This document shows, in pieces, positions 1-34,819 of a stretch of DNA of 34,819 nucleotides. Under the pieces are notes generated by a model that saw only the letters and a list, made by a program, of their open reading frames with translations, searched no databases and was not told where the DNA came from. Source of the stretch: Candidatus Sulfopaludibacter sp. SbA3 (GTDB taxonomy: Bacteria; Acidobacteriota; Terriglobia; 20CM-2-55-15); NCBI GenBank assembly GCA_945865815.1, contig CAMBFR010000034.1, forward strand, positions 1-34,819. The letters are read 5' to 3'. Each line of letters opens with the position of its first letter. Positions within the stretch are counted from its first letter, which is position 1. Made by a program: the position numbers and the translations under genes.

Positions 1-41
1 GCGGCCGGAATAAGCAGCAGAAGTACTATCAGATTTTTCAT
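1..41 (-). CDS. Partial CDS, N-terminal signal peptide only
   Basis: The reverse strand opens with ATG at 41 and reads MKNLIVLLLLIPA before the window ends. This is a short basic start followed by a leucine-rich hydrophobic core, as in a Sec signal peptide or a first membrane helix. No Shine-Dalgarno is visible, but a TACTTT hexamer (48-53, reverse strand) lies 6 nt before the ATG. The same arrangement recurs at several other genes here and would give a leaderless message. Only 13 codons are visible, so the product cannot be named and the call rests on composition and the hexamer. Confidence 0.4.
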   Translation of the reverse strand, partial: MKNLIVLLLLIPA

Positions 42-85
42 CGTGCAAAAGTAGTGGCCTGTCCCCGAATTAGACCACTATCGCG

Positions 86-91
86 TACAAT
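86..91 (+). promoter_or_regulatory. -10 element of the tRNA-Ser promoter
   Basis: TACAAT matches the sigma-70 -10 consensus at five of six bases and ends 12 nt before the first base of the mature tRNA. Initiation would fall near 98, leaving a leader of about 6 nt for RNase P to remove. No convincing -35 box is seen at normal spacing. Confidence 0.4.
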
Positions 92-103
92 AGATCCCGT
101 TCC

Positions 104-190
104 GGAGAGGTGCTGGAGCGGTTGAACAGGCCGGTCTCGAAAACCGGAGTGGGGGAAACTCCACCGTGGGTTCAAATCCCACCCTCTCCG
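104..190 (+). tRNA. tRNA-Ser(CGA)
   Basis: The acceptor stem GGAGAGG (104-110) pairs fully with CCTCTCC (183-189), with discriminator G190. The anticodon stem CCGGT/ACCGG (131-135/143-147) closes the loop CTCGAAA, placing anticodon CGA at 138-140, which reads UCG serine codons. A long variable arm (roughly 148-164) marks a class II tRNA, and the T arm GTGGG-TTCAAAT-CCCAC is canonical. The 3' CCA is not encoded. A T-rich run (191-200) follows directly and may serve as terminator against the convergent amidohydrolase gene, which ends at 210. Confidence 0.97.
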
Positions 191-209
191 TTTTTTTCTT
201 TTCGATGAA

Positions 210-1649
210 TCACCGAAGCGCCCGGCCGGGGCGGGCCTCCGTGGGCCGGCCGTCCTTTATGACCGCTGTTCCATTGATGAATACGTGTTTGATCCCCTGG
301 GAAAGGGCTGCGGGTTCCTGAAAGGTAGAGGCATCTCGAACCAGGTTCGGATCGAACACCACAATATCCGCGGCAGCGCCTTTGGCGAGCACGCCTCTTT
401 CTTTCAAGCCGAGCCGCGCGGCCGGCAAGCCGCTCAATTTCCGGACCGCGACTTCCAGGGTCAGCGTTTTATCTTCCCGTACGATCTTCCCGAGCACGCG
501 AGTGAACGTTCCAGCACTACGGGGATGGGCGATTTCCAAACCTCCGTCGCTGGAAATCATGACCCATGCATGGCTGAGAAAAGCCGTCACATCTTTCTCT
601 GAGATCGAGGTTGTAACAACCGTGGTCTGGTCCTCCTTCAACATTTCGTTATAGAGGTCCAGCGGCATCATGGCGCGTTCTGTTGCAATTTGATCGAGTG
701 TCTTGAGCTTGTATTCGGGATGCATTGGAGATTCGATAACGAGCACATTCGCCGGACCGCCTACGTTTTCGAGCCGGATAAGGGGTCCAAGCCTGGATAG
801 CACGGTGTTGTATGGATAGACGTCGGCGGCGATGTTGACACCCTGCGCGCGAGCCTTATCGATCAGCGCGAGTGCCTCCGCCGTCTTCCCCCACACGGCG
901 GCGCTGCCGAGCTTCAGGTGAGAGATCTGCACTGGAACGTTGGCTTGGCGGCCAATTTCGATGGCTTCAGCGAGGGCGTCGAGGACTCTGTCGCCCTCGT
1001 CGCGCAAGTGCGTCATATAGACACCGCCATACCGCGCAGCAATCTTAGCCAAAGCGACCATTTCGTCGATCGTGCTGTAGGATCCGGGGTCATATTCGAG
1101 CGCCGACGAGAGACCAAACGCGCCTTCCCGCATGGCGTCCTCGACGAGTTCCTCCATCCGCGTGATTTCTTCCGGTGTGGCGGCTCGTTTGTAGTTGGCG
1201 CCCATGACCCGGACGCGGACATTGGCATGTCCGACAAACGTCATCACGTTTATGGCGAGCGGCTTTTCATCGAACGGCAGCATGAAAGTTTCTATCCCAA
1301 TGGGACCGCCGCCGTCCGGCCCAAGAACGACAGTGGTGACTCCCTGCGTGATCTGGGAGAGCGCATCGGGTTTTTCCTGGAGTGCATCCGCGGAATGGTT
1401 ATGAATATCAATGAACCCGGGCGCGACGATGAGGCCCGCAACATTGAGGGTCGCTTCCCCGCGCGCGGGTTGAAACGCGCCGACATCCGTAATTTCGCCG
1501 GCGCGAATACGCACATTCCCTCGAACCCGCGCCCGGCCGGTGCCGTCAATAATGGTGCCGCCAACCAGCACCAGGTCATCAGTAGCCGACTGGGGAAACG
1601 CCGGTGTTGCCAGAAGCAGCGCAAGAACCAGTTTGAATGCGATTCGCAT
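210..1649 (-). CDS. Secreted N-acyl-D-amino-acid deacylase-like amidohydrolase
   Basis: This 479-residue protein has a signal peptide (about residues 1-20) and an amidohydrolase beta-barrel. Visible metal or active-site motifs are HNH at 83-85, THLRDE with H214, QISHLK with H244, SSDGG with D368, and HPRSAG at 375-380. These match the D-aminoacylase/D-glutamate deacylase branch, which removes acyl groups from N-acyl-D-amino acids. The branch usually has a GNCG segment supplying a zinc-binding cysteine; here the corresponding stretch reads VLGPDGGG (108-115) and has no Cys. The exact substrate is therefore uncertain, and dipeptidase or dihydroorotase-like activity is possible. Export suggests work on peptidoglycan or environmental peptides. 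The start is supported by GAGG 7 nt before the ATG. It is divergent from the FAH-family gene at 1718. Confidence 0.85.
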   Translation of the reverse strand: MRIAFKLVLALLLATPAFPQSATDDLVLVGGTIIDGTGRARVRGNVRIRAGEITDVGAFQPARGEATLNVAGLIVAPGFIDIHNHSADALQEKPDALSQITQGVTTVVLGPDGGGPIGIETFMLPFDEKPLAINVMTFVGHANVRVRVMGANYKRAATPEEITRMEELVEDAMREGAFGLSSALEYDPGSYSTIDEMVALAKIAARYGGVYMTHLRDEGDRVLDALAEAIEIGRQANVPVQISHLKLGSAAVWGKTAEALALIDKARAQGVNIAADVYPYNTVLSRLGPLIRLENVGGPANVLVIESPMHPEYKLKTLDQIATERAMMPLDLYNEMLKEDQTTVVTTSISEKDVTAFLSHAWVMISSDGGLEIAHPRSAGTFTRVLGKIVREDKTLTLEVAVRKLSGLPAARLGLKERGVLAKGAAADIVVFDPNLVRDASTFQEPAALSQGIKHVFINGTAVIKDGRPTEARPGRALR

Positions 1650-1717
1650 AAGCCAACCTCGAGCGCGAAAAATGCTACACTCCCCGGAACCGATTTGGAG
1701 TTTGGAGTCCGCATTCT

Positions 1718-2497
1718 ATGACGACATCCAGTTTCGATCAAAAGAAGATAACCCGGTACGTCCGGTACTCCGCTGCAGGACAGGTATCGTACGGCATCCT
1801 GGACGGCGATAGCGTGCGCGAGCTTCGCGGGGATATCTTCAAGGGCGCGGAACCGACAGGCAAGACGGCGAAAGTATCGGACGTAACACTGCTGGCGCCC
1901 TGCGAACCGTCGAAGGTGCTTGCTATCGGAATCAACTACAGGAGTCACGTCGGGGAACGCACGGCTCCGGGTACTCCGCGCGTGTTTCTGAAACTTCCGA
2001 CATCGATCATCGGGCCCGGCGAGAACATCATCTTTCCCCCGGGCGCCGGCAACGTGCATTTCGAGGGCGAAATGGTGGTCGTCATCGGGAAGAAAGCGAA
2101 GAATGTTTCGAAGGCGGACGCCGCAGATTATGTGTTTGGCGTTACCGCGGGCAACGACGTCAGCGAACGCGACTGGCAGAAGGGCGATCCTCAGTGGTTC
2201 CGCGCGAAAGGATCGGATACATTCGGTCCTCTCGGTCCGGCGATCGTACAGGGACTCCATTACAACGATCTTTTGCTTCAGAGCCGCCTGAACGGTGTCG
2301 TCAAGCAATCGCAACGCACGTCGGATCTGATGTTTGATGTAGAAACCATAGTGAGCTACATCAGTCAGTTCATCACCCTGCTCCCTGGCGACGTGATCTA
2401 TTCCGGCACGCCGGGCCAGACACAGGCGATGAAGACGGGTGACATTATTGAAGTCGAAGTAGAGGGCGTCGGTGTTCTCCGAAACACCATCGCATAA
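1718..2497 (+). CDS. Fumarylacetoacetate hydrolase family protein
   Basis: This 259-residue cytosolic protein has the FAH fold. NYRSH (73-77), the metal-binding pair in FEGEMV (E116, E118), D147 in GNDVSERD and K164 in the RAKGSDTFGP segment are the usual metal-site and active-site features. The size and the short N-terminal segment resemble the YcgM/acylpyruvase and 2-hydroxyhepta-2,4-diene-1,7-dioate isomerase branch rather than the longer animal FAH. Members hydrolyse or isomerise oxo-acids from aromatic catabolism or decarboxylate oxaloacetate, and the sequence does not decide among these. GGAG 10 nt upstream supports the ATG. The gene is divergent from the D-aminoacylase-like gene with a 68-bp gap and stands alone, so context gives no pathway. 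Confidence 0.9.
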   Translation: MTTSSFDQKKITRYVRYSAAGQVSYGILDGDSVRELRGDIFKGAEPTGKTAKVSDVTLLAPCEPSKVLAIGINYRSHVGERTAPGTPRVFLKLPTSIIGPGENIIFPPGAGNVHFEGEMVVVIGKKAKNVSKADAADYVFGVTAGNDVSERDWQKGDPQWFRAKGSDTFGPLGPAIVQGLHYNDLLLQSRLNGVVKQSQRTSDLMFDVETIVSYISQFITLLPGDVIYSGTPGQTQAMKTGDIIEVEVEGVGVLRNTIA

Positions 2498-2501
2498 AAA
2501 A

Positions 2502-2524
2502 ACCCCGGTCAAACCGACCGGGGT
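2502..2524. terminator. Perfect hairpin after the FAH-family gene
   Basis: ACCCCGGTC (2502-2510) and GACCGGGGT (2516-2524) form a perfect 9-bp stem with a 5-nt loop, 4 nt after the FAH stop codon. On the plus strand no U-tract follows. A run of seven A (2496-2502) precedes it, so the classical terminator orientation is the minus strand, where no gene is seen reading in. It may still end the plus-strand message or protect its 3' end. Confidence 0.55.
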
Positions 2525-2590
2525 GAATCTTGAGCTGTTGTGGGGAACGCTCAATATGATTGGGTGGCATTTTGCACATGCTTTTCGGGC

Positions 2591-2617
2591 TTGTCAATTA
2601 ATTTCATTATTTATAGC
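2591..2617 (+). promoter_or_regulatory. Possible transketolase promoter
   Basis: An AT-rich island carries TTGTCA (2591-2596; five of six -35 bases) and TATAGC (2612-2617) with a 15-nt spacer, which is short. It lies 57 nt before the chosen transketolase start. The rest of 2525-2649 shows no ORF or structure. Confidence 0.35.
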
Positions 2618-2673
2618 TAGCCAAGGTAATACACGATCTCCTCGGCTAGATGAAGGACGGTAAAATTCAGGTT

Positions 2674-4500
2674 ATGACGACATCGCTAGACATGCTCAAG
2701 GAGAAGGGGCGACGGCTGCGCATTCATTCGCTGAAAGCCACGACTGAAGCCGGTTCTGGACATCCCTCATCCTGCCTTTCGGCCGCCGATCTGGTCTCGG
2801 TCATCTTCTTCCGGGAGATGAGATTTGATCCGCGCGATCCGCAGAATTCGGCCAACGATCGTTTTGTGCTATCCAAGGGCCATGCGGCGCCTTTGCTGTA
2901 CGGCGCTTATGCCGAGGCCGGCATTTTGAAGCCTGAGCAGGTTACTTCGCTGCGGCGACTGGACAGCGACCTGGAGGGACACCCGACTCCGCGAATTCCA
3001 TGGGTCAGCGTTGCGACCGGATCGCTTGGCCAGGGATTGTCGGCAGGACTGGGCGATGCACTGGCGGCGCGTATTGACGGGTTGTCTTATGAAACCTATG
3101 TCCTGCTTGGCGACGGCGAGTGCGCCGAAGGGGCGGTGTGGGAAGCGGCTGCTCTGGCGGGCCACTACAAGGTTTCCAATCTGTTCGCAGTGGTCGATGT
3201 CAACGGGCTCGGACAAAGCCAGCGCACGATGGATGGCTTCGACGTTGAGCGCTATGCAGAGAAGTTTCGAGCGTTCGGCTGGTTTGCAATGACCGTGGAT
3301 GGCCACAATTATCAGGACATCGCCGATGCCTTCGATCGCTGCCGGCGCGAGGGAGACTCCAGGCCGCGCGCCATCATCGCAAAGACTTTCAAGGGCAAGG
3401 GCATCAAAATGATCGAAAACCTGGATGGCTGGCACGGAAAACCTGTTCCCAGGCAAGACTTGGAAAAGGCCCTTCAGGAAATCGCCGAGCCTTTCGCGGC
3501 GGATGGTTTTCAGCCGAATCCCCGGCCCCGCCCGGCGGCATCCAAACCGGCTGTGCCCGGCGAAATGATTCCAGAGCGAAAGCCGGGAGAGCAGGTCGCA
3601 ACCCGCGAGGCATATGGCGACGCGTTGGCCCGGCTTGCGGGCCTGGATTCCCGTATTGTTGCTCTGGATGGCGACACGAAAAATTCCACGTATTCCGAAA
3701 AATTCCTAAAGGCGCATCCGGATCGGTTCTTCGAAATGTTCATTGCCGAACAGAACATGGCGGGTGTGGCCATGGGCATGGCGGCTCGCGGTAAAGTGCC
3801 TTTCGTTTCAACGTTCGCCGCGTTCCTAACTCGTGCTTACGATCAGATTCGAATGGCCGGCGTTTCCCGCCTGAACGTGAAATTCTGCGGCTCTCATTGC
3901 GGCGTTTCCATCGGCGAGGACGGACCGTCTCAGATGGGCCTTGAAGACATTGCGATGTTCCGGCCGATCCCAGGTTCGGTTGTTCTATATCCGAGCGATG
4001 CGGTGTCGACGGAGCGATTGGTTGCCGAAGCCGCCCGTTATCAAGGCATCTGTTACATTCGAACCACACGCCCGAAGACACCTCTGCTTTACTCGAATCA
4101 GGACCAGTTCCCTATCGGCGGCTCGAAGGTTCTCCGTAAATCCGACAAGGACCGCGTGACGGTTGTCGCTGCCGGTATAACTGTTCACGAAGCCTTGAAG
4201 GCCGCAACAAAGCTCGAAGCGGATGGTATTTCGATTCGCGTGATTGATGCCTATTCGGTGAAGCCATTGGATGAATCCACTTTGATTCGTGCAGCGGCAG
4301 AGACCGGTGGACTCGTTGTCGTCGAGGACCATTATGCAGAAGGCGGCCTGGGCGATGCGGTGCTGAATGCCGTGGGAAACAGAGCGAAAGTCGTGAAGTT
4401 GGCTGTGCGCGAAGTTCCGCGGTCGGGTCCTCCTGACGCGCTGATTGAAAAGTACGGTATCAGCAGCAATCACATTATCAAGGCCGTGAAGGAATTCTGA
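2674..4500 (+). CDS. tkt: Transketolase, short animal-like type
   Basis: Transketolase moves two-carbon ketol units between sugar phosphates in the non-oxidative pentose phosphate pathway, using thiamine diphosphate. From the ATG at 2674 the protein has 608 residues. GSGHP (27-31) and KGHAAP (68-73) lead into a thiamine site that runs from GDGE (146-149) to DVNGLGQS with N177. FIAEQN carries the catalytic Glu of the pyrimidine domain, followed by PSQMGLEDIAMFR and a C-terminal transketolase domain. Length and motifs resemble the vertebrate-type enzyme more than the roughly 660-residue E. coli TktA. An in-frame ATG at 2650 would add eight residues but has no ribosome site; AAGGACGG lies ahead of 2674 at a rather long spacing. 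A small gene follows 9 nt after the stop. Confidence 0.95.
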   Translation: MTTSLDMLKEKGRRLRIHSLKATTEAGSGHPSSCLSAADLVSVIFFREMRFDPRDPQNSANDRFVLSKGHAAPLLYGAYAEAGILKPEQVTSLRRLDSDLEGHPTPRIPWVSVATGSLGQGLSAGLGDALAARIDGLSYETYVLLGDGECAEGAVWEAAALAGHYKVSNLFAVVDVNGLGQSQRTMDGFDVERYAEKFRAFGWFAMTVDGHNYQDIADAFDRCRREGDSRPRAIIAKTFKGKGIKMIENLDGWHGKPVPRQDLEKALQEIAEPFAADGFQPNPRPRPAASKPAVPGEMIPERKPGEQVATREAYGDALARLAGLDSRIVALDGDTKNSTYSEKFLKAHPDRFFEMFIAEQNMAGVAMGMAARGKVPFVSTFAAFLTRAYDQIRMAGVSRLNVKFCGSHCGVSIGEDGPSQMGLEDIAMFRPIPGSVVLYPSDAVSTERLVAEAARYQGICYIRTTRPKTPLLYSNQDQFPIGGSKVLRKSDKDRVTVVAAGITVHEALKAATKLEADGISIRVIDAYSVKPLDESTLIRAAAETGGLVVVEDHYAEGGLGDAVLNAVGNRAKVVKLAVREVPRSGPPDALIEKYGISSNHIIKAVKEF

Positions 4501-4509
4501 GGAGCCTAT

Positions 4510-4992
4510 ATGACGGATACCCGAAAGGCAGCGCCCGCGTGGAGGAAGAACATCCCATCCCAGGTGCGCATGGTTGTGGAGGTCGATGGCAATCCTGTTG
4601 GCCTCCTGAGTCTGGACATCGATCGCCTCTGGCCTCTGATCAGCCACCGAAAGAGGGATAGCGTGTCCGTCGAATGGATCGATGTGCAGGAATTCGGAGG
4701 GCTCACGCGCGCCTCGGTTGTAAAGCGGTTGACGGCGCGCATTCAGTCCGATCTTTCCCAGGCCCTGGGAAAGGAGATGATCAAGGCCGCACTCGACGTG
4801 GAAACCTTCATGTTAAAGACCCAGTCGGCGGCCCAGGCATTCGGACGAAAAAAAACCGATATCCAAAAGCTCGTGGCAGGGTCCGATCGGACTCCCGCCG
4901 ATTTTTACGCGTTTTTCTGGGATTACCTTCTTGATGAAAGGGAAGTCGTGGACCTGAAGAAAAAGTGGAAGACCGCTGCTAAGAAGCGTTAG
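4510..4992 (+). CDS. Conserved-looking hypothetical protein, 160 aa
   Basis: I do not recognise this family. The product is soluble and basic, with no signal peptide or membrane helix. The N-terminal third looks like beta strands (VRMVVEVDGNPVGLLSLDID). The middle and C-terminal parts are likely helical with many charged residues, ending in a Lys-rich tail. A strong GAGGAG site (4499-4504) overlapping the transketolase stop codon supports the start and suggests co-transcription with tkt. Its stop TAG (4990-4992) overlaps the stop of the convergent queF gene. No cysteine pairs or catalytic motifs stand out. Confidence 0.75.
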   Translation: MTDTRKAAPAWRKNIPSQVRMVVEVDGNPVGLLSLDIDRLWPLISHRKRDSVSVEWIDVQEFGGLTRASVVKRLTARIQSDLSQALGKEMIKAALDVETFMLKTQSAAQAFGRKKTDIQKLVAGSDRTPADFYAFFWDYLLDEREVVDLKKKWKTAAKKR

Positions 4993-5372
4993 CCGCGTTT
5001 GTACTCCGCCTCTATCACGGACTTCATCCCGCCCCGAGAACTGAACTCCCCAATGACCCTGGCCGCGATCGGCTGGGCGGCGGCCACGACATCTTTCAAT
5101 ACCCGGTTTACGACGTTTTCGTAAAAGATCCCGAGATTGCGGTACGACTGGAAATACATTTTCAGTGACTTCAACTCGAGGCAGGACTTGTCGGGCCGGT
5201 ATTTGATCGTGATCTGCCCGAAGTCCGGCAAGCCGGTCTTGGGACAGATCGATGTGAATTCGGGCATCGAAATGCTGATTTCATAATCGGGATACTGGTT
5301 AGGCCAGCATTCAATGGCGGGCAGGTCGGCGTTGATGCCGGATTTGGCGTGTTGATCCGTGTACTCAGCCAC
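4989..5372 (-). CDS. queF: NADPH-dependent 7-cyano-7-deazaguanine reductase (QueF)
   Basis: QueF reduces the nitrile preQ0 to the amine preQ1 in queuosine biosynthesis. This 127-residue protein is of the short, single-domain type. It shows FTSICPKTGLPDFG with the catalytic C43 and D50, the family motif ELKSLKMY (66-73) for NADPH binding, and SYRNLGIFYE with the substrate-binding Glu. The start is GTG at 5372. No Shine-Dalgarno is present, but a TATATT hexamer lies 6 nt upstream, so translation is probably leaderless. No other queuosine genes are in the window. The stop codon overlaps that of the convergent hypothetical gene. Confidence 0.95.
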   Translation of the reverse strand: MAEYTDQHAKSGINADLPAIECWPNQYPDYEISISMPEFTSICPKTGLPDFGQITIKYRPDKSCLELKSLKMYFQSYRNLGIFYENVVNRVLKDVVAAAQPIAARVIGEFSSRGGMKSVIEAEYKRG

Positions 5373-5378
5373 AAACCG

Positions 5379-5384
5379 AATATA
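5379..5384 (-). promoter_or_regulatory. Extended -10 element of a queF promoter
   Basis: On the reverse strand TGC-TATATT forms an extended -10 element whose end is 6 nt from the GTG start of queF. Initiation would fall at or next to the start codon. It lies downstream of the terminator at 5403-5443, so queF can be expressed without reading through the upstream RNA. No clear -35 box is seen. Confidence 0.5.
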
Positions 5385-5402
5385 GCACAGGCTCTCGGCG
5401 CA

Positions 5403-5443
5403 AATATAAAAGCCCTCCGTGGCTTCTTACCTTCGGAGGGCTT
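5403..5443 (-). terminator. Intrinsic terminator of the structured RNA before queF
   Basis: On the reverse strand AAGCCCTCCG (from 5443 down) pairs perfectly with CGGAGGGCTT (ending at 5410), a 10-bp stem with a 14-nt loop, followed by TTATATT. Read on the plus strand the hairpin has no T-tract, so it acts on minus-strand transcription. It lies about 30 nt before the queF start codon. Confidence 0.8.
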
Positions 5444-5604
5444 GTTCCTAGTCTCCTTCATCGCCGCACTCTTGGTTCCGCTCGCGAAATCCTATTCGCT
5501 TGGGTTCCGTCCCTCTGCAGACATCCTAAAACCGAGTGCGACCGACTACCGTCCCTGGCTGGAGTAGCCAAAATGCTACTAGGAAAATCAGTCTCGTTAG
5601 AGAC
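5403..5604 (-). ncRNA. Candidate structured RNA of about 200 nt, class unknown
   Basis: No protein-coding gene fits 5373-5695, but the minus strand has promoter, folded body and terminator in order. The predicted RNA begins with a 5' hairpin, GTCTC-TAAC-GAGAC (5604-5591). A closing stem joins 5579-5583 to 5447-5451 and continues as 5561-5564 with 5453-5456. A 4-bp TAGC/GCTA hairpin (5565-5578) fits exactly between those strands, giving a three-way junction. A long central stem pairs 5534-5540 with 5465-5471 and 5530-5533 with 5474-5477, with a 2-nt bulge. A small hairpin at 5484-5499 sits near its tip, and the 10-bp terminator ends the RNA. Size and a long rod interrupted by unpaired strands recall 6S RNA, but I cannot match it to 6S, preQ1 riboswitches, SRP, tmRNA or RNase P by recognisable motifs. 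A separate queF promoter downstream favours an independent RNA over a queF leader. Confidence 0.65.
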
Positions 5605-5610
5605 GCTTGG

Positions 5611-5639
5611 ATTCTGGTATCGAAGCGAAAAGTTTGCAA
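5611..5639 (-). promoter_or_regulatory. Sigma-70-like promoter of the structured RNA
   Basis: On the reverse strand TTGCAA (5639-5634) and CAGAAT (5616-5611) are separated by exactly 17 nt. Each matches four of six consensus bases. The expected start, about 7 nt downstream near 5604, is the first base of the 5' hairpin of the RNA, which ties promoter and transcript together. Confidence 0.5.
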
Positions 5640-5657
5640 TAGTTATTTCCAAAAAAC

Positions 5658-5688
5658 TTGTCTGTCCACGAACATGCTGCGCTACTAT
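5658..5688 (+). promoter_or_regulatory. Promoter of the DsbA-like gene, probably leaderless
   Basis: TTGTCT (5658-5663) and TACTAT (5683-5688) are spaced by 19 nt. TACTAT ends 7 nt before the ATG at 5696, so the transcript should begin at or next to the start codon. No Shine-Dalgarno is present. Confidence 0.45.
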
Positions 5689-5695
5689 TTAGCGC

Positions 5696-6376
5696 ATGTC
5701 GAACATGGCCAAACCCATTTTAGTCATCGCCATCGCAGTGGTACTCGCGGGCGGCGCGGCGTTCTATCTCACACGGTCCACAGAACCGGAAGCATCAGCC
5801 ACCTCGGATAGCTCCGCGGGAGGCGCGCCGGCAATAGGCCCGGGGCATACGAGGGGGCCTGCGGACGCACCGATCACCTTGATCGAATTCGGCGACTATC
5901 AGTGTCCCAGCTGCCGCGCATATCACCCGGTCGTTGCGGAGGTGCTGAAGCGTTATCCCGACAAAGTCCGGCTGGAATTCCATCACTATCCGCTCATCCA
6001 GATTCATGCGCATGCAATGACAGCGTCGATGGCTGTAGAGGCGGCAGGCGAACAAGGCAAATATTGGGAAATGAACGATCTCGTTTTTGAACTGCAACCG
6101 GAGTGGGCGCAAAGCCAGAATCCTGAAACGGAGTTCCTGACCATGGCCAGCCGGTTGGGCCTGGACCAGAACAAGTTCATGCAATCGATGCGCTCACTGG
6201 AACTGCAGGACCGCGTCCTAAAGGATGTCGTAGCCGCACGCCAGGGAAATATCGAAGCCGTCCCCACGTTCTTTCTCAATGGCAAGCAGATTCAGCCGCG
6301 GTTGGCCGTCGACGATTTCGTAAAAATCATCGAGGCGGAACTTCAGGCGATTGGCGCCGCGGGAGCGGCGAAATGA
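5696..6376 (+). CDS. Membrane-anchored DsbA-like thioredoxin
   Basis: An N-terminal hydrophobic segment (about 8-24) anchors or exports this 226-residue protein. A low-complexity linker follows, then a DsbA-type thioredoxin domain. The active site is CPSC (C70, C73) within EFGDYQCPSCRAYHP, and the cis-proline loop is EAVPTFFLNG near the C-terminus. Such proteins form or rearrange disulfides in periplasmic proteins. The VKOR-like gene 39 nt downstream is its probable oxidising partner, which argues for net oxidation rather than isomerisation. No SD precedes ATG 5696 or the alternative ATG at 5705; the -10-like TACTAT favours 5696 as a leaderless start. The ccm operon 3 kb away would be one user of thiol chemistry in the same compartment. 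Confidence 0.9.
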   Translation: MSNMAKPILVIAIAVVLAGGAAFYLTRSTEPEASATSDSSAGGAPAIGPGHTRGPADAPITLIEFGDYQCPSCRAYHPVVAEVLKRYPDKVRLEFHHYPLIQIHAHAMTASMAVEAAGEQGKYWEMNDLVFELQPEWAQSQNPETEFLTMASRLGLDQNKFMQSMRSLELQDRVLKDVVAARQGNIEAVPTFFLNGKQIQPRLAVDDFVKIIEAELQAIGAAGAAK

Positions 6377-6415
6377 CCTGGCCGGGAGCCCCCAAGCAAG
6401 GCACATGCTAAGCGA

Positions 6416-6832
6416 ATGAACGTTCGGGGACTTGCACTGGCCCTTCTGTCCTTTACGGGAATGATCGATTCGTTGTATCTCTCCTTAAAGAGAGATCCCG
6501 GCTCCATTCCCTGCCACATCACCAAAGGCTGCAACGACGTACTCACAAGCGCGTATTCGGAATTGGCCGGCATTCCAATCTCGTGGTTCGGATTCGTCTT
6601 TTACATTACTGTTTTTACCTGTGCGGTATTCGCGTTGTTTGGCTCGAATCAATTGCTGAAGTGGCTGCTGTGGCCCGCGCTGGCCGCTTTTGTAATTTCG
6701 ATGGGTCTCGTCGGAGTTCAGGCGTTTGTCCTGCAGGCATTCTGCGAATACTGCCTGGCTTCAGCAGCCTTGATGACAGCGATCTTCGTTCTGGTTCTTC
6801 GCTCGCCAAAAGCTGCCGCAAACACGATCTAA
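6416..6832 (+). CDS. VKOR family membrane oxidoreductase
   Basis: This 138-residue protein has four predicted membrane helices and the vitamin K epoxide reductase layout. Loop cysteines C33 and C39 (PCHITKGC) lie after the first helix, SWFGF sits near residue 56-60, and the quinone-proximal pair is CEYC (C110, C113) before the last helix. Bacterial VKORs replace DsbB: they take electrons from a DsbA-like protein and pass them to quinone. The preceding gene encodes exactly such a thioredoxin, though in many bacteria the two are fused. The ribosome site is weak (AAGG about 14 nt upstream). The stop codon overlaps that of the convergent E1-alpha-like gene. Confidence 0.93.
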   Translation: MNVRGLALALLSFTGMIDSLYLSLKRDPGSIPCHITKGCNDVLTSAYSELAGIPISWFGFVFYITVFTCAVFALFGSNQLLKWLLWPALAAFVISMGLVGVQAFVLQAFCEYCLASAALMTAIFVLVLRSPKAAANTI

Positions 6833-7911
6833 CCGTAAACGCCCTCAAGCGCGCTCTCCGGCGTGGGCATGCAGGTATCTCGACTAAGAAGCGCCTGCTT
6901 CTCAGCCTGTGAGATTTCGTCGAGAATGCCAGCCTCGATTTCTTCGAGCATTGCCGGAGAAATGCCGGTGGCCGTCAAATACGACTCGTACATTCCGATC
7001 GGATCCCGCTTCCCCCAGTACTCGAAGAGGTCCTTTGAAAGGATTGCGCGGGCTTCCCTTTCGTCGTGTGTCGCATGTCCGCCCATGCGGAAAGTCTCGG
7101 CGAAAACCATGGCGGGACCGTGGCCATTCCGTGCAGCGTCCGCCGCCTGGCGCGTTGCGGCATAGACATCCAGGACGTTGTTTCCGTCACAGGAAAACCC
7201 CTGAATACCGTAAGCCTTGCTCCAGGAAGTGAACGGTCCGGCCTGATGCTGGTCAAGGCGGGTGCCCAGCGCGATCTGGTTATTCTGCAGCACGTAAATG
7301 GCGGGAACTTTCAGAACGGCGGCCAGATTCATACCCTCATGAAACGCCGTTGTCTTGGTGGCGCCATCGCCGATCCATGTAAGGACGACCCGCTTTTCGC
7401 CCCTCTGTTTGAAGGCCAGCGCGATTCCCGCCACAACAGGGGTGAGAGCCCCAACCTGGCTGACCGGCGCGATGACGCCGGCTTTCATGCTTCCGACATG
7501 CAGATCCCTGCCCCGGCTGGGAGAGTCTGCTGTGGCAAGATATTCGCGAAGCATGTCCGCGACGGGTATCCCCATCTCGTGACACGCCCCCGCGTTGCGG
7601 ATCATGGGACCGATGAAGTCGAAGCCGCGTTCAAGGGCGTGAACGCTGCCGACGGTGGTCGCTTCTTCGCCCGTTCCCAGCCAGGCCTTCGAAAGAATTC
7701 CCTGCCGGACCCAGCGATGCAACGTTATGTCGTGCAGGCGAAAGCGCAGCATTCCGGCATACAGATCCAGCACCTGTCTTGTGGAAAGAGCGGCCACGAT
7801 CGCTGCACGTTCAGGGTTCTGTTCGATGGCGTTCCGATACTCCTCCAACACGCCGGGCGCAGGTTTCCAGTCGATGTATTCGGGAGGATCGAACATCGGG
7901 TAGCGTTTCAC
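6829..7911 (-). CDS. Thiamine-dependent 2-oxoacid dehydrogenase E1 alpha-like protein
   Basis: This 360-residue protein matches the alpha subunit of pyruvate or branched-chain 2-oxoacid dehydrogenase E1. The thiamine diphosphate motif runs from GDGATKTT (181-188) to the QNN at 209-211. GRDLHVGSM with H138 corresponds to the active-site loop, and RMGGHATHDERE to the usual GHS-containing loop. E1 alpha normally works with an E1 beta subunit; none is adjacent, and the Tat-tagged aminotransferase gene sits upstream instead. The partner may be elsewhere or the protein may have another activity. The start is GTG at 7911, only 7 nt after the aminotransferase stop; ATG at 7896 is an alternative. Confidence 0.88.
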   Translation of the reverse strand: MKRYPMFDPPEYIDWKPAPGVLEEYRNAIEQNPERAAIVAALSTRQVLDLYAGMLRFRLHDITLHRWVRQGILSKAWLGTGEEATTVGSVHALERGFDFIGPMIRNAGACHEMGIPVADMLREYLATADSPSRGRDLHVGSMKAGVIAPVSQVGALTPVVAGIALAFKQRGEKRVVLTWIGDGATKTTAFHEGMNLAAVLKVPAIYVLQNNQIALGTRLDQHQAGPFTSWSKAYGIQGFSCDGNNVLDVYAATRQAADAARNGHGPAMVFAETFRMGGHATHDEREARAILSKDLFEYWGKRDPIGMYESYLTATGISPAMLEEIEAGILDEISQAEKQALLSRDTCMPTPESALEGVYG

Positions 7912-7918
7912 GCGGGCC

Positions 7919-9076
7919 CTAGATCTTTTTTCCTGTACCGAGCAGTTCCTTGAAGACGCGCATGAATCGGCTCATTTCGACTTCGGTGCCAACCGAAACG
8001 CGGAGCCATTCATTCATCGGGGGGAATTTGCGTCCGACGAGAATGCCTTTCTGGTGGAAGTCTTCGACCAGGGAATCCACGTCGCGCCGCACGTTGACCA
8101 TGAAGAAACTGGCATCCGATGGGAGGACCTCCCAGCCCAGTTCGACGAGTTCTTTCGTCACCTTGTCGCGAATCCGCTTATTGAGTTCGCGAACCCTGTT
8201 TTCGAACGCTTTGTCCTTCAGTGCGGCGACACCGCCATATTTCACCGGCGCGTTGATGCTGTATAGCGCGAACGGGATCATGCGGTCGATGAGCTCTTTG
8301 GGAGCAATGCCGTAACCGAGCCGCATGCCTGCGAGGGCAGCCATCTTCGAAAACGTCCTTGTAACAATAACGTTGCGGCCTTCCTTCACATATCGGATCG
8401 ATTCTTCGTACTGAGGATTGTCGACGTAATGATGGTAGGCCTCGTCGATCACAATCGGGATCTCGTCGGGAATGCTGTCCACAAGCAACCGGACGTCGTT
8501 CCTGGGGATAATTTTCCCGGTCGGATTATTGGGATTGCAGATGTAGACGAGCCCGACGTCGCGATAGTTCTGCAAAGTCACCGTTATCATCTTCCGGATA
8601 TCGACCGCATACCCGCGAGCCTGCACCAGTGGGACCTCGAACGCCTCCGCATTGCTGTTGGTTGCGTACAGGTATACCGATTCATAGGTCGGACTTGGCC
8701 CCACGATCTTGCGGCGTTCAGGAAGGAACGTGTCGTCAGCGACTTTGAGAATCTCGCCCGAGCCGGCTCCAAGAATGACGTTCTCCGAACCGACGCCGTG
8801 GTATTCCGCGATAGCCTCCACAATTCCGCCGTCGGGATACATGTAGCGGTTGGCGTACTTCGCCGCCTCGCTCATCGCCTTTTTTACGGCTTCGGAAGGT
8901 CCGTGGGGATTTTCGTTGCTGGCCAGCTTCGCAAGTGTATCGTAGGTGTTAACGGGCCTTTCCGTGTCGGCGCGCTGCGGGGCGGCTGACAGCTCAAGGG
9001 CGGGACGAGTTCCGGCACCGCCGAGCGCCGCCGCCAGCCCGGCAAGGAATCTGCGGCGTGAGACGGGGGAATTCAT
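7919..9076 (-). CDS. Tat-exported HisC-like PLP aminotransferase
   Basis: The N-terminus MNSPVSRRRFLAGLAAALGG is a textbook twin-arginine signal. A class I/II aminotransferase of the histidinol-phosphate type follows: SNENPHGP (53-60), CNPNNPTG (180-187), DEAYHHY (211-217) and the PLP lysine K244 in TRTFSKMAALAGMRLGYG. The family transfers amino groups to or from histidinol phosphate or aromatic amino acids in the cytosol. A Tat signal implies export folded with cofactor bound, so the role is probably not histidine biosynthesis. No other his genes are near. A CATAAT hexamer ends 7 nt before the ATG and no SD is seen. It is divergent from ccmE and probably co-transcribed with the E1-alpha-like gene. 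Confidence 0.9.
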   Translation of the reverse strand: MNSPVSRRRFLAGLAAALGGAGTRPALELSAAPQRADTERPVNTYDTLAKLASNENPHGPSEAVKKAMSEAAKYANRYMYPDGGIVEAIAEYHGVGSENVILGAGSGEILKVADDTFLPERRKIVGPSPTYESVYLYATNSNAEAFEVPLVQARGYAVDIRKMITVTLQNYRDVGLVYICNPNNPTGKIIPRNDVRLLVDSIPDEIPIVIDEAYHHYVDNPQYEESIRYVKEGRNVIVTRTFSKMAALAGMRLGYGIAPKELIDRMIPFALYSINAPVKYGGVAALKDKAFENRVRELNKRIRDKVTKELVELGWEVLPSDASFFMVNVRRDVDSLVEDFHQKGILVGRKFPPMNEWLRVSVGTEVEMSRFMRVFKELLGTGKKI

Positions 9077-9083
9077 GCGGCGA

Positions 9084-9089
9084 ATTATG
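9084..9089 (-). promoter_or_regulatory. -10 element of the Tat-aminotransferase operon
   Basis: CATAAT on the reverse strand matches the -10 consensus at five of six bases and ends 7 nt before the ATG at 9076, predicting a leaderless transcript. It overlaps the -35 box of the divergent ccmE promoter, so the two may compete for RNA polymerase. Confidence 0.45.
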
Positions 9090-9116
9090 ACATTTCTACT
9101 TTCAAAGTGCTATACT
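9087..9116 (+). promoter_or_regulatory. ccm operon promoter
   Basis: ATGACA (9087-9092) and TATACT (9111-9116) each match five of six sigma-70 consensus bases with an 18-nt spacer. Initiation near 9123 would leave a leader of about 23 nt containing the ccmE ribosome site GTAGAGGT. Confidence 0.65.
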
Positions 9117-9145
9117 CCAGAGGATTTTTTCGTAGAGGTAAATCC

Positions 9146-9571
9146 ATGAAACGCAAACAACTTAAGTTTGTTGTCGGCTCCGCAGTGATTGTGGTCACCC
9201 TTGCCATCCTTGGTTTCTCCGGATTCACCGAGAGCATGGCCTACTACCAGACGGTCTCTGAGCTCTACGCCAAGAAAGACTCCTACTACGACAAAAGGCT
9301 GAGAGTCTCTGGTGACGTCGTTCCCAAGACGATCGTGCGGGACGGTATGGCCGTCAAGTTTGACATCCAGCACGAAGGCCAGACACTGTCGGTTACCTAT
9401 GTAGGAACCGATCCTCTTCCAGATACTTTCCGCGACTATGCCACGGCAGTCGTCGACGGCAAGTACGGCCGCGACGGTCTCTTCACCGCAACTGGACTTC
9501 AAGCCAAGTGCGCTTCCAAATACGAGAAGGAAGCTGCAGCCGGCGTAGTAACACAAAACTCTGGAGAATAA
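9146..9571 (+). CDS. ccmE: Cytochrome c maturation heme chaperone CcmE, CXXXY type
   Basis: CcmE binds heme covalently in the periplasm and hands it to the CcmF ligation complex. This 141-residue protein has one N-terminal membrane anchor (about 8-28) and the OB-fold core, with VSGDVVPKTI and VTYVGTDPLPDTFRD. Where most CcmE proteins have the heme-binding HXXXY motif, this one has C122-A-S-K-Y126, that is CXXXY. That variant is known from archaea and some sulfate reducers. The ATG at 9146 is chosen because GTAGAGGT lies just upstream; an in-frame GTG at 9107 sits inside the promoter. It heads the ccm operon. Confidence 0.94.
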   Translation: MKRKQLKFVVGSAVIVVTLAILGFSGFTESMAYYQTVSELYAKKDSYYDKRLRVSGDVVPKTIVRDGMAVKFDIQHEGQTLSVTYVGTDPLPDTFRDYATAVVDGKYGRDGLFTATGLQAKCASKYEKEAAAGVVTQNSGE

Positions 9572-9574
9572 ATA

Positions 9575-11620
9575 ATGGCTCAGGTCGGGCAATTCGCGCT
9601 GGCCATGGCTGTAGTCGTGGCTGCGTACTCGATCGTCGCGTCGCTGCTCGGGATCCGGCTCAAGAGCGATAAACTCATCGCCAGTGGACGCAACGCGGCC
9701 ATCGGCACATTTGCATGTGTCACGATGGCGATGGTCAGTCTCGGCTACCTTTTCCTGGTCGACGATTTCTCGATAAATTACATCGCCGAGCACTCCAACC
9801 GCGATCTTCCGGTGTATTTCAAGATCAGCGCGGTCTGGGGCGGACAGGAAGGATCGCTCCTTTTCTGGGGCTGGCTGCTCACCGTGTATTCGGCGCTGGT
9901 GATCGTCCAGAACTGGCGCAAGCACACGGCAATGATGCCGTACGTGACGGCTGTGCTGATGTCGTCTGCAGTATTTTTTGCGGGCATGAACCTCTTCGTC
10001 GTAAACCCGTTCAATCAGATCGTTGTCCTGCAGCCTGGAGGAGTCAACGCGTTGTTTGTGCCGCCAGACGGCGCCGGCCTGAACCCCCTGCTGCAATACA
10101 TCCTGATGGTGATCCATCCGCCGATTCTCTATCTGGGCTTTGTCGGTTTTGCCGTGCCGTTCGCTTTCGCGATTGCAGCCATGGCGAGCCGGCAAATGGG
10201 CGACACATGGATTCGCACCACGCGCCGCTGGACGATGGTGGCGTGGTTCTTCCTCGGCGTCGGTATTCTCCTCGGCGGTAAATGGGCCTACGTCGAACTG
10301 GGCTGGGGCGGTTTCTGGGCGTGGGATCCCGTCGAGAACGCGTCCCTTATGCCCTGGCTGATCGCAACGGCATTCCTGCATTCCGTGATGGTTCAGGAAA
10401 AAAAGGGAATGATGAAAGTCTGGAACATGGTGTTGATCATCCTGACTTACATCATGTGCATCTTTGGAACTTTCCTCACCCGCAGCGGCCTGGTTTCATC
10501 CGTTCACGCCTTTGCGCAGTCGCCAATCGGCGGGTACTTTCTCGCATTCATCGTCATCGGGTTATCCGGCTCCTTGTATCTGCTTCTGGATCGGCTGAAC
10601 TACCTGAAGAGCGACAACCAGATGGAATCCCTCGTTTCGCGCGAAAGCAGTTTCATGTTCAACAATCTGATCCTGCTGGCCTCGTGCTTTGCGGTTTTCT
10701 GGGGGACCATCTTCCCCGTCATTTCTGAAGCGGCGCCCGAGTGGATGGGCGGCGGCGTGAAAGTTACGGTCGGCCCGCCGTTCTTTAATCGCGTGAATGT
10801 GCCGATCGCAATTTTTCTGATGTTCCTTACCGGCGTTGGGCCGCTGCTTGCCTGGCGGAAGGCATCCACGAATAGCCTGAAACGAAATTTTCTATGGCCT
10901 GCGGGCATTGCGCTCGCTGCGGGCGTCGTTCTTTTCTTCCAGGGAGTGGATCACTTCTACGCATGGCTCGCGGTTGTCATGTCCATTTTCGTGTCTCTGA
11001 CGATCGCCCGGGAGTTCTACAAGGGAGCGCGCGCGCGGAGCGTTGGCAGCGGAGAGAATTTCGTCGAAGCCGTGGTGAACCTCACGCTCCGAAATACCCG
11101 GCGTTACGGCGGCTACATTGTGCACTTCGGTTTCGTGCTCTTGTTCCTCGGCTGGTCCGGACAGGCATTCACCACCGATACGCAGGCCGAGGCCGGTATT
11201 GGCGATACCATCACGATGCGGCAGTACACGCTTCGCATGGATAGACTCGCTGTCGAAGAAGTGCAGAACTACACCAGCACGAAGGCGACGATAAGCCTCT
11301 TCGAGAACGGCGAAAAGGTCGGAGTGCTGTATCCGGAACGCCGGTTCTATAGCTCCAGCGGACAGCCAACGACGGAAGTGGCCATCTGGTCGACAATTAA
11401 GGAAGATCTCTACGTCGTGTTCGCCGGCCCGGCGCCGGACGGCAAAAAGGCAATCATGCAGGTCTACCTGAATCCGCTGGTTGCATGGGTTTGGATTGGC
11501 GGAATCATTCTCGGCCTTGGAACCTTGATTGCGATGTTGCCGAACAAGAAGTCGGCCCCGAGAACTTCGCAGGCAAGCCGTGTGGAGGAGAAAATAGAAG
11601 TTGAACAACACACGACGTAA
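9575..11620 (+). CDS. ccmF: Cytochrome c heme lyase subunit CcmF
   Basis: CcmF is the large integral membrane subunit that attaches heme to apocytochrome c. At 681 residues with many membrane helices it is of full length. Visible features are WGGQEGSLLFW (88-98), HPPILY with a candidate heme-ligand His (181), and the WWD heme-handling motif WGGFWAWDPVEN (244-255). The C-terminal part holds a periplasmic domain and a last helix. It starts 3 nt after ccmE, with CTGGAGAA as ribosome site, and its end overlaps the TTG start of ccmH by 20 nt. Confidence 0.97.
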   Translation: MAQVGQFALAMAVVVAAYSIVASLLGIRLKSDKLIASGRNAAIGTFACVTMAMVSLGYLFLVDDFSINYIAEHSNRDLPVYFKISAVWGGQEGSLLFWGWLLTVYSALVIVQNWRKHTAMMPYVTAVLMSSAVFFAGMNLFVVNPFNQIVVLQPGGVNALFVPPDGAGLNPLLQYILMVIHPPILYLGFVGFAVPFAFAIAAMASRQMGDTWIRTTRRWTMVAWFFLGVGILLGGKWAYVELGWGGFWAWDPVENASLMPWLIATAFLHSVMVQEKKGMMKVWNMVLIILTYIMCIFGTFLTRSGLVSSVHAFAQSPIGGYFLAFIVIGLSGSLYLLLDRLNYLKSDNQMESLVSRESSFMFNNLILLASCFAVFWGTIFPVISEAAPEWMGGGVKVTVGPPFFNRVNVPIAIFLMFLTGVGPLLAWRKASTNSLKRNFLWPAGIALAAGVVLFFQGVDHFYAWLAVVMSIFVSLTIAREFYKGARARSVGSGENFVEAVVNLTLRNTRRYGGYIVHFGFVLLFLGWSGQAFTTDTQAEAGIGDTITMRQYTLRMDRLAVEEVQNYTSTKATISLFENGEKVGVLYPERRFYSSSGQPTTEVAIWSTIKEDLYVVFAGPAPDGKKAIMQVYLNPLVAWVWIGGIILGLGTLIAMLPNKKSAPRTSQASRVEEKIEVEQHTT

Positions 11621-12077
11621 TTTACTGCTTGCCCTGCTGGTCCTGGCCGCTCCTTTCGCCCTTGCGGCGGATCGGGAGCGCATCAAAGAAATCACCAGCA
11701 ACATGATCTGCATGTGCGGCTGTAATCAGCTTCTTGGGGCCTGCAATCACCTCAACTGCCCCACGCGGGGGCCCATGACGGATGAAGTCGCGAAGATGCT
11801 GGATGAAGGCAAAACCCAGGAACAAATCCTGCCCGCGTTCGCGGACAAGTATGGCCTTCGCGTTCTCGCGGCCCCGCCGGCTTCAGGTTTCAATCTGTCG
11901 GCGTGGATCATGCCTTTTGTGGCGCTTGCCATCGGCTTTATCGCTGTCGGTTACGTCGCGCGGCGGTGGAAGTCTCGCTCGCCGGAGCAGGCTGCGGAAG
12001 CGCAGTCCGAGATCGATACATCGAAGTACCACAAACGTCTGCAGGATGAACTCGACAACTACACACCGGAAGACTAG
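11601..12077 (+). CDS. ccmH: CcmH-type thiol protein with a cysteine-rich motif
   Basis: CcmH keeps the cysteines of the apocytochrome CXXCH site reduced for heme ligation. This 158-residue protein has a signal peptide, a small helical CcmH domain, then a membrane helix (about 96-120). The usual motif is a single LRCXXC pair. Here the segment reads CMCGC (37-41) followed by C48 and C53, five cysteines in 17 residues plus H50. TTG at 11601 is the start, 10 nt after GGAGGAG, reading NNTRRNLLLALLVL as a signal sequence. It overlaps ccmF by 20 nt and is directly followed by the zinc-ribbon gene. Confidence 0.88.
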   Translation: MNNTRRNLLLALLVLAAPFALAADRERIKEITSNMICMCGCNQLLGACNHLNCPTRGPMTDEVAKMLDEGKTQEQILPAFADKYGLRVLAAPPASGFNLSAWIMPFVALAIGFIAVGYVARRWKSRSPEQAAEAQSEIDTSKYHKRLQDELDNYTPED

Positions 12078-12506
12078 ATGATTTATCTATTTTGCGGCTT
12101 GTTCGGCGGCGCCGTACTTGTCGCCATCTGCAAACCGCTCTTCAGTCAGGACGACACCCTGGAATCCGCCATTATCGAAGAAACCGCATGGGACCTCCTG
12201 CAGCGAAAAAAAGAGATCATTCTCGGTAATATCCAGGATCTCGATTTCGAGCACAAGTGCGGGAAGCTCTCTGACGAGGACTACCAGAAGATTCGCGGCG
12301 AAATGGCCGGTGAAGTGTCACTCGTGCTCGAGGAGATCGACGGTATCGAGTCCTCGCAGGATCTCGATGCTTTGATCCGCCATGAGGTTTCGGTGCGCAA
12401 AAGCGGCAGTCATGAACCTGAACCGGCGCTTTGTCCTTCCTGCGGAGAAAAGAACATCGCCACAAGTAAGTTTTGTGCGGAGTGTGGAGCTAAGCTAATA
12501 GGGTAA
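12078..12506 (+). CDS. CcmI-like membrane protein with zinc ribbon
   Basis: The N-terminal membrane segment (about 2-20) and the helical block around LLQRKKEIILGNIQDLDFEHKCGKLSDEDY resemble the N-terminal part of CcmI/CycH, which chaperones apocytochromes. Instead of TPR repeats the C-terminus carries a zinc ribbon with C119, C122, C133 and C136 (CPSC...CAEC). It starts one base after the ccmH stop and overlaps the next gene by one base, so it is embedded in the ccm operon. The role in assembly is inferred from position and the partial resemblance. If the helix is inserted as usual, the ribbon would lie in the cytoplasm. Confidence 0.75.
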   Translation: MIYLFCGLFGGAVLVAICKPLFSQDDTLESAIIEETAWDLLQRKKEIILGNIQDLDFEHKCGKLSDEDYQKIRGEMAGEVSLVLEEIDGIESSQDLDALIRHEVSVRKSGSHEPEPALCPSCGEKNIATSKFCAECGAKLIG

Positions 12507-12859
12507 TGACGCTGTTGCTACTCCAGCTCGCACAGGAAGCCCCGCAAACCGCAAACGTGCCCAACGCCATGGGTGCACACACGTGGTTTATCCTTATCGC
12601 CGTCAGCGCGTTCCTGGTGTGGAGCATCAGTTATTCGATCCAGCTTCAGAAGGAAGCTCTGGAGCGCCAGAAAGGGCGTGAGGGTCTGCTCGATCTCAGG
12701 GAAACACTCCTGGATGAGATCGCGGACCTGGAATCTCGAAAAGAAGCGGATGCCATTTCGCCACAAAAGTACAAACAGGAACTAAAGAACCTCAAATATC
12801 GCCTTTCAAAGGTTCTCGAAAAACTGGGCGCTGGAACTCAGGCGGCGAAAGCCCGGTAA
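12506..12859 (+). CDS. Small CcmI-like membrane protein, 117 aa
   Basis: This short protein has one membrane helix (about 24-46) followed by a charged, probably coiled-coil region, LRETLLDEIADLESRKEADAI...YKQELKNLKYRL. The spacing resembles the same helical block of the preceding gene and of CcmI N-termini. It lacks cysteines, a zinc ribbon and TPR repeats. One-base stop-start overlaps on both sides (TAATG) couple it to the zinc-ribbon gene and to ccmA. I infer a structural part of the apocytochrome-handling complex or an anchor for the ABC subunits. Confidence 0.7.
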   Translation: MTLLLLQLAQEAPQTANVPNAMGAHTWFILIAVSAFLVWSISYSIQLQKEALERQKGREGLLDLRETLLDEIADLESRKEADAISPQKYKQELKNLKYRLSKVLEKLGAGTQAAKAR

Positions 12860-13581
12860 TGCACGCCGGCGATAGTCCTGCTCTTGAATCGGAAGACATC
12901 CGAAAGACTTTTGGCCACTTCACTGCCCTGGCCGGCGTTACCCTGACGTTTCAACCGAGCGAATTTGTGGCGCTATTTGGACGAAACGGCGCGGGTAAGA
13001 CGACCTTTCTGAAAATAGCGGCTACGCTGATGCGTGCAACGCACGGCAGGCTTCGGATTGGCGGCACAGACATCAGGGAAGAGCCCGAGGCGGTGCGGCG
13101 GCAGATCGGTTTTCTCTCTCACAACACATATCTCTATCGCGACCTGAATCCCGTCGAAAACCTGCGCTTCTTTGCCCGGCTCTACGGAGTGGCCGACGCG
13201 GAAACTCGAATCTCCGCCCTGTTGAGCCGCGTTGGCCTCAAGCGGCGGATGAATGATCCGGTACGCTCTTTTTCCCGGGGCTTGAACCAGCGGCTCGGCA
13301 TCGCCCGGGTGATGCTGCACGATCCGTCCCTGATTCTCCTGGACGAACCGTATACGGGCCTTGATGCCAACGCCGTTGAAATGCTGAACGCCATGCTCGA
13401 CGAGGCCGTTGGCGCAGGCAAGACGATCGTTCTGACCACCCACGATATCGAACAGGGTTTGCGGGCTGCAACGCGCGCGGCCATCATCGATCGAGGCAGG
13501 ATCGTTTTCGACGGCAGCTCGCGTGGCGCCCCCGTTCGTGATGCCTACAACGAGTATGTCCGGATGGGAGTGCCGCAGTGA
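12859..13581 (+). CDS. ccmA: Heme exporter ATP-binding subunit CcmA
   Basis: CcmA is the ATPase of the CcmABCD complex, which releases holo-CcmE. This 240-residue protein has Walker A GRNGAGKT (41-48), an ABC signature in the form FSRGLNQR rather than LSGGQ, Walker B LILLDEPYTGLD, and the H-loop TTHD. The altered signature is common in CcmA. It starts within the stop codon of the preceding gene and overlaps ccmB by 4 nt. Confidence 0.93.
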   Translation: MHAGDSPALESEDIRKTFGHFTALAGVTLTFQPSEFVALFGRNGAGKTTFLKIAATLMRATHGRLRIGGTDIREEPEAVRRQIGFLSHNTYLYRDLNPVENLRFFARLYGVADAETRISALLSRVGLKRRMNDPVRSFSRGLNQRLGIARVMLHDPSLILLDEPYTGLDANAVEMLNAMLDEAVGAGKTIVLTTHDIEQGLRAATRAAIIDRGRIVFDGSSRGAPVRDAYNEYVRMGVPQ

Positions 13582-14243
13582 AACCACTCTCCGCCATCGT
13601 TTTCAAGGACATCGTTATCGAGCTGCGGAACAAGGAAACCATCAGCTCGATGTTGATGTTCGGACTGCTCGTTCTTGTGGTCTTCAATTTTGCGTTTCAA
13701 CCGACCGGCGCCGAGCGGGCGCTCATTGCTCCCGGCATTCTGTGGGTGGCTTTTACTTTTGCGGGCATCCTTGGTCTGAACCGTTCCCTGTCGATCGAAC
13801 TCGACAACGACTGCCTGCAGGGCCTTCTGCTGGCGCCATTGGACCGCGGCTCGCTCTACCTCGGAAAAGTCGCAAGCAACTTCATCTTCATGATGATTGC
13901 GGAAGTGATGATTCTGCCGATCTTCGTCCTTTTTTATAACCTGCGATTCGATCTTCAGTTCCTCCAGATCGCTGGATTGTCGTTTCTAGGGACGTTTGCA
14001 TTTGCCGCCGTCGGCACGATCCTGTCCACGATTTCTGCTAATACGAGAATGAAGGAAGTGATGCTGCCGATTCTTCTGATACCGCTGACTCTGCCGGTTA
14101 TCCTGGCCTCCGTGATGGCGACCAGCGCCGTGTTATCCGGCGAGACTGAGGGAATCTCCTCTTGGCTGTACCTTCTGGGCGGGTTTAGTATTGTCTACCT
14201 GGTCGCATCGTATCTTGTCTTCGAGTTCGTTGTGGAGGAATGA
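13578..14243 (+). CDS. ccmB: Heme exporter membrane subunit CcmB
   Basis: This 221-residue protein has about six hydrophobic helices with the CcmB features ELRNKE near the N-terminus, GLNRSLSIELDND and GLLLAPLDRGSLYLGK. It pairs with CcmA to form the ABC core. GTG at 13578 starts it inside the ccmA stop (GTGA overlap). Confidence 0.95.
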   Translation: MKPLSAIVFKDIVIELRNKETISSMLMFGLLVLVVFNFAFQPTGAERALIAPGILWVAFTFAGILGLNRSLSIELDNDCLQGLLLAPLDRGSLYLGKVASNFIFMMIAEVMILPIFVLFYNLRFDLQFLQIAGLSFLGTFAFAAVGTILSTISANTRMKEVMLPILLIPLTLPVILASVMATSAVLSGETEGISSWLYLLGGFSIVYLVASYLVFEFVVEE

Positions 14244-14244
14244 A

Positions 14245-14916
14245 ATGACATCGAGGGTTCTCGGAATTGCATCGCTGGTGCTCATGGTCTTCGCCCTCTA
14301 CATGGCCCTAATCTATGCGCCGCAGGAGGCCCAACAAGGCACACCCTATCGCATTATCTATTTCCATGTACCGATGGGAATCCTCTCGTTCGTCTCGGCG
14401 TATCTGCTGGGTTTTGCCGGAATCATGTTTCTCATCAAGCGTGACCTCAAGTGGGATCGGCTCGCGATCGGCGCAGCGGAACTGGGCGTTCTCTGCACTG
14501 CTTGCTCTCTGATTACCGGTTCAATCTGGGCTAAGCCGATCTGGGGCGTCTGGTGGGCATGGGACGCGAGGATCACGCTGCAGCTCTTGCTCGGTCTGTT
14601 CTTCATCGCTTATTTCATGCTGCGGGCTTACCTTCCCGACCGCGAGAAAAGAGCGAAGCTGGCCGCCGTATTCGGAGTTCTCGGAATGATAGACGTGCCA
14701 TTCAACTATTACTCCATCGAGTGGTGGGCCACGCAGCACCCCCAACCCGTTCTCAGGGGCGGCGGCTCTATTGATCCGGATATGCGGCTGGCTCTTTACG
14801 TGTCTGCTCTCGCTCTTACCGTTACGTGCGCCTATCTCCTCACGAGGCGTCTTGCGATCGCTAGAGTAGAGGAAGAGGTCGAATACCTGGAACACCTGGT
14901 GCACGCCCATGAGTAG
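14245..14916 (+). CDS. ccmC: Heme-handling membrane protein CcmC
   Basis: CcmC presents heme to CcmE. This 223-residue, six-helix protein has the WWD motif WGVWWAWD (100-107) flanked by histidines: HVP at 41 and the TQHPQP loop downstream. A strong TGGAGGAA precedes the ATG at 14245, one base after the ccmB stop; an upstream in-frame start at 14191 would lie inside ccmB and is unlikely. The stop overlaps the start of ccmD. Confidence 0.95.
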   Translation: MTSRVLGIASLVLMVFALYMALIYAPQEAQQGTPYRIIYFHVPMGILSFVSAYLLGFAGIMFLIKRDLKWDRLAIGAAELGVLCTACSLITGSIWAKPIWGVWWAWDARITLQLLLGLFFIAYFMLRAYLPDREKRAKLAAVFGVLGMIDVPFNYYSIEWWATQHPQPVLRGGGSIDPDMRLALYVSALALTVTCAYLLTRRLAIARVEEEVEYLEHLVHAHE

Positions 14917-15055
14917 CCTGGTTGCCGCCTACTCCGTGATCTTCGGAGCCATCTTCATATTTACATGGCTGCTCTTCGCCAGGCAGAAGAGACTTGAGAA
15001 GAAGCTGGACGAGTTGCGGGAACTCGTCAAAGACGCCTCTCGCCCCCGACCGTAA
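14909..15055 (+). CDS. ccmD: CcmD-like small membrane protein, 48 aa
   Basis: A short ORF begins with ATG at 14909, overlapping the ccmC stop, and reads MSSLVAAYSVIF then a single membrane helix (about 5-23), a basic RQKRLEKK segment and a short charged tail. CcmD is a tiny one-helix protein that stabilises the CcmABC-CcmE complex and is usually encoded right after ccmC. Size, topology and position all fit. It ends the ccm operon; a palindrome follows 1 nt after the stop. Confidence 0.85.
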   Translation: MSSLVAAYSVIFGAIFIFTWLLFARQKRLEKKLDELRELVKDASRPRP

Positions 15056-15056
15056 C

Positions 15057-15086
15057 CTGTGGGCGCGGGGCTTCGGCTCCGTGCCC
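15057..15086. repeat. Palindromic repeat, copy 1 (3' of the ccm operon)
   Basis: CTGT is followed by an 11-bp stem, GGGCGCGGGGC (15061-15071) with GCTCCGTGCCC (15076-15086), closed by a TTCG tetraloop and containing two G-U pairs. No T-tract follows on either strand. A closely related palindrome stands at 34731-34761 after another operon, so it belongs to a dispersed REP-like family and may also stabilise or end the ccm transcript. Confidence 0.7.
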
Positions 15087-15108
15087 AGAGGTAACCCGAT
15101 AGCCCGCC

Positions 15109-15993
15109 TTACCTCTGCAATCCTGAAAATGCTTCCATCAGTCTCTCCGGCAATTCCGCGGTTACGGGGATATCCAATTCCTTCCGCAGCATGACGGCAT
15201 TTGCCACGGCCTTCGCCCCCGGGTGATTGTTGAAGAATGCATACGCGCGTTTAAGGCCTTTCTCGATCGCCGTTTCCCTTAATCTGACGGCGTAGGGCCG
15301 GATCTCCTCGGCCGTGTACAGATAGTCGTATCGTTCGTTGCGGTGCTCGTGCTTCCACCACTTATCCGCTCTCCTTCCATGAAGTCGAAGGTACAACACA
15401 CCGCCGAAGGCATCGAGTTGCTGTTGGATTGAAGTGTGAAACTTCGGTTCATCGATGAAAGCGGGCGTGGCGTTGAACTGGTTCAGCAGGGCCAGATGCT
15501 CTTCCCAGGACCGATGACGCAATTCGACGGCTTTGGCGAACGATGCGAATCCTTCCAGGAGGCGTTTCAGGTTGTCGATGGTCCCATCATCCGCCTTAAA
15601 GCTGGCTGGAAACTGAAAGAGCAGACACCCCAGCTTGTCGGCTTCGGCCAGGGGGCGAATTCCGGTTGTGAACTCTTCGATGTCGGCGGGCGTCCACAGT
15701 CCCTTGCTGTGCGTAAATTGTTGCCAGGCCTTAACGGCAAATTCAAAATCCTCGGGAGTGCGTTTCACCCAACCCTCCGCCATTTTCGGAGTGCACGGGC
15801 GATAGAAGGTGGAATTGACCTCAACGGCGTTGAAATAGCGGGAGTAGAACTTCAGTTCGTCTGTCTTTGTGAGGGGATAGAAAACCCCGGTCCATGAGCC
15901 CGGCCCGGTGGAAGGAGGATAACTCCAACCACTAGTACCGACTTTCCATATCCCTGTATTATCCTTAGGTTCGGTGAAGAGATTATTAGCCAT
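15109..15993 (-). CDS. DUF72 (YecE-like) family protein
   Basis: The 294-residue protein shows the DUF72 hallmarks: VGTSGWSYP near the start, the EVNSTFYRPC segment, FAVKAWQQFTHSKGL, LLFQFPASF, ELRHRSW and YLRLHGR, ending with the FFNNHPGAKAVANA stretch. The fold is a TIM barrel of unknown biochemical role. I chose the ATG at 15993; the ORF extends to 16059, but that extension would run deep into the opposite-strand mtgA gene. Even so its first 20 nt overlap the first 20 nt of mtgA on the other strand. No good SD is present. Confidence 0.9.
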   Translation of the reverse strand: MANNLFTEPKDNTGIWKVGTSGWSYPPSTGPGSWTGVFYPLTKTDELKFYSRYFNAVEVNSTFYRPCTPKMAEGWVKRTPEDFEFAVKAWQQFTHSKGLWTPADIEEFTTGIRPLAEADKLGCLLFQFPASFKADDGTIDNLKRLLEGFASFAKAVELRHRSWEEHLALLNQFNATPAFIDEPKFHTSIQQQLDAFGGVLYLRLHGRRADKWWKHEHRNERYDYLYTAEEIRPYAVRLRETAIEKGLKRAYAFFNNHPGAKAVANAVMLRKELDIPVTAELPERLMEAFSGLQR

Positions 15994-16726
15994 AGGCTCA
16001 ATCGGTTTTCTGCTGGTTGCCGCATACGTCGGATATGTCGTGGCGACAGTGCCCGACATCGAGTCGCTTCAGACCCGGAACCCCGCCTCGACAGCACTAA
16101 TGGAGCAGCGCGCCCGCGAGCGCAGCGGCAAGGTGCGGCCGCTCCGCGGTTGGGTTTCATATAAGAGTATCTCGCCGAATCTGCGAAATGCGGTACTCGT
16201 AGCGGAAGACAGCGCGTTTTTCCAGCATGACGGTTTCGACCTGGAGCAGATCAAGGAAGCGGCAAAGCGAAACTGGCGGGAAAAGCGGTTTGCCCGGGGC
16301 GCCAGCACCATTACCCAACAGTTGGCGAAGAACCTGTATCTCTCAACATCGCGAAATCCATTACGAAAGGTTCGTGAGTTCTTTATTGCACAGGAAATGG
16401 AACAACGCCTGTCGAAGCAGCGAATCTTTGAAATCTATCTCAATGTGATCGAATGGGGAGACGGGATATACGGGATCAACGCTGCTTCGCAGAACTATTT
16501 CGGTAAATCGCCGGCAGAACTGCTGCCCGAAGAAGGAGCAATACTGGCGGCGATGATTCCAAATCCACGCCGATACACGCCGGAAAGACAGATGCGCTAT
16601 CTGGAAAGAAGGAAGGCGGATTTACTGAGTCGCCTCACTCAGTATCAGTATCTGAAAAAGGAAGAGTACGAGGCGGCTCGTGTCAGGCCGATCGTTTTCC
16701 GGCAGGCTTCCCGGGGGCAGAAGTAG
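15974..16726 (+). CDS. mtgA: Monofunctional peptidoglycan glycosyltransferase
   Basis: MtgA polymerises lipid II into glycan strands at the outer face of the inner membrane. This 250-residue protein has an N-terminal membrane anchor (3-23) and the GT51 domain: VAEDSAFFQHDGFD with catalytic E78, RGASTITQQLAKNLYLS (108-124) and RKVREFFIAQEME. There is no transpeptidase domain, as expected for the monofunctional type. GTG at 15974 is the only start that keeps the anchor; a TATTAT hexamer ends 11 nt upstream. Its 5' end overlaps the divergent DUF72 gene by 20 nt. Confidence 0.93.
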   Translation: MKRLLAIGSIGFLLVAAYVGYVVATVPDIESLQTRNPASTALMEQRARERSGKVRPLRGWVSYKSISPNLRNAVLVAEDSAFFQHDGFDLEQIKEAAKRNWREKRFARGASTITQQLAKNLYLSTSRNPLRKVREFFIAQEMEQRLSKQRIFEIYLNVIEWGDGIYGINAASQNYFGKSPAELLPEEGAILAAMIPNPRRYTPERQMRYLERRKADLLSRLTQYQYLKKEEYEAARVRPIVFRQASRGQK

Positions 16727-16820
16727 CGGCCGGGGCCTTCTTGTCCAACAGCACAAGCGCAAGGAATGCAAGCAGCAGGACTCCGTCTCCGACCAGCACC
16801 GCGATTGTGAAGCTATCCAT
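16683..16820 (-). CDS. Possible small membrane protein, 45 aa
   Basis: On the reverse strand ATG at 16820 opens a 45-residue ORF, MDSFTIAVLVGDGVLLLAFLALVLLD, which is one strong membrane helix, then KK and an Ala/Pro/Lys-rich tail. GAAAGG lies about 10 nt upstream. Its last 44 nt overlap the end of mtgA on the other strand, which lowers confidence. A longer reading from 16931 has a poor N-terminus. It resembles many unnamed small membrane proteins; no function is proposed. Confidence 0.45.
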   Translation of the reverse strand: MDSFTIAVLVGDGVLLLAFLALVLLDKKAPAATSAPGKPAGKRSA

Positions 16821-16929
16821 ATTCCAAAACCTTTCAAAATGAGATTCCGCTATTATGGCGTAAAACCGCCGCATTTTGTCGTGTCTTCTTTGGACATAGC
16901 GTGAGGCCGGCATTCGCATCAGGAAAAGC

Positions 16930-17712
16930 ATGAAAAGAGTCTGCCTTATTCATCAGCAGCAGGGTATCGGCGATCTCCTCTTTATTCAGAAGATCGTTAA
17001 GAAATATTGCCAGGAGGGCTTCAATGTCATCTGTCCCATCCTGACGCAACACAAGATCATTCTCAACTGCGTGACGACGGAAACCGCCCGGTATCCGCTG
17101 ATATCGGAGAAGAGCGCGCTGCTGGAGAGTTTCGAATATGCCCGCGACCACATTTTCCTGGTCAGCGCCTGCGAAACACACTTCGGCGATTCCCTGTTTG
17201 CCAGGCCGCTTGATGCCGGAGATTTTGTTTTCCTCGCACTGGGGCCTTCCTATAAGAGATTTCCAGAGGATGGAGTGATGCTCTCGAAATATCGGCTCGC
17301 CGGTATCGATCACTCCGACTGGCAGGACTTCGTGAGCATAAGAAGGAATCTCAAGTCCGAGAGTTCCCTGCTGCGGCTTCTGGGCCTTGACAAGGACAGA
17401 AAGTACACCTTGATAAACGAGTATTCGAGTAACGGCCGCGTGGAAATCAAAGACCCCGGAGACGCTATTTACATGCAGCAAATCAAGGGATACACGCTGT
17501 TTGACTGGATTGCCGTTCTGGAAGGTTGCAGCCGATTGGTCACCGTCGATACTTCCCTGGTGCTGCTGGCCGAGGTGTTTTTGCGGAAAACCGCACCCGC
17601 GTACCTCATTTCAAAATGGCCGACGGGTGATCCTTCCTACATTGGCCTCCAACCGGCACTCAGGCTGCCATGGGTATTCGCTCCGTATGCCTCCGATTTA
17701 AAGCTGGATTGA
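16930..17712 (+). CDS. Glycosyltransferase-like protein (GT-B/GT9-like features)
   Basis: The 260-residue product begins KRVCLIHQQQGIGDLLFIQKIVKKY, like the GIGD loop of ADP-heptose or related GT-B glycosyltransferases. It ends with LEGCSRLVTVDTSLVLLAEVF, resembling the C-terminal donor-binding segment of that group. It is shorter than a typical GT9 enzyme (about 320-350). There is no signal peptide. AGGA 5 nt upstream supports the ATG. Transfer of a sugar to lipopolysaccharide or another glycan is an inference from weak similarity only. It lies between mtgA and the nuclease operon, with no close partner. Confidence 0.6.
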   Translation: MKRVCLIHQQQGIGDLLFIQKIVKKYCQEGFNVICPILTQHKIILNCVTTETARYPLISEKSALLESFEYARDHIFLVSACETHFGDSLFARPLDAGDFVFLALGPSYKRFPEDGVMLSKYRLAGIDHSDWQDFVSIRRNLKSESSLLRLLGLDKDRKYTLINEYSSNGRVEIKDPGDAIYMQQIKGYTLFDWIAVLEGCSRLVTVDTSLVLLAEVFLRKTAPAYLISKWPTGDPSYIGLQPALRLPWVFAPYASDLKLD

Positions 17713-17743
17713 TGCCGATCGGATGGCAATAACCATAGTTTGA

Positions 17744-17771
17744 TTATACGTGTCCGTGAATCTGGTAGAAT
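17744..17771 (+). promoter_or_regulatory. Promoter of the nuclease-nucleoside operon
   Basis: TAGAAT (17766-17771, five of six -10 bases) ends 8 nt before the ATG at 17780. A poor -35-like TTATAC lies 16 nt upstream of it. The start codon has no Shine-Dalgarno, so this is another probable leaderless transcript. Confidence 0.4.
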
Positions 17772-17779
17772 TCGCCGTC

Positions 17780-18664
17780 ATGCGAGCAGCGCTGTCGATC
17801 CTCCTGGTTATTTCAATTGCAGTCCCGGCTGCCGGTTGGGGCGAGAAGGGCCACCTGATGGTCAATCGGCTCGCCATTGAGGCGGCGGCCTCGAAACTTC
17901 CTGAATTCATGAACGCCAGCCGCGAACATCTTACCTACAACGGTTTTGAGCCGGATCGTTGGGAGCAGGAAGGCCGAATTCAACTCAACGCCGGACAGGC
18001 GCCTGAGCACTTCCTGGATTCGGAATTGTGGGGCCCCATAGCCACAATTGAAGCGAACCGATATGCGTTCATGGAGAAGCTCATCGAACGGAAAGTCCCG
18101 CTCGACGATATCGGGTATCTGCCGTATGCCATCGTCGAGAATTACGGCCGCCTTCGGAGTGCTTTCCGGCAGTGGCGCAATGCAAAAACTCCGGATGACC
18201 GCGAAAGCGCAAGAGCAAATGCGGTCTTCTACGCAGGATTGATGGGCCATTATGTGGGCGATGGCTCACAGCCTTTGCACAACAGCATCCATTACAACGG
18301 CTGGTCGGATCGGGCGCCCAACCCCAAAAATTATACGAAGGATCGCGGCCTGCACCGGCGGTATGAGTCTCTGTACGTCAATTCAAACATCGACATTTCC
18401 GCCGTCCGCTCCAAGGTACAGGCGCCGCGCCGGCTTGATGATGTCTTTACGTCGATCAAACAGTACCTGAGCCAGAGCTTCAGCGAGATTGAGCCGCTGT
18501 ACGAGTTTGAAAAGAGCGGCGAATTCAAGCCGGAGAGTCCCCGCCCGAAAGGCAGTGAATTCATCCAGACACAGATCGGACGCGCCGCCACAATGCTCGC
18601 AAACCTCTGGTATACGGCCTGGCTCGAAAGTGGCGAGCCGATTCCTTCCTCTTCCAGAGAATGA
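17780..18664 (+). CDS. Exported S1/P1-type nuclease
   Basis: This 294-residue precursor has a Sec signal whose likely cleavage (after AAG) would leave W20 as the mature N-terminus. In P1 nuclease the N-terminal Trp itself binds zinc. The other ligands line up: H25 (WGEKGH), D59, H77 (PEHFLD), H157 and D161 and H167 in GHYVGDGSQPLH, and H192 (LHRRYE), with E196 where Asp is usual. Three zincs would cleave single-stranded nucleic acid and 3'-nucleotides. A zinc-dependent phospholipase C-like activity cannot be excluded, as the fold is shared. The start at 17780 is preferred over 17750, which adds a poor N-terminus. The stop overlaps the phosphorylase start by 4 nt. Confidence 0.85.
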   Translation: MRAALSILLVISIAVPAAGWGEKGHLMVNRLAIEAAASKLPEFMNASREHLTYNGFEPDRWEQEGRIQLNAGQAPEHFLDSELWGPIATIEANRYAFMEKLIERKVPLDDIGYLPYAIVENYGRLRSAFRQWRNAKTPDDRESARANAVFYAGLMGHYVGDGSQPLHNSIHYNGWSDRAPNPKNYTKDRGLHRRYESLYVNSNIDISAVRSKVQAPRRLDDVFTSIKQYLSQSFSEIEPLYEFEKSGEFKPESPRPKGSEFIQTQIGRAATMLANLWYTAWLESGEPIPSSSRE

Positions 18665-19968
18665 GCCCTCGCGAGGTGATCCAGAAAAAACGAGATGGCG
18701 GAACCCTCACGAAGGAGGAGATCGCCTACTTCATTCGAGGTTACACGTCGTCGCGCATTGCGGACTATCAAATGTCGGCCCTCCTCATGGCGATCTATCT
18801 TCGAGGTTTCACGCCGGAAGAGACACTGGTTCTGACTCGAGAAATGAGAGATTCGGGAGCAGTCCTGGATCTCTCGTCCATTTCAGGCAAGAAGGTCGAT
18901 AAACACAGCACCGGAGGAGTCGGAGACAAGACGTCGCTGATCGTCGCGCCTATTGCGGCAGCCTGCGGGCTTACCGTTCCGATGATTACGGGCAGGGCGC
19001 TCGGTCATACCGGCGGGACGTTGGACAAGCTGGAATCCATCCCGGGATTCAATTCACAACTGACTCCAGCCGCGATTCTGAGGACTCTTGCCGCTACGGG
19101 CGCCGTGATTATGGGCCAGACCGATACCCTCGCCCCCGCCGATCGGAAGATCTACGCGCTTCGCGACGTCACGGCGACGGTGGAGTCCATTCCCCTGATC
19201 ACAGCGAGCATGTTGAGCAAAAAACTGGCCGAAGGGCTTGACGGTCTTGTCATGGATGTAAAGATTGGGTCTGGAGCCTTCCTCCCCAGCCTCCAGATGG
19301 GAACAGACCTTGCCCGATCCGTTGTCAACGTGTGTCAGGCGTCAAAGGTAAAAGTCGTGGTTCTTATCACAGATATGGAAGAACCTCTGGGACTGGCAAT
19401 TGGAAACAGCCTGGAGGTCCGCGAATGTATCGATTTTCTCAACGGCCGCGCACCCGAGGACCTGGAGACGGTTTCGATAGCGCTCGCCGCACACATGATT
19501 CGTCTCGGCGGGCGTGCAAGGACATTTGAAGGTGCGATGAAAATGGCCCGTGAAACCATAACGACGGGCAAGGCCGCCGCGAGCTTTCGCAGTATCATCC
19601 GTGCGCAGGGAGGCAACGAGAAAGTGATGGATGACCCGGGTATTCTGCCCAGGGCCAGACATGTTCGTGAGTTTCGCGCCCATAGTACCGGCTTTGTCAC
19701 GCGCTGCGACGCGAAGCTTTTGGGAATGGCATCCAATGCACTTGGGGCTGGACGGACTCGGGTTGAAGACGCCATAAATCCTGCAGTAGGGATTTATCTG
19801 CATAAGAAGGCCGGCCACCGCGTCACGCGCGGGGAGCCGGTCTGCCAGATTCACTGGGATGAGCAACAACAACTGCGGGATGCCCTGCCCCTGGTGGAGC
19901 AGGCGTTCGAGATCAAGGCGCGCCCTGTTGAAAAGCGCCCACTGATCCACGCGGTTCTGGGGAAATAA
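18661..19968 (+). CDS. Pyrimidine-nucleoside (thymidine) phosphorylase
   Basis: The enzyme cleaves thymidine, and often uridine, with phosphate to the base and (deoxy)ribose 1-phosphate. This 435-residue protein has the phosphate-binding KHSTGGVGDKTSL (81-93), the family signature GRALGHTGGTLDKLE (111-125) and RDVTATVESIPLI. Length fits DeoA/Pdp homodimers. The ATG overlaps the nuclease stop (ATGA), so the two are translationally coupled. Substrate preference between thymidine only (DeoA) and both pyrimidines (Pdp) is not settled by the motifs I can see. Confidence 0.95.
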   Translation: MSPREVIQKKRDGGTLTKEEIAYFIRGYTSSRIADYQMSALLMAIYLRGFTPEETLVLTREMRDSGAVLDLSSISGKKVDKHSTGGVGDKTSLIVAPIAAACGLTVPMITGRALGHTGGTLDKLESIPGFNSQLTPAAILRTLAATGAVIMGQTDTLAPADRKIYALRDVTATVESIPLITASMLSKKLAEGLDGLVMDVKIGSGAFLPSLQMGTDLARSVVNVCQASKVKVVVLITDMEEPLGLAIGNSLEVRECIDFLNGRAPEDLETVSIALAAHMIRLGGRARTFEGAMKMARETITTGKAAASFRSIIRAQGGNEKVMDDPGILPRARHVREFRAHSTGFVTRCDAKLLGMASNALGAGRTRVEDAINPAVGIYLHKKAGHRVTRGEPVCQIHWDEQQQLRDALPLVEQAFEIKARPVEKRPLIHAVLGK

Positions 19969-19971
19969 TAC

Positions 19972-20805
19972 ATGTCGACTAACGCCCGCTACGAAGCTGT
20001 TGAACGCGCAAAAAACTACCTTATCGATAAAATCGGCTCCATCCCGGAAGTTGCGATCGTGATGGGCAGCGGCCTGTCCGCAGTCGATGAAATTCTATCC
20101 GGAGCCACACGGATTCATTACGTCGCGATCCCACACTTCCCCGTCCCCCGGGTTATCGGGCATCGTGGCCAGGTTGTCATCGGGAAGGTCAACTCGATGC
20201 CCGTAATCGTTTTCGAAGGACGCGTGCACTATTACGAGGGGAATACGATGGATGAGGTCACCTTCTGCACTCGCGTCATCGGGCGGCTGGGCGTCAAGAA
20301 CCTCATCCTGACCAACGCTTCAGGCGCCATTAATCCCATGTTCGCGCGCGGCCGGATCATGATCATTGCCGACCACCTCAACATGCTGGGCGCCAATCCT
20401 CTTAACGGCCCAAACGAGGACCGCTGGGGCCCCCGCTTCGTAGATCAGACGGAGGTTTACGATTCCGGCCTCCGGCTGAAACTCAAACAGGCCGGTGAAT
20501 ACTGCGGGATCCAACTATGCGAAGGCATTTACGCGGCAATGGCGGGACCGACCTACGAGACACCAGCCGAGATACGCTACCTGAGAACGCTTGGAGCCGA
20601 TGCGGTCGGCATGTCCACTGTTCCCGAGGCAATTGTTGCCCGCCATATGGGTATCCGCCTGGCCGGACTCTCGATGCTCGCCAACCTGGCGGCCGGTGTC
20701 TCCGGTAAGCCCATTAACCATGATGAAGTGCTGGAAGCGGCAGCGCACCTGAACGCCGATCTCGGCATGCTTCTGCAACGTTTCTTCGAAACCTACGACC
20801 AATGA
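19972..20805 (+). CDS. Purine nucleoside phosphorylase, trimeric type
   Basis: The enzyme releases guanine or hypoxanthine from purine nucleosides as (deoxy)ribose 1-phosphate. This 277-residue protein has MGSGLS (31-36), H64 in GHRG, GRVHYYEG (83-90), TNASGAI, GPTYETPAEIR with the base-contacting Glu, GMSTVPE and the KPINHDE segment. This is the PNP-I/PunA family, not the hexameric DeoD type; S-methyl-5'-thioadenosine phosphorylase is less likely given the N-H-D context. It begins 3 nt after the pyrimidine phosphorylase stop, and cdd follows 6 nt after its own stop. Confidence 0.95.
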   Translation: MSTNARYEAVERAKNYLIDKIGSIPEVAIVMGSGLSAVDEILSGATRIHYVAIPHFPVPRVIGHRGQVVIGKVNSMPVIVFEGRVHYYEGNTMDEVTFCTRVIGRLGVKNLILTNASGAINPMFARGRIMIIADHLNMLGANPLNGPNEDRWGPRFVDQTEVYDSGLRLKLKQAGEYCGIQLCEGIYAAMAGPTYETPAEIRYLRTLGADAVGMSTVPEAIVARHMGIRLAGLSMLANLAAGVSGKPINHDEVLEAAAHLNADLGMLLQRFFETYDQ

Positions 20806-20811
20806 TGACCA

Positions 20812-21216
20812 ATGATGTCCAGTGAACTGATCTTGAAGGCCATTGCCGCGCGAGATCGCGCCATCGCGCCTTATTCCCAGTTCAGGGTCGGCGCGGCGAT
20901 CGAGACCCGAACGGGCGAAACCTTCACCGGCTGCAATATCGAGAATGCTTCGTACGGCCTGACTGTCTGCGCCGAACGTGTGGCGCTGTGGAAGGCTTTG
21001 AGCGAAGGCGCCCGCGACTTCGTCCGCATTGCGCTTGCAGTGGACGCGTCAACATCTGTGACGCCATGCGGATCCTGCCGGCAACTGTTGTGGGAATATT
21101 GCGGAGACATCGAAGTCCTTGCATGCTCCGTACGGGGAGATCAGAAAGTCTTCAGACTGAGCGAACTCTTGCCCGAACCATTCGACCGCCTGAGTCTGGG
21201 TAATTCCCCGAAATGA
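20812..21216 (+). CDS. cdd: Cytidine deaminase
   Basis: The enzyme deaminates cytidine and deoxycytidine to uridine forms, feeding the pyrimidine phosphorylase. This 134-residue protein has CNIENASYGLTVCAERVA with zinc ligand C53 and proton-shuttling E55, and PCGSCRQ with C86 and C89, the small tetrameric type. A tandem ATGATG lies at the start, within a near-perfect 10-bp direct repeat (20801-20820) that also contains the upstream stop. Its stop codon is inside the left arm of a large inverted repeat. Confidence 0.95.
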   Translation: MMSSELILKAIAARDRAIAPYSQFRVGAAIETRTGETFTGCNIENASYGLTVCAERVALWKALSEGARDFVRIALAVDASTSVTPCGSCRQLLWEYCGDIEVLACSVRGDQKVFRLSELLPEPFDRLSLGNSPK

Positions 21217-21298
21217 GAAATGGGAATTGAACAATGAACAATGACAAAGCCCCCAAACACTTTGTCATTGTTCATTGTTCAATTCCCAATTCTCATTT
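21211..21298. repeat. 39-bp inverted repeat between convergent genes
   Basis: Arms 21211-21249 and 21260-21298 are complementary over 39 bp with one mismatch and a 10-nt loop. The left arm contains the cdd stop codon and the right arm the stop of the convergent rhodanese gene. The arms are AT-rich and contain a tandem heptamer GAACAAT. The hairpin could end transcription from both sides, although there is no clean U-tract. Confidence 0.8.
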
Positions 21299-21727
21299 TG
21301 CCGGACCCGAATAACGGTTCGTATCGTCGACGCGCGTCTCCACGGGAAGATTCGACTGCACCCAGCCGGGCGCCACCACTCGTCCCATAGGATCCCTTGC
21401 TCCTCCAAATCCACCCTGCATGTTCGAGACGTCCGTGAACCCGGATTGGATCAAGAGGTCTGCGGCATACTGCGATCGCCCTCCCATCTGGCAACCCACG
21501 ATGATCTTCGTCCCTTTGGGGAACCTACTCTCAACGACGCGAAGAAAGTCCGGATTAGGCGTCATTTGACCGCGGGCCGGATCCGGAAGTACAACGGGTA
21601 TGTTAATGGCTTTCGCCGGGTGACCGTTCTGAAACTCCGGTTCCGTGCGAACGTCGATATAAACCGCGTCCGCTTGCGTTTCCAGAATCTCGTTTGCCTG
21701 TAATGGATTGATCTGTTGCACACTCAT
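21293..21727 (-). CDS. Rhodanese-like sulfurtransferase domain protein
   Basis: This 144-residue single-domain protein has the rhodanese marks YIDVRTEPEFQNGH (23-36), INIPV and the active-site loop GCQMGGRS with C79. It should carry a persulfide; the physiological acceptor is unknown. The loop is longer than in CDC25-like phosphatases, arguing for sulfur transfer. TTGGAGG just upstream fixes the ATG at 21727 and rules out the longer ORF that runs into the ABC gene. It lies 26 nt downstream of the ABC transporter pair on the same strand and is probably co-transcribed. Confidence 0.88.
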   Translation of the reverse strand: MSVQQINPLQANEILETQADAVYIDVRTEPEFQNGHPAKAINIPVVLPDPARGQMTPNPDFLRVVESRFPKGTKIIVGCQMGGRSQYAADLLIQSGFTDVSNMQGGFGGARDPMGRVVAPGWVQSNLPVETRVDDTNRYSGPAK

Positions 21728-21753
21728 ATTGCCTCCAAGTTTACCGCGCGCGG

Positions 21754-23505
21754 TCAACCGAGCGACTGCTGGTACCGGAACAGGCGCGCGTACAGGCCGT
21801 TTCGGCTCATGAGACCCGCATGGCCGCCTGCCTCGACAAGCTGTCCCTTGTTTAAGACGATGATCTGACCGCAAGCGCGAGTCGTGGCCAGACGGTGAGC
21901 AATCATGATCACGGTCTTTCCGATGGCCTCGGCGTTCAAGACCCGCTCCAGGCGCAGCTCACTTTCGGAATCAATGCTCGATGTGGGTTCATCGAGAATC
22001 CAGATCCGGGGTCTCGACTCGTGTGCGCGCGCAAAAGCCACCAACTGCCGCTCACCCATCGAAAGATTCCCGCCTCGTTCCGACAACAACTTCCCATCCG
22101 AAAGTCCCAGTTTCTCGAGAACCGTCGTCGACGCGGTATCTGATTTTCCGGAAAAAAGAGAAATATTCTCGGCCACGGATCCCGAGAACAGGAATACGTC
22201 CTGCTGAACCAGCCCCAGGCTTGCCCTCAGCCGGCGCCTGTCATATTCCCGCAAATCTTTTCCATCGAGCAGTATCCTTCCCTTCTGTGGCTCGTAAAAG
22301 CGCATCAGCAGACTGATCAAAGTCGTCTTTCCCGATCCCGTGTGGCCCACAATTCCAAGACGCGTCCCGGCAGGAATCTCGAAACTGAGATTCCGGAGTA
22401 CCCACCGCTCATCGTCGTAAGCAAACCAAACGTTGTCAAAAATGATATGCCCCTTGAGATCGGGGTACGGTGTAGCCTGCGCCTCGGTGGAGTCTTCTTC
22501 CGTGGGCCAGTCCAACACTGAGAAGATCCTCTCGGCGGCCGCCAGCCCGGACAGAAAGATGTTCCATTTGTCCGCGATTTCGCGAAGCGGCCGAAACAGG
22601 GCCAACGTATAGGCAAAAAAACTGATCAGTACGCCAAGCTGGATTCTGCCGGCCAGCGCATCGTTTCCACCGAACCAGAGGAGGAGCGCCATCGATACTC
22701 CGGCCGCCGTGGTAATGGTTGGCTGAAGAAACGCATACGTGCGGATCGTGGACATTTGCGCATCGGCATAGCGCTGGTTCAGGCGCGACAATCGCTGCAA
22801 ATGGACTTTCTGGCGGCTGAACAAATGGACAACTCTCATTCCCATCAGGTTTTCGGCCAGATACGCATTGAATGCCGAAAGCCGGCTCCGGGCCTCGCGA
22901 TATGAACGCGCCAGCTGCCGGCTGAAGTGAACGGTAGCGGCCGCCATCAACGGGAAGACACTCACGGTAATCAAGCCCAGCTGCGGCGACAGAACGACAA
23001 GCATTATGAGAACGCCGGCCACAAGCAACGCATTACTGACCATCGTCGCAAATCCCGCCGAGAAGATATCCGCCAGTGCCGTGATGTCGTTTGTAACGCG
23101 TGTGAGTAAACGCCCGGCAGGATTCTTGTCATAAAACGCCAGGGGCAGTCTTTGGAGGCGGGAAAACACGGCCACGCGCAAGTCCTGAGTTACGGCCTGC
23201 CCCAACGCCTCGAACAGATATGCGTCACCGATCGTTGCGGCGACACGGATGATGATCAGCGCCAGAAAAACCATCGCGAGCTGTACGAGTCTTGCGGAGT
23301 TCTTCGGCACGATCGCCTGATCGATCGCGAATCCAAAGAGCCAGGGCTCAACGAGCGCCGCCGCGGTCCCTACGAGTATGAGCGTGCAACCGAGCGTCAG
23401 AATTGCCGGATGTTGAAACATCGCGTTGAACAGACGCCGGGCGGTTCCGGGATGGGCCATTCGAGATTCGGCTTCTTCGAAGTCGAAATGGTGCGGCGGC
23501 TTCAC
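21754..23505 (-). CDS. ABC exporter half with canonical catalytic Glu
   Basis: This 583-residue half-transporter has an N-terminal six-helix exporter domain (about 30-330) and a nucleotide-binding domain. Walker A is GHTGSGKT (387-394), signature LSMGE (481-485), Walker B IWILDE with E506, and the H-loop IAHR. Its signature deviates from LSGGQ while its Walker B Glu is intact. The partner gene upstream shows the reverse, as in heterodimeric multidrug or lipid exporters (TM287/288, BmrCD). Substrate is unknown. It overlaps the partner by 4 nt. Confidence 0.93.
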   Translation of the reverse strand: MKPPHHFDFEEAESRMAHPGTARRLFNAMFQHPAILTLGCTLILVGTAAALVEPWLFGFAIDQAIVPKNSARLVQLAMVFLALIIIRVAATIGDAYLFEALGQAVTQDLRVAVFSRLQRLPLAFYDKNPAGRLLTRVTNDITALADIFSAGFATMVSNALLVAGVLIMLVVLSPQLGLITVSVFPLMAAATVHFSRQLARSYREARSRLSAFNAYLAENLMGMRVVHLFSRQKVHLQRLSRLNQRYADAQMSTIRTYAFLQPTITTAAGVSMALLLWFGGNDALAGRIQLGVLISFFAYTLALFRPLREIADKWNIFLSGLAAAERIFSVLDWPTEEDSTEAQATPYPDLKGHIIFDNVWFAYDDERWVLRNLSFEIPAGTRLGIVGHTGSGKTTLISLLMRFYEPQKGRILLDGKDLREYDRRRLRASLGLVQQDVFLFSGSVAENISLFSGKSDTASTTVLEKLGLSDGKLLSERGGNLSMGERQLVAFARAHESRPRIWILDEPTSSIDSESELRLERVLNAEAIGKTVIMIAHRLATTRACGQIIVLNKGQLVEAGGHAGLMSRNGLYARLFRYQQSLG

Positions 23506-25310
23506 GAGAGTTCCTGATCGAGGTCCATGTATCGCTCCAGGTCCTCTCTAAGACGTTGCTGCTCGTAAAACCTCCAGTACAAGCCACTCCTGTCGGTGAT
23601 GAGTTCAGCGTGCGTTCCCAGCTGGGCGATTCGTCCGTCCTCGAGGACCGCGATGCGGTCGGCGTCCTGAATTGTTGAAATCCGGTGAGCCGCTATGATC
23701 TCGGTGTTTCTGTGCGGCCGTTCGCGGAGGGATTTCAGGATCCTTTCCTCGGTCTGTATGTCCACGCTGGACAGCGCATCGTCGAGCACGAGAATCGCCG
23801 GTTGCCTGGCCAGGGCCCGGGCAATGGTCAGGCGCTGCTTCTGCCCGCCGGACAAATTGACGCCTCTTTCGCCGAGCCTGGTGTCATAGGACGACACCAT
23901 TCCCATGACGTCTTCATGAACGCCCGCGAGTTCGGCAGCTTCGTGCACGGCGGACGTTTCACCGGAGCGTTCCACCCAATCCTGAATGCCAAACGCAACG
24001 TTTTCGACGACAGATTCACTGAAGAGGAACACATCCTGGCTCACGTATCCGACCTGCCGCCGAAGATCTTCAAGAGGCCAGTCATTGATATCGACCCCGT
24101 CAATGAACAGCGTTCCCCGCGCGACCGGATACAATCTCGGCAGGAGAGAAAGCAGCGCCGATTTCCCCGCTCCGACCATTCCAACAAACGCGATCCGTTC
24201 ACCCGGCTTCACCGTCAGGTTGATTCCCTTGAGTACGTCGGCCGTGGCGCCGGGATGCCGGAAGTGCAGGTTTCGAAACTCGATGCAGCCCCTTGTTCGT
24301 GCTGCCTGAACGATTGGATTCGGCACATCCCGAACATCACTCGTCTCGGAAAAGATCTCCTGGAGCCGTCCGGTGCTCGTCGCGGAACGGCGGTAGTGGC
24401 TCAGCGAAATGCCGACTGCCGCCATGGGCCAGACCATCTGCTGAATATAGCGCTGAAACGCCACGAACACGCCCAGCGTTAGCGCATCGTCCGCGCCGCC
24501 GATGATCCGCCGGCCTCCGAAATAGAGAAGAAACGCCAGTCCCATGCTCATCGTGAAATCCAGCAGAGGACCAAAGGCTGTCTGTACTCGCGCCAGATGC
24601 ATGCTGAGCCTGGAACACTCTTCGCCCAGGTCTCGAAACCGGCGCAGTTGCGCTTGCTCGCCGGCCAGGCCTTTTACCACCCGGATGCCGGAAAGGTTTT
24701 CCTGCGCGAGCGCCGAAAGCCGGCTCAGGGACTCCTGCACGCGCGCGAAACGCAGGTGGATCTCCTTCTCGTTACGCATGACGAGCCAGGGAATGATCGG
24801 CAATGGTATGAACGCCAGAAGCATCAACTCGGGAGAGAGCAGGTACATGGCAACCGGGATAAACAGAAAGTAGAAGAGCGCATCGGCCAGCGTCAGGATA
24901 CCCGCGCCGATCATCATGCGGACTGCTTCAATATCGCTGGTCGCCAGCAACATCAGGTCGCCTATGCGGCGCCTGTCGAAAAAGCTGCTCGACAGGCCGA
25001 ACAGATGCCGTGAAAAACGATCTCTGAGATCACGGGAGGCAAGCATACTCGTGCGAATCAGGTACATCCTCCAGCCATACCGGCAGACAGACTGACAAAG
25101 GGCCACCGCAATGTAGGCCAGCGCGAGCCACGCGAGGGCCGACGCATCGGCTCCGGCAGTAATCGAGTCCACGGCATTCTTGAGAATGATTGGCGGGATT
25201 ATTTCGAGGCCATCAACGGTTATCAGCGTCAGCAGGCCGATCGTAATCAGGCGGCGGTACTTCCACAGGTAATGCCGCAGAAAAAAAGTATCCTGGAGGA
25301 AACGCTTCAC
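23502..25310 (-). CDS. ABC exporter half with degenerate Walker B
   Basis: This 602-residue half-transporter has six helices (about 20-300) and a nucleotide-binding domain. Walker A is GMVGAGKS (377-384), signature LSGGQ (486-490) and Walker B ILVLDD, where D511 replaces the catalytic Glu. This is typical of the degenerate site in heterodimeric exporters. Its intact LSGGQ would complete the active site of the partner. GTG at 25310 is the start; no SD is seen, and TACAAT lies on the reverse strand at 25326-25321, 10 nt before it. The 42-bp gap to feoB holds only that element. Confidence 0.93.
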   Translation of the reverse strand: MKRFLQDTFFLRHYLWKYRRLITIGLLTLITVDGLEIIPPIILKNAVDSITAGADASALAWLALAYIAVALCQSVCRYGWRMYLIRTSMLASRDLRDRFSRHLFGLSSSFFDRRRIGDLMLLATSDIEAVRMMIGAGILTLADALFYFLFIPVAMYLLSPELMLLAFIPLPIIPWLVMRNEKEIHLRFARVQESLSRLSALAQENLSGIRVVKGLAGEQAQLRRFRDLGEECSRLSMHLARVQTAFGPLLDFTMSMGLAFLLYFGGRRIIGGADDALTLGVFVAFQRYIQQMVWPMAAVGISLSHYRRSATSTGRLQEIFSETSDVRDVPNPIVQAARTRGCIEFRNLHFRHPGATADVLKGINLTVKPGERIAFVGMVGAGKSALLSLLPRLYPVARGTLFIDGVDINDWPLEDLRRQVGYVSQDVFLFSESVVENVAFGIQDWVERSGETSAVHEAAELAGVHEDVMGMVSSYDTRLGERGVNLSGGQKQRLTIARALARQPAILVLDDALSSVDIQTEERILKSLRERPHRNTEIIAAHRISTIQDADRIAVLEDGRIAQLGTHAELITDRSGLYWRFYEQQRLREDLERYMDLDQELS

Positions 25311-25352
25311 AGGGTATTGGATTGTAACCGAACGCGGGCGGAAAACCCGTGG

Positions 25353-27272
25353 CTAGGCGACGCCCAACGCCCGGAGTGTTTGAACGCCAACTACCGCAAG
25401 GACATACCCCAACCCGGTGTAGAAGACCAGTTGCGCGGCGGCAAGGCGCCAGGAATTGGTTTCCCTCCGCACAACGGCCACGGTGGAAAAGCATTGAAGC
25501 GAGAAAAAGAAAAAGACGATCAACCCGAAGATCGTCGATGGCGTGAATATCAGTTGCGAGCTGCCGGCAAACGTAGCAGTCCTCATCTGAGCGAGCAAAC
25601 CTGCCTGCTGGGTTTCCTCATTGTCGCCTTCGATGTGAAACACAATCGCCATTGAACTCACAAAAACCTCGCGCGCGGCAAAAGCGGAAATCAAACCGAC
25701 TCCCACGCGCCAGTCAACCCCCATTGGCCTCAGGATGGGTTCCATTTTCTGGCCGAGCTGGGCGGCAACTGAACTCTCCATCTCCGCAGGCGCGATAATG
25801 GTTTGAGATGAGATGGCAAAGTTCGAGAGCAGCCACAAAACGATCGAGACGACCACTATCGGCACACCCGCCCTTTGGAGATATGCAGAGCCGCGCGCCC
25901 AGGTCATCCGCAAAATAGGAATCCATCGTGGCGCGCGATACACCGGGAGCTCCATCGCAAGCAGCGAAGGATTGCGATGCCGCAGAACGATTCGGCTCGC
26001 CAGCCCGGCAATGATGCTGCCAACAAGGAGGCTGGATATGTATATCGCCGCCAGGCTCAGCCCCTGTGTCCAGGCCGCGGCAGGAAGCAGTGCCGTCAGC
26101 AATAAGGCATACACCGGCAGACGCGCGCTGCAGCTCATCAACGGAAGAATCCAGATCGTCAGCAGCCGCTCCCGCTTTGCCGGAATCGCCCGGGCAGCAA
26201 AGACTGCCGGAATCGCGCAGGCAAATCCGGAAAGCATCGGCACAAATGAACGGCCGTGCAGACCAAGAAACGACAGCGGCCGGTCCACAAGGGTTGCTCC
26301 GCGCGCCAGGTAGCCGGAGTCTTCCAGCAGTGTCATGAGAAAGAAGAGAATCATGATCTGCGGAAAGAACACCGCGACGGAACCCACGCCACCGATAAGG
26401 CCTTCAGCAATAAAGCGGGAAATCAACGATTCCGGAAGAGCCTGCTGTACCAGATCTCCAGCCATGGTGAATCCGGAATCGACCGCGTCAACGAACGGTT
26501 GCGCAGCCCAGAAGATGGCGGCGAATAGTGAAATGAGAATGAGGAAAAAGATCGGAAATCCCGTGTAACGATGCAAGACGAAGCGATCGATCCGGGCCGT
26601 CAACGCATCCGTGTGACGGGAACGGCTTACACGGCGGATCGCACCACTGCGATCGAGCAGCTCTCGAACAGCCTTGAAACTCGACACCGGTTCATCCGGC
26701 AGTTCTGCCAGCGCGCTGGCCGAAACCGGATGGTCACATTCGCGCTGCAGGGCCGAAATCAGATCAGACACTCCCTTACCGGTTCGGCCATCCACCGGAA
26801 CAACCGGCACCCCCAGGCCCGCGGCCAATTTGGGGACATCCACGAACTGTTGAGTCCGGCCAAGCAGGTCCATCATCGTCAGGGCTACGACCACAGGCCT
26901 AGCCTGCCTGGCGACAAAACCGGCGAACTTCAGGTGACGTTCAAGCTGGGTGGAATCTGCGACCAGGATAAACGCGTCCGGTCTGACGCGGGAGTTCTTG
27001 CCTTCAATGACATTGCAGGCCAGTTCTTCTTCGGGAGACGGGGAAACCGAACTGTGAACGCCGGGCAAATCCACAATTTGAAAGGATCGGCCGAATTCGG
27101 GCTTGCTTTTGCCGCGCAGCAGCGAAACCGTAACGCCCGCGTAGTTCGCGGTGCGAAAGTTCCCGCCGGTGATCGCGTTCATCAGGGTGGTCTTGCCGGA
27201 GTTCGGCATCCCGACCAGGCAGGCAGTTAGTTCGATCGTCTGGCTCTCGGTCTCCGGAACGGGGACACTCAT
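25353..27272 (-). CDS. feoB: Ferrous iron transporter FeoB
   Basis: FeoB imports Fe(II) through the inner membrane using an N-terminal GTPase domain. From the ATG at 27272 the protein has 639 residues, shorter than the usual 700-770. The G-protein motifs are G1 GMPNSGKTT (21-29), the NYAGVTV switch, G3 DLPG (68-71) and, in place of NXXD, TMMD (132-135). The membrane part contains the pore segments GYLARGA and LSGFACAIPAV, with the Cys common to FeoB, then LMSCSARLPVYALL. The start overlaps the feoA stop (ATGA) and follows GAGGGTCA; the longer ORF start at 27293 is less likely. Confidence 0.95.
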   Translation of the reverse strand: MSVPVPETESQTIELTACLVGMPNSGKTTLMNAITGGNFRTANYAGVTVSLLRGKSKPEFGRSFQIVDLPGVHSSVSPSPEEELACNVIEGKNSRVRPDAFILVADSTQLERHLKFAGFVARQARPVVVALTMMDLLGRTQQFVDVPKLAAGLGVPVVPVDGRTGKGVSDLISALQRECDHPVSASALAELPDEPVSSFKAVRELLDRSGAIRRVSRSRHTDALTARIDRFVLHRYTGFPIFFLILISLFAAIFWAAQPFVDAVDSGFTMAGDLVQQALPESLISRFIAEGLIGGVGSVAVFFPQIMILFFLMTLLEDSGYLARGATLVDRPLSFLGLHGRSFVPMLSGFACAIPAVFAARAIPAKRERLLTIWILPLMSCSARLPVYALLLTALLPAAAWTQGLSLAAIYISSLLVGSIIAGLASRIVLRHRNPSLLAMELPVYRAPRWIPILRMTWARGSAYLQRAGVPIVVVSIVLWLLSNFAISSQTIIAPAEMESSVAAQLGQKMEPILRPMGVDWRVGVGLISAFAAREVFVSSMAIVFHIEGDNEETQQAGLLAQMRTATFAGSSQLIFTPSTIFGLIVFFFFSLQCFSTVAVVRRETNSWRLAAAQLVFYTGLGYVLAVVGVQTLRALGVA

Positions 27273-27520
27273 TGACCCTCGACCCAGATCCACGCGGCTT
27301 CACGCCTGCGGAGGGCCAGCAAGGCATCGCGTACACGAACGACCAGGGGATCGCCAAGCGGAGATGAATTGGTGACGACGATCTCTTCGCCCGGGGTAAA
27401 TCCGAGATCGATCAGCCTGTCGCGGTCGCCCTGCGGACCTTCAAGACGTTCAATCCGGCACCAGTGGTTCAAAGGCATATCGGACAGTAAATGAAAACGA
27501 TTATCATTTTCAGTTTTCAT
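27269..27520 (-). CDS. feoA: FeoA, SH3-like partner of FeoB
   Basis: FeoA is a small cytosolic SH3-like protein that supports FeoB. The 83-residue product has LLSDMPLNHWCRIERLEG, the GDRDRLIDLGFTPGEEIVV core and a C-terminal RDALLALRRREAAWIWV strand pair. The ATG at 27520 keeps the conserved LSDMP strand. No ribosome site precedes it; a promoter places transcription start at the ATG, and a Fur box covers codons 4-10. It overlaps feoB by 4 nt. Confidence 0.93.
   Translation of the reverse strand: MKTENDNRFHLLSDMPLNHWCRIERLEGPQGDRDRLIDLGFTPGEEIVVTNSSPLGDPLVVRVRDALLALRRREAAWIWVEGQ
27493..27511 (-). promoter_or_regulatory. Fur box inside the start of feoA
   Basis: The reverse strand reads GAAAATGATAATCGTTTTC, matching 16 of 19 bases of the Fur consensus GATAATGATAATCATTATC and nearly palindromic. 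It begins 9 nt inside feoA, just downstream of the predicted transcription start. Iron-loaded Fur bound here could block initiation or elongation of feoAB. Confidence 0.75.
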
Positions 27521-27526
27521 GATCGT

Positions 27527-27555
27527 ACTATGCCGGATCGACGAGACAAGTGCAA
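27527..27555 (-). promoter_or_regulatory. feoAB promoter
   Basis: On the reverse strand TTGCAC (27555-27550) and CATAGT (27532-27527) are spaced by 17 nt. CATAGT ends 6 nt before the feoA ATG, so the message should be leaderless. Match to consensus is moderate (TTG of the -35; four of six for the -10). The adjacent Fur box supports it. Confidence 0.5.
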
Positions 27556-27562
27556 GCTTGAT

Positions 27563-28966
27563 TTAGCGCGGAGCGGAGGGCTCGTAGAACTGACCCGCCT
27601 TCATCACCTTGTAAATCTTGCGGGCATTTCGAATATCGGCATGTGGATCGGCGTTGAGGATGACGAGGTCTGCGAACTTTCCCTTCTCGATCGTTCCAAT
27701 GTCTTTGTCGCGGCCCATTACCGCCGCGGCGTTCTTCGTGGCGGAAACGATGATATCGGCCGGCCGGATACCGGCCTCGGCCATCAGTTCGAATTCCCGA
27801 TGCAGGGCGGGGCCATGCAGTGTTCCGATGTTGCCTGCATCGGTGGCGCCGACAATGCGCACTCCTGCGGATTCCAGAAGCATCAGATTTTCATACTCGA
27901 CCCTGCGCGATGGTGGCGGAGGAACGCGCGGAATCCCGGTTGGAATCTCATCGGCGGGAATTTTGTCGAGGTCCGACCAGGAGGCAATCACTTCAGGGTC
28001 GCCAAACTGCTTTTCCACATCGGTAAGATTCACCTGACGGCTGAATACTTCCCTATAGTTATCAACAACCGCGAAGGTGGTCATATAAAGGACATCGCGA
28101 GTCCTCAGCATATTGAGAAACTCGTTGTCGACTAGGCGGTCCGTGACGCTGTGCACCAGAATATCGGCTCCCGCGGCAACGGCGGCCTTGGCGGTTTCAA
28201 GCTCTGTGGCATGGGCCGCCACTCGGACGCCGCCCTTGTGGCTTTCCTCAATCGCCGCCTTGATGATCGCAGTCTGCGCAACGAAATCGTCCTGCGCCCG
28301 GCGGATGAACCATATTTTCACAAGGTCGGGTTTCCGAATAAGCTGGGCCTGCACCAGATCGCGCGCATGCTCGGGCGAGTTGGCCTTGATTACCGCGGGA
28401 TCCGGAGTATCCGGAACCATGGGGTCGTAGGTCGAAATCAACGGCCCCGCCACGGCTACGCGAGGCGCGTTCTTCGTCCGCGCGGCGAGATCCCGCGTCG
28501 TGAAGTTCCACATCGGGCCGCCGGCATCGACCACGCCGGTGATTCCGGATGCGAGATATCGCTCCAGGGTGAACGGCAGCCGGTTCCTGATCCACTGCAG
28601 TTCCTGTTCGTATGGACGCCACTTCTGAAGATCGATGATGTCGGGTCGTGTGTATAGGCCGCCGGACTGGTCGAAATGCACATGCGCATCGATGAGTCCG
28701 GGAATGATCCACTTCCCTTTCAGGTCGATGATAGGAACCGTCTTCGGCACACTCCCAAGGCGGCGCGCTATTTCCCGAATGCGATCGCCTTCGATGAGGA
28801 TGACCGAGTCACGCAGAATCGGCCGGCCGGTCCCATCGATAAGGGTGGCACCCTGCAGCACAAGCAGGTTCCCGGTGCCCTGCGGAACCTGCGCCAAAAC
28901 GAGCACCGTGGACAAGACGAGCAATCCGGCGAGACTAATCTTCCACATATTCGTTTTTGCCATCAT
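27563..28966 (-). CDS. Exported imidazolonepropionase-like amidohydrolase
   Basis: The 467-residue protein has a signal peptide (about 8-26) and an amidohydrolase barrel: HVH (95-97) in GLIDAHVHFD, a conserved K in DLVKIWF, HATELETAK, LVHSVTD and GATDAGN with the catalytic Asp. C-terminal IGTIEKGKFADLVILNADP completes the composite beta-domain. Proteins of this subgroup (HutI-like/Xaa-Pro dipeptidase annotation) hydrolyse amide or lactam bonds; the substrate is not evident. ATG-ATG at 28966 follows a distant GGAATTC; ATG at 28948 is an alternative. Its start overlaps the CDF-like gene by 32 nt. Confidence 0.87.
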   Translation of the reverse strand: MMAKTNMWKISLAGLLVLSTVLVLAQVPQGTGNLLVLQGATLIDGTGRPILRDSVILIEGDRIREIARRLGSVPKTVPIIDLKGKWIIPGLIDAHVHFDQSGGLYTRPDIIDLQKWRPYEQELQWIRNRLPFTLERYLASGITGVVDAGGPMWNFTTRDLAARTKNAPRVAVAGPLISTYDPMVPDTPDPAVIKANSPEHARDLVQAQLIRKPDLVKIWFIRRAQDDFVAQTAIIKAAIEESHKGGVRVAAHATELETAKAAVAAGADILVHSVTDRLVDNEFLNMLRTRDVLYMTTFAVVDNYREVFSRQVNLTDVEKQFGDPEVIASWSDLDKIPADEIPTGIPRVPPPPSRRVEYENLMLLESAGVRIVGATDAGNIGTLHGPALHREFELMAEAGIRPADIIVSATKNAAAVMGRDKDIGTIEKGKFADLVILNADPHADIRNARKIYKVMKAGQFYEPSAPR

Positions 28967-29540
28967 CGATAAGAATTTGAATTCCCTTCTGCGCCATGAA
29001 CGGAACCATCACCAGCGCTCCAAGAGGATCTCCAATGGGCAGATCCATGCCGGCATTCATCAGCAACGCTATCAGTAACACCATAGACAGGTATGAATTG
29101 CCGAACGTGAAAACGGCTGCAGCCCGGAGCGCCTGGCTGCGCAATTCTACTCCGAGAGTTTTCATATAGGAACCAATGATGGGTATGACCAGCATCGATA
29201 CCGCGGCCAGCGTTATTCCTAGAACGCTTCGCGCCGGATACCGGCCGAGCCACAGTAGCGATCCACCGAGGTAGCACGTGACCGCTGCAGCCAGCAGGTA
29301 GCCATACGCTGCAATCCGCGACTGCAATCGGGCCTCAGCGCCCTGCTTCCGGATGTTGAACCCCAGCAAAACCGCCGCCAGCGAACTGACCAATGCGTCA
29401 AGTCCGAATGCCATGAGAGCGGCTGAGCGTGTGTCCCCCCACAGGATGGCTCCGGCGCCGAACTGCAGGAGGTGGAAGAAAGATGTAAACAGCGCGAGGT
29501 AGAAAGAATGCCGGATCCAGGTTGTCCGATCGTCAGCCAT
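28935..29540 (-). CDS. CDF-like membrane protein without a C-terminal domain
   Basis: The 201-residue protein has six predicted helices. GDTRSAALMAFGLDALVSSLAAVLL (helix 2 region) and ELRSQALRAAAVFTFGNSYLSM (helix 5 region) resemble the transmembrane half of cation diffusion facilitators. The helix 5 zinc-site Asp/His are not obvious, and the cytoplasmic domain of normal CDF proteins is absent. It may be a degenerate or distinct relative, so cation transport is uncertain. ATG 29540 is chosen because the longer frame, to 29720, runs into proS and has an improbable N-terminus. No SD is seen. Confidence 0.6.
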   Translation of the reverse strand: MADDRTTWIRHSFYLALFTSFFHLLQFGAGAILWGDTRSAALMAFGLDALVSSLAAVLLGFNIRKQGAEARLQSRIAAYGYLLAAAVTCYLGGSLLWLGRYPARSVLGITLAAVSMLVIPIIGSYMKTLGVELRSQALRAAAVFTFGNSYLSMVLLIALLMNAGMDLPIGDPLGALVMVPFMAQKGIQILIDDGKNEYVED

Positions 29541-29566
29541 AAAGCGCCGTGAAGCGGAGCAGCCGC

Positions 29567-31009
<1,443 letters not shown>

Positions 31010-31109
31010 TCACACTCGCAATTCACAGGATGGAGAAACCTCGAATGATAACACGACACTTTCCGGCAAACAGCCCGTGAGCCCGCTGTTATGGCAGAAT
31101 AGATTCCCA

Positions 31110-32741
31110 ATGGCCAAAGACGTAACAGACGGAACCAGAAAGAAGCCATCCGAACGCATCCGCCCGTTTACAACGATCTCCGGAGTCCCGGTAAACCAGC
31201 TGTACACGGCCGGCGACATCCGGCAACTCGACTACGAGAAGGACCTTGCCGATCCGGGCAACCCGCCATACACGCGCGGAATCTATTCGAACATGTACCA
31301 GGGCAAATTGTGGACAATGCGCCAGTTCAGCGGCTTCGGCATGGCCGAAGACACGAACGAGCGATTTCACTATCTCCTGAAGAATGGCCAGGACGGCCTG
31401 TCGGTGGCCTTTCACCTGCCCACGCTGATGGGATACGACTCGGACCACTCGATGTCGGAGGGTGAGGTTGGCAAGTGCGGCGTTGCCATCGACTCGCTGG
31501 CCGACATGGAGACGCTTTTCAAGGGCATCCCGCTCGACAAAATCAGCACGTCGATGACGACCAACGCGCCGGCGGCGATTCTCTGGTCCATGTATCTGGC
31601 CGTGGCCGAAAAGCAGGGCGTGGATTGGAAACAGCTGCGCGGCACGATTCAAAACGACATCCTCAAGGAGTACATTGCCCAGAAGACGTACATCTTCCCG
31701 CCGAGACCGTCCATGAAGCTGATCGTGGATACCTTCGACTTCGGCTCGAAGCACGTCCCCCAATGGAATACGATCTCCATCAGCGGCTATCACATTCGCG
31801 AGGCTGGATCGACGGCGCTCCAGGAACTGGCTTTTACCCTCTATGACGGCATTGAATACGTCCAGTGGGCGATTCGCGCCGGCCTGGACGTGGACGACTT
31901 CGCGCCCCGGCTTTCGTTCTTCTTTAATGCCCACAACGACCTGTTCGAGGAAGTCGCCAAATACCGCGCGGCGCGAAAAATCTGGTACAAGGTCATGACC
32001 GGGCGGTTCAAGTGCAAAAATCCGAAATCGGCTGTTCTTCGGTTCCACACGCAGACGGCCGGATGCTCGCTTACCGCCCAGCAGCCGTACAACAACATCG
32101 TGCGCGTTGCGGTCCAGGCGCTGGCTGCGGTTCTGGGCGGAACGCAGTCGTTGCACACCAACTCGCTGGATGAGACGCTCGCACTGCCTACCGAACACGC
32201 GGCGCGCACTGCGCTGCGCACACAACAGATACTCGCGCATGAGAGCGGCATCCCCGGCACCGCGGATCCATTCGGCGGATCATACTTCCTCGAGCGGCTC
32301 ACGCTCGATATGGAGAAGGGCTGCCTGGAGTATTTCGAGCAGCTCGACGCGCTCGGCGGCATGGTAGCGGCGATCGAAAACGGATTTCCACAGCGAGAGC
32401 TCCAGAACGCGTCTTACGAGTATCAGAAGGCGATTGAGCGAGGCGATAAGATCGTCGTGGGCGTGAACGACTTCGTTCTGGAGGGAGAGCCGCCGATTGA
32501 CGTCCTTGTTATCGATGAGTCCGTGGCCGCGCGCCAGATTTCGAAGCTTCGCAAGCTGAGGGAAATTCGCGACAATGGCCATGTCCGCGCGGCCCTCGAA
32601 GAACTTCGAAAAGCCGCAAAGGCGGACTCGGTTAATATGATGCCCTACATTCTGGACTGCACGCGCGCCTACGCAACGCTCGGTGAGATTTGCGACGAGC
32701 TTCGCGCAGTCTATGGTGTCTATGAGGAACCCGCCTATTGA
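31110..32741 (+). CDS. B12-dependent acyl-CoA mutase, large subunit
   Basis: This 543-residue TIM-barrel subunit belongs to the methylmalonyl-CoA mutase family, which rearranges acyl-CoA carbon skeletons by radical chemistry. It has [35 protein letters not shown] and [19 protein letters not shown]63 corresponds to the active-site Tyr of methylmalonyl-CoA mutase. In that enzyme an Arg (P. shermanii R207) holds the substrate carboxylate; here EYIAQKTYI places Q191 there, as in isobutyryl-CoA and 2-hydroxyisobutyryl-CoA mutases. The B12-binding domain is a separate subunit downstream. Substrate is therefore likely a non-carboxylated branched acyl-CoA. Start ATG at 31110 was chosen over a longer frame from 31005 that reaches into proS. 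Confidence 0.93.
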
Positions 32742-33139
32742 TGAATGACAAGATTCGCGTACTCGTTGCCAAACCCGGCCTCGATGGACACGATCGCGGC
32801 GCCAAGGTCATTGCCCGCGCGTTCCGCGACGCCGGCTTCGAAGTGATTTACACCGGGCTGCGGCAGACTCCCGAACAGGTCGTTCATGCCGCGCTCCAGG
32901 AAGACGTGGACGTGGTGGGCCTATCCGTCTTGTCCGGGGCCCATATGACGCTCTGCCCACGCATCATGGAACTGATGAAGAAGGAGAGCCTCGACGATGT
33001 GCTCGTCGTCGCCGGAGGCATCATTCCCGACCAGGACATTTCCAAATTGAAGGAGCTGGGGGTTTCCGAAATTTTCCAGCCCGGCGCCTCCACCGAAGAC
33101 ATCATCGCCTACATACGCGCCAACGTGCGCAAGAAGTGA
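32741..33139 (+). CDS. B12-binding small subunit of the acyl-CoA mutase
   Basis: The 132-residue protein is the cobalamin-binding domain: [10 protein letters not shown] contains the DXHXXG motif whose His replaces the lower axial ligand of B12. [23 protein letters not shown] and [11 protein letters not shown] are the following strands and loops of the flavodoxin-like fold. It starts with ATG at 32741, sharing one base with the stop of the large subunit. The two would form the holoenzyme. No MeaB-type chaperone gene is in view, although more of the operon may lie beyond the window. Confidence 0.95.
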
Positions 33140-33144
33140 GCGGA

Positions 33145-34725
33145 ATGCCGACTGCCGACACTCAAGCCAACCGTGACGTCATGCTCAAGGCCGTCGCTGA
33201 TTTGAAAGACCGGCTGGCCGAAGTAAAGAAGGGCGGCGGCGAAGTCAGCGTGAAACGGCACAAGGAGCGGCGCAAGCTCTTTGTGCGCGAACGAATCGAC
33301 GCGTTAATCGATCCGGACACGCCTTTTCTCGAATTCAGCGCGCTGGCCGCCAACGGCATGTACAACGGCGAAGCTCCGTCGGCGGGAATCGTTACAGGTA
33401 TTGGCGTGATTCAGGGTCATCAGACCGTGATCATTGCCAACGACGCCACAGTCAAAGGCGGAACATACCTTCCGATCACGGTGAAGAAGCATCTTCGCGC
33501 GCAGGAGATCGCGCTCCAGAACAAGCTCCCTTGTGTGTATCTCGTGGATTCGGGCGGCGCCTTCCTGCCCCTGCAGGACGAAGTGTTTCCCGATCGCGAT
33601 CACTTCGGCCGGATCTTCTACAACCAGGCGCGTATGTCGGCGAACGGCATTTATCAAGTCGCCTCCGTAATGGGCTCGTGTACGGCCGGCGGCGCCTATG
33701 TTCCGGCGATGAGCGATGAAGCCATTATCGTGAAGAACCAGGGAACGATATTCCTCGCCGGCCCGCCCCTTGTGAAGGCTGCGACAGGTGAGGAAGTGAC
33801 CGCCGAAGAACTCGGCGGCGCCGATGTCCACTGCCGCATTTCTGGCGTAGCCGATCATTACGCGCAAAATGACGCGGATGCCCTGCGCATCGTTCGCGAC
33901 GTCTTTCGCTCCATTCCCTCTCCCCCGAAGGGGAACCACCAGGCCGGTGAGCCCGAAGAGCCGCACCAGGACCCCGGGGAAATCTACGGAATCATTCCCG
34001 GCGATGCGAGAAAGATGTACGACGTCCGGGAGGTGATTTACCGGATTGTGGATGCGAGCTGGTTTCATGAATTCAAGGCTCTCTACGGGCAAACGCTCGT
34101 TTGCGGGTTTGCCCGAATCTGGGGATATCCGGTCGGGATCGTCGCCAACAATGGGGTTTTGTTCTCCGAAAGCGCCCTGAAAGGGACGCACTTCATCGAA
34201 CTTTGCTGCCAGCGCGGAATACCCCTGATCTTCCTGCAGAACATTACGGGCTTCATGGTCGGCAAGAAATTCGAGCAGGGCGGAATCGCAAAAGATGGCG
34301 CAAAAATGGTGAATGCCGTGGCCAACGCAGCGGTTCCGAAGTTCACGGTAATAATCGGTGGCTCGTATGGAGCCGGAAACTACGGCATGTGTGGGCGAGC
34401 CTACGGGCCACGCCAGCTATGGATGTGGCCGAATGCGCGGATCTCCGTCATGGGCGGTGAACAGGCGGCGCGAGTGTTGCTCCAGGTCAAGCTGGACCAG
34501 TTATCGGCGCAGGGCAAGAAGATGAGTCCTGAGGAACAGCAGGAATTCATGCGCCCCACGCTGGAGAAATACGCCGCCGAGGGCAGCGCCTATTACAGCA
34601 CGGCGCGAATTTGGGACGATGGAGTCATCGACCCTGCCGACACGCGGATGGTCCTCGCGCTGGGTATCGGCGCCGCCTGGAATGCCCCGCAAGAGGAAAC
34701 GAAGTTCGGCGTGTTCCGAATGTAG
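33145..34725 (+). CDS. Methylcrotonyl-CoA carboxylase beta subunit-like carboxyltransferase
   Basis: The protein is 526 residues from the ATG at 33145; a GTG at 33136 overlapping the previous stop is an alternative. It has both halves of the carboxyltransferase fold: [56 protein letters not shown] and, in the C-half, [33 protein letters not shown] and [15 protein letters not shown]. These fit the MccB/geranyl-CoA branch better than propionyl-CoA carboxylase. MCC carboxylates 3-methylcrotonyl-CoA in leucine breakdown together with a biotin-bearing alpha subunit, which is not in the window and may follow. Coupling to the B12 mutase suggests branched acyl-CoA metabolism. Confidence 0.93.
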
Positions 34726-34730
34726 TGCTG

Positions 34731-34761
34731 CTGTGGGCGCGTGGCTAAAAGCTCCGCGCCC
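34731..34761. repeat. Palindromic repeat, copy 2 (3' of the mutase-carboxylase genes)
   Basis: CTGT is followed by GGGCGCGTGGC (34735-34745) and GCTCCGCGCCC (34751-34761), an 11-position stem with one mismatch and one G-U pair around a TAAAA loop. Sequence and flank match the palindrome at 15057-15086, while the loops differ. It lies 6 nt after the carboxylase stop. Confidence 0.7.
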
Positions 34762-34780
34762 TGAAGTGTGGACATTTTTC

Positions 34781-34819
34781 GGGGAGTGCGCAAAAACTCC
34801 CCTCCTGGATTAGGAGGGG
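34781..34819. repeat. Two mutually exclusive hairpins at the window end
   Basis: GGGGAGT (34781-34787) pairs with ACTCCCC (34796-34802), loop 8 nt. CCCCTCCT (34799-34806) pairs perfectly with AGGAGGGG (34812-34819), loop 5 nt. They share the CCCC at 34799-34802, so only one can form at a time. The second ends at the window edge and may be the start of a longer dispersed repeat. A terminator is possible but no T-tract is visible within the window. Confidence 0.6.

Follow-up and report, generated by a model that had tools for sequence, protein, structure and literature searches.

A previously uncatalogued structured RNA family beside queF in soil Acidobacteria

Few regulatory RNAs have been described outside model phyla. 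In the window analyzed here, a 34,819-nucleotide stretch of a Candidatus Sulfopaludibacter genome, the minus strand carries a putative RNA gene (approximately 5403-5663) in an intergenic region, with queF on one side and a DsbA-like gene on the other. The element is about 200 nt long and has its own predicted start and stop signals. Does this locus encode an RNA of its own, is it a member of a known family, and on what could it act?

Locus, conservation, and distribution

We found homologues by BLAST in 9 of the 11 genomes of the family, each between dsbA-vkor and queF; among the genomes examined, the order comprises the same 11 genomes as the family. A minus-strand promoter, TTGCAA-17-CAGAAT, had been proposed in the first-pass annotation and is borne out by all nine homologues, which keep TTGCA(A/T), a spacing of exactly 17 bases, and the -10 geometry. 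A simple sigma-70 scan of the window does not list this promoter because only 8 of 12 consensus bases match. The hairpin that the same annotation placed at the predicted first base was likewise recovered, starting from 5604, as was its terminator, a 10-bp hairpin (5410-5442) followed by a U-rich tail; all eight complete copies finish with a strong hairpin and a T-rich stretch. The features generally expected of a stand-alone sRNA, namely, its own promoter, a Rho-independent terminator, and an intergenic position, are therefore all found in the sequence (Table 1).

Table 1. Predicted features of the RNA gene and its immediate surroundings in the window
Feature	Position	Strand	Remarks
queF (preQ1 synthase)	4989-5372	minus	TIGR03139, 142.6 bits; next gene, outside the RNA
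Separate queF -10, TATATT	5379-5384	minus	GTG start six bases downstream
Rho-independent terminator, 10-bp hairpin and U-rich tail	5403-5442 (hairpin 5410-5442)	minus	top covarying helix in the alignment
P1 3' strand, ACUAGGAA	5445-5452	minus	partner of the P1 5' strand
3' core with invariant GAAGGAG	5453-5460	minus	3' core mean pairwise identity 88%
P2 3' strand, GAGUGCGG-CGA	5461-5471	minus	covariation in the alignment
P4 and P3 3' strands, GCGG-AACC	5474-5481	minus	pairing in the comparative alignment
P6 hairpin, GCGAA-UAGGAU-UUCGC	5484-5499	minus	loop GGA in 7/8; one covarying pair
P5 hairpin, GGG-ACGGAA-CCC	5502-5513	minus	loop GGA in 8/8
P4 5' strand, CUGC	5517-5520	minus	partner 5478-5481
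P3 5' strand, GGUU	5530-5533	minus	partner 5474-5477; one pair changed on both sides
P2 5' strand, UCG-g-UCGCACUC	5534-5545	minus	partner 5461-5471; best covarying helix apart from the terminator
H1 hairpin, GGCU-ACUCC-AGCC	5557-5569	minus	invariant in 9/9; loop CUCC (5561-5564) could pair with GGAG (5453-5456)
P1 5' strand, UUCCUAGU	5578-5585	minus	partner 5445-5452; >90% of cells paired, little variation
5' hairpin, GUCUC-UAAC-GAGAC	5591-5604	minus	hairpin with varied loop kept in 9 homologues; predicted first base ~5604
-10 hexamer, CAGAAT	5611-5616	minus	17-nt spacer from -35; A at position 2 and T at position 6 in 9/9
-35 hexamer, TTGCAA	5634-5639	minus	TTGCA(A/T) in 9/9 homologues
UP-element-like A/T-rich tract	5640-5663	minus	in homologues, T-run then A-run directly preceding the -35
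DsbA-like gene	5696-6376	plus	other flank of the RNA

Conservation is concentrated in two parts of the element. Mean pairwise identity reaches 90% in a 5' core of 43 columns and 88% in a 3' core of 19 columns, whereas the 5' hairpin, the middle, and the terminator of the RNA stand at 56-60%; the neighboring queF is 74% identical overall, with 87% at first and second codon positions and 47% at third positions. Because both cores exceed the rest of the RNA and the third positions of queF so clearly, the alignment points to strong selection on two stretches, one towards each end of the RNA. A conserved peptide from the ATG of a small ORF at 5461 is unlikely, since that codon is GCG in G008.

Mapping the element beyond the family, we found that matches to the core pattern in 399 genomes of the class, with 3 mismatches allowed, are confined to the family. 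A covariance model of the RNA (R1) applied to 297 genomes of the phylum, with strict filters under which few candidates were scored, returned only the window and one marginal match. That match, in another family of the phylum (L026, G076:C107:31187-31260), is partial, with 25 bits and an E value of 0.009, and is probably due to chance. Among 84,980 species the exact pattern occurs on six contigs, all from Acidobacteria metagenome assemblies, three of them labeled gp5 and one Candidatus Sulfopaludibacter, and it is absent from the viral contigs and plasmids searched. The carriers are a small, mostly uncultured group of soil Acidobacteria, mostly of subdivision 5.

Even within the family, the RNA is not always retained. 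One genome (G006) lacks its 3' half: at L010 (G006:C386, approximately 1501-1607) the promoter, the 5' hairpin, and H1 are kept, the 3' half is gone, and the queF -10 comes next, which may be a real deletion or an assembly error. The RNA was not found in the two genomes of genus g4, where queF and dsbA share one direction. Since the RNA is truncated in the former and missing from the latter, its distribution in the genomes indicates that it is lineage-restricted and not universally required.

Two other open reading frames of the window were also noted. A 160-aa protein (4510-4992, plus strand), convergent with queF, has no match in Pfam or NCBIfam and is 60-81% identical in RNA-carrying relatives. 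A 423-aa ORF (9110-10381, minus strand), also without a match in Pfam or NCBIfam, runs across the start of a CcmF-like gene (9575-11620, plus strand); the ORF may therefore be spurious, or else either start may be misassigned.

A predicted branched fold with an invariant junction

Folding energy says less about this RNA than comparison does. The window sequence is more stable than its shuffles (z = -4.7 with the terminator and -2.7 without it), but the cores of the relatives fold unremarkably, with z only -0.5 to -1.4, and hence the case for the RNA is carried by conservation and not by fold stability. In a structure-blind alignment, we listed every helix with pairs formed in six or more of the eight sequences. 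Of the 245 helices, the terminator came first, followed by P2 (GUCGC/GCGGC), in which four of the five pairs have changed on both sides. Together, P2 and P3 (CGCACUC-GGUU/AACC-aa-GAGUGCG) coincide exactly with the 11-bp bulged stem that the first-pass annotation had drawn at 5530-5540/5465-5477. That annotation had also named as a test whether substitutions in relatives keep its stems, and they do: in a hand-assembled structure of P1, H1, and P2 to P6, 88.6% of cells are paired, compared to 28.8-46.3% when partners are slid by 1 to 3 columns. A model-fitted alignment, which leans towards the structure, gives 91.0% paired cells and nine pairs changed on both sides, a number equaled by none of 500 shuffles, although covariation statistics from only eight full sequences have limited power. 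P1 and H1 hardly vary and for this reason are not proven by covariation.

The core allows two arrangements. The closing stem proposed earlier was found as P1 (5578-5585/5445-5452), but its nested extension (5561-5564/5453-5456) is only one of two near-isoenergetic folds. In this nested fold, a UAGC/GCUA hairpin is combined with CUCC/GGAG pairing; in the other, a GGCU-ACUCC-AGCC hairpin leaves CUCC either free or pseudoknotted to GGAG. In most sequences the energies of the two folds differ by no more than about 2 kcal/mol, and the comparative data do not separate them. By energy, the GGCU/AGCC hairpin is more probable in most sequences; the nested fold is at a disadvantage of about 9 kcal/mol in G001 and has a slight advantage in G008. 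As a caveat, the consensus interior departs widely from the energy minimum in four relatives, and in four relatives the minimum is an alternative 3' hairpin. We set this hairpin aside in favor of P2 because, by inspection, its register is not conserved.

Comparison with known RNA families and relation to queF

The Rfam search proposed as a check in the first-pass annotation gave zero matches at gathering level and, up to E = 10 in 5300-5750, none of relevance; the sub-threshold matches, to mir-4872 and to Phe_leader (the latter on the terminator), were dismissed as irrelevant. Searches of open-access papers likewise turned up no description of this RNA. Two candidate noncoding RNAs of Acidobacteria, Acido-1 and Acido-Lenti-1 (RF01686 and RF01687), are known from comparative genomics (PMC2864571), but neither gives a covariance-model match to the element. 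Identity with 6S, signal recognition particle (SRP), or RNase P RNA was rejected, as clear loci for all three lie at other places in the genome (SRP RNA, 76.2 bits; RNase P RNA, 299.5 bits). Of the two main identities suggested before, a new RNA class gains support from the lack of an Rfam match, from homologues found in only one Acidobacteria family, and from the conserved promoter, fold, and terminator, while a diverged 6S RNA does not.

The idea of a diverged or second 6S RNA is understandable, since 6S RNA (RF00013) shares with the element a size of about 200 nt, its own promoter and terminator, and a closing stem formed from both ends. However, a true 6S RNA, above cutoff with 76.2 bits, lies on another contig (C1:42136-42324), the locus has no RF00013 covariance-model match up to E = 10, and the interior differs: 6S RNA is a rod with a large central bubble, whereas here P1 closes a branched junction with H1 and P2, followed by P3-P4 with two hairpins. 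We regard 6S identity as highly improbable. A cis-acting leader of queF, that is, a riboswitch or attenuator in which the fold controls the terminator, is improbable as well, in agreement with the earlier annotation, which had ranked a queF riboswitch as less likely. The RNA does adjoin queF in all nine genomes, its terminator closely follows P1, and preQ1 riboswitches (classes I to III) can be compared to it by the position upstream of a queuosine gene. But the terminator precedes a separate queF -10, a feature that had been noted before and now recurs in 7 of 9 genomes as a TATA-type box 6 to 7 bases ahead of the start codon, and since it persists even in G006, where the RNA is truncated, queF is unlikely to be under riboswitch control. 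By the promoter evidence the element thus probably lies outside the queF transcript; its fold is larger and more branched than those of preQ1 riboswitches, no preQ1 covariance model matches up to E = 10, and no conserved antiterminator was seen. Moreover, about 40 to 70 extra bases part the terminator from queF in G005 and G001.

The position of the queF -10 relative to the GTG or ATG start appears to be the geometry of a leaderless mRNA. Another family of the class has several genomes in which similar -10 boxes were seen by eye ahead of queF. The G001 insertion (L009) is AT-rich, with inverted repeats of the CAATTGACAATTG type, and is MITE-like.

Candidate targets and binding partners

Taken together, the sequence evidence makes a stand-alone new RNA family very probable. 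We infer that the RNA is transcribed, that its 5' hairpin stabilizes it, and that it acts in trans. For its action we favor, tentatively, a lineage-restricted structured sRNA with its own transcription unit that would act in trans through ACUCC pairing. The C-rich invariant loop ACUCC would be presented on a hairpin within the P1-closed core and would pair with GGAG-type ribosome-binding sites in target mRNAs, while the RNA could clamp itself internally by masking the loop with the GGAG, also invariant, of its 3' core. Hfq could assist pairing; all 11 genomes of the family encode it. Both the loop and the 3' GGAG are invariant and the loop is complementary to GGAG ribosome-binding sites, which is consistent with this mechanism, itself best treated as one possibility among several. 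A pairing seed, however, would need far less than the conserved core, whose extent is more suggestive of a binding domain, and the core may instead bind a protein or a ligand.

Two other explanations start from such binding. The invariant junction (P1, H1, and the foot of P2) of a stand-alone RNA could bind a regulatory protein, RNA polymerase, or a small molecule, with P3 to P6 as a scaffold. Two separate conserved stretches of 43 and 19 columns, joined by P1 and P2 and surrounded by variable peripheral helices, give a conservation pattern that resembles a binding pocket rather than a seed; yet the sequence suggests no partner and no known family matches, and we consider this explanation rather unlikely. 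Alternatively, the RNA could be a decoy of the CsrB/RsmY/RsmZ type, in which GGA motifs, located in the joints and in the loops of P5 and P6, would bind CsrA dimers and relieve mRNA repression. Such decoys resemble the element in size, in several GGA motifs in loops and joints, and in having their own terminator. GGA is present in the P5 loop of all eight sequences and in the P6 loop of seven, A-N-GGA occurs at about 2 to 4 times the shuffled mean, and CsrA is encoded in 11 of 11 genomes; the CsrB repeat, CAGGA(U/A/C)G (PMC7652899), is present in two copies in three relatives and in a single copy in a fourth. Nevertheless, plain GGA counts exceed those of shuffles only weakly and are mostly within their range, G003 has only four, and the strongest conservation falls outside the GGA sites, in a large invariant core unrelated to them. 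The element has no Rfam match. Arg44 of CsrA is critical for RNA binding (PMC7652899), but the sole CsrA detected in the window genome, whose assembly is 98% complete, is a paralogue with Thr in its place; canonical CsrA with Arg44 is found in the other RNA-bearing genomes and also in genomes without the RNA. At least one relative, in addition, has FliW, a known CsrA antagonist, beside csrA. On balance, CsrA capture is unlikely.

The CsrA-family protein of the window genome (L023 1489-1755, G000:C38) has a divergent C terminus in addition to the Thr for Arg44, and CsrA matches about as short occur alongside canonical CsrA in other genomes. In G004 (L024 977-2374, G004:C416), fliW is followed by two tandem csrA genes.

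A broader version, in which a new class of structured RNA has a two-ended invariant junction binding a cellular partner in trans, one form of it capturing CsrA alongside FliW, is somewhat doubtful. According to a 2020 review, the combination of an RNA decoy of CsrA with FliW is undetermined for any species (PMC7652899).

Whichever partner or target applies, this is, judging from the sequences, a real and previously uncatalogued structured RNA family, which so far looks like a bacterial structured sRNA and not a new principle. It gives the mostly uncultured soil Acidobacteria a well-delimited new RNA family with a covariance model and a defined core. If the RNA did capture CsrA, such a decoy would be unusual beyond the Gammaproteobacteria and could help to show whether RNA decoys and FliW operate together.
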